Origin: Nitrososphaerota archaeon
GTDB lineage: Archaea; Thermoproteota; Nitrososphaeria; Conexivisphaerales; Conexivisphaeraceae
Assembly (NCBI GenBank): GCA_015522695.1
Contig: WALT01000002.1
Coordinates: forward strand, 62,001 to 126,000
Reading direction: 5' to 3'
DNA length: 64,000 nt
Part shown: in pieces, positions 1-64,000 of the stretch
Layout of the letters: the number at the start of each line of letters is the position of its first letter
Position numbering within the stretch: position 1 is the stretch's first letter
Made by a program: the position numbers and the translations under genes
Notes under the pieces: model-generated
What the model saw: only the letters and a program-made list of their open reading frames with translations
Databases searched by the model: none
What the model was told of the DNA's origin: nothing

Positions 1-12
1 ACATCTCAGTAT

Positions 13-23
13 CTTAAAATACT
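13..23 (+). promoter_or_regulatory. TATA-like box of the QueT-family gene
   Basis: An A/T-rich box (cttaaaatact) is centred 27 bp upstream of the GTG at 45. No ribosome binding site is visible, so the transcript is probably leaderless and GTG 45 is both the first base and the start. Inference from spacing only. Confidence 0.45.
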
Positions 24-44
24 TCCCCCGCTGCACGGGACGAC

Positions 45-530
45 GTGAAGAGCAGGGATCTAGCGCTCGCGGCCTTGATAGCCGGCCTTTACGGAGTTTT
101 GACGATCGTGCAAGCACCCATGGCCTATGGGCCGGTACAGGTGAGGCTGACCGATGCCTTGCTCCCCACGAGCTTCCACCCGAGCATAGGATTGGCCGGC
201 GTTATAGGTGTGACGATCGGGAACCTCGTGGCCAACGTGGTCTCGCCATATGGGCTCCCGGATATCATCCTCGGCACGCTGGCAAACCTCATCGTCTCGC
301 TGGTCGCATATTGGATCGGCATGAGATGGAAGGGGAGGCTGGCCATGATGGTCGCCTGTCTGCAGTCGGCCGTCATAGTCGCATTCATCATCGGATGTTG
401 TCTACTCTGGCTCATCTATAGGGTCCCGCTGGAGTTCGCATTGCCCTCGGTACTTGTGGGGGAGTTGATCTCAGCTGGGGTGCTGGGCTATCTCGTGTTG
501 GAGGGGATATCCAAGAGGTTGCGACGCTAG
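45..530 (+). CDS. queT: QueT-family membrane transporter component
   Basis: A 161-residue hydrophobic protein with about five membrane segments. It matches the QueT family, the substrate-binding (S) component of ECF transporters for queuosine precursors in bacteria. Family hallmarks are the N-terminal LALAALIAGLYGVLT segment, the polar stretch with QVRLTDALLP near residue 33, and GNLVANVVSPYGLPDIILGT near 60-80. In archaea deazaguanine precursors feed archaeosine in tRNA, so salvage of such a base is the likely role; no ECF energising module lies in the window. The GTG start at 45 is supported by a TATA-like box 27 bp upstream. Its last 4 bases overlap the convergent small gene at 527-787. 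Confidence 0.8.
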   Translation: MKSRDLALAALIAGLYGVLTIVQAPMAYGPVQVRLTDALLPTSFHPSIGLAGVIGVTIGNLVANVVSPYGLPDIILGTLANLIVSLVAYWIGMRWKGRLAMMVACLQSAVIVAFIIGCCLLWLIYRVPLEFALPSVLVGELISAGVLGYLVLEGISKRLRR

Positions 531-787
531 CGCTTCCTCGGGGGCCATCGTGGGCCCTTCCCACCGGCACAGTAGACCACTCCCTTGACCCTCCTCATGA
601 AGCTCGGACATTGGAAGCATATCAGAAACGGGACCTCGGAACCTAGAACCGGACAGTTTACGGCCTCCCTTTTGAGGGAGGAGATCTTCTTGGCGCTGAG
701 AACTCCCTTGAGCTGATCTACATATTCCCTCGGTATCCTGAAAGGCTTCTCCTTAACATATACCTTGACCTCGTGGCTCGACGACAC
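527..787 (-). CDS. small uncharacterised cysteine-containing protein
   Basis: An 86-residue basic protein, not recognised. It has a beta-rich lysine-rich N-terminus (HEVKVYVKEKPF) and three cysteines in the second half (NCP, QCP, YCAGG), so a small metal site is possible but incomplete as a classical zinc ribbon. The tail is Pro/Arg-rich (GPRWPPRKR), suggesting nucleic-acid contact. The GTG start at 787 lies about 26 bp downstream of a TATA-like box at 806-818 on the minus strand, consistent with a leaderless mRNA. It converges on the QueT gene with a 4-bp overlap. Confidence 0.6.
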   Translation of the reverse strand: MSSSHEVKVYVKEKPFRIPREYVDQLKGVLSAKKISSLKREAVNCPVLGSEVPFLICFQCPSFMRRVKGVVYCAGGKGPRWPPRKR

Positions 788-1416
788 GGAACATATTCAG
801 AAGAGGGTAAAGATAAGATTTTGGAAGGGCTTGAAGTCAAGTCCACGATCATGCATGGACCATCTCATGATATCGACTCGATGGGAATAAATCCCATAAC
901 TTAGAGGACTTCTAGAACTAGGACTAGAACAGGACTCCGAAGGATGATGTACCTTGATGCTCATCTCCAACCTATGGCTTAAAGGAGCAGGCGACCCTTC
1001 GTTAGGTTATTGGAGTGCGCGAGCTCGTAGGTGACGGGTTCATGTGGCAACGCAAATGCTATATGATATGATACGTTTCGCGCTTGGGGGAGGGAACATG
1101 GAGACTCTAAGCGTGGTGGCTGGGGCATCCGCCGATAAGATGAGGAGGACATCATTCGCACAGATGGGGAGACCGTCATGAGGGCTGGCCCAGGGCTGAA
1201 CGGATTTCTCCATGGAAGGCTCGTCGATGGGTCGAAGGTCATCGATGACGATGCGATCGGGGCCAGGATCGACCACGGGAGGATAAATTGAGACGAGATG
1301 AGATGGCTAGGACTATCGAGGAGATCGGGAGATAATGATAGCAAAGAATATATTCATCTAACCTGCCTTCTAAGTCACCTGTCATTATCCCCGTTAGAAT
1401 TGGAGGTGGTGGAACT
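788..1416. other. 629-bp intergenic region with possible gene remnant
   Basis: Divergent spacer holding the promoter of the small gene on the left and that of the inositol-phosphate synthase on the right. Between them, plus-strand frames at about 1044-1180 and 1178-1291 give short protein-like stretches, the second reading GRLVDGSKVIDDDAIG, vaguely like an amidohydrolase N-terminus. Stops and frame changes interrupt them. No intact ORF, tRNA or repeat was seen. Confidence 0.35.
1343..1409 (+). promoter_or_regulatory. TATA-like box and Shine-Dalgarno of inositol-phosphate synthase
   Basis: An A/T-rich box (aaagaatatattc, 1343-1355) is followed by a short leader and a strong purine-rich site ggaggtgg at 1402-1409, seven bases before ATG 1417. 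This gene therefore probably has a leadered mRNA, unlike many neighbours. Confidence 0.5.
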
Positions 1417-2616
1417 ATGAGTGTGCGTGTAGCAATATTAGGACAAGGTCTCGTCGCCACACATTTCGAGGTTGGACTGGAGAGGTTTAAGGCTGGAGAG
1501 ATAGGGGCCCATGGCGTACCGCTGGCCGATAGTATCCTACCCTACAAACCGGAGGATATAGATGTGGTCGTAGCCTATGACGTCGACGAGAAGAAGATCG
1601 GGAGGAACGCGTATGAGGTCGCTAGGGATCTCCTCGACGATGGAAGGGAGATACCGAGGACCCTGAAGGACATCGACGTCAGGATGGGCATACACATGGA
1701 GACCCTGAAGGGGACGCCCTTCAAGGCCAAGGGGCTCGATGATGAGATGAACGTCGAGGAGGCGGTCGATACGCTGATCGACGAATGGAGGAGTAGGAGG
1801 GTCGACGTCGTCGTCAACGTGATAACGACGGAGCATGGAGAACCGCTCGGGACGGCCGAGGCCTTCAGGGAGGCCGTGGCCGGCGGAGGTGCTAACCTGA
1901 GCGCCTCGCACATCTATGCATATGCGTTGGCCGAATACTCGACCAGACATGGGAGCGCCGCCTTCGTGAACGCGATACCCACGCCATTGGCCAACGATGA
2001 TGGCGTCTTGGAGCTCTACGGCCAGAACAGGGCTGTGGTTTTCGGGGATGATGGAGCCACCGGCGCCACTCCCCTGACGGCCGATCTCCTCGAGCACATG
2101 GCTGAGAGGAACAGGAAGGTGGGGTTCATAGTTCAGTTCAACATAGGCGGCAACACGGACTTCCTGGCGCTCACACTGCCGGAGAAGAACGCCATGAAGG
2201 AGCTGACGAAGAGCAGCATAGTCGACGATATACTGGGCTACGATGCTCCACACTACATAAAACCGACCGGTTACCTGAAGCCATTGGGCGATAAGAAGTT
2301 CGTGGCCATGCACATGGACTACTTGAGCTTCAACGGCGCGAGGGATGAGCTGTACGTGTTCGCCAGGATCAATGATAGCCCTGCACTGGCTGGGCTTCTG
2401 GTGGATCTCGTGAGGCTGGCCAAGGTGGCGGTGATCAAAGGGCAATGGGGTACTATATATCCCGTGAACGCATTCTACATGAAGAGGCCTGGACCTCCTG
2501 GCTACAGGTCGATAGCCAAGAACGTCGGTTATGAACTCCTCAAGAGATGGGTGTCCGGTGACATCGTGGATTTGACGGAGTTCCATGGAACTCCATTTGT
2601 GGAGAGTTCATCCTGA
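1417..2616 (+). CDS. ino1: myo-inositol-1-phosphate synthase
   Basis: Converts glucose-6-phosphate to L-myo-inositol-1-phosphate with bound NAD, the first step to archaeal inositol ether lipids and, in thermophiles, di-myo-inositol phosphate solutes. The 399-residue protein has the family's N-terminal Rossmann motif (ILGQGLVA, residues 7-14), the GNTDFLALT segment near 247, the active-site KSSIVDDIL near 263, and the MDYLSFNGARDELYV strand near 293. The length fits archaeal synthases, which are shorter than eukaryotic ones. The ATG is preceded by a strong Shine-Dalgarno sequence. A Nudix gene follows 44 bp after its stop, with its own promoter. Confidence 0.9.
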   Translation: MSVRVAILGQGLVATHFEVGLERFKAGEIGAHGVPLADSILPYKPEDIDVVVAYDVDEKKIGRNAYEVARDLLDDGREIPRTLKDIDVRMGIHMETLKGTPFKAKGLDDEMNVEEAVDTLIDEWRSRRVDVVVNVITTEHGEPLGTAEAFREAVAGGGANLSASHIYAYALAEYSTRHGSAAFVNAIPTPLANDDGVLELYGQNRAVVFGDDGATGATPLTADLLEHMAERNRKVGFIVQFNIGGNTDFLALTLPEKNAMKELTKSSIVDDILGYDAPHYIKPTGYLKPLGDKKFVAMHMDYLSFNGARDELYVFARINDSPALAGLLVDLVRLAKVAVIKGQWGTIYPVNAFYMKRPGPPGYRSIAKNVGYELLKRWVSGDIVDLTEFHGTPFVESSS

Positions 2617-2630
2617 AGGGACCTTAACCT

Positions 2631-2640
2631 TTATTTTTAT
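2631..2640 (+). promoter_or_regulatory. TATA-like box that decides the Nudix start
   Basis: The box ttatttttat is centred 26 bp upstream of GTG 2661. The TTG at 2640 lies inside the box and could not be translated from a transcript starting about 26 bp downstream, so GTG 2661 is preferred as a leaderless start. Confidence 0.5.
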
Positions 2641-2660
2641 TGGAAATTCAAAATATACCT

Positions 2661-3134
2661 GTGCTCAGGGAGAGAAGTGCGGGTGCGATCCTCTTCAGGA
2701 GGGTCGACGATGAAAGGGAGTACTTGTTGCTCCATTATCCATCCGGGTATTGGGATTTCCCGAAGGGCAATATCGAGCCAGGGGAGGAACCGCTGGACAC
2801 CGCGAGGAGGGAGGTGAAGGAGGAGACAGGTCTCGAGGACATGATGTTCATCGACGACTTCGAGGAGAGGATAACCTATTTCTACAGGAGGGAAGGGCAG
2901 ATGGTGCGAAAGGAGGTGATCTTCTACCTGGCGGAGGTCATGGGTGGAGAGGTCAGGATATCATGGGAACATATCGGTTATGTGTGGGCCGATTACGACA
3001 AGGCCATGTGGACGCTTAAATTCGGGAGCTCCAGGAGGCTCCTGGAAAAGGCCGAGAAGCACCTAAAGGAGGGGAAGGTCCAGGAGAGCCTGGATAGGTT
3101 CCTATCTACACGGTCGCGTGAAGGCATGACGTGA
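2661..3134 (+). CDS. Nudix hydrolase, Ap4A-type
   Basis: A 157-residue Nudix hydrolase that cleaves nucleoside diphosphates linked to another group. The ERSAGAILFRR beginning and WDFPKGNIEPGEE context are typical of the diadenosine tetraphosphate hydrolase subgroup. The Nudix box GX5EX7REUXEEXGU is complete, from the Gly of GNIEPGEE to REVKEETGL. The start is set at GTG 2661 because a TATA-like box lies 26 bp upstream; an in-frame TTG at 2640 would add seven residues but overlaps that box. The substrate is not provable from sequence. It is followed by a convergent gene. Confidence 0.85.
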   Translation: MLRERSAGAILFRRVDDEREYLLLHYPSGYWDFPKGNIEPGEEPLDTARREVKEETGLEDMMFIDDFEERITYFYRREGQMVRKEVIFYLAEVMGGEVRISWEHIGYVWADYDKAMWTLKFGSSRRLLEKAEKHLKEGKVQESLDRFLSTRSREGMT

Positions 3135-3150
3135 TCCCATCATCCTCCGG

Positions 3151-4767
3151 CTAGCGTCTCCTGCGCCTCTTCTTCCTGGGTTCCTCCCCGCCGACCCTCG
3201 GCTGTATGCTTATCCTGACCCCCAGAGCCCTCTCCATCTCGGATATCCTCTCGCCCCTTCTACCGATTATCCTCGGTATCACGTCCTTGGAGATCCTGAC
3301 GATGGCCCGACCGTCCGATCTCAGCTCGACGTCCGCCTTGGGGTCGAAGTCGTGGAAGAACTGTGAAAGCCTCTCCTCGGCCAGCCTCTCAACGCCGCTC
3401 TTGGGCTTGACAATCTTGCCCACTGGGACCACGACGTTCTCCTCACCGAACGTGTATATCTCGTAGACGAGTTCGCCCGTATCGAAGTCCCTCACCTCGA
3501 CGAGCGGTCTGGCCAGGTCCGCCTCGGTCATCCCCGTCGGTACCTTCACGGTCAACGTGAGCTCGAGAACCTGCTCTATCCTCCCGTCCTTGACGAAGAG
3601 GACGGTATCGATTATGTGGGGTATCATGCCCAGCTCCACCCTCCCGATGAACCTCTGTATAGCATCTATAGGGCTGCTGGCGTGCACGACCCCGACCATC
3701 CCGACGCCCGCAAGCCTCAGATCTGCGAAGACCTCGAAGTCCCGCGTCTTCCTTATCTCGTCGAATACCGTGTGGTCGGGCCTCACGAGTAGCAATATGT
3801 CTGCCGTCTTCTCGAAGTCCCCCTCAAGTGGTCCATATTGGGTTATCTTGGGGCCTACCTGTAGATCCCTCGGCGACTCCAAAGTCTTGACGACCTTCCC
3901 CATCCCCTGATAGAACTCGGCGATGCTGCTGGCCAGAGTGGACTTCCCGGAGCCCGGGGGGCCTGCTATCAATATGCCCTCGGCCTTCTCCCTGAGCCTG
4001 TTGAGGAGCCCCTCCGACACGTCATAGTCCTCCAGCGTAAGCTTGACGAGCGGTCTGACGGCCGTGAGCTCGAGACCTTCTGAGAAGGGGGGCCTAGCCA
4101 TGGCTATCCTGTACTGGCCCAGCTGGATGACGGTGGCACCACCAGATTCTATCTCCAAGAATGCATCATGGGAGATGCGGGCCGCCTCCAAGACCTCCTT
4201 GATCATGGACTCCAATTCCCCCCTCGACAGTGAGGTCTCCCCTACCACCTCGAGTCTGAAGTTACCGGGCCTTCCCTTCTTCGCCATCGGTGGAACCCCC
4301 TCCTTCAGATGTACACTCAACGTCTCGGGATCGAAGAACTTCTCGAAGCCCAGGCCCCTCGTCTTTATCTCGGGCTTCACGTAGACGGAGGATATACCTT
4401 GAGCCTCAGCCGCCAGGTACATGACGTAATCCGATGTGTACAAGGTGGCGCCCGATTCCCCGGCCACATCTATTATCAGGGCGTCGAGCCTGCCGCTCCT
4501 GGCGAGCCTGATATCGGCCAGCTTGGGCAGCTCCCCGAAGATATAATATTCCACCCCCTTCTTCTCACATGTCTCCCTTATCCTCCTCAATTCGTTGAGC
4601 CCCACGAATCCAGATTCCAAGTTCTTGGATGCTTGTGTTTGTAACTCGTCGAGCACTATCCTGGGGACGATCACCGTCTCGATATCGGGTATCCCGTCCT
4701 CCTCGATGAGCCTGGAGGCTAGGCCCTCTATTATCGTGCTGGTATCGAACACCACCCTTTCAGGCAA
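3151..4767 (-). CDS. PIN domain - PilT-type ATPase - KH domain protein
   Basis: The archaeal PIN-PilT-KH family (COG1855 type), 538 residues from the chosen start. Domain order: N-terminal PIN RNase-like domain (VVFDTSTIIEG, first acidic residue), a VirB11/PilT-like P-loop ATPase with Walker A GPPGSGKST and downstream FDEIRKT, then a C-terminal KH RNA-binding domain (IPRIIGRRGERI) ending in a basic KKRRRRR tail. Probably an RNA-acting nuclease/ATPase; exact function unknown. TTG 4767 puts the PIN domain at the N-terminus and lies about 29 bp from a TATA-like box. An upstream GTG at 4884 would form a GTGA overlap with the RecJ-like gene and add 39 low-complexity residues, so both starts may be used. 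Confidence 0.85.
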   Translation of the reverse strand: MPERVVFDTSTIIEGLASRLIEEDGIPDIETVIVPRIVLDELQTQASKNLESGFVGLNELRRIRETCEKKGVEYYIFGELPKLADIRLARSGRLDALIIDVAGESGATLYTSDYVMYLAAEAQGISSVYVKPEIKTRGLGFEKFFDPETLSVHLKEGVPPMAKKGRPGNFRLEVVGETSLSRGELESMIKEVLEAARISHDAFLEIESGGATVIQLGQYRIAMARPPFSEGLELTAVRPLVKLTLEDYDVSEGLLNRLREKAEGILIAGPPGSGKSTLASSIAEFYQGMGKVVKTLESPRDLQVGPKITQYGPLEGDFEKTADILLLVRPDHTVFDEIRKTRDFEVFADLRLAGVGMVGVVHASSPIDAIQRFIGRVELGMIPHIIDTVLFVKDGRIEQVLELTLTVKVPTGMTEADLARPLVEVRDFDTGELVYEIYTFGEENVVVPVGKIVKPKSGVERLAEERLSQFFHDFDPKADVELRSDGRAIVRISKDVIPRIIGRRGERISEMERALGVRISIQPRVGGEEPRKKRRRRR

Positions 4768-4792
4768 CGGACGCGCTGGGTTCCCGGCATCT

Positions 4793-4804
4793 AAATATTT
4801 ATTG
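4793..4804 (-). promoter_or_regulatory. internal TATA-like box before the PIN-ATPase gene
   Basis: On the minus strand aataaatattta lies about 29 bp upstream of TTG 4767. It would give the last gene of the polymerase-RecJ-PIN operon a private leaderless promoter. Inference from composition and spacing. Confidence 0.4.
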
Positions 4805-4880
4805 TCCAACGAAAACCCTAACAGCCGGTTCAAGGGCGATGATGGGGGAGATGGGGAACGGCCGGTCGATTGATCGAGAC

Positions 4881-6086
4881 TCACAATTCCCTATGAAGGT
4901 CTATCGACGGTGAACCCGCAAGCCCATCGATCCCCTCGAGGAAATGATCCCTCTTATCCTCCGGAATGAGCGCCGAGGCCGCGAATGCATGGCCGTCGGC
5001 GACGCCACCGATCCGCGACGATGCCTCCACGAGGAGCATGGAGGCCGGAGGTCTCCTCCCGCCTTTCACGAGCTCCGAGAGCCTCTGGGGAAGCCTTATC
5101 GAGACCTTCAACAACCTGTCCTCTATCTCCCCCAGACCTGGGATCACTCTTGGGAACCTCATCATGCCGATGAGGTACTTCCCTGGGTCGACGATCCTCT
5201 TATACCGCAGGATGCTCGAGAACGTACCTATCGTCTTCGTGCCGAGCCCATCGAGGATGCCTCCATCCTCGAACCATTGGACGTTATTCAACCTTTTAAT
5301 CCCGCCCCTGTAGGCCCTCGAGGAAAGGAGCTTGAACCTGTGGCTCCTCTCCTCCTCGAGCCTCTTGACGTCATCTGACGGCAACCTTCTATCGATGATA
5401 GACCCTACTGCCTTCTCCGGCCCCCCTGAGTAATAGCCCACGCTTCCTAACACCGTGTACGAGGATGATGCCCTGTTCCAGTAGAGCTTGAGGTGTTTCA
5501 CGAGGTACTTCTCGGAGTTGTGAACCATCCTGACATCGACATCCCCCTCCCTGACCGCGTCGTCCAGCGGTATCCTGTTCAGGCCCTTCAGAGGTCCGGG
5601 TATCTCAGCGCTCCCCACGACGGCCGCCCATGCAAGCGCCCCGGCGACCTCGGGTGCGAGGGCCCTGAATAGAAGATATGCCGCTGTCGACCCACTCGCC
5701 TCGCTCTCACCGCTATATCCATAGAGCTCCGGGTTCAAGTGCAATATACGCTCATCCTCGACATGGACCGGGTCGTGATGGTCCAATATTATGGCCCTCT
5801 GTCCCTCCCTCATGCTCGACGCAACGATATCGGCCCTGCCCGAGCCTATATCTGCATATATGAACACGTCTGCGTCGAGGTCGTGTATCTTCCTCAGGAT
5901 TGCTGGATGCATCTTCTCTATACAGATGGCCCTGGATTCCAGGCCTGCGTTCGATGCGGCCGAGAGCGCTATGGCGCCTGCAGCCAGACCGTCAGCATCA
6001 TCGTGGTGGACCACGATGACATCCCTCGAGCGCCGAAGTAGATCGACTGCCTTCTCCAGGTCCCTCACATAATCGTCGGGGATCAT
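4881..6086 (-). CDS. RecJ-like DHH-family phosphoesterase (GAN/Cdc45-like)
   Basis: A 401-residue DHH/DHHA1 protein. Visible motifs: VHHDDADGLAAG (metal-binding Asp residues), YADIGSG, the ILDHHDP signature, EASGSTAAYL, and a C-terminal DHHA1 site (VADGHAFAAS). The family contains archaeal RecJ homologues that act as single-strand exonucleases and bind GINS/MCM, so a replication or repair role is likely, but oligonucleotide phosphodiesterases share the fold. ATG 6086 overlaps the polymerase stop in an ATGA, indicating translational coupling. The acidic residues look intact, so activity is expected. Confidence 0.82.
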   Translation of the reverse strand: MIPDDYVRDLEKAVDLLRRSRDVIVVHHDDADGLAAGAIALSAASNAGLESRAICIEKMHPAILRKIHDLDADVFIYADIGSGRADIVASSMREGQRAIILDHHDPVHVEDERILHLNPELYGYSGESEASGSTAAYLLFRALAPEVAGALAWAAVVGSAEIPGPLKGLNRIPLDDAVREGDVDVRMVHNSEKYLVKHLKLYWNRASSSYTVLGSVGYYSGGPEKAVGSIIDRRLPSDDVKRLEEERSHRFKLLSSRAYRGGIKRLNNVQWFEDGGILDGLGTKTIGTFSSILRYKRIVDPGKYLIGMMRFPRVIPGLGEIEDRLLKVSIRLPQRLSELVKGGRRPPASMLLVEASSRIGGVADGHAFAASALIPEDKRDHFLEGIDGLAGSPSIDLHREL

Positions 6087-8329
6087 GGCCCGAAGAACTC
6101 CTCCAGGCTGGTCGTGGTCCCGGCTGTGAGTATACTGTTTTCGCTCACCCCCAATCCTCCCAGCACCCGCATGCATGTGGAGGCGATCTGTTTCTCGGCG
6201 TAGTAATCCCAGTCGACCTGATCAGGTTTCACCTCGAAATAGGGCTTCGCCCTCATATACAACTTACCGGGTCCCCTCGTCACTATATAGCCCACCTTAT
6301 CTCCAGGTTTGACCGTCCATCCTCGTTCGATCATGCCCTTGGCCACGATCACGTGAGGGGCTGTGGCTTCATATTCGTCCAGGGATTTAACGAGCTGCTT
6401 CCAGATTATCAAGCCCTTGAGCGGAAGTTCACCCCTCCTCGCGGCCTTTACCCATCTCCTGGCGACCGAGAGGGCCTCCTCGATCCTTCCCGTCCTCAGG
6501 AGGGCCTCCAGAACCTCGACCTGGGCCTTCTTCGCCACCTCGCTCCAGTCCCCCCTGACGGCCTCAAGACCAACTATCTCCATGATCCCTTCGGAGGTTA
6601 TCCCAGCATATCTCTTCTTGGCCTCGGTGAAGAGCACCTTATGGTAGACCTTCTCGAGCTTGACCTCGAGTCCCAGCTCGGACTCGATCCATGAGAGCAT
6701 CCCCTCCGCTTTGTCGGGCTCATAGGATATGAAGATGCTGTCCGTGTCGCCGTATATCACCTCCAAGCCCATGCTCTTGGCCTTCTCGACGACCGACGAG
6801 ATTGTCTCACGGCCCTTAGCGGTTATCGTCGCCGCCACGTGGGGTGCATACCATCTGGCGCCCGCCCATCCCGTGTACCCATATACGGCGTTCGCTATCC
6901 TCTTCAACGCCTTCTGCTTGGCATCTAGGACCCTCTGTTCCCTGGAACCTCGTGGGTACCTCCTCTCCTCCTCCCTAGCCCTGTTCCTCTCATCGAGGAG
7001 GAGCATCAGGGCACGTGGAAGTACCCCCAATTCGCCATCGAGTATCCTACCATCCTTCGTGACCGTCTCCAAGCTTATATTGTATTTTATCATCAAGCTG
7101 GGATACATGCTCTTGAAGTCGAGGACGGCGACCCTCTCATGCAGGCCGGGCATGGGCTGTATGACCATCCCGCCCGGATATCTGACGTGTCGAACCTCCC
7201 TCCTCGGCGGGATCAATTCCTTCGCCACGATCTCAGCGAACCTCATCAAATAGTTCTCGACCTTGAAGCCGGTCGCTGCCGTCAACACATGATCTGGTGG
7301 TATCCCCGTTATGCTCGACAGGCTGAACACGTAGTCGGATATGGAGTTGAACACGTCCATCATCGCCTTGGCCCTCCACTCGGAGTACCCGATCACGCGA
7401 TCCCTGTCCCTTCCCCAGAGCTCCCGCACCTCGAAGTCCTCCACGGGCTCCTCCGGTGCACCGAGCTTGAGGTGTCCGGCTATCTCCTCGAGGGTCTCCA
7501 GCTTTATCTCCGGAACCTCGCCCGCGAACTCAAGCACGTCCACGTTCGCCCTGCCCCTGATGGAGACATGGCCGTATAAACTGCCGTGGGGCTCGCCACC
7601 ACCTCTACCGATCGCGAGCTTGATTCCAAGCTTCCTGGCCCTCTGCTGCAGATACCACCAGTGGAGCTTGTTGACCTGAAACCCTGTTATCACGTCCGGG
7701 TCTAGTTCCTCCACACGATCCATGAAGGACTCGAGGACATTTTCCTCTCCACCGGTGAAAGTCTCGACCTTGGAGCCATCATGGACGCTGATCGCCACCA
7801 CGGGGTCCCTCTCGGGTTTAGGCGAAGCCTGGGCGGGAAGGTATACTGGATTGAAGGAGAGGACCCTCAGGCCTGGATCCCTCGTCTGATCGGGTGATGG
7901 GGAAGGGGGACCTGATGATCCATAGATCTTGTACCCGGCCAGCGACCCAAGCTCGTCGGCTTCGACCATAAGCCAGGATGAGGGTGAGGCACCGGTCGAT
8001 ATCAGGAAAAGGTCCGAGTACCTTATGTCATAGCCGTACGCCTCCCCAGCCCCTTCCCTCATGAGATCCTCGGCCAACTTCTCGTGGTCCCCCCCTTGAA
8101 CGTACATCCTGAGACATTCGACGGGCCTGCCGAGCCTTCGTCTGAAGACCTTCTCAACCCTCTGTACCGAGGGCGCAGCTCCGAATCCTCCAGAGGGGAC
8201 GAGGTAGAAATAGGCCGTGAACGGTATCCTGACCATTATCCTCCCACCTGTAGGGGTTATCCCCCACAGATCGATGTTATCGCCCTCCCTCCCTGCCACG
8301 TCGAGAAGCCAGAACTCCACCTTCGGCAT
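6083..8329 (-). CDS. polB: family B DNA polymerase with degenerate exonuclease motifs
   Basis: A 748-residue family B polymerase from ATG 8329. Polymerase motifs are intact: motif A VLDFKSMYPSLM (Asp about 404), motif B KALKRIANAVYGYTG (473-487), motif C YGDTDSIF (526-533). The proofreading motifs are not: Exo I, usually DxE, reads SFNPVY (about 158-163); Exo II, usually NxxxFD, reads QVNKLHW (218-224); Exo III, usually YxxxD, reads YSEWR (315-319). It should polymerise but not proofread, reminiscent of the archaeal PolB2 group, although PolB2 often also has altered polymerase motifs. First gene of an operon with the RecJ-like and PIN-ATPase genes. ORF upstream of 8329 is antisense to DUF89 and is discounted. 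Confidence 0.88.
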   Translation of the reverse strand: MPKVEFWLLDVAGREGDNIDLWGITPTGGRIMVRIPFTAYFYLVPSGGFGAAPSVQRVEKVFRRRLGRPVECLRMYVQGGDHEKLAEDLMREGAGEAYGYDIRYSDLFLISTGASPSSWLMVEADELGSLAGYKIYGSSGPPSPSPDQTRDPGLRVLSFNPVYLPAQASPKPERDPVVAISVHDGSKVETFTGGEENVLESFMDRVEELDPDVITGFQVNKLHWWYLQQRARKLGIKLAIGRGGGEPHGSLYGHVSIRGRANVDVLEFAGEVPEIKLETLEEIAGHLKLGAPEEPVEDFEVRELWGRDRDRVIGYSEWRAKAMMDVFNSISDYVFSLSSITGIPPDHVLTAATGFKVENYLMRFAEIVAKELIPPRREVRHVRYPGGMVIQPMPGLHERVAVLDFKSMYPSLMIKYNISLETVTKDGRILDGELGVLPRALMLLLDERNRAREEERRYPRGSREQRVLDAKQKALKRIANAVYGYTGWAGARWYAPHVAATITAKGRETISSVVEKAKSMGLEVIYGDTDSIFISYEPDKAEGMLSWIESELGLEVKLEKVYHKVLFTEAKKRYAGITSEGIMEIVGLEAVRGDWSEVAKKAQVEVLEALLRTGRIEEALSVARRWVKAARRGELPLKGLIIWKQLVKSLDEYEATAPHVIVAKGMIERGWTVKPGDKVGYIVTRGPGKLYMRAKPYFEVKPDQVDWDYYAEKQIASTCMRVLGGLGVSENSILTAGTTTSLEEFFGP

Positions 8330-8375
8330 TTCTATGAAGACTATATCAATATCGGGTAAAAAGGATACCGGCGGA

Positions 8376-9254
8376 TTGAGGATAGAGGCCGAATGCATAC
8401 CGTGCGTGCTCTCGGTGAGGGCCAAGGAGCTCGAAATGCTCGGCATCAGGGGGGAGAGGGCCACGATCATGCTCGCCGAGATCGCTAGGATGCTCGCCGA
8501 CTCCGTGTTCTCAGGGGTTTCCCTGGCCGTCGCCAGCACGAAATCATATAGGATGCTCAAGGAGACGGCGGCGATCAACGATCCATACAAGGAGATCAAG
8601 GCCAAGGCATCGAGGGAGGCCAAGGATGCTGTGGCGATGCTGAGATCCCTGCTCTCCGGGTTGGATGGCTATGATAGGTTCATGATGATGGCCAAGGCAG
8701 CCCTCCTCGGTAACTCCATGGACTTCGGGGTCGCCGACTACTTTCCACCGAACGCCGACGATCTCGTGGATGAGATCTTCGGGGTCGAGCTGGCGATCGA
8801 TGATACACATGAGGTATATGGGATGCTGACCGAGAGACCGAACAGGATCCTGTACCTGCTCGATAATGCAGGTGAGGCTGTCTTCGATGGACTGTTCGCC
8901 GGCGTACTCGGCGAGATCGGTTCGAGGGTGATCTGCGTTGCTAAGTCGAGGGGGGGCTTCCAGAACGATGTCACGATCGGCGACGCCATCGAGTCAGGAC
9001 TCGAGGACGTGTGCGAACTTCTGGAGTCGGGAACCGATGCATCAAGCATATTCTTGGACGAGATATCCGATGAGCTGAGGGAAGAACTCAGGAGGGCGGA
9101 CGTCGTGATCGCTAAGGGGATGGCCCACTACGAATATCTACAGGATGTGGAGCTCCCGGTGCCCATCGTCTACATGTTGAGGGCCAAGTGCAAGGTCATG
9201 GCATCATCGCTCGGGGTCGGCGTGGGCGATTACGTGTTCGTGCTCAAACGTTAG
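8376..9254 (+). CDS. DUF89 family metal-dependent phosphatase
   Basis: A 292-residue DUF89/ARMT1-like protein, a family of metal-dependent damage-control phosphatases acting on sugar or cofactor phosphates. It opens with the CxxC motif of the microbial subfamily (AECIPC), and carries the metal-site signatures LLDNAGEAVFDG near 160, the FQNDVTIGDA region and a late ADVVIAKGMAHYEYL. TTG 8376 is chosen because it places the CxxC at residue 7 and a TATA-like stretch (tatatcaat, 8342-8350) lies 26-30 bp upstream. It is divergent from the polymerase, with only 46 bp between start codons, and its 3' end overlaps the convergent HIT gene by 11 bp. Confidence 0.82.
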   Translation: MRIEAECIPCVLSVRAKELEMLGIRGERATIMLAEIARMLADSVFSGVSLAVASTKSYRMLKETAAINDPYKEIKAKASREAKDAVAMLRSLLSGLDGYDRFMMMAKAALLGNSMDFGVADYFPPNADDLVDEIFGVELAIDDTHEVYGMLTERPNRILYLLDNAGEAVFDGLFAGVLGEIGSRVICVAKSRGGFQNDVTIGDAIESGLEDVCELLESGTDASSIFLDEISDELREELRRADVVIAKGMAHYEYLQDVELPVPIVYMLRAKCKVMASSLGVGVGDYVFVLKR

Positions 9255-9666
9255 ATCTTATCCTCTCCGCAATCTCCTTCAACGTTTCAGGATCGGATAT
9301 CGGCTTATGCTTGAACATCGAGTGTATGGTCCCGGCTCCATCCTCATACCTCCTCGGCACTATGTGCACATGTAGATGGGGGACGACCTGTCCAGCAGCC
9401 CCTCCATTGTTCACCCCTATCGTGGTGGAGTCCACGCCGAGGGCCTTCATCACGGCCCCATTGACCTTCAACACGGCCCTGGACAGCGCACACGCATCCT
9501 CTTCGGTCAGGTCCTCGAAGGCCCGTAGATGTCTCTTGGGCACGACGAGTACATGGCCCTCAGCCAGCGGATGGACGTCCAGGAAGGCCATCGTCCGTTC
9601 ATCCTCGTACACGATGTATGCGTTCAACTCACCCTTTATGATCCTGCAGAACAAGCACTCGCTCAT
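9244..9666 (-). CDS. HIT family nucleotide hydrolase
   Basis: A 140-residue histidine-triad protein; the motif HLHVHIVPRR near residue 97-106 carries the catalytic histidine. An N-terminal CLFCRI supplies two cysteines of the zinc site common in HINT/Fhit-like members. Family members hydrolyse AMP-linked nucleotides or dinucleoside polyphosphates; the substrate here is unknown. It ends by overlapping DUF89 by 11 bp (convergent). A candidate C/D box sRNA lies about 90 bp beyond its start on the opposite strand. Confidence 0.88.
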   Translation of the reverse strand: MSECLFCRIIKGELNAYIVYEDERTMAFLDVHPLAEGHVLVVPKRHLRAFEDLTEEDACALSRAVLKVNGAVMKALGVDSTTIGVNNGGAAGQVVPHLHVHIVPRRYEDGAGTIHSMFKHKPISDPETLKEIAERIRSNV

Positions 9667-9755
9667 CCTGGGCTAAACCGTGGGATCAGCCAGGGAAGAA
9701 CTTTTCGCCACGACTTCTGGGGGAAGCCTATTATCGAGGTCATGCCGAGCGATCC

Positions 9756-9816
9756 GGGGCGATGAGGTGAGCTGGTATTACAGAATCGATGTTGAAAGAC
9801 ACCAGATCTGAGCCCC
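9756..9816 (+). ncRNA. candidate C/D box sRNA
   Basis: A 61-nt intergenic element bounded by a 5-bp terminal stem (ggggc 9756-9760 with gcccc 9812-9816). Inside are a C-box-like GCGATGA (9759-9765), an internal CAGA (D'-like, 9781-9784), a cGATGT (C'-like, 9787-9792) and a terminal CTGA D box (9808-9811). The two spacers are about 13-15 nt, the size of methylation guides. This is the layout of archaeal box C/D sRNAs that direct 2'-O-methylation with fibrillarin. Boxes C, C' and D' deviate by one or more bases, so this is a candidate. Confidence 0.45.
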
Positions 9817-9819
9817 ACG

Positions 9820-10971
9820 TCACTTGGACAGGATGGCTATCGTCTCCACGTGGCTCGTATGGGGGAACTGATCTATCATCACGAGCCTCTCGAGCCTGTA
9901 GCCCTTCAACTTCTTTATATCTCCAGCTTGCTTCATGGGACTACATGATGCGTAGATTATCCTACGGGGCTGTGAGGATTCTATGAGCCTAAGGGCCCTC
10001 GGGTGGACTCCAGCCCTCGGTGGATCCAGGATCATCGTATCGGCGTCCAACCTCCCCATCGACTCCACCCTCGCCGTGTAGAATGTCGGGGAGGACCCGT
10101 TCACCCTGGCGTTCTCCCTGGCGAGCTCGACGGACTCGGGATCGGACTCTATCCCATACGCATCCTCTACGATGTCCGCCAGCGGTACTGTGAAGGTACC
10201 TATACCGGAGTAGAGATCGTAGACGTTCTTGGAGCCCCTGGACTCCTCGAGCACTATCCGGAGCATGATCTCCGCCGTGTACGAGTTCGTCTGGAAGAAG
10301 CTGTTGAGCTTCATCCTGAACCTGTATCCCAGAAGCCTCTCCTCTATCGTGTCCTTGCCAGCGATCGTCATCGTCGATTTCGCCCTTGAGGAGTCGAACA
10401 TATCGGGGTTGACCCCATTGATATATGAACTCACGATGGATTCGACTTCGCCGGCGAATTCCCTCAACCCCTCATGTGCAGGCCTCGACGTTATGACGGC
10501 CACCATCCTCTCCCCGGTGAACTTCCCCTCCCTGATCACGAGGTATCTGACGAGACCTTCATGTCTCTTCGTGTCGTAGCCCTTGAGCCCTCTACGCCGG
10601 ATGTAGTCCCTGAATGCGTTCCTTATGGTATTGGACTCGGGCGACTGGAGGAGACATTCCATTATATCGACGAATGCCCACCATCTTCCCCTTCGTCTCA
10701 GCCCTACCTCGAGCTCAGGGCCCACGACGTAGTCCATCCTATTCCTGTAGAACGATATCCTCGGGGACGGTATGATCTCATCCGGCTCCCTCCCGAAGAG
10801 CCTCGAGACCTCCATCCCCTTCAACTCGACCTGTCTTCCATAAGGTATGTGCTGGAGGTTACAACCCCCACAGATGCCATAATGTGGACATTTGAGGACC
10901 TCCTGCATGACGGTTTGGGCGCTGACGGCGTCTCTTAAGTGTTCTTGGACACGAGCCATATTTGGCACCAT
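9820..10971 (-). CDS. RumA/TrmA-type RNA (uracil-5-)-methyltransferase
   Basis: A 383-residue SAM-dependent RNA m5U methyltransferase. An N-terminal Fe-S cluster motif KCPHYGICGGC (residues 28-38) is followed later by an additional Cys (MECLL), as in RumA-type enzymes. The SAM-binding segment VYDLYSGIGTFTVPLAD lies near 262 and the catalytic cysteine in YASCSPMKQAGD near 347. Archaeal members of this clade make m5U54 in tRNA (characterised in Pyrococcus), so a tRNA target is plausible; rRNA cannot be excluded. The start is uncertain: Met 1, Met 5 or Met 22 (just before the Fe-S motif) could serve. Confidence 0.85.
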   Translation of the reverse strand: MVPNMARVQEHLRDAVSAQTVMQEVLKCPHYGICGGCNLQHIPYGRQVELKGMEVSRLFGREPDEIIPSPRISFYRNRMDYVVGPELEVGLRRRGRWWAFVDIMECLLQSPESNTIRNAFRDYIRRRGLKGYDTKRHEGLVRYLVIREGKFTGERMVAVITSRPAHEGLREFAGEVESIVSSYINGVNPDMFDSSRAKSTMTIAGKDTIEERLLGYRFRMKLNSFFQTNSYTAEIMLRIVLEESRGSKNVYDLYSGIGTFTVPLADIVEDAYGIESDPESVELARENARVNGSSPTFYTARVESMGRLDADTMILDPPRAGVHPRALRLIESSQPRRIIYASCSPMKQAGDIKKLKGYRLERLVMIDQFPHTSHVETIAILSK

Positions 10972-11028
10972 TGGCTACCCATCTAAGATGAATGGAGGAG
11001 TTCAGGTATTGTTTTATCATCTCGTGGG

Positions 11029-12180
11029 ATGATGGAGAGCGTGCTGGTCGAAGCCAAGCTCATCCAGGTTTCTCCGGAGCTATCCAGGGTGAGCGCTGCG
11101 GCCATGCGCAGCTGTTACAGCAGTTGGCCAGCACATGTGCTCTTCCTGGATCATGAATCCTTCCCGGAAAGCGAGGTCGAGAGGATGCTGAAGAAGGCGG
11201 TCGAGCTGGGGCACTTGGACGTGTTAGAACACGGATTCGCGACATGGCTCGTGAAGGGGAGGGTCGAATACATATCGGAGGCGCTCGTTGAACACAGGTT
11301 CTTGAACGTATCCAAGATCTCGGAGCGTAGATGGCTGGTGACGACCACCGTCAGAAGCCTCCTGGAGTACAGGAGGCGGGGATATCGGATGCCCCTGATG
11401 GATGCGTTGGCTGAGAGCTTGCCGAGGCTGGCACCGTGGTTCTGGGAGAAGAAGGAGTTGAGGCCCATCAAGCAGAAGCCGAAGGAGGGCTATCCTGAGG
11501 GTCCAGAGGTGTGGCTCCTCAGCTATACCGATTTCGATGGACTAGCGGCGAAGGTCGGGCTCGAGCAGGACGGGCTGGCGTTACATGGGGGCTTCACGTT
11601 CTCCGTGAGCGGGGTCAGCAGGGCCTTCACCCATCAGCTCGTGAGACATAGGTTCGCCGCCTATAGCCAACAGAGCCAGAGACATGTGAGGGTGGCACGT
11701 GGGACGGCATGGTATGGCGTGCCTCCCTGGCTTCCCCAAGACGTCGAGGGGGATTACCATGGGTTCATGACGCATGTGGCCTCATTCTATTCCGAACTCA
11801 TCGAGAAGGGAGCGAGGAAGGAGGATGCACGCTTCGTCCTCCCCAATGCGGCCCTGACCCACATAACGATGACGGCCAACGCATGGGAGTATGCGAGGAT
11901 GTTCTCGCTCAGGGTCGATCCAGCCGCCCAGTGGGAGATAAGGGACGTGACGTGGGCCATGCTCGCGCTTTCCATGCTCGTAGCGCCCAGTTTGTTCAGG
12001 AGGTTGGATGAGCCGGTATGGAACATCGAGGACGTGAGGCGCAAATTGAAGCTCGTGAAGGATGTCGTCGAGGAGAAGCGCAGGCATTTCAACTCGCTGG
12101 GGCCGGGGGAGAAGATCGAGATCCCGATTCCGAAGGACGTGCAAGAACATGAAGTCAGGGCCTATGCGATAAAATACTAG
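11029..12180 (+). CDS. thyX: flavin-dependent thymidylate synthase ThyX, enlarged
   Basis: Makes dTMP from dUMP using FAD, NADPH and methylene-tetrahydrofolate. The C-terminal half carries the diagnostic RHRX7S motif (RHRFAAYSQQS, residues 206-216) and the terminal NAWEYARMFSLR...AQWEIRD region. At 383 residues it is much longer than the usual 220-300. The extra length comes from an N-terminal stretch that repeats the pattern in degenerate form: GHLDVLEHGF, then LVEHRF at 87-92 aligning with LVRHRF, with the active-site Arg/Ser pattern lost. So it looks like an internal duplication with one dead half. A dUTPase family gene lies 2 kb downstream. Confidence 0.87.
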   Translation: MMESVLVEAKLIQVSPELSRVSAAAMRSCYSSWPAHVLFLDHESFPESEVERMLKKAVELGHLDVLEHGFATWLVKGRVEYISEALVEHRFLNVSKISERRWLVTTTVRSLLEYRRRGYRMPLMDALAESLPRLAPWFWEKKELRPIKQKPKEGYPEGPEVWLLSYTDFDGLAAKVGLEQDGLALHGGFTFSVSGVSRAFTHQLVRHRFAAYSQQSQRHVRVARGTAWYGVPPWLPQDVEGDYHGFMTHVASFYSELIEKGARKEDARFVLPNAALTHITMTANAWEYARMFSLRVDPAAQWEIRDVTWAMLALSMLVAPSLFRRLDEPVWNIEDVRRKLKLVKDVVEEKRRHFNSLGPGEKIEIPIPKDVQEHEVRAYAIKY

Positions 12181-12370
12181 GGAACCTGAGCTCGACGGGT
12201 ATTCGGATGTCCATCCGGTCCAGCTGCGGTCATATCGAGTGATATCCGAGGTCGTCTACGATCGGGTCCAAGTCCATGCTGCAATCGGTAGGATCATCAT
12301 CTACATCGAATCCGAACTGATCTCGGACACGGTTCTCTCAGTATCCTCACACGGGCTGGATCGGGCGGGC

Positions 12371-12380
12371 AGTTTAAATC
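12371..12380 (+). promoter_or_regulatory. TATA-like box of the DUF763 gene
   Basis: The box agtttaaatc is centred about 27 bp before GTG 12403, supporting a leaderless start there. The rest of the 222-bp spacer (12181-12402) contains a short near-palindrome, cggatgtccatccg, and nothing else I recognise. Confidence 0.45.
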
Positions 12381-12402
12381 GAACGCCGTCGTCCATGGTC
12401 AT

Positions 12403-13485
12403 GTGGAGCTTCGGGGAACGGTCTACCTACCGCTTCATGGAGGCAGGGTGCCCAGGTGGCTGTACTCCAGGATGGTTAGGTTAGGCTCTGACGTGGTCAA
12501 GCTCGTGGTCGAGGAATGGAACGAAAGGGGGCTCCTCGAGAGGCTCGCCGATCCGCTGTGGTTCCAAGCCCTCGGTTGTCTTCTCGGCTTCGACTGGAAC
12601 AGCTCGGGGCTCACGACCGTTACGAGCGCAGCGCTCAGGGATTCGCTCAAGGAGGCAAGTGTCGGCGTGCTCGCCGCTGGAGGGAAGGGCTCTGCATCGA
12701 GAACTCCAGGTGAGATATTGGCGGCAGCTGATCGATTGGGCATCTCCAGCGTGAGGACAGGTGAGATAATGAAGGCCAGCAGGTTGGCTGCAAAGGTCGA
12801 CTCGGCGACTGTGCAGGATGGCTATAGCCTCTACCATCACGTCGTGTTCCTCAGTGAGGATGGTGGATGGGCGATAGTACAACAAGGAATGTCGCCGGAG
12901 GACTTCATGGCTAGGAGATATCATTGGTTCAGTGGATCTGTCTCCAGCTTCGTCAGGGAGCCGCATAAAGGGATCATCGGCAGGACTACCGGAAGACCTG
13001 TGCTCAACATGGTCGCAATAGAATCGGAAGGCGCCAGGAGGATGAGCATCGACGCCGTGGGCGACAGGGGGATATTGAGGGCCTTGGCCAGGACGAGGAC
13101 TGCGTCGCTCGAGGAACTGCTGTGGAGGGACAGGAAGGCGTACGTGTTCCCGCTGGATTCCCGGGTGGACTGGAGGACCCTTGAGAGGTTATACGAGGTT
13201 AGGCCCAGAAGCTACGAGGAGCTCCTGATGATAAAGGGGGTTGGGTCCAAGGTCGTGAGGGCGCTGGCGTTGGTCGCGGATCTCGTATATGGGGAGAAGC
13301 CGAGCTGGAGGGATCCTGTCAGGTTCAGCTTCGCGCATGGTGGTAAGGATGGAGTGCCATTCCCGGTGGACAGGAGGCTGTACGATAAGACCATCAGGGA
13401 GCTGGAAGGGATCGTGGAGGCCATGGGATCCAGTGAGAGGAAAGCGATGCTGGCCAGGCTGAGAGGGCTCGTACCTCAACGTTGA
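12403..13485 (+). CDS. DUF763 family protein
   Basis: A 360-residue member of the DUF763 family, conserved in archaea and some thermophilic bacteria, without a proven function. It starts with the family's GTVYLPLHGGRVPRWLY segment, has YSLYHHVVFLSEDGGWAIVQQGM near residue 142 and YHWFSG near 172. It contains a helix-hairpin-helix-like region (EELLMIKGVGSKVVRALALVA, roughly 274-295), hinting at DNA contact; this is inference. The GTG start lies 27 bp from a TATA-like box. The region downstream is non-coding for 459 bp. Confidence 0.8.
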   Translation: MELRGTVYLPLHGGRVPRWLYSRMVRLGSDVVKLVVEEWNERGLLERLADPLWFQALGCLLGFDWNSSGLTTVTSAALRDSLKEASVGVLAAGGKGSASRTPGEILAAADRLGISSVRTGEIMKASRLAAKVDSATVQDGYSLYHHVVFLSEDGGWAIVQQGMSPEDFMARRYHWFSGSVSSFVREPHKGIIGRTTGRPVLNMVAIESEGARRMSIDAVGDRGILRALARTRTASLEELLWRDRKAYVFPLDSRVDWRTLERLYEVRPRSYEELLMIKGVGSKVVRALALVADLVYGEKPSWRDPVRFSFAHGGKDGVPFPVDRRLYDKTIRELEGIVEAMGSSERKAMLARLRGLVPQR

Positions 13486-13556
13486 CGCTCTCCACGGCTG
13501 AGGTCTGGGGATTCCCGGTTCATCGTGGTTTGACCTTCCACTCAATCCATCCCATC

Positions 13557-13710
13557 GAGTTCCGGCTTCATCAAGTCTATCCAGCCCCTACCTGCTGGAT
13601 ATATCCAGCAGGCCAGCCTCCTCACCCATCTCTGTCTGGAGCCTTTATCCGCTCCCGATACAGATACAGATATCCGGGCGACCCGCCCGAGGGGATGATA
13701 AAAATAATAA
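13557..13710 (+). repeat. dispersed intergenic repeat, copy 2 (right part)
   Basis: About 150 bp resembling the right two thirds of the element at 60373-60623. Shared blocks in order: gttcc-ggct and gtcaagtc-like stretch followed by ccagccc, the palindrome ctggatatatccag, tctggagcct-atccg, alternating pyrimidine-purine gatacagatacagatat, cgggcgacccgcccg (a 6-bp hairpin with acc loop), then ggggatga and a run ending ataataa. The orientation is the same. No ORF crosses it convincingly, so it is a non-coding element or the remnant of one. Confidence 0.6.
13591..13612. repeat. 22-bp perfect palindrome inside the repeat
   Basis: A perfect inverted repeat centred on gatatatc (half site cctgctggata). 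The equivalent place in the 60-kb copy keeps ctggatatatcca but has lost the outer arms. It could be a protein-binding site or the tip of an RNA/DNA hairpin. Confidence 0.6.
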
Positions 13711-13788
13711 ATCGTTGGATCGGTGACCATGGACAACCCTGCTGTAATGGCTGTATGATCTCCCCGATTACAATCGAATACCGCCTTG

Positions 13789-13890
13789 TGAAACTTTATA
13801 CAATGAAGGAAGCGTCGCTTCAGTCCCCATGTTGGAAGGGCACAGATCGTGAACCCCTCGATTCGATTGGAAGATCTGTGGATGGGGTTC
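13789..13890 (+). ncRNA. candidate structured RNA with pseudoknot/alternative pairing
   Basis: In the 459-bp non-coding spacer (13486-13944) a TATA-like aactttatac (13791-13800) is followed about 26 bp on by a foldable stretch. cacagatc (13841-13848) pairs perfectly with gatctgtg (13873-13880), and gaacccc (13851-13857) pairs perfectly with ggggttc (13884-13890). The order a-b-a'-b' is an H-type pseudoknot with loops of 2, 15 and 3 nt. Alternatively ccccat (13825-13830) can pair with atgggg (13882-13887), which excludes the second stem. No known RNA family is recognised; function unknown. Confidence 0.35.
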
Positions 13891-13944
13891 GACCCGACGG
13901 GATCTGCAGTTGTGCTCAGGTTCAGTTATCTATCTCCATCAGAA

Positions 13945-14430
13945 TCAGAACCCCGGCATCAACACCGTGGAGTTCTGGTATTTGCCGCTGTACGGCCTCT
14001 TGGCCGGATACGATTCGAGGAGTATCAGGTGCCATAACCTCTCACCCTTCTTGACGTGAATCGGATGAGGGGCGCCCCTGACCGCTAGCGTGAGCCTCCC
14101 CTTATAACCTGCATCCACCACCGTGGGTGGTATCAACAGACCTCGCCTGGCATAAGTGCTCCTGAGGTTAACGATGCCCACGATGTCGTTCGGCATCTCC
14201 ATGTACTCCTCGGTGAGTATCAAGATGTGGAAGTTCGGGGGGATCACGAGCTCGTCCTCGATCCGTATGCTCGTGGACCTCGGCTCCTGTGCCTCCATCA
14301 TCATCATGGCCTCGTCGCCTATCGAGAGGTCTACCCCATTAGGCGTTATGCTATCCGGCTTCAGTGGCCTGATGATGAGCCTTCCCTCATCCACGAGCTT
14401 CTCGATCATGGAATCCGACAGTATCATCAC
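13945..14430 (-). CDS. dUTPase / dCTP deaminase superfamily protein
   Basis: A 161-residue trimeric dUTPase-fold protein. Visible: SDSMIEKLVDEGRL N-terminus of archaeal dCTP deaminases, SITPNGVDLSIG (24-39 region), RSTYARRGL and VDAGYKGRLTL, and a glycine-rich C-terminal arm (GKYQNST). Dcd enzymes need a Glu right after the VD-GY strand (LE in Escherichia coli); here the position reads LTLAVRG, so that Glu appears to be Ala while the dUTPase Asp is kept. I infer a dUTP pyrophosphatase, supplying dUMP to ThyX, rather than a deaminase. The starts ATG 14430 and 14427 are equivalent. Confidence 0.75.
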   Translation of the reverse strand: MMILSDSMIEKLVDEGRLIIRPLKPDSITPNGVDLSIGDEAMMMMEAQEPRSTSIRIEDELVIPPNFHILILTEEYMEMPNDIVGIVNLRSTYARRGLLIPPTVVDAGYKGRLTLAVRGAPHPIHVKKGERLWHLILLESYPAKRPYSGKYQNSTVLMPGF

Positions 14431-14480
14431 GAGGGATGAACGTGAGGACCTCTATCGATGTATAGGTATCCACACCTAGA

Positions 14481-15464
14481 CTACATTGTCGAGGGCGATA
14501 GCCTTGTCAGCTTGGCCTCTGTCTCCTTCATAAGGCCGGATATGCTATCCGCCTCCGCCATGATCAGGTTCCCGAGGTTGGTGGAGGAGATCATGCTCCT
14601 GGCGGCGGAGGGAGGGCGAGGTGCTACGGCGAGCAACACCCTCACACCCATCCCCATGAGGTCGAAGTACTTCGTCACGAGCCTTAACAGGCTCTGGAGG
14701 AGCCTCTCCTGGTCCTCACAGATGAGCACGTCGATCCCTAGGCTCACCTGTTCGGCATGGATCATTATATCGAACTCATGTGTTACACCCGATATCCCCT
14801 TTATCGAGCCCAAGGGCTCGAGGCTGAATCCCATCGAGGATAATCTGGATTCCACCGTGGAATAGAGGTCCAAGATGGGTCTGATCTCCTCCCTGAGCTC
14901 CGGATTTATCTCATATCTGATCCTGTCCACTATCTCCAGCTGCTCGAGGGGCACAGCCGAACGCCGCTCCGGGTCGTAGATGGCGACCTCCGGTTTATGG
15001 AAGGTTTGACCACACCTCCTGCACCTGAACCATATCCCTATCCTGCGTATGCTCGTCTTCGTGGCTGGCCTTCCACAACGGGGACAGTAGAGCCTATTAC
15101 CTCGGACGGTGAACTCCGAAAGCCTGCCTATGAAGCCGCAGTCACGGTGCTCCAGCATCTCCTCCCTCGTGATGCTCGATGACTTGCAATATGGACATAC
15201 GAGTTCCACCATGAACATGCTCCTCCCGGTCGCTGGATCCTTGACTATGCTCCCGGAGCTGGACCTGACGAGGATGCCGGCCTTCTCCATGCCCTCGGCG
15301 AGGGCCTGATCCTTCGAACCCAGTAAGGTCGATGTGGAAACGTCGAACTCGGCATCACCCTTCGAGAGCATCCCGTATAGCATCCTGCGGACCTCAGGCC
15401 TCCTATAAAGATCGAGCCTTTCCTCGATACCGTGTCTTGCCTCCAGTCCCCTCCTTACCTCCAT
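14481..15464 (-). CDS. zinc-ribbon protein linked to the pilus operon (TackOD1-like)
   Basis: A 327-residue protein of unknown function. The middle holds metal-binding pairs: CPYC (90-93), a lone HRDC, CPRCG (127-131) and CRRCG (147-151), so at least one treble zinc ribbon. The C-terminal part (from about 205) has an alpha/beta pattern with THEFDIMIH and SLGIDVLICED, similar in shape to restriction-endonuclease-like or output domains. The arrangement recalls the TackOD1 domain reported beside archaeal pilus genes; this assignment is tentative. It is last in the operon, 2 bp after the second T2SF gene, so a regulatory or assembly role in pilus expression is inferred. Confidence 0.55.
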   Translation of the reverse strand: MEVRRGLEARHGIEERLDLYRRPEVRRMLYGMLSKGDAEFDVSTSTLLGSKDQALAEGMEKAGILVRSSSGSIVKDPATGRSMFMVELVCPYCKSSSITREEMLEHRDCGFIGRLSEFTVRGNRLYCPRCGRPATKTSIRRIGIWFRCRRCGQTFHKPEVAIYDPERRSAVPLEQLEIVDRIRYEINPELREEIRPILDLYSTVESRLSSMGFSLEPLGSIKGISGVTHEFDIMIHAEQVSLGIDVLICEDQERLLQSLLRLVTKYFDLMGMGVRVLLAVAPRPPSAARSMISSTNLGNLIMAEADSISGLMKETEAKLTRLSPSTM

Positions 15465-15466
15465 CC

Positions 15467-16330
15467 CTACATTCCGCCCGCGAAGAACATGATGTATAAT
15501 AAGCCTATGCCGGCCAGGACGAGCACGTGTTTCACGCCAGAACCCACGCTACCGGTGGTCAGCTTGCCTATGGCGAGGCCTCCGAGTACGACCTCGGCCA
15601 GATACATGTGGAAGAAGAGCCTGCGCGTCATATCGACGTTTATAGGGACCACGCCCATCGGTGCCGTTCCAGCCCTGACGACGCCGGCGAGGAAGGTCGA
15701 TACTATGACGTCTGAGATGTACAGGAACACTATCAAAGCCAAATAGATGACGAATATCTGTATCCTCGTCGTGGAGTACATCTCCTTTTTGAGCGCCATG
15801 GTCTCCCTCACGTATCCCCTCAGACTTCTGACGGCCGATCTGATATCCCCTCCTCCTTCCTCGGCGTCCAGCAAGAGCTTCAGTGAAAGGCTTGCCCCTG
15901 AGTGTGGTATCCTAGCGTCGATGATCCCCTTGACGGTATCATAGGGATATCCCCAGCTCAATAGGGCCACAATCCCTGCTATCTCCCTGCCCAGCACTCC
16001 ATAGGCCTTCCCGGCCACATGCCTCAGGGCCATCACGGGGGATAGACCGCCCTCCACCATGCCCTCCACATCGGCTAGGAGTCTGGGAAGGTTGCTCTCT
16101 ATACTCCTGATCCAAAAAGACCTCAGCGCGTCGAGCACGGTGTAGGGGATCGCGGCCACGATTATCGCGATCACCACGTAGTCCTGCCAACTTTTGAGTC
16201 CAGGTATTGGACTCGGAACCCTCTCGACCTCTATGGCCAGGTATGAGATCAAGAGGACAACGACCGCTCCAGCGAAGCCGGCGGCGATGGACTTCACCGT
16301 CGTGGATCTGTCGAACGTATCTACCACCAC
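15467..16330 (-). CDS. type IV pilus membrane platform protein (T2SF/TadC-like)
   Basis: A 287-residue integral membrane protein of the type II secretion F family, with two N-terminal helices (SIAAGFAGAVVVLLISYLA and the YVVIAIIVAA segment), the cytoplasmic T2SF domain (LPRLLADVEGMVEGGLSPVMAL around 98-120), and three or four C-terminal helices. It forms half of the inner-membrane platform on which the pilus ATPase acts. Overlaps the preceding T2SF gene by 10 bp, so the two platform proteins are probably made in equal amounts. Comparable to TadC of tad systems or the single UpsF/FlaJ of others. Confidence 0.8.
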   Translation of the reverse strand: MVVDTFDRSTTVKSIAAGFAGAVVVLLISYLAIEVERVPSPIPGLKSWQDYVVIAIIVAAIPYTVLDALRSFWIRSIESNLPRLLADVEGMVEGGLSPVMALRHVAGKAYGVLGREIAGIVALLSWGYPYDTVKGIIDARIPHSGASLSLKLLLDAEEGGGDIRSAVRSLRGYVRETMALKKEMYSTTRIQIFVIYLALIVFLYISDVIVSTFLAGVVRAGTAPMGVVPINVDMTRRLFFHMYLAEVVLGGLAIGKLTTGSVGSGVKHVLVLAGIGLLYIMFFAGGM

Positions 16331-17610
16331 CTCGGATAGATGGAATCTATCAGGACCATGTAGCCGATGCCGACGATCGGTATGAACAGGTATGCCAGCA
16401 CGGCGAGCAGCTGTCCATAGCTGAGCTGTGCGATGGCGATGCTGCTCGCTGACCCTAGGAGCGCCAATATTATCGCCATGAATAGAGGGGTGACCACGAA
16501 CAGCAGGACGAACAGCTCGGCGGCGAAGGTGAAATCCCCTATGAGCTTCTTCATGTAAGCCCTCCTCACGTTAAGGACGTAGTTGAATATCTCCTTGAAG
16601 TAGCCCTGGAGGTCCTCCCCACTATCTATCGCATCTATCAGGCCTGAGATCACCTCCCTCACGAGCGGCGAAGGTGTCCGGGAGGCCATCTCGGTCAGCG
16701 AGGTCCTGGCATCCATGCCGAGGAGCTCCATATCCCTTATCGTCTTCTCGATATCCCTCCTGAGCGGCCCAGGCTTCAGGGCCCCGGCGCTCCTCCTCAG
16801 GGCATCGGCCAGGGGCACGCCGCTCGACATATATGCCATCATGGCAGCTATCCACGTGCTCAGATCCTGTTCCAGTTTTCGCTTCCTGCTATCGGCCTTG
16901 AAGGACAGATATGCGAAGGCGCCCACTAGACCAACGGCGAAGCCTATGACGAAGCCGAGAGGGGCTATCACAGCGATCGTCCATGGAGGAAGACCGGCCA
17001 TGTAGACGACGATCAAGGAGGAGACTATGGTCGTCGTCGCGCCGGTCATCATCGCGACGGCCAGCATCAGGCTATAGTAGTACTCGACCGGTATCCCCAC
17101 ATCGGCCGCTTCTATCAACCTCTTAACGTCCTCGGGACTGAACACCATGGTCAACTTATGTGCATAGCTGCCCATCAATGCGCTGGCCAGAGCTGCAGGA
17201 TGAAGACGGGGTTTCTTGACGCGCTCAACCTTCCCAGCCCTACCCCTCAACTCGCGCCTCGACCTCATGATCCTCCTGACCAGCGCAGGTCCGGTGACCC
17301 CTTTGAACGGTAGGAAGAACCTGAACGCATCCATGATCAAGTAGAGCGAGAATCCCTCGAACACCAATATCGGGGACATGACGATCATCAATTGTAGGGG
17401 GAGGGAGGTCAGATAGAGAAGGAGATCCACCAGGGCGGTATATACCGCCCCGGTCGTGAGGCCTCTGTAGAAAGCCGACCTTACGTACTCGACCCTCGTC
17501 TTCTTCAATCCCCTCCTCCTGAGGAGGGCGTCGGTGATCTCTATACCATAGAATAATTCTACTATCCCATAGACTCCTGTCTTCTCACCGTCAGCCCTTG
17601 CTCGTGCCAA
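16321..17610 (-). CDS. type IV pilus membrane platform protein (T2SF/TadB-like)
   Basis: A 429-residue second T2SF-family membrane protein. Paired N-terminal helices (about 65-95) are followed by a basic cytoplasmic loop (RRIMRSRRELRGRAGKVERVKK), two helices near 190-240, the T2SF core (DLSTWIAAMMAYMSSGVPLADAL around 263-285; LVREVISGLIDAIDSGEDL) and terminal helices. It should pair with the neighbouring 287-residue protein, as in TadB/TadC systems. It overlaps the ATPase gene by 20 bp. The N-terminal GTG/ATG choice is not constrained. Confidence 0.8.
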   Translation of the reverse strand: MARARADGEKTGVYGIVELFYGIEITDALLRRRGLKKTRVEYVRSAFYRGLTTGAVYTALVDLLLYLTSLPLQLMIVMSPILVFEGFSLYLIMDAFRFFLPFKGVTGPALVRRIMRSRRELRGRAGKVERVKKPRLHPAALASALMGSYAHKLTMVFSPEDVKRLIEAADVGIPVEYYYSLMLAVAMMTGATTTIVSSLIVVYMAGLPPWTIAVIAPLGFVIGFAVGLVGAFAYLSFKADSRKRKLEQDLSTWIAAMMAYMSSGVPLADALRRSAGALKPGPLRRDIEKTIRDMELLGMDARTSLTEMASRTPSPLVREVISGLIDAIDSGEDLQGYFKEIFNYVLNVRRAYMKKLIGDFTFAAELFVLLFVVTPLFMAIILALLGSASSIAIAQLSYGQLLAVLAYLFIPIVGIGYMVLIDSIYPRWW

Positions 17611-19243
17611 GCTCCATCCTCACTCTGCTTATGACGGCGAGCTTGTTCCTGTAATAATTCCTGATGACGTTCGCGACCTCATGGAAGTCGATCATATTTT
17701 GCTTCACCATCCAGCCCAATATCATCCTCTTGCCATCGAGCTCATCCATGACATCCTCGGTGGGGATGCCCTTGAATTCCGCTATCTCGTTCAGGAGTTT
17801 GCTTTCTCCGAGCCATTTTATCTTATCGGCCGTTGGATCCCATTTCATCACGCGCTTGAGCTCGATCTCGTCCGTCTTCGCATCGTAGCCCTCTATCTCT
17901 GCTATCTCCATTATCCTCCTTATCGGCTGGCCGCCGCTCACGAGCCTGAGCTGCATCGTTATGGCGTCCACGGAGTTCGCGATCAGGGCTTTGGGCGCAT
18001 CTATCGGCGGTGACGAGAGCCTAGACGTGACGGCCATCACGCTGTCCGCATGTATCGTGGTCAACCCGCTATGACCGGTGGTCATCGCTTGGAGCAGTGT
18101 ATAAGCCTCCTTGCCCCTTACCTCCCCGACGATTATATAGTCGGGCCTCTGTCTGAGGGCAGCTCTCAGAAGCTCGAATGCGTCTATCTCCCCGCCGCCA
18201 GCCTCACCCCAAGCGCTCCTCGTGATCATCGGCGCCCAGTTCTGCTGATAAAGCCTCAGCTCCCTCGTATCCTCTATACTTACGATCTTGTAGTCCGGGT
18301 GTATGAAGTTGGCTATGGCGTTGAGCGTCGTCGTCTTGCCGCTGGCCGCCGCTCCTGCTATCATCAAGCTCTTCTTATACTCCATGAGCTCCCAGAAGTA
18401 CGCCGCGGTGAACTCGTCCATGGTACCCTTCGTTATGAGCTCGACTATCGTGTACGGCTTCTCCGTGAACTTCCTTATCGTGAAGCTACCTCCCCTGGTG
18501 GCTACCTGACCTCCGAGCACGGCATTTATCCTGCTCCCGTCCGGGAGGGTAGCATCGAGTATAGGGTTCGCTATCGAGACAGTCCTGCTGGAGACGTATG
18601 CGAACCTCAGTATCACCGTGTTCAGCTCATTTATCGTCTCGAACACGATGTTGCTCGATATCGACTCGAAGTCCTTATGCCATACGTATACGGGGACCTT
18701 TATCCCATCGCAGCTGACGTCCTCTATGTACGGGTCCCTCATCACGACGTCTATCTTGCCGAATCCCACGGTATCCCTTTTGATATAATAGAGTATCTTG
18801 TCGAGCCTGTGACGCGGTACCCTGAGCCCAAACCTCTCGGTGGAGTCGAGGACCTGTCCCTCGATGTAGGCCTCAGCCTCCTCCCTCGTGGGGAACTTCT
18901 CCCGAGGGACCTCCAGGGTATAGGTCAGCAGATCCCTGATCTCCGAGATTATCTCCCTATCCCGGGAGGTGAGTTCGGGTTCTATGACGAAGTAGATGTA
19001 CTCGTTCGTCTCCTCCCGATAGACCACGAGGGCCCTGGAGTGCACGTTATCCCCCTTTAGCTCATCGACCTTGATCACACGGAGTGGAGGGAGTTCGGCC
19101 GTCTCGATGTCCACAGGGGGTGGAGGGCTCGTCCTCCTCTTCCTTTCCCCGACACCCTTCTTCCTGCCGAATATCGATATCCTGGGGAAGCCCTGGGCTA
19201 GGAAAACATCCAGAACGTCATGGGGCAAGGATCGCCCCAGCAT
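17591..19243 (-). CDS. type II/IV secretion (archaeal pilus) ATPase
   Basis: A 550-residue GspE/VirB11-superfamily ATPase that powers assembly of an archaeal type IV pilus or related filament. N-terminal domain, then Walker A GAAASGKTTT, Asp box SIEDTRELRLY, Walker B-like YIIVGEVRGKE and His box TTGHSGLTTIHAD, all intact. The N-terminus is proline-rich and basic. First gene of a four-gene operon with two platform proteins and a zinc-ribbon protein; no prepilin or prepilin peptidase is recognisable in the window, so the filament subunits must be elsewhere. A TATA-like aaaatagttatc (about 19287-19298, minus) suggests a leader of about 24 nt before ATG 19243. Confidence 0.88.
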   Translation of the reverse strand: MLGRSLPHDVLDVFLAQGFPRISIFGRKKGVGERKRRTSPPPPVDIETAELPPLRVIKVDELKGDNVHSRALVVYREETNEYIYFVIEPELTSRDREIISEIRDLLTYTLEVPREKFPTREEAEAYIEGQVLDSTERFGLRVPRHRLDKILYYIKRDTVGFGKIDVVMRDPYIEDVSCDGIKVPVYVWHKDFESISSNIVFETINELNTVILRFAYVSSRTVSIANPILDATLPDGSRINAVLGGQVATRGGSFTIRKFTEKPYTIVELITKGTMDEFTAAYFWELMEYKKSLMIAGAAASGKTTTLNAIANFIHPDYKIVSIEDTRELRLYQQNWAPMITRSAWGEAGGGEIDAFELLRAALRQRPDYIIVGEVRGKEAYTLLQAMTTGHSGLTTIHADSVMAVTSRLSSPPIDAPKALIANSVDAITMQLRLVSGGQPIRRIMEIAEIEGYDAKTDEIELKRVMKWDPTADKIKWLGESKLLNEIAEFKGIPTEDVMDELDGKRMILGWMVKQNMIDFHEVANVIRNYYRNKLAVISRVRMELGTSKG

Positions 19244-19350
19244 GATCTCCTCTCCCAGGCCTCCTATTCCTTATCAACCCGACTGAAAGATAACTATTTT
19301 GTTCCTTAGCTGGTCCCGGCCACTGGATCAATATCCCTATCCATACAGAT

Positions 19351-20067
19351 CTATTTTAAGGACAGGAAGGCGTGCGCGAAGTTCTCGTGCACGATCATCT
19401 CCAGATCCTGTCCTCGAATGCCCTTTATCCCTGCGACGATACCCATCGCCTCCGGTATAACCTTGGGCGTCAACCTGAGTCCCCTGTAATCATAGGGGCC
19501 ATCGCTCTCCAAAAGGAGCCTCCTGAGCCGAACGGCCTTCGCCACCTCCTTGTGCTTCTCCTGGATCTTTATCGCGGCGTTGATCGATACATAATATCCA
19601 TATGATCCTATCTCCTCGATCAGCTCTATGGGTCCATTGTACCAGTGGAACACGGCCGATGGAACGTCGTACTTCAGCACGATGTCGAGACATGACCGCC
19701 ATGAATCGAGGCAGTGGAGGTTCACAGGCTTCCCATATTCCCTCGCGACCTCGAGCTGGGCCTCGAAGAAGGCGACCTGTTTCTCCCAGGCCTCCCGGTG
19801 ATATCTCCTATCTATCCCTATCTCGCCGAGGCCGATGGCATCTGCAGCCATCCTCTCTATCTTCCTGAGGCCCTCGACATCGACCTCTTGCACGTTCCAT
19901 GGGTGTATCCCGACGAAGGGGAACACGTTCCTATTATCCTCGGCCAGGGACATCGTCCTCCTCGAGGACTCGACATCATCGGATACTGCGGCGATGAGGA
20001 TATCGCCGAACTTCCCGATCTCATCATCGCTGAACTCATGGAGATGACAATGGGCATCCGTCAGCAT
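19351..20067 (-). CDS. tatD: TatD-family metal-dependent hydrolase
   Basis: A 238-residue TatD-like amidohydrolase-fold nuclease. Metal ligands are visible: TDAHCHLHEF (HxH at residues 5-7), the GEIGID segment, NLHCLDSW, FHWYNG and ESDGPYDYRG near the C-terminus. The family includes 3'-5' DNases of DNA repair and D-Tyr-tRNA deacylase-like activities; the exact substrate is not determined. ATG 20067 is chosen because the HxH motif must be N-terminal and a TATA-like tttttaca lies about 28 bp upstream; an ORF extension to 20118 overlaps that promoter. Confidence 0.85.
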   Translation of the reverse strand: MLTDAHCHLHEFSDDEIGKFGDILIAAVSDDVESSRRTMSLAEDNRNVFPFVGIHPWNVQEVDVEGLRKIERMAADAIGLGEIGIDRRYHREAWEKQVAFFEAQLEVAREYGKPVNLHCLDSWRSCLDIVLKYDVPSAVFHWYNGPIELIEEIGSYGYYVSINAAIKIQEKHKEVAKAVRLRRLLLESDGPYDYRGLRLTPKVIPEAMGIVAGIKGIRGQDLEMIVHENFAHAFLSLK

Positions 20068-20253
20068 GTCCCTCACCGCGGAACATGACCTGTAAAAAGG
20101 TAGCTCAGACATCATCACAGGGGTAGTCCTCCGGAAGATCGAGGGAATGCTAACTGATCGATATGTCCATTATCATAAACATAATTATTGGTCATTTATT
20201 TTGCTTTAAGACTAAAGGTTAATAAGGAACTATCATCCTTCAAGAGCATCAGA

Positions 20254-21015
20254 GTGAGGGAGATAGAGGAGCACGGAGAGCATGGAATGATGAGGGCGAT
20301 CAGGGTCAAGGTGACCCTGATATCCACCAGGCTATCGGAGGGTGTAACCGGGCTCCTGAAGGCGATCGAGGATTCTGGGACGCTATTAGCGCATATGCAG
20401 ATAGTGAACTTGGGGGATGAAGGCATCGAGGGGGACCTTTACGTCCTCACTGACGCTCCTCAGAGGGTCGAGGAGAGGCTTACATCGATACCGGCTGTCA
20501 GGAGGATAAAGGTCGAGGATGCAGAGGGGGATCCGCTCCTAGCAACGCTAGCGAGGGGTTTCAACGTCGTCCCGATAATGCCGAGGATACTTATGGACAT
20601 GTATGAGGCGATGGGGAAGATCGTGGGGAAGACGGGGGGTACCGTCATGAGCTATCATATCGCATACAGGTTGGGAGAGGAGCTCATGGAGCTCGTGAGT
20701 ACGATAAAGAAACCTGAGGACTTGGATGAGGCGATGACGTACACGGAGAGGATATTCGGGAAGACGGGGCTGGGGGACCTGGAGATGAGGAAGAAGGGCG
20801 AGGACCCCCTGGAGCTCGAGGCCACGATAAAGCCGCCGAAGATCCCTCTAAGCGAGATAGCGTCGAGCATGCTCAGGGGGATAGCAGCCGGGAGCATAGC
20901 CAAGGCTACTGGAAGACATCTGGCGACAGATCTGGCTAGGCCAACGAGGGAAGGCAGACTGACGTTCGAGATCCATGAAGCGCGGACGAGAGGGCTATTC
21001 ACAAATCTCGTATAA
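20254..21015 (+). CDS. uncharacterised two-domain protein
   Basis: A 253-residue protein not recognised with confidence. An N-terminal segment of about 85 residues alternates beta strands and helices like an ACT/ferredoxin-like regulatory domain (AIRVKVTLIS, GVTGLLKAIEDSG, EGDLYVLTD). The C-terminal part (from LMDMYEAMGKIVGKTGGTVMSYHIAYRLGE) resembles the helical start of V4R/heme-NO-type ligand-binding domains and includes a predicted amphipathic LSEIASSMLRGIAAGSIAKA. GTG 20254 is preferred because ttaataagga lies about 30 bp upstream; ATG 20287 is the alternative. A small-molecule sensor role is only a guess. Confidence 0.6.
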   Translation: MREIEEHGEHGMMRAIRVKVTLISTRLSEGVTGLLKAIEDSGTLLAHMQIVNLGDEGIEGDLYVLTDAPQRVEERLTSIPAVRRIKVEDAEGDPLLATLARGFNVVPIMPRILMDMYEAMGKIVGKTGGTVMSYHIAYRLGEELMELVSTIKKPEDLDEAMTYTERIFGKTGLGDLEMRKKGEDPLELEATIKPPKIPLSEIASSMLRGIAAGSIAKATGRHLATDLARPTREGRLTFEIHEARTRGLFTNLV

Positions 21016-21128
21016 AGCTGGACGAGAAACGGGACGGATGTATAATGAGAAAATAAGGGAAAAGATTGTCATTATTTCACTATAACCGAAAAGTATATCA
21101 GGAACCCTTTACCATACTATATGGCGAG

Positions 21129-21275
21129 ATGGACAAAAAGGATCTGATGATAAAGGCTGCACCCGTAGCCGCAGTGGCCGTATCGCTCGCGGTTGCGACC
21201 GCCTTGGTGGCCGTGTTCGGGCTGCCAGCGCCGCTGGATGCCCAGGGGCCAGGGCTCGCCTGCTCGAGTACCTAA
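21129..21275 (+). CDS. 48-residue membrane or secreted small protein
   Basis: A short ORF with a charged start (MDKKDLMIK), a single hydrophobic segment (AAPVAAVAVSLAVATALVAVFG) and a short hydrophilic tail with one Cys (GLACSST). It could be a single-pass membrane peptide or a precursor with a signal-like segment. Supporting evidence: a TATA-like aaaagtatat about 35 bp upstream and a strong hairpin plus T-run just downstream (21295-21318). No relative is recognised, so its status as a gene is moderately uncertain. Confidence 0.5.
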   Translation: MDKKDLMIKAAPVAAVAVSLAVATALVAVFGLPAPLDAQGPGLACSST

Positions 21276-21284
21276 ATATTTAGG
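21271..21284. repeat. 14-bp A/T palindrome
   Basis: cctaaatatttagg is a perfect palindrome overlapping the stop codon of the 48-residue ORF and lies before the terminator hairpin. It could be an operator-like site; no further evidence. Confidence 0.3.
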
Positions 21285-21294
21285 GACAACAGCT

Positions 21295-21318
21295 AAGGGT
21301 GAAATCACCCTTCTTTTT
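21295..21318 (+). terminator. hairpin and T-run terminator
   Basis: aagggtg (21295-21301) pairs with caccctt (21306-21312) across a short loop and is followed by ctttttg. It serves the plus-strand small gene; it also overlaps the stop codon of the convergent regulator. Confidence 0.55.
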
Positions 21319-22447
21319 GTAGTGTCTCCATGACCATCTTATGGGCGATCTTCAACTTCTCCTTCAGCTCGACCGTCCTGATCAGCCATCTCCTGCCCTT
21401 CGCGTCGAACATGGAGACGGGTATCGTGTAGCTCATCGATTCCTTGGCGCTGGCGTTTATGAACCTGAAATGGACGTCGTCATAGAGCCCCATCCCTATT
21501 AAGTTCGTCGCGAGGAACTCCAGGGCCCTATTCAGCAGGTGGTTCGGAAGGGCTGCCTGGGCAACCAATATCTCGTTGTTCCCCAACATCCTGCTCGATG
21601 CCGTGAACGGGAGGGCTTCGAATACCCGTCTATAGTCGTTGACGTTCCTGCCCTTGACGTTTCTCGCGACTATCTCGGCGAAGGTCAGCGTGTTCGTCCT
21701 AGCATATTCACCTCCCCACCATTTTATACCATAACCTCGTATTATCCCCAGCCTGTTCAAGTGTTTATTGAAGTGATAGGCCAGCGTCTTCTCGTTCACC
21801 CCCAGCTTCCTCGCCATCTCCCTTATCGACGTCTGAGAGTTCAACTGCAGCTCCTTGAATATGAGGAGGTCATACCTGTCCACCTGAGATCCTGACGTGG
21901 ATCCGTCGTATCTTATTGGATCGTTTAAACTTTCGAGCGGCTTCAGCTTGGACCAGTCCACGTCCCATTCCCCAGTCGAGAGATCGAAGTATTCCGCCTG
22001 GACGGACATGTAGTTCACCCATTTGCCCGGCTTGGCGACGTAGTCCTCGAGTATCTCCAGGTCGATCATCTCGTCCAATAGTTCAATCAGGGCGTTCTCC
22101 GCCCCATATGGTATCGTGAAGTGGACCGATATCGAGCTCTCGGTCAAGTACCCGGTATGATAGACGAGATAGGAGTGCTCGTGCAGGGTCTGTAGCAGGA
22201 TGCCAGCGGCCGATCTCCATCCCGGGGTGAACCTGAGGTCGACGTAGTAAGGCCTCAGCCCTATCTTGGATAGGTCTAGAATCGCGTAGATGAGCAGGCC
22301 CCTCGCCGGTATCTGCTTCTTGACCTTGTACCTTATGGTCTCCGGGGATTCATCGAGTATCTTGGCCAGCTGGCTGTAGTTCCTGGGCCCAGCTATCGTT
22401 ATCGCCTTTAGTATTTTCCTATCCTTCCCCGGATCGCTTTTCACCAT
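21305..22447 (-). CDS. archaeal transcription regulator with two AsnC-type winged helices
   Basis: A 380-residue protein with two helix-turn-helix units: one at the N-terminus (NYSQLAKILDESPETIRYKVKK, 23-44) and a second near 207-235 (TSIREMARKLGVNEKTLAYHFNKHL), each followed by an alpha/beta region. This double Lrp/AsnC-like layout is common in TACK archaea as stand-alone regulators. Neither target nor effector is known. ATG 22447 lies about 40 bp from the NadE stop, so it may be read through from nadE or have its own promoter. Confidence 0.7.
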   Translation of the reverse strand: MVKSDPGKDRKILKAITIAGPRNYSQLAKILDESPETIRYKVKKQIPARGLLIYAILDLSKIGLRPYYVDLRFTPGWRSAAGILLQTLHEHSYLVYHTGYLTESSISVHFTIPYGAENALIELLDEMIDLEILEDYVAKPGKWVNYMSVQAEYFDLSTGEWDVDWSKLKPLESLNDPIRYDGSTSGSQVDRYDLLIFKELQLNSQTSIREMARKLGVNEKTLAYHFNKHLNRLGIIRGYGIKWWGGEYARTNTLTFAEIVARNVKGRNVNDYRRVFEALPFTASSRMLGNNEILVAQAALPNHLLNRALEFLATNLIGMGLYDDVHFRFINASAKESMSYTIPVSMFDAKGRRWLIRTVELKEKLKIAHKMVMETLQKEG

Positions 22448-22488
22448 TATTCTAATGATCCTTCACATGCACACTATATTAAGCTTAC

Positions 22489-23262
22489 TTATCCTTGTGG
22501 GACCGCTGGTGGAGCCCTCTTATGATGTGTCGCGTTGTGCCACCTCAGTATAGCGTCCACGAGTTGGGGATCCTCCCCGAGCATCTCCGCCGGTTCATTC
22601 AGGTCGAATATCCTGTGCAGGATCTTATCCGCCCTATCATATGTAAATCCGAGTTCTTTCTCCGCGTCATGGCCAGGCCATAGCCTCGGACTGCTCCTCT
22701 TATCCGCTATCCTGACCGGGACACCTAGGTGCTTCGCCAACAACCTGACCTCAGTCTTATATAGGATCAATATCGGAGCTATATCGACCCCTCCGTCGCC
22801 GTATTTCGTGAAGTATCCCAGGAGGTACTCGCTCCTGTCCCCCGTCCCGGCGACTATCTTGTTCTCCATGTTCGCGTGATAATAGAGGAGGCTCATCCTT
22901 ATCCTGGCCCTCAGGTTCCCCTCCGCGAACGTTTCCGAGGATAGATGTCTCATATATTCTTCATGTATCGGCGCTATATCTATCTCCCTCCGCTCGACGC
23001 CGAATAGATCGCATAAGGACCTCGCATCCTCCAGGTCATCGGCCGGGGTTATCCTCGTATCGGGCATTATGAGGGCCAGGACCCTCTCCCGACCTAGGGC
23101 CCTCGCCGAGAGGGCTAAGGTGAGGGCTGAGTCGACCCCGCCGCTCACCCCGAGCACGACTCCCGTGGCCCCTGCCTCCTCCACCTTCTCGAGTATGAAC
23201 TCCTCCACGTCCTCCTCCACCTTCTCGAGGTCATAGCCTGGTCTGACCGGCGACTCGAGCAT
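22489..23262 (-). CDS. nadE: NAD+ synthase (ammonia-dependent type)
   Basis: A 257-residue enzyme that amidates nicotinate adenine dinucleotide to NAD+. The ATP-pyrophosphatase P-loop GVSGGVDSALTLA (38-50), IMPDTRITP, the ATP/Mg site AGTGDRSEYLLGYFTKYGDGG (about 139-160, NaAD and ATP binding) and SPRLWPGHDAEKELG are all present. It lacks a glutaminase domain, so ammonia is the nitrogen donor. Divergent from the small protein at 23348 with 85 bp between starts. Confidence 0.93.
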   Translation of the reverse strand: MLESPVRPGYDLEKVEEDVEEFILEKVEEAGATGVVLGVSGGVDSALTLALSARALGRERVLALIMPDTRITPADDLEDARSLCDLFGVERREIDIAPIHEEYMRHLSSETFAEGNLRARIRMSLLYYHANMENKIVAGTGDRSEYLLGYFTKYGDGGVDIAPILILYKTEVRLLAKHLGVPVRIADKRSSPRLWPGHDAEKELGFTYDRADKILHRIFDLNEPAEMLGEDPQLVDAILRWHNATHHKRAPPAVPQG

Positions 23263-23347
23263 GCCGACATCTCTTCACGACGCCCTGGGATAAGCTTTTG
23301 GTTCCGGAACATCTTTATCCCCATCGACCTCCCGAGATCGGCACGTC

Positions 23348-23671
23348 GTGAGGAAGAGGATCCTGATCAAGAAGTTGATGAAGGAGGACGTGGAGGAGAG
23401 GGACCTCCTGTTGGGCGTCGCCGAGGCCCTGGGGTTGAAGGGCTTCCAAGCTAGGGTAGGGCTCGATGGCTATGAGGTCATCGTCGAGGGGGAGGAGGAC
23501 GTCGTGGAGGACTTCATCGAGTTCATCGGGGAGAGGATGGCCGGCTCCTCCGTCGAGGTCGAGGACTACGATCGTAGGGTCATGGACCTGGACATGTACA
23601 AGAGGGTCCTTTATGTGAGGGAACATCCGGATGAGGTCAGGGAGAGGAGGGAGCTAGAGGGGGAGGGATAG
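23348..23671 (+). CDS. small acylphosphatase-like fold protein
   Basis: A 107-residue acidic protein. Residues 24-75 (ALGLKGFQARVGLDGYEVIV, then EGEEDVVEDFIEFI) resemble the second half of acylphosphatase, but the phosphate-binding GVGFR loop is absent and the catalytic Asn position of RNLPDG appears to be Val. It is therefore probably a non-catalytic ferredoxin-like fold protein. GTG 23348 lies about 30 bp after a catctttatcc box. Its 3' end overlaps the convergent Sir2 gene by 18 bp. Confidence 0.6.
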   Translation: MRKRILIKKLMKEDVEERDLLLGVAEALGLKGFQARVGLDGYEVIVEGEEDVVEDFIEFIGERMAGSSVEVEDYDRRVMDLDMYKRVLYVREHPDEVRERRELEGEG

Positions 23672-24394
23672 GTTCCTCGCGACGAGGCCCATGAAGGCGG
23701 CCGCCTTGGCCCTCACGCTGATGTCGGCATGTGGGGTCAAGGGGGTCGGTTCTGGGTTCACCTCGATTATCTTGGCCCCCATGCTCTTCGCGACGTAGGG
23801 CAGGTGGGCGGCCGGATATACGATCGCGCTCGTGCCCACCACCAACATCATCTCCGCCCTGCTGGCCTCCTCGTAGGCCATCGCCCACGCACGCTCGGGT
23901 AAGGGCTCTCCGAACCATATGACGCCGGGCCTCAGGAGGCCGCCGCACATGGGACATCTGGGCGGGACTACCTCCGGCGGGGCTGTGAACGTCGTCGTCC
24001 AACCACATGAGACACATCTGGCACTCCATATGCTTCCATGGAGCTCTATCACGTTGCTGCTCCCTGCCCTCTGATGTAGGCCATCGACGTTCTGCGTCAC
24101 CACGGCTCTGACCATCCCGCGTTCCTCCATCGACGCGAGCACTTTGTGCGCGTCGTTGGGCTCGGCCTTGGCTATCGTATTCATCCTCCAAGCATACCAC
24201 TCCCAGACCAACTTCGGGTTCGCCTTGAACGCCTCCGGGGTGGCGAGCTTGCTCGGCTCATACTTCCTCCACAAACCATCCCTGTCGCGGAACGTGGGGA
24301 TCCCGCTCTCGACCGATATCCCAGCCCCCGTCAGGACGATCGTATACGGTTTCGCCTTCAGGAGCTCTGCTACCTTCACTGCTTCCTGCTCCAT
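23654..24394 (-). CDS. cobB: Sir2-family NAD-dependent protein deacylase
   Basis: A 246-residue sirtuin that removes acyl groups from lysines using NAD+. Motifs: GAGISVESGIPTFRD (NAD binding), TQNVDGLHQRAGS, the catalytic His in ELHGS, and a CxxC...CxxC zinc module (CVSCG, CPMCG), then GTSAIVYPAA. In archaea the best known substrate is the chromatin protein Alba. ATG 24394 lies inside the end of the phosphatase gene (19-bp overlap), so the two are co-transcribed. Confidence 0.92.
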   Translation of the reverse strand: MEQEAVKVAELLKAKPYTIVLTGAGISVESGIPTFRDRDGLWRKYEPSKLATPEAFKANPKLVWEWYAWRMNTIAKAEPNDAHKVLASMEERGMVRAVVTQNVDGLHQRAGSSNVIELHGSIWSARCVSCGWTTTFTAPPEVVPPRCPMCGGLLRPGVIWFGEPLPERAWAMAYEEASRAEMMLVVGTSAIVYPAAHLPYVAKSMGAKIIEVNPEPTPLTPHADISVRAKAAAFMGLVARNLSLPL

Positions 24395-24936
24395 CCCTCC
24401 TCGACCCCCTTGATCGAGGCCTCGAACCACCTCACTGCCTCCACCTGTCTCCCGTTCTTCAGGCTGCCGGGCCTTAAAGCTCTCACGCTTCCCACAGCCT
24501 CATCGGTCGTCAACCCCTTGAACTTCACCAGGTAGGCGGCGAGCACCATCCCGGTCCTCCCTCTACCGGAGAGGCAGTGGACGAGGATCGGTCTATCCTC
24601 AGCCAGCTGGGTCGAGATGAAGTCCATGGCCATAGCGAGCTTGTCTGGATGAACTGGGGACCTGTTCCTCATCGGGAGATGGAGCATCATGAAATCCCCG
24701 TCGAGGAGCGGACGTGGGATCCTCCCGGTGAGCGAGAGCACCGCCCTGATGCCCTGATCGAGGATCCAGGCGACGCTCTTCGTCGTGGCCGGTATGCCGG
24801 AGGCGGCTATGGACTTGTACTCGAACCAGGAGAAGTTATATGGTTTACCTGAGATGGTCGACTGCAGCCAGCGTATGGCATACTCCGCTACATCCACAAT
24901 TCGGGTGAACGTCCCGTCTTCGCCCTCCTCGATCAC
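24376..24936 (-). CDS. dual-specificity / tyrosine protein phosphatase
   Basis: A 186-residue cysteine phosphatase with the signature loop HCLSGRGRTGM (CX5R, about 122-132) and a general-acid region before it (PMRNRSPVHPDKLA). It is similar to archaeal DUSP-like phosphatases, and a protein or phosphoinositide substrate is possible. It precedes Sir2 in the same operon with a 19-bp overlap, pairing dephosphorylation with deacylation. The start is taken as ATG 24936; no better alternative is visible. Confidence 0.87.
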   Translation of the reverse strand: MIEEGEDGTFTRIVDVAEYAIRWLQSTISGKPYNFSWFEYKSIAASGIPATTKSVAWILDQGIRAVLSLTGRIPRPLLDGDFMMLHLPMRNRSPVHPDKLAMAMDFISTQLAEDRPILVHCLSGRGRTGMVLAAYLVKFKGLTTDEAVGSVRALRPGSLKNGRQVEAVRWFEASIKGVEEGWSRKQ

Positions 24937-25061
24937 ATCATGGTGGATATCCTCAAATCCCTATAAAGGAATTCCATGGACGTGGCCCATAACTTCGAGG
25001 GTGATCCCGATCCTCACCGAAACCGAAACCGGTTGACGGGACGGTGTCGATGTCATCTCGA

Positions 25062-25766
25062 TCAATCAGCCGTGGAACGTCCGCCTCCGCAGCCGAGGAT
25101 ATCCTCCAGCATATCGAGATCCTCCGGGGTGTCCACGTCCTGGAGGATGGCATCGGTGTCCACGGGTACCTCGAGAAGCAGGTCCCCCTTCTCACCTATC
25201 AGTTCCCTGAGGCCGATATCCATGTCGGGCTGGATGAGGGCTTCCTCGTAGATCCTTCGATCTACGAGGACCGGATGTCCCCTCCTCCCCTCATACACGG
25301 GAGCGGCCAGATGGGGCATCGCCTCTTCATATATCCTGGAGAGCATCCTGGGTATCCTTTGGGGCACCAGCGGTAGATCGGCTGGCATTATCTCCAGTGC
25401 ATCCGCCCGGTCATGGAGGTGCCGGATGGCGGCCTTTATACTGGTCATCAACCCCATGTCATACCTTCGATTATAGATCTCCTCGACCTCGAGGTCGAGG
25501 AACTCGGCCAGCACCAGCTCCCTATCATTGCCCGTGACTACGGCTGTCGGGAGGCCTGCATCGAGCCCGGTCTCGATCGCCCTCCTCACGATGCTTTTGC
25601 CGCAGAGCTTGGCGAGGAGCTTGTTGCCGGGAAACCTCGTGGAGACCCCAGCTGCGAGGACGACGTAGTATATCGTTCCAGCCGTGTCCTTAAGCCCCCT
25701 CGAGGAGCCTGGATAACCTCTTCGGCAGCAGGCCCGCAGAGGCGAGGAGCCTGGATAACCTCTCAC
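25062..25766 (-). CDS. mocA: MocA-like molybdenum cofactor nucleotidyltransferase
   Basis: A nucleotidyltransferase (NTP_transf_3) with the LAAGVSTRFPGNKLLAKL signature, VVTGNDRE, MPADLPLV and a late GDLLLEVPVDT-DVDTPEDL motif. Homologues attach CMP or GMP to molybdopterin for xanthine-dehydrogenase-type enzymes, which fits its place directly after the hydroxylase genes. The recognisable protein begins near GTIYYVVLAAG (25680); no ATG/GTG/TTG lies close to it, and the only in-frame start is at 25766 inside the large subunit gene (77-bp overlap), giving 234 residues with an odd Gly/Arg-rich N-terminus. The true start may be non-canonical. Confidence 0.8.
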   Translation of the reverse strand: MRGYPGSSPLRACCRRGYPGSSRGLKDTAGTIYYVVLAAGVSTRFPGNKLLAKLCGKSIVRRAIETGLDAGLPTAVVTGNDRELVLAEFLDLEVEEIYNRRYDMGLMTSIKAAIRHLHDRADALEIMPADLPLVPQRIPRMLSRIYEEAMPHLAAPVYEGRRGHPVLVDRRIYEEALIQPDMDIGLRELIGEKGDLLLEVPVDTDAILQDVDTPEDLDMLEDILGCGGGRSTAD

Positions 25767-28020
25767 CGTTCATGGGGAGCTCCGTCGGCCTTACCCCTGT
25801 CGCATCAGCTATCGCATCGGCCACAGCTGCCGCTATGGGGACGAACGGCACCTCCCCAGCGCCCTTGGCACCATAGGGGCCGGTCTTCTCCTCCCCTTCG
25901 ACGAACTCGACGGATACGTCAGGTACATCGGCTATCGTGGGGACGATGTACGTCGTGAAGTTGATGTTCTCGGTCCTCGCGTCCGAATACGCCTGCTCCT
26001 CCATGAGGGCGTATCCAACGCCCTGTATCGCACCGCCCTCCATCTGTGCCCTCGCCCCGACGGGGTTTATCAGTCTGCCGACATCGGCTATGAGATGTAC
26101 ATCCTTGGCCTCAGCCTTGGCCAGCAATAGGTCCACATCGACCTCGGCTATCGCAAGGGCATGGCTGAAGACCAGGTGCGGGACCTCGAGCGTCCCCTCG
26201 ACGGGTTCAGGTCTCCTCGGGATCTCGAACGCGGCCTCGAACCTGGGCCTAGAACCTCTGCTGGCCATTTCTGCGGCTGCATCGAATATGGATACACGTC
26301 CTCTGGAGCCCGGAGCCGAGAAGAACCCAGCATCATATCCGACCTCGGATGCAGGGACCCCGAGGATCCTGGCCGCCTCGAGGGCCAACCTCCTCACGGC
26401 GTTCCTGGCGGCGAGCAGAAGCGCATTCCCGGCGGCGTACGTGCTCTTGGACGCGGAACTGCTGCCGGTATCCGGGGACAGCGCCGTATCCGCGTTCACG
26501 ACCTCTACCTTATCCACGTGCAGCTGTAAAGCCTCAGCTACTATCTGGGCACAGCTTGTGATCACGCCCTGCCCATAATCCGGATTCGTGAAATATGCCA
26601 CGACCCTCTCGCGGTCCGGGTCTATCTCTATCGCAGCCGCCGGGTAGTCCGGTATCGCACCGAAGCCCACACCCTTCATTGCCAAGGCTACCCCGATCCC
26701 CCTCCTCGACCATCCCCTGGATGGCGTTCCCACGCGTGAGAGGCGACCTCGAGCCCTCTCGAGGATCCTCTGGATCGATGGTTCGGTCTCCACAGCCACG
26801 CCGAAGGACCCGGGTTCTCGTGGACCGAGGACGTTCATCGCCCTTATCTCCAACTTGTCCATCCCCAGCTTCTCAGCTATCATGTTCAGCTGGGATTCTA
26901 TCGCGAAGTTCGCCTGAGGGGCACCGAAACCCCTGAAAGCGCTCGCCACCCCATTGTCCGTGTAAACAAGGTATGCATCTATCTCGTAGTTCGGTATCCT
27001 ATAGGGTCCGTTTATCATCTCGATGCTGACATCGAGTATCGCTGGACCGAAGCTCTGATATGCTCCCGTATCGGAATAGATCTTCGCAAGATTAGCGGTG
27101 AGCCTCCCGTCCCTCGTGGCCCCGGTCTTCATCTCCATCCTGTAGGGATGTCTATGATAGCCCACAACTCCAGACTCCTCCCTGCTCCACACGAGCCTCA
27201 CAGGTTTGCCCGTCTTCCACGCGAGCAATGCCAGATGTATCTGGACCGTGATGTCATCCTTGCCGCCGAACGCTCCTCCAGCCGGGTAGCTGACGACCCT
27301 TATCTTCTCCATGGGGAGCCCTAGTACCCTCGATATCTGGAGCTTGTCCCTATATGGATTCTGACCTCCAGCCACGACGTTTATCGTACCGTCCTCGTCG
27401 ATCCACGCGACGCCGCCCTCAGGCTCCAGGAACATGTGCTTCTGTGACTGTGTCCTATACATGGTCTCGACCACGACGTCGGATGTCTCGATCGCCGAAT
27501 GTGGACTCCCCCTCGAGATCACGGTGTGCCTGGCCACGTTGCCCGTGGAGTGGAGCCGAGGGGCGCCTGGGCTCAGCGCCTCCTCTATCGATGTCACGGG
27601 CCTCAGCGGTTGATACTCCACATTCACAGCCTCGGCCGCCTCCACGGCGGCCTCTTCACAGACGGCCGCCACCAAGGCCACCGGTTCCCCGATATATCTC
27701 ACGACGTCCTCTGCCAGTACCGGGGCATCCTGGACGAGGGCACCATATCTATTCTGACCAGGTATATCGCTCGCCGTCAAGACCGCGGCGACGCCCGGCA
27801 TCCCGTCCGCTTCGCTCGTGTCCACTGAGAGTATCTTGGCATGTGGATGGGGGCTCCTCACGGTCTTGGCGTGGAGCATCTCCTCGAGCACGAGATCCGT
27901 CGGATACCTGGCCTCACCCCTTACCTTGGGCCAGCCATCCAACCTGGGTATGCTAGCACCTATCCAGTGGACCTTGAGGACCTCCTCCAGACTAGTCGAT
28001 TCCGGCCACCTCCAATTCAT
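25690..28020 (-). CDS. molybdenum hydroxylase large (MoCo-binding) subunit
   Basis: A 776-residue xanthine dehydrogenase/CO dehydrogenase-type large subunit. It starts with the conserved IGASIPRLDGWPKVRGEARY, has GGAFGGKDD and the SAFRGFGAPQ segment, and the catalytic Glu in KGAGEVPF near 710. It lacks the AYRCSFR loop of form I CO dehydrogenase, so a nicotinate-, xanthine- or aldehyde-type substrate is more likely. It works with the FAD and 2Fe-2S subunits encoded just upstream (29-bp overlap). Two nearly identical 20-bp stretches (25701 and 25743) encode a repeated RLSRLL at the C-terminus. Confidence 0.88.
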   Translation of the reverse strand: MNWRWPESTSLEEVLKVHWIGASIPRLDGWPKVRGEARYPTDLVLEEMLHAKTVRSPHPHAKILSVDTSEADGMPGVAAVLTASDIPGQNRYGALVQDAPVLAEDVVRYIGEPVALVAAVCEEAAVEAAEAVNVEYQPLRPVTSIEEALSPGAPRLHSTGNVARHTVISRGSPHSAIETSDVVVETMYRTQSQKHMFLEPEGGVAWIDEDGTINVVAGGQNPYRDKLQISRVLGLPMEKIRVVSYPAGGAFGGKDDITVQIHLALLAWKTGKPVRLVWSREESGVVGYHRHPYRMEMKTGATRDGRLTANLAKIYSDTGAYQSFGPAILDVSIEMINGPYRIPNYEIDAYLVYTDNGVASAFRGFGAPQANFAIESQLNMIAEKLGMDKLEIRAMNVLGPREPGSFGVAVETEPSIQRILERARGRLSRVGTPSRGWSRRGIGVALAMKGVGFGAIPDYPAAAIEIDPDRERVVAYFTNPDYGQGVITSCAQIVAEALQLHVDKVEVVNADTALSPDTGSSSASKSTYAAGNALLLAARNAVRRLALEAARILGVPASEVGYDAGFFSAPGSRGRVSIFDAAAEMASRGSRPRFEAAFEIPRRPEPVEGTLEVPHLVFSHALAIAEVDVDLLLAKAEAKDVHLIADVGRLINPVGARAQMEGGAIQGVGYALMEEQAYSDARTENINFTTYIVPTIADVPDVSVEFVEGEEKTGPYGAKGAGEVPFVPIAAAVADAIADATGVRPTELPMNGERLSRLLASAGLLPKRLSRLLEGA

Positions 28021-28879
28021 ATGCCACCCTCGAGAGGCCCCTGTAGACGAGGGAGGCGACGACCATCCTCCTATATCCGGCTGTACCCCTGACGTCCGTT
28101 ACCGGCTTGGCATCACGGGCCGCCGCCTCGGCCGCATCCCACATTACATCATCCGTCAGCTCCTCCCCCTTCAGCCTTCCCTCAGCCCCTGGAGCCCTTA
28201 TGACGGTGGGCGCTACCGCGCCGAGCGCTATCCTAGCATCAGCTACCACACCGTGATCGAGCGATATGAGTCCGGCGACGCTGACCACCGATATCGCCAT
28301 CGCCCTCCTCAAGCCGAGCTTCTCGAAGAATCCCCTGGAGCCAGGCGGCTGACCACCGACGATGATGCGCGTTATGAGCTCATCGGGCCTCCTGACTGTC
28401 TTCCCCACGCCGAGGAAGAATTCATCCACGCTGATATTCCTGGTGCCCGATATTCCCTCGAGGACGATATCAGCCCCGAGCACGTAGAGGGGAGGTATAG
28501 TATCTCCAGCCGGCGATGCGTTGGCGACGTTCCCCACGAGGGTTCCCATGTTCCTTATCTGGGGGGAACCTATGGTCCTCATGGCCTCGGCCAGCAACGG
28601 AACGCGCTCGTGTACGAGAACGTTTGACAGTAACATCATGTAGGTCGCCAGGGCCCCTATCTCCACGCCATCCCCAGAAGCCCCTATATATGCCAATGAA
28701 CGCCTCAGGCCGGAGAGATCCAACAGTTCCTCCTCGATCGTGCCGGATCTCATCATCACGGTAACATCGGTCGAACCGGCCACGATCCTAACCTTTTCCT
28801 TCCTAGTCGAGAGTATGGTCAACGCCTCCTCCAAGCTCTCCGGCCTGTACACCTTTATGTTGGAATACCTCAACGCCAT
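27992..28879 (-). CDS. molybdenum hydroxylase FAD subunit
   Basis: A 295-residue CoxM/XdhB-type flavoprotein that passes electrons from the 2Fe-2S subunit to the acceptor. The FAD-binding VAGSTDVTVMM (34-44) and the TIGSPQIRNMGTLVGNVANASPAGD stretch (about 101-125) are typical of the family (IRN-GT-GGN). The C-terminal CO dehydrogenase flavoprotein domain follows (EKLGLRRAMAISVVS). It overlaps the 2Fe-2S gene by 10 bp and the large subunit by 29 bp, so stoichiometric expression is expected. Confidence 0.9.
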   Translation of the reverse strand: MALRYSNIKVYRPESLEEALTILSTRKEKVRIVAGSTDVTVMMRSGTIEEELLDLSGLRRSLAYIGASGDGVEIGALATYMMLLSNVLVHERVPLLAEAMRTIGSPQIRNMGTLVGNVANASPAGDTIPPLYVLGADIVLEGISGTRNISVDEFFLGVGKTVRRPDELITRIIVGGQPPGSRGFFEKLGLRRAMAISVVSVAGLISLDHGVVADARIALGAVAPTVIRAPGAEGRLKGEELTDDVMWDAAEAAARDAKPVTDVRGTAGYRRMVVASLVYRGLSRVAYELEVAGID

Positions 28880-29349
28880 CTATACCTCTCAGCAGCCTTC
28901 AGCACGGCCCTGATGATCCTCGGGTAAGCTCCACATCTACATATGTTGCCCGATAGGGCCTCCTTCACCTCCTCGACGCTCGGGTTCTTATCGTGGTCCA
29001 GCAGGGCCCGGGCAGCTATTATAAAACCCGGAGTACAATAGCCGCACTGGACGGCTCCCTCCTCGACGAACGTCTCCTGTAATGGATCGGGATTCCCCTC
29101 TGTGCCGAGTCCCTCCACGGTGATGACGCTCCTGCCCTGCACTTGGGATGCCAACACAAGACATGATACCACCGGTTCACCATCCAGCAACACCGTGCAG
29201 GCGCCGCACTCCCCGGTCTCACATCCCGGCTTGACGCTCGTGATCCCCAGGTCTTCCCTCAACACGTTGAGGAGGGTTTTCGCAGGGGGGATCCTGACCT
29301 TGACAGGTCTTCCGTTCAACGTGAAGCTTATGTCGACGAGCGTGGACAA
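28870..29349 (-). CDS. molybdenum hydroxylase 2Fe-2S subunit
   Basis: A 159-residue CoxS/XdhC-type protein with two 2Fe-2S clusters: the plant-ferredoxin type CETGECGACTVLLDGE..SC (around 39-61) and the helical type CGYCTPGFI with CRCGAYP (about 98-138). All eight cysteines are present. First gene of the hydroxylase operon (small, FAD, large subunit, then MocA). Divergent from phosphoglycerate kinase with 85 bp between starts. Confidence 0.92.
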   Translation of the reverse strand: MSTLVDISFTLNGRPVKVRIPPAKTLLNVLREDLGITSVKPGCETGECGACTVLLDGEPVVSCLVLASQVQGRSVITVEGLGTEGNPDPLQETFVEEGAVQCGYCTPGFIIAARALLDHDKNPSVEEVKEALSGNICRCGAYPRIIRAVLKAAERYRWR

Positions 29350-29434
29350 ACCCGTGTTCGATCGATGTCCATGGAGACCTATAACGTTAACTTCCGGTCC
29401 AAAACATATATTTTGACGCTAGGTAATGTAAACT

Positions 29435-30685
29435 ATGAGACCGGCCAATTTTAAGCTCAGCGAGCTCGATTTCCTCGTCATAGACGACCTCGGGCCCGAC
29501 GGCAAGAAGGTACTGGTCAGGATGGATATCAACACACCTGTGAACCCGGAGACCGGCCGCCTGATGGAGAAGGCGAGGATAGGGGAAGCCGCCGTGACCG
29601 TGAGGGCCCTCAAAAGGGCGAGCGTCGTCCTCTGCAGCCATCAGGGTAGGGTTGGGGAGAGGGATTTCGTGTCGCTCGAGGAACATGCGAGGATATTGTC
29701 AAAGCTCCTGGGAAAGAAGGTCAAGTTCATAGATGATGTGGTAGGACCGGCTGCAAGGAATGAGATAGAGGGCTTGGAGCCGGGGGAGGTCCTCCTCCTC
29801 GATAACCTGAGGTTGATGTCGGAGGAGGTTCAACAGTATCCGAGCATAGAGGAGGCGGCCAAGACATTCATCGTCCAAAGGCTGTGGAGGCTTTTCGATG
29901 GATTCGTCCTGGACGCGTTCCCCACGGCACATAGGGCCCATCCATCAATAATCGGGTTCCCCTATTATTTGCCCACCGCAGCCGGAGTGCTCGTGATGAG
30001 GGAGCTCAAGAACCTCCAGAGGCTCGAGCTCGTCGAGAAGGGCCCCTTCATAGCTGTCCTCGGTGGGAATAAGGTCAAGGAGAAGTTGGAGGCGCTCAAG
30101 GCCCTGATAGAGAACGGGAGGGCCGACAAGATACTCCTAGCCGGCGTCCTATCCCTCGTGTTCTTGAGGGCTCTCGGGAGGATAAGGAGGATGCTCGGGA
30201 TCAAATATGAGAATTGGGCTGTGAGTGAAGCTAGAGATCTCCTCTCAAAGTATCCTGGGATCTTCGAGCTCCCAGTCGACGTCGCCGTACGGAGGAATGG
30301 GGAGCGCGTGGAGATGCCGATAACCGAGGTGGACGATGATAGCGTGCTCGATATAGGGGAGAAGACGATAACCAAGTACTCCAAGATAATAAGGAGCAGC
30401 GGCACGGTATTCGTGAGCGGGCCTCCTGGTGTCTTCGAGATGAAGGGATTCGAAAGGGGTACATATGAGCTCCTACACGCTCTGGCCGGGTCCTTCGGCA
30501 CGACTATAGTGAGTGGAGGACATCTATCGACCGCGCTCGACAGGCTCGGGATGGGTAAATGGATAGACCACGTCAGCACGGCTGGCGGTGCCCTTATACA
30601 GGCCCTCGCCGGGAAGGAACTGCCCCTGCTCAGGGCGCTATCCTATTCCGCGAGGAAGTTCAGAAGTGGAGGATATCGGGGATAG
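29435..30685 (+). CDS. pgk: phosphoglycerate kinase
   Basis: A 416-residue glycolytic/gluconeogenic enzyme interconverting 1,3-bisphosphoglycerate and 3-phosphoglycerate. Signatures: VLVRMDINTPVNP, CSHQGRVG (substrate-binding Arg), LLLDNLRL, DAFPTAHRAHPSI, FIAVLGGNKVKEK, SGPPGVFE and GGHLSTAL. The length and motif variants (DIN, HQGR) are typical of archaeal Pgk. A short A/T-rich promoter region lies in the 85-bp divergent spacer. Its 3' end runs directly into one copy of a dispersed repeat that supplies a hairpin and T-run. Confidence 0.95.
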   Translation: MRPANFKLSELDFLVIDDLGPDGKKVLVRMDINTPVNPETGRLMEKARIGEAAVTVRALKRASVVLCSHQGRVGERDFVSLEEHARILSKLLGKKVKFIDDVVGPAARNEIEGLEPGEVLLLDNLRLMSEEVQQYPSIEEAAKTFIVQRLWRLFDGFVLDAFPTAHRAHPSIIGFPYYLPTAAGVLVMRELKNLQRLELVEKGPFIAVLGGNKVKEKLEALKALIENGRADKILLAGVLSLVFLRALGRIRRMLGIKYENWAVSEARDLLSKYPGIFELPVDVAVRRNGERVEMPITEVDDDSVLDIGEKTITKYSKIIRSSGTVFVSGPPGVFEMKGFERGTYELLHALAGSFGTTIVSGGHLSTALDRLGMGKWIDHVSTAGGALIQALAGKELPLLRALSYSARKFRSGGYRG

Positions 30686-30692
30686 TGGTTGC

Positions 30693-30793
30693 TTGACACC
30701 CGTGGGGAGATCCTCGTTTTTCAGATCAGATCTGATGGCTTCATCATGATCATGATCATGATCATACCGAGTTCCTTGCTGCGTCGAGTCGAG
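30693..30793 (+). repeat. dispersed intergenic repeat, copy 1 (left part)
   Basis: About 100 bp matching the left part of the 60-kb element: ttgacacc, gtggggagatcc-cg followed by ttttt, cagatcaga-ctgatggcttc, then atcatgatcat units. Here the gatcat unit is repeated several times, whereas the 60-kb copy has one. The match then continues with gttcc-tgctg-gtc-agtc before ending. It begins 7 bp after the pgk stop and has no coding capacity. Confidence 0.65.
30704..30721 (+). terminator. hairpin with T-run after pgk, inside the repeat
   Basis: gggg (30704-30707) pairs with cctc (30712-30715), including one G-U pair, across a four-base loop and is followed by gttttt. In the 60-kb copy the same hairpin is fully Watson-Crick (gggg/cccc). 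It may terminate pgk transcription. Confidence 0.4.
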
Positions 30794-30892
30794 GTAAGGG
30801 AGGGCTTTCGGAGGCCGTCAGCGGCAGCATGGCTTCACTCCTCACTGGCTTGATGGCGGCTTTCGCCGTGGAGGGGCACGAGCGGTTTCAGC

Positions 30893-30952
30893 GTGGAGCA
30901 CGACGGTAGGGGAGCCCTGCCCGGAGCCGCGGTAGCACTCGCAGTTGGATGA
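30893..30952 (+). CDS. possible 19-residue peptide coupled to a small membrane protein
   Basis: A very short ORF from GTG 30893 reading EHDGRGALPGAAVALAVG, whose TGA stop overlaps the ATG of the next ORF (ATGA). The overlap suggests translational coupling, but the ORF is too short to judge. An upstream reading frame from ATG 30831 ends at about 30908 in another phase, so this may also be a decayed gene. Confidence 0.2.
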   Translation: MEHDGRGALPGAAVALAVG

Positions 30953-31056
30953 TCCTGAAGCCGCTGTCCTTCATCCTGACTGGACTGTTAGCCCTCGCGA
31001 TCGTGGTGATCTTCGTGCTCGTCTTAGCTGCCATCCTCAGGAGGGGGATGGCTTGA
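30949..31056 (+). CDS. 35-residue single-pass membrane protein
   Basis: A short ORF encoding MILKPLSF, then one clear transmembrane helix (ILTGLLALAIVVIFVLVL) and a basic end (AAILRRGMA). The positive-outside-the-helix layout is that of small membrane subunits or regulators. The start overlaps a preceding tiny ORF in an ATGA, and a hairpin (31077-31091) follows 20 bp after the stop. No family is recognised. Composition and flanking signals support it moderately. Confidence 0.4.
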   Translation: MILKPLSFILTGLLALAIVVIFVLVLAAILRRGMA

Positions 31057-31076
31057 TCCTTCTGAAGGGCTAGATC

Positions 31077-31091
31077 GATCCCACCGGGATC
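31077..31091. terminator. short perfect hairpin
   Basis: gatccc (31077-31082) pairs with gggatc (31086-31091) across acc, 20 bp after the small membrane ORF. There is no T-run, so terminator function is uncertain. Confidence 0.3.
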
Positions 31092-31109
31092 ATACATCAG
31101 CCTTTAGAT

Positions 31110-31143
31110 GATGAACCGGGCTTCCATGGAAGCCCGGTTCATC
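31110..31143. repeat. 34-bp perfect palindrome
   Basis: A perfect inverted repeat of two 17-bp arms (left arm gatgaaccgggcttcca) centred on ccatgg, lying 52 bp before the ATG at 31195. As RNA it would form a very stable hairpin; as DNA it is a symmetric site. It may end upstream transcription or regulate the following five-gene operon. Confidence 0.65.
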
Positions 31144-31194
31144 CTGTATCATCGCAAGGTAACCTTTTTCTCCTCCTCCAGCCGCTCCAGCTAC

Positions 31195-31470
31195 ATGGCT
31201 AGGGTTAGGTTCAGCTTCGGCGAGCTCAAGGAGAAGCTCGCGGGGAGGGTTTTGATCTCCGGGGGGAGGAGACCCGATGAGATAGTGCTCGAGGTGCCAG
31301 GCGAGGGACTTGTTAAGAGCAGTAGACTCGAATGTATAGTTCATGAAGACGAAATAGTCGTTAATGCAGCATATAGGGACGATGTATATGGGAGCTATGA
31401 GGTCTCCCTTTACGCCGTGGCCAAGTGGCTCATGGATCAAGGGATGGAGGTGGAAGTGCTGGAGGGATAG
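31195..31470 (+). CDS. uncharacterised 91-residue protein, head of the SMC operon
   Basis: A small acidic alpha/beta protein starting MARVRFSFGELKEKLAG, with GGRRPDEIVLEVPGEG, and strands around LECIVHEDEIVVNAAYRDD, ending in a helix YAVAKWLMDQGMEVEVLEG. Not recognised. It opens a tightly packed series: PfkB kinase 3 bp later, then the SMC-like, kleisin-like and winged-helix genes without gaps. A pyrimidine-rich aaccttttt box about 30 bp upstream could be its promoter. ATG 31195 is preferred over ORF extensions that run into the 34-bp palindrome. Confidence 0.6.
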   Translation: MARVRFSFGELKEKLAGRVLISGGRRPDEIVLEVPGEGLVKSSRLECIVHEDEIVVNAAYRDDVYGSYEVSLYAVAKWLMDQGMEVEVLEG

Positions 31471-31473
31471 TGG

Positions 31474-32415
31474 ATGGTCCTAGTAGCCGCGGCTGGTGCT
31501 ATCAATTGGGACGTAACGCTGTTCGTTGAGAGGATACCATGTCGAGGGGAGGAGGCCGGGGTGATCAGGATTTCGGAGGTGCCGGGTGGCAAGGCAGCCA
31601 ATGTAGCAGTGGCTGCCGCGAGGATACTCGGCGCTGGGTCCAGCGCGATAATAGGGGCCATCGGCGACGATTATATAGGGAGAAGGCAGATTCTGGAGTT
31701 CGAGAGGGAAGGGGTGGACGTCAGGGGTCTGCTCACCCTGAGGGGTGAGGGTTCAGGCAGGGCGTTCGTCATAGTCGAGAGGGATGGTGGAGAGAACGTG
31801 ATATTTTCCTACCATGGAGCTGTGTCCAAACTAGGGAGGATGCACTTGGAGGAGGAGGGACTGAGGGCGGTGCTGGACGAGCTCAAGGTCCTGGTGATCA
31901 TGGATGTCCCCCCAGAGTTCCTCGAGGGACTGATGGAGGAGGCGGACGAGGCCGGGAAGACGATCATCCTAGCGCCCGGCGTGAGGACAGATCCTATACT
32001 CATCAGGAGGTTGGCCGTCCTCTCGGACTATTTGATAATTAACGAACATGAACTCATAGTGCTCACCGGCGGAGGGAGCTTGGAGGCGGCGCTCGGTGGT
32101 CGATACACCAAGGTCGTGGTGACGCTGGGTGCTGACGGTGCGATATTGAAGGGAAGTGAAGGGGAGCTTAGGGTTCCAGGGGTGCGCCTGGACTCGATGG
32201 GGCTCAGGGTCGAGAACACCGTCGGCTGCGGCGATGCATTCATAGGCGTCTTCTCATCGTACAAGGTCATGGGATATGAGGACGAGCTGGCCATCAGGAT
32301 GGCCAACTTGGCTGGAGCGTTCAAGGCCACCAGGATGGAGACCAGGGGGAGCCCGACGAGGGCCGAGCTCGAGGAGTTCGAGAGGAAGGCCGTGGAGGAG
32401 GGGGCGTTCGGCTAG
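31474..32415 (+). CDS. PfkB/ribokinase-family sugar kinase
   Basis: A 313-residue kinase with GAINWDVTLFVERIP, the glycine-rich GGKAANVAVAAARILG (PfkB signature 1), LVVTLGADGAIL-like strand, and NTVGCGDAFIGVF (signature 2; the catalytic Asp is kept, the usual DTxGAGD is NTxGCGD). It could be a ribokinase, nucleoside kinase or ADP-dependent-type sugar kinase; the substrate is not deducible. Its stop is directly followed by the TTG of the SMC-like gene, so it is part of that operon, although a shared function is not obvious. Confidence 0.82.
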   Translation: MVLVAAAGAINWDVTLFVERIPCRGEEAGVIRISEVPGGKAANVAVAAARILGAGSSAIIGAIGDDYIGRRQILEFEREGVDVRGLLTLRGEGSGRAFVIVERDGGENVIFSYHGAVSKLGRMHLEEEGLRAVLDELKVLVIMDVPPEFLEGLMEEADEAGKTIILAPGVRTDPILIRRLAVLSDYLIINEHELIVLTGGGSLEAALGGRYTKVVVTLGADGAILKGSEGELRVPGVRLDSMGLRVENTVGCGDAFIGVFSSYKVMGYEDELAIRMANLAGAFKATRMETRGSPTRAELEEFERKAVEEGAFG

Positions 32416-34128
32416 TTGGAGGAGGTCAAGCCGTTCATAAGGGAGGTGATATTGGAGGACTTCATGAGCCATGAGTATAGCAGGATGAGGCTCAAGTTGG
32501 GCCTGAACGTGATACTCGGCCCAAATGGGGCTGGGAAATCCTCGATATTGGTCGGGATATCGCTGGCGCTCGGTCAGAGCCGTACTGAGAGATCGAGGAA
32601 GCTCAGCGAGCTCGTGAGGTATGGGAGGGATCAGGCCAGGGTTACCCTTCTATTGGACAACAGCGGCAGGAATGGGAGGAAGCCGTTGCCCAGGCTGGGC
32701 GAGATAATCAGGTTGACGAGGGTCATAAGGAGGAGTGGAGATTATTGGTTCGAGATAGATTATAGGAGGGCTGACAGGCTCGAGGTCGTGAGCATGTTGA
32801 AGGAACTCGGTCTAAACCCCGACAACATGCTCGTCATAATGCATCAGGGGCTCATAGATGAGTTTGCGGTGTTGAGCCCCCAGGAGAGGCTACAGCTGGT
32901 CGAGGAGGCCACCGGCATCTCGGGATATAGGAGGAGGTTGGAGAGGGCATTGGCGAGGCTCGAGAACGTCAGGGCTGAGGAGAGGGAGAAGAGGAAACAA
33001 CTGGAGCAGCTGCGCGCCATGGAAGAACACTGGAGGGGCCTTTACGAGAAGATCCAGGAGAGGAGGAGGCTTGAGGAGGGATTAGATGGACTTAGGTCTC
33101 TGCTCGCTTGGGCTAGGATAGCTAAACTCGAGGAAAACCTGGAAAGGGCCAGGGAGAGGAGGGAGGAGCTGGAGGGGGAGGTCTCCAAGCTCGGTGAGGA
33201 AGCTGGGAGGCTCGGAGATGAGCTCTCGAGGCTACGCTCCGAGCTCGAGTCCGTGTTGGAGGAGGGGGGGAAGGATCTGAGGAGGCTCGTGATGGGAATG
33301 GTGGATCAAATAGCCTATGACAGCGCCGAGAAGGCCGTGGTCGAGTACAGGGCTAGCGTCGCGAGGGAGGAGGCGCATAGGATAGGGCGGGAGGAGAGGA
33401 GGTTGGAGACGGAGCTATCGGAATTGAAGGAACTCGTGGGCGAGGCCGAGAGGCCGGAGAAGGTACCGTCGCTCGAGGAGGCCGAGGGTGAGATAAAGGT
33501 CGTCGAGGCTAAGATCAGGGCTCTCGGAGACATACCGGATGACGTCGAGCGCTTCTACACGGACATCAAGGTCAGGGTCGAGAGCGTGGGAGACAGGCTC
33601 AGGCAGCTGGCGGAGAATAAGGCCAGGCTCATGGAGGAGATAGCTAGGAGGATGAACGTGTGGAGGAGGGAGGTGGGGAGGCTCGTCGACGACGTCAATG
33701 AGAGCTTCAGGCATCTGCTTTCCTCAATAGGGGCTTCAGGATACATCAAGATCGTCTATGGGGAATCCCCATCGGATGCTGGGCTTGAGATCTACGTTGG
33801 ATTTAAAGGATCCAATCCCCTCCTATTGGATCCATACAGGCAGAGCGGTGGGGAGAGGAGTACGACGGTGACGGCGTTCCTCTTGGCCCTCCAGGGCAAG
33901 GTACTCTCACCATTCAGGGCGGTCGACGAGTTCGATGTGCATATGGATCCGGCCAATAGGGGCGAGCTGTTCAAGGCCCTTCACGGGATGTTCAAGGAGG
34001 ACAGGAGCACACAATATCTGGTCATAACCCCAGGATATCCTAGCTATGTCGATCCGGATGCCCAATATCTAGTCGTTCAAAAGGTCGAGGGGATTTCGGT
34101 CGCCGAGGAGGCGAGGATCCATGGGTGA
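32416..34128 (+). CDS. hinge-less SMC-like ATPase with Smc5/6-type head
   Basis: A 570-residue SMC-superfamily protein. N-terminal head with Walker A GPNGAGKSS (35-43) and Q-loop VIMHQGLIDEF (140-150) followed by LSPQERLQLVEEATG; short coiled-coil arms (about 170-285 and 310-430); C-terminal head with signature SGGERS (477-482) and Walker B SPFRAVDEFDVHMDPANR (498-515). The PFR-DEFDV-MD-NR form is that of Smc6/Smc5 rather than bacterial Smc, RecN or Rad50. The roughly 150-residue hinge is missing, replaced by a short link near 285-310, and arms are far shorter than in canonical SMC. TTG 32416 abuts the kinase stop. Likely acts on chromosomal DNA with the two following genes. Sulfolobus coalescin is another possible relative. 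Confidence 0.8.
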   Translation: MEEVKPFIREVILEDFMSHEYSRMRLKLGLNVILGPNGAGKSSILVGISLALGQSRTERSRKLSELVRYGRDQARVTLLLDNSGRNGRKPLPRLGEIIRLTRVIRRSGDYWFEIDYRRADRLEVVSMLKELGLNPDNMLVIMHQGLIDEFAVLSPQERLQLVEEATGISGYRRRLERALARLENVRAEEREKRKQLEQLRAMEEHWRGLYEKIQERRRLEEGLDGLRSLLAWARIAKLEENLERARERREELEGEVSKLGEEAGRLGDELSRLRSELESVLEEGGKDLRRLVMGMVDQIAYDSAEKAVVEYRASVAREEAHRIGREERRLETELSELKELVGEAERPEKVPSLEEAEGEIKVVEAKIRALGDIPDDVERFYTDIKVRVESVGDRLRQLAENKARLMEEIARRMNVWRREVGRLVDDVNESFRHLLSSIGASGYIKIVYGESPSDAGLEIYVGFKGSNPLLLDPYRQSGGERSTTVTAFLLALQGKVLSPFRAVDEFDVHMDPANRGELFKALHGMFKEDRSTQYLVITPGYPSYVDPDAQYLVVQKVEGISVAEEARIHG

Positions 34129-34825
34129 CCTCAGAAGGAGGATAGAGGGGAGGGAGAGGATAGTGAAGATCGTGGATGAGATAGAGAGGGAGGGAGGTGA
34201 TCCATTCCTTGTGAACGTGCCCCATGTGCTCGAGGACCTGGCGGAGGACTATGACAGCAGCGAGCCGGAGCTCCTGAGGTCGGATAGCAGGGCGATAGAA
34301 TCCCTCTCAAAGCTCGTGAAGATGCAGGAGGAGTGGGTGGATGCGAGGTTGCTGGCGACGATATCGCCGGAAAGCCTGAAGAGGAGGGTCGAGGATATGG
34401 ACTCGAGATCGCTCGCCGCTGCCTTGATGCTGGCCCAGAAACCCGCCGTCTCCGTATCCAGCACGAACGCGAGGAGGATATTGGAGGGGATCAAGTATTG
34501 GGAGTCATTGAAGCCGAGGAGGGAGGAGAGGAGGACGCCGCCTCCGATCGCACATGGAACGACGGTGGAACCGGAGAGGTTCGACGAGATGTTGAAGGGG
34601 TTCGAGGAGGAGATATCGAGGGAGATATCGACGGGATGGATCGAACTCTCCAGGATAGCTGGGCGGGGGAAGGAGGAGCACGTGAAGAGGTTGTACATGC
34701 TTGCACACCTGGCCACGCGTGGCGTCGTCGCGTTGCGCTTCGATCCCGGGAGGGAGGAGTACCTGGTCGGGCCTGCTCAGGATGGAGGTGGCCGGCCTGC
34801 CTCGATAGTCATCGAGGTGGATTAG
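34121..34825 (+). CDS. kleisin-like (ScpA/Nse4-type) partner protein
   Basis: A 234-residue protein with kleisin layout. The N-terminal helical part contains REGGDPFLVNVPHVLEDLAED (23-43), close to the DPWDVDI-L motif of ScpA, then helices with VDARLL. A proline- and charge-rich linker (130-150) follows, and the C-terminus is a winged-helix-like domain (HVKRLYMLAHLATRGVVALRF, 188-207), as in kleisins that bind the SMC cap. The gene overlaps the SMC-like gene by 8 bp and abuts the next gene. Assignment is by pattern and context, not by strong identity. Confidence 0.6.
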   Translation: MGDLRRRIEGRERIVKIVDEIEREGGDPFLVNVPHVLEDLAEDYDSSEPELLRSDSRAIESLSKLVKMQEEWVDARLLATISPESLKRRVEDMDSRSLAAALMLAQKPAVSVSSTNARRILEGIKYWESLKPRREERRTPPPIAHGTTVEPERFDEMLKGFEEEISREISTGWIELSRIAGRGKEEHVKRLYMLAHLATRGVVALRFDPGREEYLVGPAQDGGGRPASIVIEVD

Positions 34826-35380
34826 ATGGGAGAAGGATCCGAGGAGCTCGGGAGGAAGGCCTCGAAGATGCTCAGGTTACTGCTCGTTCAGAGGGGAGGG
34901 AGGCCGGGCGTGAAGGGATGGGAGCTCAAGAGACACTTCGGCACCGGTTATCCGAGGGTGCTCGAGGTAGCTAAGGTTGAGGCCGAGAAGCTGGGGTTGG
35001 AGCTGAGGGTCGTGGAGGACGACGAGAACAGAGGACCGGACTTCTCCAGATATATGCTCGTAGCATCTGAGAGCGTAGCCGAACTGGGCTTCAGCCCATT
35101 GACGATAGTGGACTCAGCCGTCCTCGCCATGATACTCGCTCTGAGCTATGGGGGTAGGAGGTCTTTACCGTTGAAGGAGGTTGAGGCCGTATTGTCCCCG
35201 AAGATCCCACATTGGCGTATAGGTCAGGCCCTCTCCAAGCTCTCGAGGCTCGGCTACATAGAGCTTGAGGACGATTCCGTGAAGGTCAGCTGGAGGAGCA
35301 GGGCTGAGGTCGATGTGGAAAGGTTGGCCAAGACCCTCTTCCTCGTCAAGCCCGGTGGGAGCGATAGACAAAGCCCCTGA
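34826..35380 (+). CDS. tandem winged-helix protein (ScpB/KITE, MAGE/Nse3-like)
   Basis: A 184-residue protein with two winged-helix units. The first (about 10-75) runs KMLRLLLVQRG, VKGWELKRHFG, RVLEVAKVEAEKLGLELRVV, then FSRYMLVAS; this order resembles the MAGE homology domain of Nse3. The second (about 90-160) has VDSAVLAMILALSYGGRR, LPLKEVEAVL and IGQALSKLSRLGYIEL. KITE proteins bind the kleisin linker in SMC-ScpAB, MukBEF and Smc5/6 complexes. It follows the kleisin-like gene with no gap, and its end overlaps the convergent Lhr gene by 35 bp. Confidence 0.6.
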   Translation: MGEGSEELGRKASKMLRLLLVQRGGRPGVKGWELKRHFGTGYPRVLEVAKVEAEKLGLELRVVEDDENRGPDFSRYMLVASESVAELGFSPLTIVDSAVLAMILALSYGGRRSLPLKEVEAVLSPKIPHWRIGQALSKLSRLGYIELEDDSVKVSWRSRAEVDVERLAKTLFLVKPGGSDRQSP

Positions 35381-38198
35381 GCACGTTCTTGCGCTCCTCC
35401 TCCGATAGCTCCAGTAGGAGCTGGTCCAGGTCTCCCTTCACCGACCTGGAGAGCACCTTCTCAGCCGCTGAGGTCGGTATCTTGAACAAGGAAGCCACCG
35501 CGGCAGGATAACCATACCTCTCGACCAGGGAGGCAGATCTCAAGGCCTTCCTATAGAGCCCTGAAAACCTCTTGGTCGGCTTCCCAAACTCGAGGACCTC
35601 CTCGGCCATCGCACGCACATCATCCTCGCCCTCCTCCAGCACGGCTATCCTCCTGGATCCGCAGACTGGACAGTAGAGCTCCTTGATCGATATCAAAGTC
35701 GTCGGTTCGATGTAATCTAGGCACTCCATGCACACCAACGTCCTCCTCGACCACTTGAACCTCGATCTCGCTGAGGCGAGGACGAGCCTCCTGAGCCTGG
35801 ACTTGTCGACGACCTCTCCCCTCACCGCCGCCCTCTCAAGCCCCACCCTCGCGATCGGGCTCGGCTCCTCGAGCTGGCCCATATCCTCCACCCTGATCTT
35901 CCCCTCCGCTATACCACGAAGGAATCTGTGCACAGCCCTCACATCGAGATCCTCCTCGAAAAGGGTCCTCCAAGCCTCCTCGTATACCAACGTCCCTCTG
36001 AGCAGATCCCGAAGCCTCCTCGTATCGTTGCTGGTCAGGACGACGCCTTCCTTCACGACCCCCATCTTCCTGGCTGCCTGCACGAGCCTCCTCATGAACA
36101 TCCACGAGTCCTCGAAAGCCGACTTGATCTCGGTCTCGATATCCACATCCGGGAGCGAGGTCAACGATGACCTCGTCAGATCCGTCGGGATCGGGCCCTT
36201 CAGATAGACCCTATACGGGTCCTGATGTGCAACTATCTCTATTCCCAATTCCTCGGACAGCCTCCTGGCCAGAAGACGCGAGAGGGTCCTATTTGCTTTG
36301 AGCCCTCTGTGTGTGTGGATCACCGTATGCTCCCCCCACCTCTCGACGGTGATGAGGACATCTGAAGGTACAGGGAGACCTCGGGAGGCCTGTTCGAGCA
36401 CGTGTACTGAAGTCCTCGCAGCGTCATCTGGGCTGAAGCCGTATTCATCCACCAGCATCCTCACAGCACCATCGATGTCCCCGGCCTCGGCCATCCTCCC
36501 CCTTAGCCGGCCGACCTCCGATGCTACCTCCTCGGGGACGGGGATCTCCTCCCCGACCCAACTCGGTATAGCACCCGTCGGGTCCTCGGCCTCCTCTACG
36601 ATGACCCTGTCGTCCAGCACCTGCTTCACGATCCAAGCTCTGCCGGCCAAGACGAACTTCGTGTCGACGGCCACGTAACCAGCCATGAACTCCTCGTCGA
36701 GGAAGCCGACCGGGATCCCGTCATCCTTCATGACGACGTGCTTAGGCTCCTCGGGTATCATCGTCAGCGTGGTGAAATGATACTCCATGAGCCTCCTCGT
36801 CGAGGCCGGCGTTATCAGGAGCTCCTCATAGGGCAGGTACCTGGCTATCGGCGGTCTCAAGTTCGACATGAACCCGGCCGCCTTCTCGATGTCCATCGAT
36901 GTCGCTCCGCCATAGGTATAGCTCCTCCTCAGGAGCTGCAGGACGTCCTTCAGCCTCACCATCCTATCCTCTAGTAGGAGGCCGGCGAGCTGCTGGACCA
37001 GGACATCGTAAGGTCTATCGGGGATCAACGGTTCCTCGAGCTGGCCCACCAAGGCCCTCCTGGCTATCGTGGCGGCCTCCAGAGCATCATCCTCATCGAC
37101 GGCGATCACGATTCCCTTGGAGATCCTGTCGAGGCTGTGCCCGCTCCTCCCGACCCTCTGCACGAGCCTCGTGACCTGTCTCGGCGATCCATATTGGATG
37201 ACCATGTTGACGACGCCTATGTCTATCCCGAGCTCCAGGCTGCTGGTGCAGACGACGGCATCCAACTCCCCCGACTTCAACCTTTCCTCTGCATCGAGCC
37301 TCCTCTCCAGCGAGAGGCTGCTGTGATGTACCTCGACCTTGATCTCAGGATCGTACAGTCTAAGCCTGTTCACAAGCACCTCAGACTCGCTCCTGGTATT
37401 CGTGAACACGAGCACCGGCGAGTTGTCCCTCACCGACCTGGAGAGCGTCCTCAGCCTCGATACAGCAGATGGATGCAGACCGAGCTCCCCAGCCGATCTG
37501 TCATCTTCCTCGATCACCCCAGGATAAACCACCTCTATCTCGTAGGGCTTCTCGGGCTTCGAGATCACGAGCTTGTAGCTCCCCTCACGGCCTACCAGGA
37601 ACTCCGCCAGCTTCTCCGGAGACCCGACGGTCGCAGAAAGCCCTATCCTCTGATGCTCGCCGGAGAGCCTGGATAACCTCTCCAGGAGCACTGAGAGCTG
37701 ACTACCCCTCTTATCCTCAGCGAGCTCATGGAGCTCGTCGACTATCACCCACCTCACGCCGATCAGATGTCTCCTCATGATGTCGGCGACCATCAGTATC
37801 TGCAAGGTCTCGGGCGTCGTGAGCAGGATATCCGGGGGGTTCCTGGCCTGCCTCCTCCGCTCGCCCTTCGGCGTGTCTCCATGTCTGACGGCCAGCTTTA
37901 GATCCAACTGGCTGGCCCACCAGCTGATCCTCGTCACCAGATCCCTATTCAACGCCCTCAGGGGCGTGACGTAAAGGGCCTTGATCCCTTCGGGGAACGA
38001 GCCCCTGAGCAATCCATCCAACACGGGCATCATGGCAGCCTCTGTCTTCCCCGATCCCGTCGGGGCGACCAGGAGGGTGTTGTAGCCCTCGAGTATCACA
38101 GGTATCGCATCCTCTTGAGGAGGAGTAGGCCTGCTCATGCCCCTGGAGGCGAGCAGTTCCCGTATCCGTGGATGGAGGAGCTCGAAGACCCCGCTCAA
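35346..38198 (-). CDS. lhr: Lhr-type large DNA helicase
   Basis: A 950-residue superfamily 2 helicase. Motif Q region PTPPQEDAIPVI, Walker A VAPTGSGKTEA (about 44-54), motif II IVDELHEL, motif III GLSATVGSPEKL, and in the second RecA domain SLELGIDIG and QRVGRSGHS (motif VI). The C-terminal half has the winged-helix/Lhr core and, near the end, a zinc-type CMECLDY...CPVCGSRR. Lhr proteins unwind forked DNA and RNA-DNA hybrids in archaeal repair. Its TTG start overlaps the stop of the hexapeptide-repeat gene (TTGA). Convergent with the SMC operon. Confidence 0.9.
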   Translation of the reverse strand: MSGVFELLHPRIRELLASRGMSRPTPPQEDAIPVILEGYNTLLVAPTGSGKTEAAMMPVLDGLLRGSFPEGIKALYVTPLRALNRDLVTRISWWASQLDLKLAVRHGDTPKGERRRQARNPPDILLTTPETLQILMVADIMRRHLIGVRWVIVDELHELAEDKRGSQLSVLLERLSRLSGEHQRIGLSATVGSPEKLAEFLVGREGSYKLVISKPEKPYEIEVVYPGVIEEDDRSAGELGLHPSAVSRLRTLSRSVRDNSPVLVFTNTRSESEVLVNRLRLYDPEIKVEVHHSSLSLERRLDAEERLKSGELDAVVCTSSLELGIDIGVVNMVIQYGSPRQVTRLVQRVGRSGHSLDRISKGIVIAVDEDDALEAATIARRALVGQLEEPLIPDRPYDVLVQQLAGLLLEDRMVRLKDVLQLLRRSYTYGGATSMDIEKAAGFMSNLRPPIARYLPYEELLITPASTRRLMEYHFTTLTMIPEEPKHVVMKDDGIPVGFLDEEFMAGYVAVDTKFVLAGRAWIVKQVLDDRVIVEEAEDPTGAIPSWVGEEIPVPEEVASEVGRLRGRMAEAGDIDGAVRMLVDEYGFSPDDAARTSVHVLEQASRGLPVPSDVLITVERWGEHTVIHTHRGLKANRTLSRLLARRLSEELGIEIVAHQDPYRVYLKGPIPTDLTRSSLTSLPDVDIETEIKSAFEDSWMFMRRLVQAARKMGVVKEGVVLTSNDTRRLRDLLRGTLVYEEAWRTLFEEDLDVRAVHRFLRGIAEGKIRVEDMGQLEEPSPIARVGLERAAVRGEVVDKSRLRRLVLASARSRFKWSRRTLVCMECLDYIEPTTLISIKELYCPVCGSRRIAVLEEGEDDVRAMAEEVLEFGKPTKRFSGLYRKALRSASLVERYGYPAAVASLFKIPTSAAEKVLSRSVKGDLDQLLLELSEEERKNVLRGFVYRSHRA

Positions 38199-38713
38199 AT
38201 CGTCCTCAATCCCGTCCTGTAGTCCTCCTTGAGCTTCGAGTATCCCCTCCAGCCCTCGTGTATTAGCTTCACCAATCCGGCCTTGACGCGACCGACGACC
38301 TTGGCCGGGCTTCCAGCCACGAAGCTTCCAGGTGGTATCTCCATCTTGGACGGGACTAGGCTTCCTGCCGCGATCACGCTCCCCCTTCCCACCCTGGCGC
38401 CCTCGAGGATCGTTGACCTTATACCCAACATGACCTCATCTTCTACGATCGCGCCCTCCACTATGGATCCATGTCCCATGGTCACCCTCTTACCTATTAT
38501 CGCCGACCTCCTATCTGGATGGATGACGGCGCAATCCTGAACGTTGGAGTCCTCACCGACGAGTATGCTCGCCCATTCACCCCTCAAAACTGCGTTGAAC
38601 CATATGCTGACTCCAGCCTCGATACGGACGTCCCCTATCACCCAGGCGGTGGGTGCCACGAAGGTGGAGTTGTGTACAGCCGGCCTTTTACCGTTGAGCT
38701 CAGCTATCGGCAA
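38195..38713 (-). CDS. gamma carbonic anhydrase-like hexapeptide-repeat protein
   Basis: A 172-residue left-handed beta-helix protein of the gamma-carbonic-anhydrase/PaaY family, with FVAPTAWVIGDVRIEAGVSIWFNAVLRGE (start of helix), SNVQDCAVIHPD, MGHGSIVEGAIVEDEVMLG and FVAGSPAKVVG. Two zinc-ligand histidines are visible (VIHPD, MGHG), but the usual third (G-H-x4-H-G) reads GHGSIVEG, i.e. Glu in place of His. It may still bind metal with altered ligands or act in another way. The gene overlaps LutB-like (14 bp) and Lhr (TTGA). Confidence 0.78.
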   Translation of the reverse strand: MPIAELNGKRPAVHNSTFVAPTAWVIGDVRIEAGVSIWFNAVLRGEWASILVGEDSNVQDCAVIHPDRRSAIIGKRVTMGHGSIVEGAIVEDEVMLGIRSTILEGARVGRGSVIAAGSLVPSKMEIPPGSFVAGSPAKVVGRVKAGLVKLIHEGWRGYSKLKEDYRTGLRTI

Positions 38714-39911
38714 CCCCCAGCTCCTCCTCTAGCTTCGCGCTGGCCATCCTCTTGATCTCCCACACGAGGTCGCTTATCTTTATATCCATCGGGCAATACT
38801 CCTCACAGATGCCACAGCCGGCGCATAGATAGGATAGCGGCCCTGCCTCCTCGAACCCCTTCGTTATCGCAGTCCAGAGTACACCTATACCGCCCATGTA
38901 CGCACCGCTTCCCCATGAAGGGCCGACCGTCGTCAGGACGGGACATGCCAACTGGCAGGCGCCGCATTTTATACAACGGAGCGTCTCGCCGAGGAGGCTT
39001 CCGGCCGCTGAGCTCCTGCCGTTATCCAAGAGCACGACGTGCACCTCCTTCGCCCCCTGAGCGGGCCTCACGAGCCTGTGCTCGATATCCCTCGTCCCAC
39101 TGGGGCCCGAGACCACGTCGATGAACGTCGGAGGCGTTCCACCCAGCATGTAGGATTCCACGATCGCTATCTTGATCGCATCGAGGAGCGTCGGCACGAC
39201 CTTGTCGATGCTCGTGACGACCACGTTGATCGGCGGGAGGCTTCCCGTCAACTTGACGTTGCTCTCGTTCTCCACCTGAACAAGCGCACCCTCCCTGGCG
39301 GCCACGGCATTGGCCCCCGTTATGCCCACTTGGGCCGAGAGCATCTTCTCCCTCAGGAAATCCCTGACGGCGGCGACCATCCTCGGCACGTCAGGTGGAC
39401 CCCTATAGCCCAGCTTCCTCCTCAGGACCTCGAGTGCCCCTTCCCTCGGAACGTGCATCGAGACCACGACGAAGTGGGATGGACGACCTCTCGAGAGCTG
39501 GAGCAGGAACTCGCCGAGGTCGGTCTCCCATACCTCGTTCCCCATCCCCTCCAGATATTCCCTGAGGCCTATCTCCTCTGAGATCATGCTCTTCGACTTG
39601 ACGATGACCTTGCCCGTGCCCACGACATCGATCACGGCGTCCAAAGCCTCCTTCCTCGTATGTGCGATGACGACGTCCATGCCATTCCTCTCCATGGCCT
39701 CGGCCGCCTCCATGGCCAGGTCAAGCATCCTATTCCTCAACTCCGCCTTGAGGTCGCGAACATATCTAGCCATCTCCATGACGTATTCATCGATGTGGAG
39801 CGTGCTCTCCTCGAAGGCCTCCATCGTCCTCTCCATCCCCACTCTAGCCCCCTCATCCTTGGCGGCCGAGTACACCCTTCTCTTCAGATCCATTATCCTC
39901 TCCTCGCTCAT
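38700..39911 (-). CDS. LutB-like iron-sulfur protein
   Basis: A 403-residue lactate-utilisation protein B family member. The LUD domain (DUF162) covers most of the protein (VIVKSKSMISEEIGL, VQVENESNVKLTGSLPP), followed by two 4Fe-4S motifs CIKCGACQLACPV and CAGCGICEEYCPMD near the C-terminus. LutB works with LutA (and LutC) to oxidise L-lactate through quinones; here a LutA-like gene precedes it with an ATGA overlap (ATG 39911), while no LutC is seen. Electron carriage for a different 2-hydroxyacid is possible. Confidence 0.85.
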   Translation of the reverse strand: MSEERIMDLKRRVYSAAKDEGARVGMERTMEAFEESTLHIDEYVMEMARYVRDLKAELRNRMLDLAMEAAEAMERNGMDVVIAHTRKEALDAVIDVVGTGKVIVKSKSMISEEIGLREYLEGMGNEVWETDLGEFLLQLSRGRPSHFVVVSMHVPREGALEVLRRKLGYRGPPDVPRMVAAVRDFLREKMLSAQVGITGANAVAAREGALVQVENESNVKLTGSLPPINVVVTSIDKVVPTLLDAIKIAIVESYMLGGTPPTFIDVVSGPSGTRDIEHRLVRPAQGAKEVHVVLLDNGRSSAAGSLLGETLRCIKCGACQLACPVLTTVGPSWGSGAYMGGIGVLWTAITKGFEEAGPLSYLCAGCGICEEYCPMDIKISDLVWEIKRMASAKLEEELGVADS

Positions 39912-40843
39912 GCTTTCACCTCGACGAGCTCCAGCCAATCCAGCACCGATACCTTGGGGCCACAGTCCCTGGTGAGGTTGGCCAAACATATCGGGCAGGC
40001 GGCGACTGCGGTCTCTGAGAGCTTTGACAGCTGTGAGAGACGCCTGCAAGCTATCTCAGATGAGAGCTTAGGGAACAACGATTCGAGGGGCCCGCCGCAG
40101 CAAAAGGTCCTCTCCCGTGATCTACGCGGCTCCAAGATCTCATAGCCGGCAGCTCTAAGGATTCTTCTCAGCCTTCCGTGTAGATGTAAGGATCGAGCGA
40201 GAAGACATGGATCGTGCACGACCACTCGCCCTCCACGTCCAGAGACAACGTCGTCGATCGCCAGCTCCAACAGGTGCCTGACCTCAGGCGTCTTCCCGAC
40301 GAAGCGCGGGTAAAGGACCTTGAGCGCTATCGTTGTGTGAGGGTCCAAGGTTATCACCAGTTCGACCCCATTCTCCTCGAGGAACTCCAACACCTTGTTT
40401 GCATGTTCCTTGAACGCCTCCAACATCCCCAAGTCATAGAACAGGGCTCCGGAATATGGTTCCAGTCGGCCATAGTAGGCCGGCTCATAGCCAGAGGCAT
40501 CGAGGAGCTTGTATGCGTTCATGAGGATCTTGGTCACTCTATCTTTGAGCTTCCGGTCGGCGGAGAACCCAGCTATCCTGGACTGGAGGCGACTGCCCAT
40601 GCTGCTAGCCAGGGAATAGACACGTGATTCCTCGAATCTGGACATCAAGGACTCGAGCCCCTTGATATAGGGGACGAGTTGATACAGGAGGCCTGTGTAC
40701 AACACGGTGCGCGAATTCATATGGATATCGATATCGAGGCCATGTGCCCATTCGGAGAGCTTCTCGGAAGGGACTCCAAGCGGGTTCCCAGTCCTCCTGG
40801 AGTTCTCGATTAGGAACTGCGCTAAAGTCCTCCTGTCCAGCAC
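39908..40843 (-). CDS. LutA-like CCG-domain protein
   Basis: A 311-residue protein with the cysteine-rich CCG domains typical of LutA, GlcF and HdrB. The motifs HDPCLLARSL, ERTFCCGGPLE and AACPICLANL lie in the second half; they bind a non-cubane 4Fe-4S cluster in relatives. The first half (about 1-150) is helical and has no N-terminal 4Fe-4S motif, unlike GlcF. It overlaps the LutB-like gene (ATGA), so the pair forms a lactate-type dehydrogenase module. It lies just before an OBG GTPase gene read in the same direction. Confidence 0.8.
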   Translation of the reverse strand: MLDRRTLAQFLIENSRRTGNPLGVPSEKLSEWAHGLDIDIHMNSRTVLYTGLLYQLVPYIKGLESLMSRFEESRVYSLASSMGSRLQSRIAGFSADRKLKDRVTKILMNAYKLLDASGYEPAYYGRLEPYSGALFYDLGMLEAFKEHANKVLEFLEENGVELVITLDPHTTIALKVLYPRFVGKTPEVRHLLELAIDDVVSGRGGRVVVHDPCLLARSLHLHGRLRRILRAAGYEILEPRRSRERTFCCGGPLESLFPKLSSEIACRRLSQLSKLSETAVAACPICLANLTRDCGPKVSVLDWLELVEVKA

Positions 40844-40884
40844 GCTCTATCGGCTATCGTCTATAGTATATAAAGGGGGAGCTG

Positions 40885-42102
40885 TCATCTTCTTTCTTGC
40901 TGTGTCGAGACTATGCTTATCACGTCCCGATCCCTCAACCTATATGTCGTCGGAAGCCTGAGGCCCGCCCTGACGTCTATCGCATATAGCAGCCCCTTCT
41001 CCAGGTCGCTATGTATCAGCTTGGCCAAGTCCCTCACCGTGTAGCTGTCGGGCAGGAGATAGGCGTCGGGCAGGATGTTACCGTCCTTATCCGTGAGCTT
41101 CTTGGAATCGTAGACGGGGAATACCACGTTCATCCTGAGGAGCTTGAACACGGCCACGTTGAGGGCGAATTGGACTCCAGTCCTCAATATCTCGTGGAGG
41201 ACTAGGCGCCTTATCTGATCCAAGGCCCATCTTTGTCTCTCCGTCAACGCCTTCTCGTCCAGCACCTGGAAGCTCTCATCGCCTGGGCTGTAGCGTATCA
41301 GCTTCTTCTGCTCGGCTTTCCTGAGTATCAGTTCGGCCTCGGCGCTCGCCGGGACGACGATAATATCCCGGTAATTGTCCCTGAGCCTCTTGTAGTTGGA
41401 GACCGCTCCTGGCCTGTCCATCTTGTTCGTGAGTATCAGCGTGGGCTTTGAGACCTCCCTGAGCACCGCCGCGAACCTCCACATATCGTCCGAATCCCAG
41501 AAGGCTATCTCGGAGCCGTCCAACCCGGTCTTCTCCAGGGCCCTGGATACATGGGCTCCAGTGACCTTCATCCCCCTGAGCGGCTCGGAGATCGCCCTTT
41601 CCGGGGGAATTCCGCCCTTCAGGTTCTTCTCTATCCTCTTCAGGTTCCTCTCCAACCTCTCCCTATACCACAGGATTATCTCGCCCTCGACCTCCTCGTA
41701 GTCCCTGACAGGGTCCCCAGTTCCAGGTTCAGCGAGCTTCCCATCCTCATCTATGCTGCCCGAGGCATCGATGACGTGTATGAGGGCATCCGATCTGGCA
41801 GCGACCGATAGGAACTGGTTGCCCAATCCCCTTCCGACATGAGCGCCCTTTATCAGACCGGGGAGATCGGTGAGCTCTATCGGGATCCATCTCCACCCAT
41901 CCCTACATATGGAGTTCCTGGGATTGCAGTGGACGCCGAACTCCTTATGGACACAGGGGATCACGACATATGCAGTACCGACGTTCTCCCGCTTCGTCGT
42001 GAACGGATATGTGGAGACCTCAGCCGATGCCAATGTAGCCGCATTGAAGAATGTCGTCTTCCCCGTGTTCGTCTTACCTATGAGACCTATAACCACTTTC
42101 AA
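40885..42102 (-). CDS. OBG/YchF-related GTPase with TGS domain
   Basis: A 405-residue archaeal GTPase. G1 IGKTNTGKTTFFNAAT at the N-terminus, TYPFTTKRENVGTAYV (switch I region), G3 TDLPGLIKGAHVGRGLGNQFL, G4 LTNKMD, and a C-terminal TGS domain (RDLAKLIHSDLEKGLLYAIDV). A cysteine pair region (PCVHKEFGVHCNPRNSICRDG) is characteristic of archaeal YchF-like proteins of the MJ1332 type. Probably linked to ribosomes or translation; the precise role is unknown. Divergent from the MBL gene with 68 bp between starts. Confidence 0.88.
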   Translation of the reverse strand: MKVVIGLIGKTNTGKTTFFNAATLASAEVSTYPFTTKRENVGTAYVVIPCVHKEFGVHCNPRNSICRDGWRWIPIELTDLPGLIKGAHVGRGLGNQFLSVAARSDALIHVIDASGSIDEDGKLAEPGTGDPVRDYEEVEGEIILWYRERLERNLKRIEKNLKGGIPPERAISEPLRGMKVTGAHVSRALEKTGLDGSEIAFWDSDDMWRFAAVLREVSKPTLILTNKMDRPGAVSNYKRLRDNYRDIIVVPASAEAELILRKAEQKKLIRYSPGDESFQVLDEKALTERQRWALDQIRRLVLHEILRTGVQFALNVAVFKLLRMNVVFPVYDSKKLTDKDGNILPDAYLLPDSYTVRDLAKLIHSDLEKGLLYAIDVRAGLRLPTTYRLRDRDVISIVSTQQERR

Positions 42103-42170
42103 GGATAACCCTATCGATCTATCGCTGAACCCGTAAATAAATAGCTCTGATCAACCAACTCCAGCGCGGA

Positions 42171-43145
42171 TTGACCGCCAAGATCAGGCCTTTGCCGGGC
42201 GGGGGGATGATGTTGGAGACGGGGGACAGAAGGATAGCCATGGACCCGAAGTTCCCGGTGAACGCCGACTACGTGTTCATATCACATGCCCATTTCGATC
42301 ACCTGCCCTCGACCTCTTGGGATGCAAACTTCATCGCGACCCGCGAGACCGCCGAGCTCGCTGAGGTTCGTGGATTGAGGATCGGAAGGCTCATCGAGGA
42401 TCCGAGGGACATGACGCTGGTGCCCACGGGACACATCTTGGGATCGGCCGGCCTCCTCGTCGACGGGGAGATATTCTACACCGGCGACATCGCCGGGAGG
42501 CCGAGGGCCTTCCTGCGGGAGGCCGAGAGGGTCGAGTGCAGGACCCTCATAATCGAGAGCACATACGGCAGGCCTGGCTACGTGTTCCCCTCCATCACAG
42601 AGCTCATGGAGGAGGTTGAGGGTTCGATAGCTGCAGCATATAACGCCGGCAGGCCAGCGATCCTGATGGGCTATCCCCTGGGCAAAGCACAGGTCCTGGA
42701 ATATATCGCGAGGGCTTGGAGGCCGCTGATCTCCTTCAGGGGCGTGGAGAGGTATAGCGATGTCTATCGGGGATTCGGCGTCGACCTGCCTGAACCGGAC
42801 GTCGTCGTCTCCAAGATCGAGGAGCTCCTCGATCTCGGACGGCCAGCCCTCGTGATAGCCCCCTCCACCGTCAGGTCGAGGGCCGTGGCCATAGCTGAGA
42901 GGATTGGAGGGATCGCCATCTGGTTTAGTGGATGGGCGCTACACTGGAGGGGGAATTACATGGGAATTCCCTTGAGCGATCACGCCGACCACGAGGAGCT
43001 CATCGAGTACTCCCTGGCCAGCTCGGCTGGAACCGTGTTGACCACCCATGGATATGCGGGGGACCTGGCCAGGAGCTTAAGATCGCGTGGGCTGGATGCA
43101 CGGCCTCTCTCCGTGAACACGATGGGGATTCGGGAGGACCATTAA
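42171..43145 (+). CDS. metallo-beta-lactamase-fold exonuclease-like protein
   Basis: A 324-residue MBL-fold protein similar to SNM1/ligase-associated exonucleases and small Ysh1-like proteins. It has the zinc motif SHAHFDHLP (HxHxDH, about 39-47), PTGHILGSAGLLV, the metal Asp in FYTGDI, ESTYGRPG (motif A-like) and LSDHADHEEL near the end. It probably cleaves DNA ends or RNA; no beta-CASP core of full length is obvious. TTG 42171 lies about 33 bp from a gtaaataaatag box, consistent with a nearly leaderless start. It converges with HerA, 1 bp apart, and so sits in a DNA end-processing neighbourhood. Confidence 0.8.
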   Translation: MTAKIRPLPGGGMMLETGDRRIAMDPKFPVNADYVFISHAHFDHLPSTSWDANFIATRETAELAEVRGLRIGRLIEDPRDMTLVPTGHILGSAGLLVDGEIFYTGDIAGRPRAFLREAERVECRTLIIESTYGRPGYVFPSITELMEEVEGSIAAAYNAGRPAILMGYPLGKAQVLEYIARAWRPLISFRGVERYSDVYRGFGVDLPEPDVVVSKIEELLDLGRPALVIAPSTVRSRAVAIAERIGGIAIWFSGWALHWRGNYMGIPLSDHADHEELIEYSLASSAGTVLTTHGYAGDLARSLRSRGLDARPLSVNTMGIREDH

Positions 43146-43146
43146 C

Positions 43147-44958
43147 TCACGTCGAGCGAGGGGACGTTCCATGGGCTCGGTATCGCCATGGGCTGGATGT
43201 CCAAGCTATCACGCGTCGTTCGTTATCCTCAGCCTTGATGAACGCCGGTATATTCTTCTGTCTCGTCGCCTTGTATGAGACGAATAACCATTCACCGGTC
43301 TGGAGTCCGGCGGTCTTGTCGAGTATGGTATAGTCCATGCTGAAGGCATCCGCTATCACCATCCTGTCGTAGAGCCTGGGCAAGGTGCTCACGAAGTAGC
43401 TGTGCAGCTGCTGAAGGGCGTTCGTGTTAAGATAGGCCACACGCTGTGTGCTTATCCAAGCGTAGAGCCTGTATTTCCTGCCCTGCCTGAGCACAGCCTC
43501 CACGGCGGAGTTCGATTCCTGTGCAGTCCCCCTGGCATCCCTCGGTATGAATTCCTGGGCCTCATCGAGGACCACGAGTATTGGCGTGCGTATACCCTTC
43601 CTCTTCTTGAGATATAGGAGCCTCCTCAGATTCCTGGCGACCACGAGCCTCGCCATGTCGGGTTCAGGCAAATACGATAGGACAAGACGGCTGCCACCCG
43701 GTGAGAGCATCCCCTCGGCCATGCTCTCAGGGGTCTCGCCGTGCAGCTTGATCCTCGTCCCTTCGCCCTCCCTTGTGAGTTCCAGTACCCCCTCGGCAAG
43801 CCCATGGATAGAGGACCTATCCGAAGTGCTCCTAGCGATCTCCTCCATGACCTCCCTCAGGACGGATGCATATCGAGGGACCTTCACGACGCCCTCCAAT
43901 GGCATGTTGGATGGTACTCCCGCCTCGGCGAAGAACGATATCAATCTATTATACGCCCTGTAGGCTTGCATGGAGCCGGACCTCCTCTCCCTGGTGACGT
44001 CCGACATCATCTCATAGAGCTCACCGAGCGTTAGGCTGTATTTCTGCTCTAGCCATAACCTCTTGATCCTACCTTGCTCCACGAGCTCGCGGGAGAGCTC
44101 GTGGAGCCAGGAGTCCCCCACCCTTTCGGCGAGGGTATCCGGAACGACCTGTGAGTTCTTCAGGTCCTCCGGGCTGTCGATGTCCTCGGTGGTGTAGAGG
44201 AAGGCACCCGTCTCCTCCACGAGATCGGCCAGGTGCACCAAATACTCGCCTGACACGTCGAACACGACTATCCTCAGGTCGGGGAATACCTTGTAGAGCT
44301 CCCTCACCAGGCTTGCCGTGAGGTTGGATTTACCAACACCGGTGAACCCGAACACCCCCACATGATACTTCACGAGGGATTCTGGATCCACGCGTAGGTT
44401 GACCCCGAAGCCCTTGAGCTCGCCGACCTTTATGCCGCCTCCTACGCAGAGCATCTCCTCGACGGCGTGAGGGGTCAATAAATAGGCCTCCGACCCCTGC
44501 AACGGTATGCTATGTGCCCTCTTGAACGTCACGACGCCTTCAGGGTTGACCTCCATCCTATATCCTGTCTCGACCGCCCCCACCTCGAGCCAAGTCTCAT
44601 CGCTTGAGAGCCAGCTGGCGCTAACCCTCTCGAGCAGCTCCTCCCTTATCGGAAGGGGTACAGCCGGCGTCAATCCCTGAAGTTGATAGTGGAAGGGCCT
44701 TATGTCCACGACCTCATATATCGCATATGAACGTTGACCTATGAGGTTCTCAGGGTAGCGGGATATCGCCAGGAACGCCGGTTCGTGGAGCCTTTCCAGG
44801 ACGGCCGCATCGAAACGTGCAGCCAGCACCGCTGTTCTGGACACCGCCTCGAGCTCGCTGCCCATGGCGTGCGTCGTCCGTCTCCTGGTCTCTATCGACC
44901 GAAGCCTGGCCCTGAAGGTCCCTCCCATGTCGTCGATGGCATCCCTCAAGAGCAACAT
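43147..44958 (-). CDS. herA: HerA-type hexameric DNA translocase
   Basis: A 603-residue FtsK/HerA-family ATPase. An N-terminal HAS-barrel-like region is followed by Walker A GFTGVGKSNLT (around 200), Walker B IRTPILVVLDEAQEFIP (about 483) and the sensor/arginine finger zone RLYAWISTQRVAYL. HerA partners with NurA in resecting 5' ends at double-strand breaks. ATG 44958 follows the NurA stop by one base (TAG-G-ATG), so both are translated from one message; an ORF extension to 45051 lies inside nurA and is discounted. No Mre11/Rad50 is adjacent, unlike in many archaea. Confidence 0.88.
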   Translation of the reverse strand: MLLLRDAIDDMGGTFRARLRSIETRRRTTHAMGSELEAVSRTAVLAARFDAAVLERLHEPAFLAISRYPENLIGQRSYAIYEVVDIRPFHYQLQGLTPAVPLPIREELLERVSASWLSSDETWLEVGAVETGYRMEVNPEGVVTFKRAHSIPLQGSEAYLLTPHAVEEMLCVGGGIKVGELKGFGVNLRVDPESLVKYHVGVFGFTGVGKSNLTASLVRELYKVFPDLRIVVFDVSGEYLVHLADLVEETGAFLYTTEDIDSPEDLKNSQVVPDTLAERVGDSWLHELSRELVEQGRIKRLWLEQKYSLTLGELYEMMSDVTRERRSGSMQAYRAYNRLISFFAEAGVPSNMPLEGVVKVPRYASVLREVMEEIARSTSDRSSIHGLAEGVLELTREGEGTRIKLHGETPESMAEGMLSPGGSRLVLSYLPEPDMARLVVARNLRRLLYLKKRKGIRTPILVVLDEAQEFIPRDARGTAQESNSAVEAVLRQGRKYRLYAWISTQRVAYLNTNALQQLHSYFVSTLPRLYDRMVIADAFSMDYTILDKTAGLQTGEWLFVSYKATRQKNIPAFIKAEDNERRVIAWTSSPWRYRAHGTSPRST

Positions 44959-44959
44959 C

Positions 44960-46693
44960 CTACCATCCCCTCTCCCTCTCGGCCAATGCCCTTTCCTCCC
45001 TGAAGCGTCTGAGTATCCAATGCAACTTCTCCCTCCTCGCCAGAGGTGCAAGCTCCAAGGCCACGACGCTCCTGAGCATTTGTGATTTCATCCTAGCGTC
45101 GAGCTTCACTGCCTTGTCGGCGAGGAACAGGAGCCTGTTATGACCATATGCCTCGGCCACCTCGGGATCATCGCTCACCTCGATGAGCTTCAACAGACCA
45201 TCATCCATCGAGCTCCTCACGCCGACCTCCAACATCATCCCCGCCTTAAAAACACCGATCCCGGATAACCCCTTCTCCTTGACCTCGAGTTCGTGGAGCA
45301 TGACCTCGTCGACGTTCGGATATACCGGTCTATCGTACAGGAAGACGGGGGATGAGACGCGTTCACCCCTCCTAGATTGAAAGAAGCTCCTGACGAAGAG
45401 CCTGTCGAGTCCGCTCACCCTCCTCAATGCCTCGAGGACGCCATCCTCCCTGGAGTATCCGAGCATCGCAAACGCTGAATCGTATGCCAACGTCCGCCAT
45501 GGGGCCTCCAGCGACTCGTGAGATGCCATGACCGTCAACAGGGCCCTGTCGCTACGATAAGGTGTCCCCTCCACCTTCAAATAGTCCTTCGATGCCAGAA
45601 GCGGTATCACGCTCCTCGAGAGATCTGAGACGTTGGTATCCTTCACAATCCCGACCAACAGGATGTTCTCCTCGACGGCCATCCTGTACGCCTCCTGAAG
45701 CAACAGGAGCGACACGAGATTTATCTCCCTGGGCGACATCCACCTGCCGCCGAATAGTAGGGGATGTTCCTCCGAGGCCTCGAAGAACCTGTGGGCTACA
45801 TGATGTGTGAGTTCATGGAGACGTCGTCTGAAATCGAGCATCCGTCCATGAAGGCTGTACTCGCCATCATGTTTCTCCAGCAATCCCCTGGAGACGAGCC
45901 TGTCCGCCCGCCTCTCCAACGCCCTCCTCTCGCCGTCCGGGAGATCCATTCCCCTCGGGCTCGATGATCCATCCCTGAGGGCCCTATAGATCAGGCGCCT
46001 GATCGCATGTAGACCGTGGATCGGGGGTACATAACCATCCGGCCCCAGCCTCACGGCGAGCTCGACATCGAGCCTTGCCAACGCTCGATCGTATCCCAGA
46101 TCTGCATAGGCCTCGGACAAGGATGGGAGGCCCTCCCTCAAGGCGAGCCTCGCATCCCTCAGGAGATGCTGATAGCTGCCGGACAGTGACCTATCCAACA
46201 GCACAACCTTGTAACCTTTGTTCAACGCGTTGATCGCCGTGTACAGCTCTGATAGTGTCATCATGGAGAAGGAGAAGTTATCGAAGGCCGTTTCCGCCTC
46301 CTCCCCAACGTAGTATTCCCCTCCCGTCAACTCGCCCACATTCTCGGACCAGAGCGGCACGGCACCGGAGAAGCTTATGGATTCCTCCTTCGCGATCGTG
46401 TCCTTCTCGAGGATCGCCCGGTCCTCGAGAAGGACCATCTTCGCCTCGTAGGCGGCGGAGCACACGTAGAATATCAACATATCCAGCGCCTCCTCCCTGG
46501 CCATGCTCCCATCTATCCCGACAGTCATGAATCGACGGCCCAGGATCTTCTTGAGGTCCCCGATGGAGTCACCATACGGATGGACGAGGATGGGTATCAG
46601 ACCGTCGAGTGGGCTCCTGGCCTTCTCCTCGAAATCGTGGGCGAGGCTCCTGACGCTGCCCAGAAGCCTCCTCGCGATGCTTCCTACTTCCAC
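44960..46693 (-). CDS. nurA: NurA-domain nuclease, unusually long
   Basis: A 577-residue NurA-family 5'-3' nuclease, HerA's partner. The first metal site is in MTVGIDGSMAREEAL (Asp about 61), then VVLLDRSLSGSYQHLL in the middle and VGIVKDTNVSDLSRS toward the C-terminal part, the expected NurA order. Crenarchaeal NurA is about 340 residues; here a long insertion (about 190-330) contains a winged-helix-like stretch (RALERRADRLVSRGLLEKHDGEYSL). GTG 46693 is exactly about 25 bp from a symmetric TATA box shared with the divergent tyrA-like gene; upstream ORF sequence is antisense to that gene and discounted. Confidence 0.83.
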   Translation of the reverse strand: MEVGSIARRLLGSVRSLAHDFEEKARSPLDGLIPILVHPYGDSIGDLKKILGRRFMTVGIDGSMAREEALDMLIFYVCSAAYEAKMVLLEDRAILEKDTIAKEESISFSGAVPLWSENVGELTGGEYYVGEEAETAFDNFSFSMMTLSELYTAINALNKGYKVVLLDRSLSGSYQHLLRDARLALREGLPSLSEAYADLGYDRALARLDVELAVRLGPDGYVPPIHGLHAIRRLIYRALRDGSSSPRGMDLPDGERRALERRADRLVSRGLLEKHDGEYSLHGRMLDFRRRLHELTHHVAHRFFEASEEHPLLFGGRWMSPREINLVSLLLLQEAYRMAVEENILLVGIVKDTNVSDLSRSVIPLLASKDYLKVEGTPYRSDRALLTVMASHESLEAPWRTLAYDSAFAMLGYSREDGVLEALRRVSGLDRLFVRSFFQSRRGERVSSPVFLYDRPVYPNVDEVMLHELEVKEKGLSGIGVFKAGMMLEVGVRSSMDDGLLKLIEVSDDPEVAEAYGHNRLLFLADKAVKLDARMKSQMLRSVVALELAPLARREKLHWILRRFREERALAERERGW

Positions 46694-46707
46694 GCATACG
46701 TTATCGA

Positions 46708-46727
46708 GATAGAAATATTTAGTATAT
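46708..46727. promoter_or_regulatory. shared symmetric TATA box for nurA and tyrA
   Basis: The near-palindromic core aaatattta (46713-46721) is about 25 bp from GTG 46693 (nurA, minus) and about 25 bp from ATG 46742 (tyrA, plus). One TBP site read in both directions would give two leaderless transcripts. Only 48 bp separate the two start codons. Confidence 0.5.
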
Positions 46728-46741
46728 GCCCCTTTTATCGC

Positions 46742-47578
46742 ATGAGCTTGAAGGTTCTGATCGTGGGACTCGGCGGGATGGGCACGATTTTCTGCAGGGA
46801 TATGATGAGGAGGGGATACTTGGTCGATGGATACGACATCAGCGCCGTGGCCAGGGATAGGGCGGCCAACCACTGTAAGAGGGTCCTCGAGGAGCTTGAA
46901 GGGGTCGATGGATATGACGTCATCGTGGCCGCCGTTCCGATATCGGAGAGCCCGAAGGTGGCCAGGAGGTTGGCGGGCGCCCTGAGGGAAGGAAGTGCAT
47001 ACGTTGACGTGACCTCCATAAAGAGACCGGTGAACACCGTCCTGAGGGAGGTCGTGTCCAAGGCCACGCTGGTATCGCTTCATCCCCTCTTCGGGCCAGG
47101 GGCGACGGGCGTCGAGGGTCGGGTGATCGTGTTGACCCCTATAAACGATGAACGAGGGGAGATGGAGGTGGCCGAGAAATTGTTCGAGGGCTCGAAGATA
47201 ATCGTGATGGATGAGGACAGGCACGATAGGGCCGTCGCATACTCGATAACCTTGCCCCAGCTGTTGGGATATCTCCACAGAGGGATATCTGGAGGGGAGG
47301 TTGTGCTCCCAACCACGAGCGGTAGGCTCCAAGCTTTAGCATCAGCGGTGGAGGCTGATGATCCGCCTCTAGCAGCGGAGATCGCCTGCGCCAACGACGG
47401 GTATTCGATCGAGATCGTCGAAAGGGCGGCTGCACTGATATCGAAGGTCCTGGGGGTGTTGAGGGGAAGGGATGTGGTCGCGCTCGCAGGGCTGCTCGAG
47501 GAGATGAAGGGTGAATGGACCGAGTGGAGCTCGCTCTACGATGAGGCATATGAACTTCTCGATGGAGGGAACCCTTAA
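46742..47578 (+). CDS. tyrA: prephenate dehydrogenase (TyrA-like)
   Basis: A 278-residue dehydrogenase of the TyrA family, converting prephenate to 4-hydroxyphenylpyruvate in tyrosine synthesis. N-terminal Rossmann motif VLIVGLGGMGTIF, VAAVPIS, VDVTSIKRPV (active-site region), SLHPLFGPGA (family hallmark with catalytic His) and HDRAVAYSITLPQLLGYLH. No chorismate mutase or ACT domain is fused. ATG 46742 is supported by the TATA box 25 bp upstream; the longer ORF from 46580 is antisense to nurA. The GAPDH gene follows 27 bp later with its own box. Confidence 0.87.
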   Translation: MSLKVLIVGLGGMGTIFCRDMMRRGYLVDGYDISAVARDRAANHCKRVLEELEGVDGYDVIVAAVPISESPKVARRLAGALREGSAYVDVTSIKRPVNTVLREVVSKATLVSLHPLFGPGATGVEGRVIVLTPINDERGEMEVAEKLFEGSKIIVMDEDRHDRAVAYSITLPQLLGYLHRGISGGEVVLPTTSGRLQALASAVEADDPPLAAEIACANDGYSIEIVERAAALISKVLGVLRGRDVVALAGLLEEMKGEWTEWSSLYDEAYELLDGGNP

Positions 47579-47605
47579 AAGAAGCGGTGAGACCTGCAGG
47601 TCAGG

Positions 47606-48655
47606 ATGTCCAGAACTGCTGTCAGGGTCCTGGTCAACGGATATGGTGTGATAGGCAAGCGCGTGGCCAGCGCCATATCCAGACAACCTGACATGAGGAT
47701 CATCGGGATATCGGATGTGGTCGGCGACTGGAGGATCAAGATGGCGAAGGCCAAGGGATATGACGTGTACGCATCGATGCCCGAGAAGGTCGAGGGGATG
47801 AAGAGGGGAGGAGTCGACGTCGAGGGGACATTGGAGGATCTCCTGTCTAAGGGGGCCGTGGACGTCGTCGTGGATGCCACGCCGGCCGGTGTCGGGGCGA
47901 GGAACAAGGCGCTCTATGGGAGATATGGAGTCAAGGCGATCTTCCAGGGTGGAGAGAGGCACGGGACGGCCGGTGTCTCATTCGTCGCCCAGAGGAACTA
48001 CGTGGAGGCACTCGGTGAACAATTCGTGCGCGTGGTGAGCTGTAACACTACCGCGATATGCAGGGTCGTGGGTGGCATCCACGAGAAGCTCGGCGTCAAG
48101 AAGGCCAGGGTCGGCATCATCAGGAGGGCCGTGGACGTCTGGGAATCGAGCCATGTGGGCATCATGAATACGGTGGTCCCGGAGCTCAGGGTCCCCTCCC
48201 ACCACGGTCCAGACGCCAGGACGGTGATGCACGATCTGGACATGGTGACGATGGCCGCAAAGGGTAGCCATAACCTCTTCCACCTACACATGGGGATGCT
48301 CGAGATGGAGGACGAGGTCACGGGGGATGATGTGATCGACGTGTTGAATCGGGAACCCAGGGTGGTCTTCGTCAGGGGCTCGGATGGCGTTGAGGGCCTG
48401 AACTCGATATTCGAGATCGCCAGGGACTCCGGCAGGCCGCGCGGAGACCTCTACGAGATCCCGGTGTGGGAGGATAGCATAACAGCCTCCGACGATGGAA
48501 GGGAGATCTACCTGATGTGGGCGACCCCGAATGAGTCCAACGTCGTGCCGGAGAACGTCGACGCCATAAGGGCCATGACAGAGCTCGAGGGGAAGGCGGA
48601 GAGGTCGATCGCGATCACGGACGAGAGGTTAGGTATTGTCAAAAAGCTTTACTGA
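47606..48655 (+). CDS. gapB: glyceraldehyde-3-phosphate dehydrogenase, archaeal type II
   Basis: A 349-residue archaeal GAPDH of the type II family, which oxidises glyceraldehyde-3-phosphate with phosphate and NAD(P). N-terminal VLVNGYGVIGKRVA, DATPAGVGARNKALY, FQGGERH, the active-site cysteine in VVSCNTTAICR (about 140), and RRAVDVWESSHVG. A TATA-like cccttaaaagaa about 29 bp before ATG 47606 indicates a leaderless message. The pyruvate kinase start overlaps its end, so the two glycolytic genes are probably co-transcribed. Confidence 0.95.
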   Translation: MSRTAVRVLVNGYGVIGKRVASAISRQPDMRIIGISDVVGDWRIKMAKAKGYDVYASMPEKVEGMKRGGVDVEGTLEDLLSKGAVDVVVDATPAGVGARNKALYGRYGVKAIFQGGERHGTAGVSFVAQRNYVEALGEQFVRVVSCNTTAICRVVGGIHEKLGVKKARVGIIRRAVDVWESSHVGIMNTVVPELRVPSHHGPDARTVMHDLDMVTMAAKGSHNLFHLHMGMLEMEDEVTGDDVIDVLNREPRVVFVRGSDGVEGLNSIFEIARDSGRPRGDLYEIPVWEDSITASDDGREIYLMWATPNESNVVPENVDAIRAMTELEGKAERSIAITDERLGIVKKLY

Positions 48656-50036
48656 AGTCGGAGAGGTCGATCCTACCGTGGACAGGCACATCAAGATAAT
48701 CGCGACCATAGGTCCCTCCAGTAGAAGCGTGGAGGTCGTAAGGGGGATGGTCAGGTCGGGCGTCGACGGCTTCAGGCTGAATTTCTCCCACGGTACATTG
48801 GAGGAGAAGGAGGAGGAGATAGAGGTCATCAGGGATGTGGAAAGGGAGGAGGGCCATCCCCTCCCAATAATCGGGGATCTGCAGGGACCGGCGGTTAGGC
48901 TCGGCGAGTTCGAGCCGGTGAGCCTCTCCAGGGGTAGCACGTTCACGCTCTCCAGGGATGGATCGGAAGGAATCCCGGTGCCCTATGATGATTTCTTCAA
49001 ACTCGTGGAGAGGGGTGACATGGTCCTGTTCGAGGGCGGGAGGATAGCGGCTAGGACGTTGGAGGCCGCCGGGGGAAAGGTCGTGGCCGAGGCCCTCGTG
49101 GAGGGCACCCTCAAGCCGAGGAAGACCGTGGCCATCAGGGGCAAGGAGTTCGACCTGCCATCGATAACCGAGAAGGATGGGAGGGACCTGGAGTTCGCCA
49201 TGAAGGAAGATCTCGAGTACATCGCCCTTTCCTTCACGAGGAGCAAGGAGGACGTTAAGGAGCTCAGGGATAGACTCGAGGAGGCCGATAGCGGTTCGTG
49301 GATAATAGCGAAGATAGAGACCATACCCGGTGTGGAAAACGTCGATAGCATAGCGGAGGAGGCGGATGCGCTGCTCGTCGCCCGCGGAGATCTCGGGGCT
49401 AAGTTCCCGCTCGAGACCATACCGACGCTGCAGATGAGGATAATAGAGGCGGCCATCAGACATGGTAAACCGTCGATAGTGGCAACACAGCTGTTGGACT
49501 CCATGATGGAGAATCCCATACCCACACGAAGTGAGGTCGTCGACGTGTATACGGCGGTGAGGGATGGGGCAGATGCACTGCTCCTGACAGGTGAGACAGC
49601 CATAGGTCGACACCCTGTGGAGAGCGCAGAATGGACGAACAGGATAGCATCCTATTCCGAAAGGGGTTATGGGCCTAGGAGGCTCGCGGAGGGGGACACC
49701 GTCTACGATAGGTTCGCCCTCGGGGTCGTGGAACTCGCCGAGGCCATAGACGCGAAGATCGCAGCCTACACGAGGGGCGGCTTCACCGCCAGAAGGCTGT
49801 CACGTTATAGGCCGAGGATCCCCCTCAACGTCTTCGCCCCCACGCTCGAGACCCTCAGGAAGGTGGCTTTGCTCTGGGGAGCAAGGCCGGCGGCGCTCGT
49901 GAAGGGGGAGGTGGATCTGAAGGGCCTAGCTGATATCGCGGTCGAGAACGGAATAGCCGATAAGGGGGACAGGTTAGTCTTGGTCAGGGGCAGGCTCGAA
50001 GAGACGACGGATGTCGTCAGGATCGAGATCCTATGA
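48636..50036 (+). CDS. pyk: pyruvate kinase
   Basis: Transfers phosphate from phosphoenolpyruvate to ADP. Family motifs: IKIIATIGPSSRS, DGFRLNFSHG, IGDLQGPAVRLG (variant of DLqGPkiRtG), the metal/active site AKIETIPGVEN, ARGDLGAKFP, QLLDSMMENPIPTRSE, and a C-terminal allosteric-type domain. 466 residues from TTG 48636, which overlaps the GAPDH end by 20 bp. GTG 48678, preceded by ggagagg, would remove 14 residues and place the first strand at the usual distance from the start, so it may be the real start. Confidence 0.94.
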   Translation: MSKSFTEVGEVDPTVDRHIKIIATIGPSSRSVEVVRGMVRSGVDGFRLNFSHGTLEEKEEEIEVIRDVEREEGHPLPIIGDLQGPAVRLGEFEPVSLSRGSTFTLSRDGSEGIPVPYDDFFKLVERGDMVLFEGGRIAARTLEAAGGKVVAEALVEGTLKPRKTVAIRGKEFDLPSITEKDGRDLEFAMKEDLEYIALSFTRSKEDVKELRDRLEEADSGSWIIAKIETIPGVENVDSIAEEADALLVARGDLGAKFPLETIPTLQMRIIEAAIRHGKPSIVATQLLDSMMENPIPTRSEVVDVYTAVRDGADALLLTGETAIGRHPVESAEWTNRIASYSERGYGPRRLAEGDTVYDRFALGVVELAEAIDAKIAAYTRGGFTARRLSRYRPRIPLNVFAPTLETLRKVALLWGARPAALVKGEVDLKGLADIAVENGIADKGDRLVLVRGRLEETTDVVRIEIL

Positions 50037-50319
50037 TCGCGGACGGGAGAATTGCTATTATATCACACTCACCTCGACAGATCCATTCGATATATCCTCA
50101 TCATCCTCCCAGTCGCTCGACCTTCGCTTTCTGGCCCATGACGTGCAGCGAAGTGGATCCGATATATCGCAACGTGAGGTGAACCGCGTGTCGTCCCTCC
50201 CTCCGACCCGATCGATCCGGACTATGGACCATCGATGATGCCCATCCGGAGCGCCTGAAATAAATCGAGATCGAGCGTTAAAAACTTTAATAACATGGAT
50301 TCGTCCTGCACCGAATGCC
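50037..50319. other. 283-bp spacer before the GlcD-like gene
   Basis: Holds two short cgatatatc stretches (around 50078 and 50160) and, near the right end, a TATA-like aactttaataac (50284-50295) about 30 bp before GTG 50320. The short ORF across it has no protein-like features. No RNA gene was recognised. Confidence 0.4.
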
Positions 50320-51705
50320 GTGGACTATCCCAAAGTCGATGAGGAAGACCTCAGGTTCTTCAAGGGATTGCTTGGGGAGGAGAACGTTTCGATAGATCCA
50401 TGGGAGATCTCGATATCGACGTTCGACGTGTTAGCTGGGCTCCGCGGTAAAGCCGAGGCCGTCCTATGGCCATCCAACAAGGATCAGATCCCGAGGATAC
50501 TGGAATATTGCACCAGCAGGAGGATACCGGTCACGCCGAGGGCAGGAGGGACGAGCACATCGGGCAACGCCACGCCGCTCTACGGGGGCGTGGTGTTGAA
50601 CATGCGGAAGCTGAACAGGGTCATCGAGGTCATCCCCGAGGACTCCGTGGTCATCGTGGAGCCCGGAGTCGTGTATGATGATCTGAACAGGAAGTTGGAA
50701 AGATATGGACTTTTCTTCCCACCTGAGCCGGCAAGCTCCAGGATATGCACCGTCGGTGGAATGGTGGCAAACAACGCCTCCGGCTTGAGGGCTGTGAAGT
50801 ACGGCGTGACCAGGGATTATGTCATGGGGCTCGAGGTAGTCCTTCCAGTCGGAAGGACGATCGAGGTCGGCACTCTCGCCCCGAAGAGCAGCATAGGCTA
50901 CGATCTCGTCAGGCTGTTCGCGGGAAGTGAGGGGACGCTTGGCGTCTTCACCAAGATAGCCCTCAAGCTCAGGACATTGCCCGAGGTCAGGAGATCTGGG
51001 ATCTGCTACTTCGGGTCTGCTGAGGAGGCTGGCGATGCGGTGGCCAGGATATCACATTCCAACGTCGAGCCCAGTGCGATCGAATATCTCGATTCGGCCA
51101 CGCTAGGGATATTGATCGAGGAGGGTTATCCCTATGAACTGTCGGAGGCCGCCCTTCTGATGGAGACCGATGGAAATATGAGGGAGGCCGAGGAGGGCCT
51201 GCTGATCATACGGGGGATCTGTGAGGGATCTGGAGGTAGATTCGTCGAGGCCTCAGGTCGTTTCGGCGAGAGGCTGTGGGATGGTAGAAGGGCCATCGGT
51301 GCTATACTCGTCCGGAGGACGTCTGGGATAATAAAGGGCGATATAGATGTCCCACGGTCCAAGCTCACCTGGATGATAGGGAAGGCATATCGACTGGCGA
51401 GCGAATACGAGGTGAGGGTTATAGCCTTCGGACATGCAGGAGATGGGAACATCCACCTGAACATAATGATCGATAGAAAGGACGAGGACTCCTACTCCAG
51501 GGCGAAGGCATACTATAGGAGGGTGCTCGAAGAGACGGTGAAGGTTGGTGGCGCGATATCAGGCGAGCACGGGATCGGGGTCGGGAAGCTGGAGTTCATG
51601 AAGCTACAGCATGGGGAGGATGTGGTTAGGCTCATGAAGGAGATAAAGGGGGTGGTGGACCCGGCATGGATAATGAACCCGGGGAAGATGATAGAAGGCT
51701 CCTAG
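50320..51705 (+). CDS. FAD-linked 2-hydroxyacid dehydrogenase (GlcD/D-lactate type)
   Basis: A 461-residue FAD oxidase of the GlcD/Dld family. FAD-binding motif VTPRAGGTSTSGNATPLYGG (PP-loop, about 71-90), VEPGVVYDDLN, CTVGGMVANNASGLRAVKYG, SIGYDLVRLFAGSEGTLG, and the C-terminal FGHAGDGNIHLN and SGEHGIGVGK. Likely oxidises D-lactate or glycolate. The next gene encodes a GlcF-like Fe-S partner overlapping by 40 bp, giving a two-component membrane-linked dehydrogenase. GTG 50320 lies about 30 bp from a TATA-like box. Confidence 0.9.
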   Translation: MDYPKVDEEDLRFFKGLLGEENVSIDPWEISISTFDVLAGLRGKAEAVLWPSNKDQIPRILEYCTSRRIPVTPRAGGTSTSGNATPLYGGVVLNMRKLNRVIEVIPEDSVVIVEPGVVYDDLNRKLERYGLFFPPEPASSRICTVGGMVANNASGLRAVKYGVTRDYVMGLEVVLPVGRTIEVGTLAPKSSIGYDLVRLFAGSEGTLGVFTKIALKLRTLPEVRRSGICYFGSAEEAGDAVARISHSNVEPSAIEYLDSATLGILIEEGYPYELSEAALLMETDGNMREAEEGLLIIRGICEGSGGRFVEASGRFGERLWDGRRAIGAILVRRTSGIIKGDIDVPRSKLTWMIGKAYRLASEYEVRVIAFGHAGDGNIHLNIMIDRKDEDSYSRAKAYYRRVLEETVKVGGAISGEHGIGVGKLEFMKLQHGEDVVRLMKEIKGVVDPAWIMNPGKMIEGS

Positions 51706-52889
51706 CGGGCACGATCGAGTTCTACCTCGACGGCCTGACCGAGTCCGTCGAGAGGTGTATGCACTGCGGGTTCTGTAACTCGGTGTGTCCCACGAGCAGA
51801 ATATCGTCTGCATATAAGGAGACCAGGACCAGCAGGGGGAGGGCGATCCTCTTCCAGGGCGTCCTCACCGGGGAACGAGGGCCGAGCGATCCTCTCTCTG
51901 ATGATATCAGGGAGGAGATCGAGTACTGCCTAGGTTGTGGCCGCTGTGAGACGGTCTGTCCGGTCGAGATATCGATGCCGCTGCTCGTCGGCGCATACAA
52001 AGAGGCGTATAGGAAGGTTCATGGGGAGAGGTTGGACGAGGCCATGATATCCAGGTTCAGGACCCTGGCGGCGAGGTTTCCCGGCCTCCATAACGTCGTG
52101 GTCGAGTCGAAGGTGTTGAGATCTCTGCTCGGGCTGGGGGAGAGGGCGCCCGTCCTCAAGGCGACGGGGAGGCCGAGGATATCCAGCAGTGAACGGGGTG
52201 ATCTATTGCTACTCGCCGATCCATATACCTGGGTGCTGGAACCGAGGACCGTGGAAGCCATCGCCAGCTTGGTGATGAAGCTGGGCCATGAGGTGGAGAT
52301 CCTGGGTCCGATCGACCATGGGATGATACTCCTCGATCTGGGCTACCTCGATAGGCTGAGGGAGCATGCGGCCGAGCTCGTAAAGCAGGTGGAGGAGAGG
52401 GCCAGGGGGAGGGATGTCCTTGTGATATCACCAGCCACATATTACATGTTCAGACACGTCTATCCAGCCCTCCTGGGAAGCCGTGTGGAGGGGCTCTCGA
52501 GCACGATAATCGACGTTTATCGACTATTTCTCGATGAATACAAAGGAGGTGGAGGAGGTCGTGGAGATATCGTGTACCATGAATCATGTCTATCGGTCAG
52601 CAATAGACGGACTGCGAGCATATTGAGGGCTCTGGAAGGTGCTGGATATGGCGTCGAGGGGATCCTGAGGGAATGCTGTGGCCTCGGGGGGATATGGGGC
52701 ATCAGGAGGCGATCTGAAGGTATAGCGAGGGAACTCGTCGAGAGGTTCAAGGCCGAGGCAAGGAAGGTCGTCAGGGAAGGGACGATCCTCGTCAGCGAGA
52801 GCGAGGCGTGTAGACTACAGATAGGGGAGCTGATTCCGGGGGTGAAGGTCGTGCACCCGGCGAGCCTTCTTCTGCTCGCCCTAGAGTAG
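51666..52889 (+). CDS. GlcF-like iron-sulfur subunit
   Basis: A 407-residue electron-transfer partner of the FAD oxidase. Two 4Fe-4S motifs at the N-terminus (CMHCGFCNSVCPT, about 32-44; CLGCGRCETVCPV, about 93-105), then two CCG-type cysteine-rich regions (YHESCLSVSN and RECCGLGGIWG). This is the arrangement of GlcF and archaeal HdrD-like proteins. ATG 51666 lies inside the preceding gene. It passes electrons to quinone or another carrier; the acceptor is unknown. The 3' end overlaps the convergent THUMP methyltransferase by 9 bp. Confidence 0.87.
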   Translation: MDNEPGEDDRRLLAGTIEFYLDGLTESVERCMHCGFCNSVCPTSRISSAYKETRTSRGRAILFQGVLTGERGPSDPLSDDIREEIEYCLGCGRCETVCPVEISMPLLVGAYKEAYRKVHGERLDEAMISRFRTLAARFPGLHNVVVESKVLRSLLGLGERAPVLKATGRPRISSSERGDLLLLADPYTWVLEPRTVEAIASLVMKLGHEVEILGPIDHGMILLDLGYLDRLREHAAELVKQVEERARGRDVLVISPATYYMFRHVYPALLGSRVEGLSSTIIDVYRLFLDEYKGGGGGRGDIVYHESCLSVSNRRTASILRALEGAGYGVEGILRECCGLGGIWGIRRRSEGIARELVERFKAEARKVVREGTILVSESEACRLQIGELIPGVKVVHPASLLLLALE

Positions 52890-54017
52890 GACTGCCTTCA
52901 TCGCTTTAACCCACAGCTTACCATGTCTGCCATGCCTTTCGTCGACCACTGAGAGCCCAGCCGATTCCAGAGCCCTCCTCATCTGCTTGTGCTCAGTGGT
53001 CACTATGACCACCACACCGTCCTTCTCAAGGAGCCTCGGAAGACGTCGAGCGAACCTCTCATATAGCCCCACGACGTGCTTCTTCCTACCCGATCTGATC
53101 CCATATGGCGGATTCGTCACGATGTACGGGAACCTAGCCCCCGGCTCCCATCTCATCGAGTCATCGTGGACGATGTCGACCACTTTCGATACTCCGGCCT
53201 CCTTCACGTTCTTCAGCGCGCCCTTGTGATGTTTTAAGTTCAACTCGACCCCGACTATGCAACCGCTGCAGGGCGGCTCATCTATCGGATCGGGATGGGA
53301 GCTTCGCTCCCTTCTCTCGACTTCCGGATCGTAGAACGAGAGCTTGCGGTATGCGTAGTTCCTATCCGTGTGTGTAGGGGCATTCAACCATCTGAGGGCT
53401 GCCTCTATCGGTATCGTGGCTCCGCCAGTGAAGGGGTCCAAAAGCGGAGATCCACGCCAGCCGGAGAATATCAACAACGTCTGCGAGAGCGATGGTTTTA
53501 TCGAGCTGGGGTGATTGTATCTCCTCCATTTCCTCACATGCAGGCTCCCACCGGTCGTATCCAGCGATAGGAACAGCTCGTCGTGGACGAGGTCGGCCTC
53601 TATCATCACGTCGGGCGAGCCCAGATCCACCTTCAACTTCATCCCCTTCGACCTTCGATACGAGTCTATAACGGCCTGTCCTACGGTGGCCGCCACGTCG
53701 ACCGAGGTGAAGGGGTGCACACCATGCCTCTCGCCATGGACGGCGAAGGATTGCTCCGACCTCATGAAGCTGTAATCGACGCTGGATGCGGCCTCATATA
53801 TCTCCCTCAACCCATGGACCCGGAACCTATCCAATAGGAGGAGAACCCTGTGTGCCGTCCTCGACCATGTGTTGAACCGATAGATGAGCTCCAGGTCCCC
53901 CTCGACGATCACCCTTCCCTCTCTAAGCTCGACAGGTCGAGAATCGAACCCCTCGGCCTCCTTGGCCACGATGTCCTCGAACCCTGAATGGCACGTCAGT
54001 ATGATCATCACGGCCAC
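52881..54017 (-). CDS. THUMP-domain tRNA (guanine-N2-)-methyltransferase, Trm14-like
   Basis: A 378-residue SAM-dependent RNA methyltransferase. N-terminal THUMP region (LTCHSGFEDIVAKEAEG onward, to about 160) and a Rossmann MTase domain with LLDPFTGGATIPIEAAL, VGVELNLKHHKGALKN, and the catalytic IVTNPPYGIRSG motif of N2-guanine enzymes. Trm14 of Methanocaldococcus makes m2G6 in tRNA; a tRNA target is therefore most likely. Its start is followed upstream by 138 bp of spacer with a stem-loop. Confidence 0.87.
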   Translation of the reverse strand: MAVMIILTCHSGFEDIVAKEAEGFDSRPVELREGRVIVEGDLELIYRFNTWSRTAHRVLLLLDRFRVHGLREIYEAASSVDYSFMRSEQSFAVHGERHGVHPFTSVDVAATVGQAVIDSYRRSKGMKLKVDLGSPDVMIEADLVHDELFLSLDTTGGSLHVRKWRRYNHPSSIKPSLSQTLLIFSGWRGSPLLDPFTGGATIPIEAALRWLNAPTHTDRNYAYRKLSFYDPEVERRERSSHPDPIDEPPCSGCIVGVELNLKHHKGALKNVKEAGVSKVVDIVHDDSMRWEPGARFPYIVTNPPYGIRSGRKKHVVGLYERFARRLPRLLEKDGVVVIVTTEHKQMRRALESAGLSVVDERHGRHGKLWVKAMKAVLL

Positions 54018-54120
54018 GTGTTCTCAGCTTAACTTCAGGGAGTGCACATCATCTATAAGCGTTGAGGGCGATCATCCCCGACGTCGAACGGCGATATCGA
54101 CCGGATGAGATGATCCGATC

Positions 54121-54137
54121 CCCCATGGAGGATGGGG
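54121..54137. terminator. stem-loop beyond the Cys-motif gene
   Basis: ccccat (54121-54126) pairs with atgggg (54132-54137) across ggagg, about 18 bp past the stop of the minus-strand gene at 54156. It lacks a T-run, so function as a terminator is tentative. Confidence 0.3.
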
Positions 54138-54155
54138 CTCACGTTCACGAGTCGG

Positions 54156-54677
54156 CTATCCCTTCTTGGGCTCGTAACAATAGTAGGGCCTTCCCCTATT
54201 TATGATCTCCATGGCCCTTTCCACTATATAATCCTCGACGATCTTCCACTTGCTGTCCCAATCCACATCGGCCAGCACGTAATGGGAGGCTTCGCCCTCC
54301 GTCCCGGCCACGGCGACCCATATCGGCCTTCCATAGAAGGGCTTGACGAGCCTCATACCATGACGGTCGCAGTAGTACCTGCCCCGGAACTCCCTGAAAT
54401 ATCTACATCTCGTACACCATTTAGACATCCATATTATATCCCTCTGCGGTTTATGTACCTTGGCTATCTCCTCCGATAGCCGCTCTGCCTCCTCCCTCCC
54501 TATCTCCTCGAGCTTCCTTCTGCCCTCCTTCGTCCCCAGATAGTAGTCTAGATTTTCGTATACATCCGTAACCCATGCTAAAGGGCCTGGGCGCTCCTCG
54601 CTCATCCTGCTTTCCTCCTCGGTCATCTGCGCCGATGTATCATCCACCACGACGGTATTAAAGGGCTTAGGTGACAC
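54156..54677 (-). CDS. uncharacterised protein with CxxC and YYC motifs
   Basis: A roughly 173-residue protein, not recognised. An acidic helical N-terminal half (MTEEESRMSEERPGP; YYLGTKEGRRKLEEIGREEA) is followed by a metal-type region WCTRCRYFREFRGRYYCDRHG and a last YYCYEPKKG, giving four or five cysteines plus His. The middle RPIWVAVAGTEGEASHYVLADVDW forms strands. GTG 54677 is chosen because the TATA-like tttaaata (54706-54713) is 32 bp upstream; ATG 54692 is too close to it and the longer ORF starts inside it. Confidence 0.6.
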   Translation of the reverse strand: MSPKPFNTVVVDDTSAQMTEEESRMSEERPGPLAWVTDVYENLDYYLGTKEGRRKLEEIGREEAERLSEEIAKVHKPQRDIIWMSKWCTRCRYFREFRGRYYCDRHGMRLVKPFYGRPIWVAVAGTEGEASHYVLADVDWDSKWKIVEDYIVERAMEIINRGRPYYCYEPKKG

Positions 54678-54716
54678 CGACCAGGACCACATGGGCTTCT
54701 CATCCTTTAAATACAA

Positions 54717-54958
54717 AGAAACCAGACTTTTTTGGCCACAACTTTCTATATCAGGTCCTTCTCGGCTGAAAGACCTAAAAATCAGTTCTTTTTGGATAAA
54801 AATCGTTTTTTGCGGCTTATTTTTATTTTAAACTGTTTAGCTTGGGCATTTCTGGTTTTATCCTGTTTTTCTCAGCCTAGAAGTGTTCTATTCCGAGAAA
54901 ATCGGAGCTTATCCGAAAAACTTTTTTGTCGCCGGAATAAGCTGGTACGCGAGGGCTT
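54717..54958 (+). promoter_or_regulatory. T-rich structured leader/promoter of the speD-speE operon
   Basis: This spacer differs sharply from its surroundings in composition, being rich in T and A runs. It contains a TATA-like atttttattttaaac (about 54820-54834), a hairpin aggtc...gacct (54753-54776), repeated tccga/tcgga arms (54892-54915) and a stem agcttat-ccg (54906-54915) with cgg-a-ataagct (54933-54943). gaggg precedes ATG 54959. A leadered mRNA with alternative folds is likely. No known riboswitch class was recognised. Confidence 0.4.
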
Positions 54959-55354
54959 ATGGTGGAGCTAGAATATCAGAGGTTTTTGGGGAGACACCTG
55001 ATATGTGAACTATACGGGATAGACGCCGAAAAGCTCAGAGACAAGGAGCTCCTCAGGGACCTCCTGATAAGGGCTGCTAAGGCATCTGGATCGACCGTCA
55101 TCGGCGGCTACTTCCATAAGTTCGGAAGCGATCTCGGGGTCACAGGGGTGATCGTCGTCGCGGAATCCCATCTATCGATACACACTTGGCCTGAATACGG
55201 GTATGCGGCCGTCGACATATTCACCTGTGGCGATAACGTCGATCCTCGGAAGGCCCTCGAGCTATTGAGACTCGAGCTCAAGCCCTCAAAGGTCGACGTC
55301 ATGGAGACGACCAGAGGCTTTATCACAGCTGAGCAGATAGTTAGGGCGGGTTGA
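54959..55354 (+). CDS. speD: S-adenosylmethionine decarboxylase proenzyme (SpeD)
   Basis: A 131-residue pyruvoyl-dependent decarboxylase. It self-cleaves before the Ser of ESHLSIHTWPEYGYAAVD (about 61-78), creating the pyruvoyl group; the following FTCG motif with active-site Cys is kept. It supplies decarboxylated SAM to the spermidine synthase encoded next (TTGA overlap). In crenarchaea a close paralogue decarboxylates arginine instead, so that activity remains possible, but the context favours SAM. ATG 54959 is preceded by gaggg and by a structured T-rich leader. Confidence 0.9.
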   Translation: MVELEYQRFLGRHLICELYGIDAEKLRDKELLRDLLIRAAKASGSTVIGGYFHKFGSDLGVTGVIVVAESHLSIHTWPEYGYAAVDIFTCGDNVDPRKALELLRLELKPSKVDVMETTRGFITAEQIVRAG

Positions 55355-56277
55355 CGGGGAAGGGTACCGTATACAACAACTACCGCTGGGTTGTTGAGTG
55401 GCATACCCCGAATTCGGCCCTCATAAGCACGGTGACGAACGTCCTATATACGGGGAGAACGAAGTACCAGGACGTCGAGATAGCCATCAACGAGGACATG
55501 GGCAAGATGTTGATATTGGACGGCAAACTTCAGTCAGCCGAGAGGGACGAGTTCATATATCATGAGATGCTGGTACATCCTGCGCTCATAACACATGGAA
55601 ATCCTGAGAGCGTCCTCGTGATAGGTGGAGGAGAAGGAGGGACGTTGAGGGAGATCTTGAGATATGGGAGCGTGAAGGAGGTCGTGATGGTCGATATCGA
55701 CGGTGAGGTAGTCGAGGCCTGCAAGAGGTACCTGCCTGAGGTTCATCGGGGCAGCTTCGACGACCCACGGGCCAGAATGGTGATAGCGGATGGTAGGAAG
55801 TTCGTGGAGGAGGCTGGGAAGAAGTTCGATGCGATAGTCGTGGATGTAACCGATCCGACGGAGGACGGACCGTCGAGGTTTCTGTATACGATCGAGTTCT
55901 ATAGGGCTGCCGCGTCCAAGCTCACGGAGGGAGGTGTACTCGTGACGCAGGCCACATCCACCTTCTATAATCTGGATGCTTTCTCGCTCATCGTCAACAC
56001 GATGGACAAGGTGTTCCCACACGTCAGGGGCTATCAGGCCAGCATACCGTCATTCATATCGGACTGGGGATTCTCGTTGGGATCCATGGCCATGGATCCA
56101 GCTGGCATCAGCGGCGATGAGGCTTCGACGAGGGCTAGGAGATTGGGTATAGGCGGCCTTAGATATTATGAGGCGAGGAGACATCCTCACTACTTCTGGC
56201 TGCCCCCATATGTAAGGGAGGCGCTCGATGATGAGACCGGGATATCGATGGATGAGAGCCCAGCGGCCATCTTTTGA
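55351..56277 (+). CDS. speE: spermidine synthase / polyamine aminopropyltransferase
   Basis: A 308-residue aminopropyltransferase of the SpeE family. YTGRTKYQDVEIAINEDMGKMLILDGKLQSA type N-terminus in short motifs (QDVEIA, LILDGKLQSAERDE), the SAM-like binding loop VLVIGGGEGGTLREIL (about 88-103), VVDVTDPTEDGPSRFLYT with catalytic Asp, and an archaeal C-terminal extension. It transfers the aminopropyl group of decarboxylated SAM to a diamine or agmatine. TTG 55351 overlaps the speD stop (TTGA), showing translational coupling. Confidence 0.92.
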   Translation: MTGKGTVYNNYRWVVEWHTPNSALISTVTNVLYTGRTKYQDVEIAINEDMGKMLILDGKLQSAERDEFIYHEMLVHPALITHGNPESVLVIGGGEGGTLREILRYGSVKEVVMVDIDGEVVEACKRYLPEVHRGSFDDPRARMVIADGRKFVEEAGKKFDAIVVDVTDPTEDGPSRFLYTIEFYRAAASKLTEGGVLVTQATSTFYNLDAFSLIVNTMDKVFPHVRGYQASIPSFISDWGFSLGSMAMDPAGISGDEASTRARRLGIGGLRYYEARRHPHYFWLPPYVREALDDETGISMDESPAAIF

Positions 56278-56319
56278 CGTGGGGTCAACCCTTTATTTTT
56301 CCCCATAATCCCCTTATAC

Positions 56320-57285
56320 GTGCACGGATCCGGTACGATGATATTGAGGAAGGAGGACCTCGAGAGGTCCCTGTCCATATCGGAGTTGATGGTCGGGTTG
56401 GAAGATTATCTCAAGGGGCGTGATAGAACGCGGGAGGTGACACCTCGAAGGATCATAGAGAATATGGGAGGGGGCGTGTGGCTCTTCATGCCAGCTCACG
56501 TCGAGGGCTATGGGATCGCGATCAAGACTGTTAACGAGTACACGCATGGGGCCTACGGCTTGGTGGAACTCTACGATGAGAAGTACGGCTGGCCCTTGGC
56601 GATCATGGATGCACCCGAGCTCACAAAGCTCAGGACAGGTGCTCTAGGTGGAGTGGCCGTTAAATATATGGCCAGAAGTGGATCCGGGATCATAGGTGTG
56701 ATAGGGTCTGGACGACAGGCCGAGGGCCAACTCGAGGCTACCGTAGCTGTCATCAGACCTAGCGACATCATCGTGTACAGCAGGAGCGTGAATAGGAGGG
56801 AGGAGTTCGCTAGGAGGATGGGTGAGAGGTTCCATGTCTCGGTCCATCCGATCGACAACCCGAACGATGTCGTCAGAAGGGCCGACGTATTACTAGTCGC
56901 CACGAACTCCACGGAACCCGTTCTCGACGGTAGGCTATTGCCATCCGGCTCCCATGTCAATAGCGTAGGCGTGCTCCCGGAGAGGAGGGAGCTCGATGAT
57001 CGAACCTTCATGAGGGCGAGCTGTGTCGTGTTCGATACATCGGAGGGCGCGTTGAGGGAAGCTGGAGATGTCATCACGGCCATCAGAGATGGTGCACTCG
57101 CTGAGGACAAGATCGTGGGTGAGCTGGAGGACGTCGTCAAGGGCAAGGTGGGCTGTAGGTCCAGGGGCGATGAGATAACAGTCTTCAAATCGGTCGGGTT
57201 CGCGGCGCTCGACGTGGTGGCAGCCAGGATCATATATGAGGAAGCAAAGAAAAGGGGGCTTGGAGTCATATCACCAGTGACGTGA
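56320..57285 (+). CDS. ornithine cyclodeaminase / mu-crystallin family protein
   Basis: A 321-residue NAD(P)-dependent enzyme family including ornithine cyclodeaminase, archaeal alanine dehydrogenase and imine reductases. KTVNEYTHGAYGLVELYDEKYG-type substrate region in pieces (AIKTVNEY; PLAIMDAPELTKLRTGALGG), Rossmann GVIGSGRQAEGQ (about 125-136), VYSRSVNRREEFA and the late DEITVFKSVGFA motif are present. The reaction cannot be fixed; proximity to polyamine genes is suggestive for ornithine or a related imine. GTG 56320 fits a TATA-like ctttattttt 25 bp upstream; ATG 56338 is the alternative. Confidence 0.83.
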   Translation: MHGSGTMILRKEDLERSLSISELMVGLEDYLKGRDRTREVTPRRIIENMGGGVWLFMPAHVEGYGIAIKTVNEYTHGAYGLVELYDEKYGWPLAIMDAPELTKLRTGALGGVAVKYMARSGSGIIGVIGSGRQAEGQLEATVAVIRPSDIIVYSRSVNRREEFARRMGERFHVSVHPIDNPNDVVRRADVLLVATNSTEPVLDGRLLPSGSHVNSVGVLPERRELDDRTFMRASCVVFDTSEGALREAGDVITAIRDGALAEDKIVGELEDVVKGKVGCRSRGDEITVFKSVGFAALDVVAARIIYEEAKKRGLGVISPVT

Positions 57286-58121
57286 CGTCCATGGAGGGGA
57301 AATCGATGGAGATGAAGGTGGTCTTCGGCGTCCTGAAGCCACTCATATGTATGGTACACCTGCCGCCGCTGCCCGGCTCCCCAAGGTATCGTGGGGAACC
57401 TGTCGAGACATCGTATTCGAGGGCCTTGATCGATGCCAAGGCGGCCAGCAAGGGAGGTTGTAATGGTCTACTGGTGGAGAACTATAACGATAACCCGTAC
57501 CTCAAGGAGGATCGGAGTCCTTCGACGACGGCCATAGTTGCCGTGGCGGCCAGGCTAGTCATGGATGAGACGGGGCTGCCAGTAGGTGTGAGCATCCTCA
57601 GGAACAGTCACCTGGAGGCGTTGGGGGCTGCCCTTGCCGCCGGTGCCAAGTTCATACGTGTTAACGTCTATACGGAGGCTTATGTGACAACTGAGGGGAC
57701 GATCGGCGCCGTCGCCGGGAAGCTCCTGAGGTATAGGAGGACGATCGGCGCCGATGGGATAGCGGTATATGCCGATGTGCACGTCAAGCATGCATCACCC
57801 ATCTGGGAGAGGAGCACCGGACGATCGGCGCTGGACGCCATCGAGAGGGGCTTGGCGGATGCCGTGATAGTCACCGGGGAGAGGACTGGAAGGCCGCCGA
57901 CGAGGCGGTTGCTCTGTGAGGTCAAGGCCACCATCGGGGATAAACCTCTGATAGTGGGAAGTGGCCTGACCGCGGATAATGCGGGCGAGCTCATGAAGTG
58001 CGCCGACGCGGCCATAGCAGGAACGTATATTAAAGTGGGCGGTCTGATAGCAAATCCCATCGATGAGGAAAGGGTCAGAAGGCTCATCCAGGAGATCGAG
58101 AGGTTCAGGAAAGATGGGTAG
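57282..58121 (+). CDS. BtpA/SgcQ family protein
   Basis: A 279-residue TIM-barrel protein of the BtpA family (COG0434). LICMVHLPPLPGSPRYRG near the N-terminus, NGLLVENYNDNP, RVNVYTEAYVTTEG, VYADVHVKHASP and LIVGSGLTADNAGEL are characteristic. Cyanobacterial BtpA affects photosystem I accumulation, but archaeal members have no proven activity; a nucleoside or sugar-related enzyme is suspected. GTG 57282 overlaps the preceding stop (GTGA). It overlaps the HtrA gene by 8 bp. Confidence 0.82.
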   Translation: MTSMEGKSMEMKVVFGVLKPLICMVHLPPLPGSPRYRGEPVETSYSRALIDAKAASKGGCNGLLVENYNDNPYLKEDRSPSTTAIVAVAARLVMDETGLPVGVSILRNSHLEALGAALAAGAKFIRVNVYTEAYVTTEGTIGAVAGKLLRYRRTIGADGIAVYADVHVKHASPIWERSTGRSALDAIERGLADAVIVTGERTGRPPTRRLLCEVKATIGDKPLIVGSGLTADNAGELMKCADAAIAGTYIKVGGLIANPIDEERVRRLIQEIERFRKDG

Positions 58122-59289
58122 AGGGATGGCCACCGTCATCCTGACTTTGGTGGTCGCCGTTCTCATAGCGTCGCTATTGGCGGTGGACGGCTATCAGATA
58201 GCCCAGCTGAGGGTCATGGCGACGGGCAGGAATCGAGTGACGACGACGAAGACGGTCACAATCCATCCGGGAAAGGGTCAGGGAACCTCTGGAGGGATAG
58301 AGGCCGTATACGATGATGTGAAGAACTCCGTCGTCCTCGTGACCACGCTGACGAAGGAGACGGTGTTGACCCTATACGGGCCGGCCACTATGTGGAGCAG
58401 GGCTGAAGGATCAGGGTTCTTCGTGAAATACTCCGGCGAGACTTATGTTGCGACCAACTATCACGTGGTCTCCGGAGCAGATCTGATAGCGATAACCCTT
58501 CTCAACGGCACAGGCTTCAAGGCTCGAGTGGTGGGCTCCGATCCATATAGCGACCTGGCTATACTGGGCTTCAACTGCAGCGTTAAGCCGAAGCCCCTGA
58601 GCATAAGGTCCTCCAGGACTCTGAGGATAGGTGAAACCGTAATAGCCGTGGGCAATCCATTCGGCCTCAAGGGGACGCTCACGGTCGGTGTCGTGAGCCA
58701 GATCGGCAGGAGCATAAGCGAGTCGACAGTAACAGGCTATCCGATAGCTGATCTGATACAGACGAGTGCGCCCATAAACCCGGGCAACTCCGGAGGACCA
58801 CTGCTCGATGCCTACGGCAGGGTCGTCGGCATAACGACCGCCATAGTAGCTGGAGCCCAAGGGGTGGGATTCGCCGTCCCCTCCGACACACTCGTCAGGG
58901 AACTGCCATACTTGGTGAGGAATGGGAGCTATGGCCTGCATCCATGGATAGGGATATCAGGGATGGATGTGGACTACTTCACAGCCAAGGGGCTTGGATT
59001 ACCGGTGACGTATGGGATTTTGGTGGCTTCCGTGATACCGGGAAGCCCAGCCGCTGAAGCCGGTCTTAGAGGCTCGAGGGGAAAGATGAACGTACATGGT
59101 AGGATTGTGCCGGCCGGCGGGGACGTGATAATAGGCGTAGATGGGATCACGGTCACCGGGATAGATGGGTTGCTCTCTTATCTGGAGGAGAACGTCAAGC
59201 CCGGGGACACTATATATCTGAAGGTGATAAGAAGCGGACGGATGTTAGAAGTTCCGTTGAAGGTGGCCTCGAGGCCACCAGCTGGCTAG
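58114..59289 (+). CDS. htrA: HtrA/DegP-like serine protease with PDZ domain
   Basis: A 391-residue membrane-anchored protease. An N-terminal hydrophobic anchor (MATVILTLVVAVLIASLLAV, about 5-24) is followed by a linker, the trypsin-like domain with triad His in VATNYHVVSG, Asp in YSDLAILGF and Ser in NPGNSGGPLLD, and a C-terminal PDZ domain (YGILVASVIPGSPAAEAGL onward). The catalytic domain should be outside the membrane, handling misfolded envelope proteins. ATG 58114 overlaps the BtpA gene by 8 bp; the ORF extends upstream to 58063 but that part is within btpA. Confidence 0.92.
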   Translation: MGRGMATVILTLVVAVLIASLLAVDGYQIAQLRVMATGRNRVTTTKTVTIHPGKGQGTSGGIEAVYDDVKNSVVLVTTLTKETVLTLYGPATMWSRAEGSGFFVKYSGETYVATNYHVVSGADLIAITLLNGTGFKARVVGSDPYSDLAILGFNCSVKPKPLSIRSSRTLRIGETVIAVGNPFGLKGTLTVGVVSQIGRSISESTVTGYPIADLIQTSAPINPGNSGGPLLDAYGRVVGITTAIVAGAQGVGFAVPSDTLVRELPYLVRNGSYGLHPWIGISGMDVDYFTAKGLGLPVTYGILVASVIPGSPAAEAGLRGSRGKMNVHGRIVPAGGDVIIGVDGITVTGIDGLLSYLEENVKPGDTIYLKVIRSGRMLEVPLKVASRPPAG

Positions 59290-59365
59290 TCCACGATGGT
59301 GGAACCTCCGGTCATCGATCGTCGGGATGTCGAAGATGTAAACGATCCTTTCCCCTAGTTTTCAT

Positions 59366-60256
59366 TCAGTAGAGATCAAGCCTTCCGTTGACGATCTCCA
59401 CATCTCCTTCCTCAACTAGACGAGAAAACTCCCCATCAGCGTGGACTGCGGCTATCGGCATCACCTTGGCGTTCAAGCCCACACCGGCGCCCCTCATGCT
59501 AACCGCTATCAAGCCCGTGTTTCCAGATCCGAATTCATCCTCCATCAGTTCAGCCACAATCTGCGCAGCCTCGCTGGGCTTCAGGTCCGAAAGCCTCCTG
59601 GCGACCTCGTAGGATGCGAGCTTTATCATTATCTTCTCACCTATCCCGGTAGCCGATACCGCACCAAGTCTATCATCCGCATAGTATCCAGCTCCGGGAA
59701 TGGGCGAGTCGCCGACCCTGCACGGCATCTTGCCGGGAAGTCCACCAGTACTCGTAGCGGCAGCGACCGAGCCTGTGCCATCGACGGCTACAGCTCCCAC
59801 GGTATCAAGCCCTTCAGACCTCGAGTTCCCTCGTCCAAGTCCATGTTCACCAGATCTTAAGGATCTCCATAGACCATGTTCTCTAGCCAGCCTTTCAGCG
59901 TAGCTGCAGACGAGGAGGACGTGGGGCGTCTCCTCCATCACGATCCTGGCGACCCTCACGGGCGAGGGGACGTTCTTGACGCATGCGACGGCACCAGCCC
60001 TGGGCCCTCTGCCATCCATGATTCCGGCGTCCAGTTCCACCTCGCCGATCGCGTTCGGATGGGCACCGACACCGGCGTTGAAGACGCCGGAATCCTCCAT
60101 ACATGAAACAGCCGTCTCGACGGCTGTGAGGGCACTTGACGCCAACTCCCTGAAGCCGTGACGTGCACATCCAAGAATGGCCCTATCGATCGCGTCCCAA
60201 TCGACCTTGCCCCTCCAAGATCCAGCGCCACCATGTAACAGGACCAAGGGTTTCAA
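59366..60256 (-). CDS. isoaspartyl peptidase / plant-type L-asparaginase
   Basis: A 296-residue Ntn-hydrolase that self-cleaves to expose a Thr. LLHGGAGSWRG at the N-terminus, NAGVGAHPNAIGEVELDAGIMDG in short motifs (FNAGVGA, ELDAGIMDG), the nucleophile region GLDTVGAVAVDG (Thr about 152), AATSTGGLPGKMPCRVGDSP and GAGYYAD. It removes isoaspartyl residues from peptides and hydrolyses asparagine. Convergent with htrA, 76 bp apart. The upstream side is a non-coding region containing the full-length dispersed repeat. Confidence 0.9.
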   Translation of the reverse strand: MKPLVLLHGGAGSWRGKVDWDAIDRAILGCARHGFRELASSALTAVETAVSCMEDSGVFNAGVGAHPNAIGEVELDAGIMDGRGPRAGAVACVKNVPSPVRVARIVMEETPHVLLVCSYAERLAREHGLWRSLRSGEHGLGRGNSRSEGLDTVGAVAVDGTGSVAAATSTGGLPGKMPCRVGDSPIPGAGYYADDRLGAVSATGIGEKIMIKLASYEVARRLSDLKPSEAAQIVAELMEDEFGSGNTGLIAVSMRGAGVGLNAKVMPIAAVHADGEFSRLVEEGDVEIVNGRLDLY

Positions 60257-60701
60257 CGTCGCTCCTGACCACGCTCGGCGTTAATATCTTCTCCGACCTG
60301 CGTCCACCTCGACGATCTCGCTGGAGGAGGTCGTGATCCCCGGGCGATGGAATCGTGTCACGTCGAGTCGAGTTGACACCTCAGTGGGGAGATCCCCGTT
60401 TTTCAGATCAGACCTGATGGCTTCATCATGATCATACAGGGTTCATGGCTGTGTCAAGTCAAACCAGCCCGCTGGATATATCCATAGGACCGCTCGCCCG
60501 AATGCTCCCCTTCTCGGCCTGGAGCCTCATCCGGTACCGGTATCGATATCGATTCGGGCCTTCATACATCCGAACGACATGCGGGCGACCCGCTCGAGGG
60601 GATGAAGGAAATATAATAATAAGATGATGTGATGACTGTGCTTGGATCCACTATGGCCAATATCCCTAAATACAGCATCGGCCGTGATAGATGATGAATT
60701 G
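60257..60701. other. 445-bp intergenic region holding the full repeat copy
   Basis: Divergent spacer between the asparaginase and PAC2 genes. It contains the complete repeat (60373-60623). A TATA-like tccctaaatac (60663-60673) for PAC2 follows. Short ORFs across it are not protein-like. Confidence 0.5.
60373..60623 (+). repeat. dispersed intergenic repeat, copy 3 (full length)
   Basis: A roughly 250-bp element beginning ttgacacc and ending near ataataataag. Its left part matches 30693-30793, its right part 13557-13710, and the middle (gttc-tggct-gtc-agtc) is in all three. Features: gggg-agat-cccc hairpin with ttttt (60386-60403), atcagacctgat, atgatcat, ctggatatatcca, and cgggcgacccgctcg, where one stem base is changed but still pairs as G-U. 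The left end with TTGAC plus hairpin recalls ends of IS200/IS605-derived non-autonomous elements; this is a guess. Confidence 0.65.
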
Positions 60702-61454
60702 ATGGATGGCATCACGATCAAGGAATATGGCAATATAAGCCTCGACAATCCCGTATTCGTGGAGGGACTTCCAGATGTTGGACTGGTCGGGGTGATAACG
60801 ACCTCGTCCCTCATAGATCAATTGAACATGGAACTTTACGGCCACATAGAGTCCGACCTCCTGCCGGCGATAATGGTGCTACATAGGGCTGAGCTGCTCC
60901 ATCCAGTCAGGCTTTACGCAAGCGGCGATGGAAGGATAGTCCTGCTCACATCCGAGATAGCCCTGATGCCTGCCTCCTACTATCCATTGGCATATTCCTT
61001 GATCGATTGGGCGATCAGGAATAAGGTATCCAAGGTCATATCGGTGAACGGCTATCCGGTACCGAACCGATTGGACATAAAGAAACCCCAGGTGTTCGGC
61101 GTCGGCAATGGTAAGGATGCTGTGGAGTTCCTCAGGAAACATGGCGTAGAGGTGATAGAGGAAGGATTCATCGCCGGATTCTACGCTTTATTGCTCAGGG
61201 AGTCGAAAAAATACCGCATACCTGGGCTAGCTCTGCTGGGACAGAGCTTTCCCAAGTATCCGGACCCGGGCTCGGCGGCTAGCGTGATCGATAAGCTAGC
61301 CGAGATGCTCGGGATCGACATAGACGTCAAGCCGTTGCTGGAGAAGGAGGATGAGATAAAACTCGGGTTGCGAGATCTCATGAAGCAAACGGAAGGCGCC
61401 ATGAGACAGTCGCACAAGGTGATAGAGGAACACCTGCCGGCGATGTACAGGTGA
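60702..61454 (+). CDS. proteasome assembly chaperone family (PAC2) protein
   Basis: A 250-residue PAC2-family protein (PbaA/PbaB type in archaea). FVEGLPDVGLVGVITTSSLIDQL in short motifs (EGLPDVGLVG; LIDQLNMELYGHI), then KVISVNGYPVPN, FGVGNGKDAVEFL, GFYALLLRES and ALLGQSFPKYPDPGSAA. Relatives bind the 20S proteasome C-terminally; the usual HbYX tail is not obvious (it ends PAMYR), so this may be a non-proteasomal homologue. ATG 60702 is chosen because the TATA-like box at 60663-60673 gives a start near it; a TTG at 60642 lies before the box. GTGA overlap with hsp20. Confidence 0.82.
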   Translation: MDGITIKEYGNISLDNPVFVEGLPDVGLVGVITTSSLIDQLNMELYGHIESDLLPAIMVLHRAELLHPVRLYASGDGRIVLLTSEIALMPASYYPLAYSLIDWAIRNKVSKVISVNGYPVPNRLDIKKPQVFGVGNGKDAVEFLRKHGVEVIEEGFIAGFYALLLRESKKYRIPGLALLGQSFPKYPDPGSAASVIDKLAEMLGIDIDVKPLLEKEDEIKLGLRDLMKQTEGAMRQSHKVIEEHLPAMYR

Positions 61455-61837
61455 TGAGGTGTAGGGATATGAGTTGGTGGTTTGAAGATAGGGAAGAGAG
61501 CGGCTTCAGGGAGGGATATATAGAGCCGCTGATCGAGGTCAGGGAGACTGAGAAGGAGATAGTCGTGAGGGCCGACCTTCCCTTCGTGAAGGACAAGGAT
61601 GGAGTGAAGGTGGAGGTCTCGGGAGACGAACTGGAGATATCTGCAGCCATGGGCAGGGCGATCAAATGGGAGAAGTGGGGCGTCCATCAGCGCAGACAAT
61701 CTTACACGCAGTACAGGACGAGGATAAGATTGCCGACCGAGGTCGACGTCGGAAGTGCTAGGGCGACTTTCAGGGATGGCGTTTTGACCGTCTCCCTGCC
61801 GAAGAAGGTGACCAAGGTGAGGATAGGAATTGAGTGA
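61451..61837 (+). CDS. hsp20: small heat shock protein Hsp20
   Basis: A 128-residue alpha-crystallin-domain chaperone. EPLIEVRETEKEIVVRADLPFV opens the domain in the usual form, SGDELEISA, and the closing ATFRDGVLTVSLPKK with the conserved GVLTV motif; no C-terminal IXI tail is clear apart from VRIGIE. Starts GTG 61451 (GTGA overlap with PAC2), ATG 61454 or ATG 61469 are all possible. Grouped with PAC2 and PGI/PMI in a tight three-gene operon, so protein quality control and sugar metabolism are co-expressed. Confidence 0.9.
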   Translation: MMRCRDMSWWFEDREESGFREGYIEPLIEVRETEKEIVVRADLPFVKDKDGVKVEVSGDELEISAAMGRAIKWEKWGVHQRRQSYTQYRTRIRLPTEVDVGSARATFRDGVLTVSLPKKVTKVRIGIE

Positions 61838-62840
61838 TGGAGGATCGGAGGATCCATACGCTAAATTATCCTCGGATTACAGGAACTGGTCCGACCTCTT
61901 AAAGGAGACGATAGACCTGGAGTATCCGCAGGGCGAGCCCCTTGAAGGCAAGGCGATCATCACAGGGATGGGTGGCTCCAGCCATGGGGCGAGGATACTG
62001 GCAAGATGTATGCGTGAAGGGAGGATAGAGACGTTGAGCGACTTTCACACACGCACGCCGATCGGTCGAGGAGATCTGGTCATAGCGGTCAGCGCCTCTG
62101 GAAATACCCTTGAGACGATATCCTCGTTCAGGGAGGCGGTAGAGCAGGGAGCGGATGGGATAGCGGTAGCAGGTGGTGGGAGGTTGTTGAAGGAGGCGGA
62201 AAGGTTGGGGATGAGGACTATCAAGGTCAGGACGCTCTCGGCACCCCGCTCGTCCTTCCCCAGCCTATATGCAGCTCCAACGATGATCCTGGAGGCATAT
62301 GGGGTTCTGCCCATGGCGAGGATACAGATGGTCAAGCTCTCCGAGTTGATAGGGGAGAGGGCAGAGGACATGATCAGCGAGGACGGCGAACCGGCGATGA
62401 TAGCTGAGTGGGCCAGGTACAAGAAGCTCATGGTATATTCCACGTGGATGACTGAACCGATAGCATGGAGGTTCTCAGCTATGTTGAATGAATACGCGAA
62501 GACCAGATGTTACGTACGGGTCGCTCCTGAGCTCGCACATAACGAGGTGGAGGCGCTAGGTGCTACCGACAGCTTGGTGTTCGTGAGGGATCCGGTGAGC
62601 GAGGACAGGGAGCTGGCGGCCTCACTCGACTCGCTGAAGGAGCTGGCGATCGAGAGGGGGGCGAACGTCCTCACGGTCGAGCTCCCCAGGGAGCATGAGT
62701 GCCTGGTTCGGGCGGGCTACATCGTGTTCCTGTTGGACCTGGCCGCCATATGGCTGGCGAGAAAAACGGGGGTCGAGGATCCATATAGGACGCCGAACAT
62801 CGATGTTTACAAGTCCAAACTGGCATCCAAATCGAGCTAG
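61830..62840 (+). CDS. pgi: bifunctional phosphoglucose/phosphomannose isomerase
   Basis: A 336-residue SIS-domain enzyme of the archaeal PGI/PMI family. GKAIITGMGGSSHGARIL near 39-56, VIAVSASGNTLETISS (about 88-103, phosphate binding), and the C-terminal active-site ELAHNEVEALG with catalytic His/Glu are all visible. It interconverts glucose-6-P, fructose-6-P and mannose-6-P, feeding the pathway completed by Pgk, GAPDH and pyruvate kinase encoded elsewhere in the window, and providing glucose-6-P for inositol phosphate. TTG 61830 overlaps hsp20 by 8 bp. Confidence 0.9.
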   Translation: MSDGGSEDPYAKLSSDYRNWSDLLKETIDLEYPQGEPLEGKAIITGMGGSSHGARILARCMREGRIETLSDFHTRTPIGRGDLVIAVSASGNTLETISSFREAVEQGADGIAVAGGGRLLKEAERLGMRTIKVRTLSAPRSSFPSLYAAPTMILEAYGVLPMARIQMVKLSELIGERAEDMISEDGEPAMIAEWARYKKLMVYSTWMTEPIAWRFSAMLNEYAKTRCYVRVAPELAHNEVEALGATDSLVFVRDPVSEDRELAASLDSLKELAIERGANVLTVELPREHECLVRAGYIVFLLDLAAIWLARKTGVEDPYRTPNIDVYKSKLASKSS

Positions 62841-64000
62841 GGCCATATACCCCTAGCCTTTATCGCATCGACGACCCTCTGAACGGCTAGCACCATGGCA
62901 GCTTTACGCATGTTGATCTTCTTCTCCTTGCTTATACCATAGACGTCCTCGAACGCATCGATCATCTTCTCCTTGAGCCTGCTCCTGACCTCATCGAGCG
63001 TCCAACGCATCCTCGTGACACCTTGGACCCATTCGAAGTAGCTCACGGTCACCCCTCCGGCGTTGGCGAGTATATCGGGCACGACCACTATCCCCTTCTC
63101 GTAGAGCTTCTCGTCGGCCTCCGGCGTCGTCGGTCCGTTCGCCGCCTCAACTATTATCTTGGCCCTGATCCTGTCGGCGTTTTCCCTCGTTATCACCTCC
63201 TCCAGTGCGGCTGGTATCAATATGTCCACGTCGAGCTCCAAGAGCTCATCGTTCGATATCGACCTTGAACCATCGAAGCCGACCACGCTGCCGGTCCTCT
63301 TCTTATGCTCCAGGACCTTAAACGGATTGAGACCATCGCTGTTGTATATCCCTCCCTTCGAGTCGCTCACAGCGATTATCTTAGCTCCATGTTCCTCGGC
63401 GATTATCCTGGCGGCATGGCTCCCGGCGTTCCCGTAGCCCTGGATCGCAACTGTGGCTCCACGTACATCTATCCCGAGCTTCTTCGCGGCCTCGACGGCC
63501 GTGATGACGGTACCCCTCCCGGTGGCTTCATTCCTGCCCGGGCTTCCCCAGACGATCACCGGCTTACCCGTTATGACCGCGGGTTCCGAATGGCCCACTA
63601 CCTGGCTATAGGTATCGTAAAACCAAGTCATGTGCTTAGCCTCCGTATAGACGTCGGGGGCCGGGACGTCGGTATAGGGACCCAAGATCTTGCTTACCAT
63701 ATACGCATATCTCCTCGTGAGCCTCTCGATCTCGTTGTCGCTCATCTTCTTGGGGTCACATTGCACACCACCCTTCGCGCCTCCGAAAGGTATGTCGACG
63801 ACGGCCGTCTTCCAGGTCATCCACATGGCGAGGGCCTTGACCTCATCGAGCGTCACCTGTGGATGGTACCTGATACCTCCCTTGAAGGGGCCACGTGCAT
63901 CGTTGTGTTGAACCCTATGGCCCACGAAGACCTCTATCCTCCCATCATCCACCCTGACCGGTATGGCGACGGTCATTACCCTCATGGGGATCTCGAGTTG
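62837..64000 (-). CDS. gdhA: glutamate dehydrogenase (5' end beyond window)
   Basis: At least 387 codons of NAD(P)-glutamate dehydrogenase. VFVGHRVQHNDARGPFKGGIRYHP is present in its parts (HRVQHN; GPFKGGIRYHP), the catalytic Lys in PFGGAKGGVQCDP, VPAPDVYTEAKHM, GRGTVITAVEAA, and the Rossmann GYGNAGSHAARI. The frame stays open to the window edge (codons for QLEIP precede Met 63985), and archaeal enzymes have about 30-40 further N-terminal residues, so the true start lies past 64000. It converges with pgi, overlapping by 4 bp. Confidence 0.95.
   Translation of the reverse strand, partial: QLEIPMRVMTVAIPVRVDDGRIEVFVGHRVQHNDARGPFKGGIRYHPQVTLDEVKALAMWMTWKTAVVDIPFGGAKGGVQCDPKKMSDNEIERLTRRYAYMVSKILGPYTDVPAPDVYTEAKHMTWFYDTYSQVVGHSEPAVITGKPVIVWGSPGRNEATGRGTVITAVEAAKKLGIDVRGATVAIQGYGNAGSHAARIIAEEHGAKIIAVSDSKGGIYNSDGLNPFKVLEHKKRTGSVVGFDGSRSISNDELLELDVDILIPAALEEVITRENADRIRAKIIVEAANGPTTPEADEKLYEKGIVVVPDILANAGGVTVSYFEWVQGVTRMRWTLDEVRSRLKEKMIDAFEDVYGISKEKKINMRKAAMVLAVQRVVDAIKARGIWP

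Follow-up and report, generated by a model that had tools for sequence, protein, structure and literature searches.

Our findings indicate that the operon at positions 32416-35380 of the 64,000-nucleotide stretch of DNA analysed here (the window) very probably specifies a minimal complex of the Smc5/6 type, made up of an SMC protein, a kleisin and a KITE, with an ATPase that has no hinge. The host is an archaeal MAG of 1.31 Mb that is 95.5% complete. The operon comprises three ORFs on the same strand, SMC-like, kleisin-like and KITE-like, of which the first two overlap by 8 bp and the last two abut (Table 1). An earlier note, made from the sequence, had proposed this three-gene layout, which the ORF coordinates confirm, as well as the combination of an ATPase with a kleisin and a KITE, for which profile searches with each of the three proteins and two structure searches provide support. 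The specific Smc5/6 flavour that it ascribed to the complex draws support from these same searches and from a tree of the ATPase heads.

Table 1. Features of the operon and its convergent neighbour (positions in the window)
Feature	Position	Strand	Details
Hinge-less Smc5/6-type ATPase gene	32416..34128	+	570 aa, TTG start; SMC_N Pfam 1.4e-27
Walker A GPNGAGKS	32518..32541	+	aa 35-42; invariant columns in 23-orthologue alignment
Trp232, head-proximal coiled coil (joint region)	33109..33111	+	Smc5/6-lineage mark
Short-arm apex, site where a hinge would sit	33196..33315	+	aa 261-300; least conserved part
ABC signature SGGERS	33844..33861	+	aa 477-482
Walker B/D-loop SPFRAVDEFDVHMDP	33907..33951	+	aa 498-512; combines Smc5 and Smc6 features
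Nse4-like kleisin gene	34121..34825	+	234 aa; N-terminal helical domain, linker, C-terminal winged helix
Kleisin C-terminal winged-helix domain	34571..34774	+	aa 151-218; from model secondary structure; ScpA-C 4i99_C TMt 0.75, rmsd 2.8
Nse1/Nse3(MAGE)-like KITE gene	34826..35380	+	184 aa, tandem winged helices
R157-x3-E161 motif, after second winged helix, also in Nse1	35294..35308	+	both residues invariant in 53 orthologues; aligned to Nse1
Convergent neighbour: Lhr-type DNA helicase, conserved beside the operon but not proposed as a subunit	35346..38198	-	PF19306 WH_Lhr, PRK13767

The bipartite ABC heads of the ATPase are intact, with all nucleotide motifs present and the neck and joint conserved; the SMC head motifs quoted in the earlier note are present, with core residues that vary little or not at all across 23 orthologues. 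The coiled-coil strands reach only ~110-120 residues each. Full-length orthologues (n=109) measure 567-756 aa and the canonical SMCs of related genomes ~1115-1195 aa, while the spacing from Walker A to the signature is 438-567 aa in 107 orthologues compared with 989-1051 aa in canonical SMCs. The description of the ATPase as short and hinge-less extends to the family: the SMC_hinge model (PF06470) matched none of 26 scanned members (23 from the alignment and three extra long ones, with the two longest seen among them), whereas it matched 11 of the 13 canonical SMCs scanned from related genomes. Nor does any close relative encode a hinge in its ATPase gene, which counts against removal of a hinge by a frameshift. 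Conservation lies at 0.7-0.85 across much of the heads compared with 0.34-0.35 at the apex and, because it drops to 0.34 there, there is no conserved apex domain standing in for the hinge; dimerisation at the apex could proceed through a small, fast-evolving interface. Loss of the hinge in this family would be more parsimonious than primitive absence, since a hinge is present in both canonical SMC and Smc5/6.

Assignment of the ATPase heads to the Smc5/6 lineage is supported by profiles, motifs and phylogeny, though alternatives are not rejected by the AU test. In searches of 177,635 PDB sequences, a profile of 23 orthologues gave Smc5 (E=1.1e-61) and Smc6 (1.5e-60) as its best matches, followed by archaeal SMC (5.9e-56). 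A control profile built from 13 canonical SMCs of related archaea matched 44 PDB chains at E<=1e-40, with neither Smc5 nor Smc6 among them. The Walker B/D-loop SPFRAVDEFDVHMDP aligns with SPFRCLDEFDVYMDMVNR of human Smc6 and CPFRVVDEINQGMDPINE of human Smc5. At the position of Trp232, every one of the 26 family members of the head tree has tryptophan, as do both Smc5 and Smc6 of human and Smc6 of yeast; yeast Smc5 has tyrosine there, and the 12 canonical SMCs never have tryptophan. In the maximum-likelihood tree of the heads (46 rows, 303 columns), the hinge-less proteins, Smc5 and Smc6 together form one side of a branch with support of 99/95, and canonical SMC (96/90) and Rad50 (100/100) each form a clade. 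Two very long rows, L063 and L064, are left out of this tree, an earlier one that included both having been unstable. Placement of Smc5/6 with canonical SMC was not rejected by the AU test (p=0.24), and the hinge-less group may or may not be a single clade (p=0.52). Smc5/6 may lie either beside or inside the hinge-less family, both placements being compatible with the tree.

For the two partners, single sequences gave nothing useful in Pfam and NCBIfam, and matches came from alignments alone. A kleisin profile of 60 sequences has as its top PDB matches yeast Nse4 (5.2e-5) and human EID3, an Nse4 paralogue (2.3e-4), followed by ScpA (0.018-0.068). The AlphaFold2 model of the kleisin (pLDDT 80.6) shows a helical domain at the N-terminus and a winged helix at the C-terminus, joined by a linker of poor order, and the top six Foldseek matches are all kleisins (Nse4, Rad21, Brn1, ScpA), at a weak level of similarity (E of at least 0.0027, low whole-chain TM of 0.28). 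Both searches agree with the kleisin-like nature first proposed for the second gene. The KITE model (pLDDT 86.7) has tandem winged helices, and ranks 1-14 of its Foldseek search against the PDB are all MAGE, Nse1, Nse3 or MukE, with ScpB at rank 16 and lower, so that the MAGE-like pattern read from the third gene is recovered at the level of the predicted fold. It is also recovered by profile, at weaker levels: the KITE profile matches MAGE-domain Nse3 (0.0059) and Nse1 (0.034), and a larger profile MAGE-domain Nse3 (0.004), beside a designed repeat protein (0.0032) that represents a chance match. ScpB is absent from the KITE profile matches, and the single 184-aa KITE gave no match to a RING domain.

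Presence and absence were determined by profile searches of 398 genomes from one phylum (inferred to be GTDB Thermoproteota). At E<=1e-60 the ATPase occurs in 158 of these 398 genomes and in 78 of 164 genera, and orthologues are found in most of the families sampled around the host; named loci from a contig scan include UBA160 and Thermofilales RSNS8. Each genome has one locus of the ATPase family, and there is no paralogue in the host MAG. Conservation of the operon, which the earlier note had suggested as a check, holds in the phylum sampled: 75 of 87 distinct genomes (duplicates removed) have the three genes side by side and collinear, the exceptions being mostly over-extended ORF starts or contig ends, with one genome (L108) carrying the kleisin-KITE pair on the other strand. 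The KITE profile matched 10 of 10 ATPase carriers and none of 23 non-carriers among 33 genomes picked by presence or absence of the ATPase. Of the 55 loci that exceed 8 kb, 30 have an Lhr-type helicase beside the operon, in most cases immediately downstream and in convergent orientation; this is no more than a hint that helicase and operon share a role.

The distribution of canonical SMC bears on whether the complex is instead a reduced condensin, that is, a canonical archaeal Smc-ScpA-type machine that lost its hinge and acts chiefly in chromosome folding, with its Smc5/6 likeness reflecting shared SMC ancestry. Canonical SMC was not detected at E<=1e-50 in 9 of 32 carriers tested, the nine including the host MAG, its complete relative G001 and representatives of six further families; the trio would be the sole SMC-kleisin complex in several families. 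ScpA (PF02616) was likewise not found in the host MAG or G001, a soft absence, since this model performs poorly on these archaea (3 of 13 genomes). The kleisin profile matches ScpA too, and the AU tests are compatible with other positions of the heads. However, 23 of the 32 carriers retain a full-length canonical SMC as a separate gene and, because most carriers keep it, the trio ATPase is a paralogue and not a replacement. Smc5/6 subunits rank first for all three proteins independently, and the KITE profile does not find ScpB. We therefore consider a reduced condensin unlikely. Membership of the ATPase in canonical SMC itself was rejected on the missing hinge and on the separate canonical clade.

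A second alternative is that the ATPase is a Rad50/RecN-like sensor of DNA ends or junctions, with short coiled coils that dimerise at the apex and with partners that are regulators and not a kleisin and a KITE. The protein resembles RecN and ASRP in length and domain layout, and Rad50 head models match it too. Against this, the zinc hook (CxxC in the middle of the protein) is found in none of 107 orthologues, the Rad50 heads keep to their own clade without drawing in the hinge-less heads, a grouping that the earlier note had named as evidence against its reading, and the partners show kleisin and KITE folds, which makes such a sensor improbable. Membership in Rad50 was rejected on the tree and the missing hook, and membership in ASRP on the latter and on a score of 53.1 bits with NF045487, compared with a cut-off of 300 bits. 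Weak ASRP-model matches below the cut-off also occur in the host MAG and in other genomes; those in the host MAG coincide with its Rad50-like gene.

A role as an anti-plasmid or anti-virus system of the Wadjet or Lamassu kind appears highly improbable. Activity against viral DNA is known for Smc5/6 and restriction of plasmids for JetABCD (PMC10586767), and the ATPase gives weak to moderate matches to the mad3, LmuB and JetC models in PADLOC. The operon, however, has no nuclease effector, PADLOC matched neither the kleisin nor the KITE, and the occurrence in single copy across many families, with flanks that vary except for the Lhr gene, is the pattern of a core gene and not of a patchy defence locus; membership in Wadjet or Lamassu was rejected as PADLOC found no JetA/B/D or Lmu effector partners. 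Finally, that the ATPase is a truncated or misassembled SMC gene, as a protein of about half the normal SMC length might suggest, is practically inconceivable and is refuted by the 109 full-length orthologues of the same architecture from many families, single-contig genomes among them.

Taken overall, a hinge-less Smc5/6-type complex acting as an ATP-gated DNA clamp is the best explanation and a likely one. In yeast Smc5/6, DNA loads via the neck gate, and entrapment is not impaired when the hinge is covalently closed; in the clamped state, Nse3 touches both arms and thereby splits the SMC compartment into upper and lower halves (PMC10191858). Since the archaeal complex keeps the heads, neck, joint, kleisin and KITE of the lower half, we propose an ATP-gated clamp, a mechanism that we favour somewhat by analogy with yeast. 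Two copies of the ATPase would be joined, in place of a hinge, by ATP-driven engagement of their heads, and a single kleisin bridging neck and cap would form the sole permanent link between them. A KITE homodimer would sit on the kleisin linker and, together with the kleisin, close the DNA compartment in place of the hinge, so that the complex would correspond to the lower (head-neck-KITE) compartment of Smc5/6 only. A DNA segment or junction would be captured on the engaged heads and held between heads and KITE, with binding and release both dependent on ATP, and a hinge-closed ring would be impossible. The likely roles would lie in genome maintenance, where the complex may act on intermediates of recombination or replication, perhaps alongside the Lhr helicase encoded next to it; chromosome organisation may be added in carriers that have no canonical SMC. 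The relationship to Smc5/6 makes repair or the handling of junctions our default assumption on function, though we hold a repair role only tentatively.

Eukaryotic Smc5/6 (Smc5, Smc6, Nse1, Nse3/MAGE, Nse4) shares with the archaeal trio the head sequence, the joint tryptophan, an Nse4-like kleisin, an Nse1/Nse3-type KITE and thus the same classes of subunit. The archaeal operon differs in having one ATPase gene and one KITE instead of two of each, in the absence of a hinge and of a RING on the KITE, and in the absence of Nse2 and Nse5/6 from the operon itself. Canonical archaeal Smc-ScpA likewise combines an SMC head with a kleisin, and its SMC co-occurs with the trio in most carriers, but this SMC is full-length with a hinge and falls in a separate clade; no KITE was bound in the archaeal pairs tested (PMC7055376). 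The ASRP proteins (coalescin ClsN, Sph) are also short archaeal SMC-related ATPases; according to PMC9389158, most have a zinc hook and they have no consensus flanking genes, whereas the trio has no hook and a conserved kleisin-KITE operon. MukBEF and Wadjet JetABC resemble the trio in the fold of the KITE (MukE) but have long arms with a hinge, and the trio has neither a match to a MukF/JetA-type kleisin nor JetD.

Archaeal 'SMC5/6-related SMC' heads that branch with Smc5/6 were reported by Yoshinaga and Inagaki, as summarised in PMC9389158, and the hinge-less family is probably part of this set or identical to it. In the sections of PMC9389158 covered they are handled as heads in a tree, and neither the hinge-less architecture nor the kleisin-KITE operon is mentioned. 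Both are likewise undescribed in the accessible literature, which excludes Yoshinaga and Inagaki 2021 and the preprint of van Hooff et al. 2024. We thus rate the hinge-less three-gene complex as an apparent new variant among archaeal SMC5/6-related ATPases that were already known.

The SMC-kleisin complexes described in the literature covered are all hinge-closed rings. The leading models of loop extrusion depend on a hinge as well as on long arms. A natural complex of heads, kleisin and KITE separates the abilities of the clamp module from those that depend on the hinge and, if the trio is the only such machine in some archaea, it can test whether a hinge is necessary. In our estimate there is an even chance that this widespread, hinge-free archaeal SMC-kleisin-KITE complex works as a stand-alone Smc5/6-type clamp and is the only SMC-kleisin complex in several families. 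As a simple relative of Smc5/6 with one gene per subunit class, found partly in thermophiles, the trio would lend itself to structural work and to the question of how homodimers gave rise to the eukaryotic heterodimers (Smc5/Smc6, Nse1/Nse3). If our reading is true, hinge-closed rings would be dispensable for SMC function, and the head-kleisin-KITE module of Smc5/6 would be older than eukaryotes.

The conserved neighbour of the hinge-less SMC operon is an Lhr-type helicase, which accompanies it at 30 of the 55 loci longer than 8 kb, across the phylum, mostly downstream and in convergent orientation. Upstream, a protein of approximately 244 residues directly precedes the operon at 18 loci (L142:7789-8523 and its relatives); it is usually encoded on the opposite strand and has no Pfam match. 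In a single family (f6), a metallo-beta-lactamase-fold protein lies immediately before the operon (L057:8070-8963, and at loci L011, L013, L014, L015 and L020). The helicase of the window is listed below together with two gene pairs, and the 790-residue reading frame that overlaps the HerA-domain ATPase is likewise without a Pfam match.

Neighbouring and other genes in the window
Feature	Position	Strand	Remarks
Lhr-type helicase	35346-38198	-	overlaps 3' end of KITE gene
HerA-domain ATPase and overlapping 790-aa ORF	43147-47332	-	DUF87
Type IV pilus/archaellum-like pair, ATPase and membrane protein	16321-19243	-	T2SSE, T2SSF

In Candidatus Zixiibacteriota, a single reading frame (L064:5893-8184) appears to join a Rad50-like N-terminal half to a region matching the catalase HPII model; the two were either fused in an unusual way or brought together by faulty assembly. 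A bacterial-type SMC fragment within an archaeal MAG (L033, G029:C37) is probably contamination.

Among the 32 carriers of the hinge-less SMC that were tested for a full-length canonical SMC, no match at E<=1e-50 was detected in the host genome (G000) or in G001, G002, G103, G154, G199, G285, G308 and G409, and these carriers are spread over seven families. Genomes of families f7, f9 and f10, which belong to the same class as the host and are probably ammonia-oxidising Nitrososphaeria, lack the trio and have kept canonical SMC and Rad50-like proteins.
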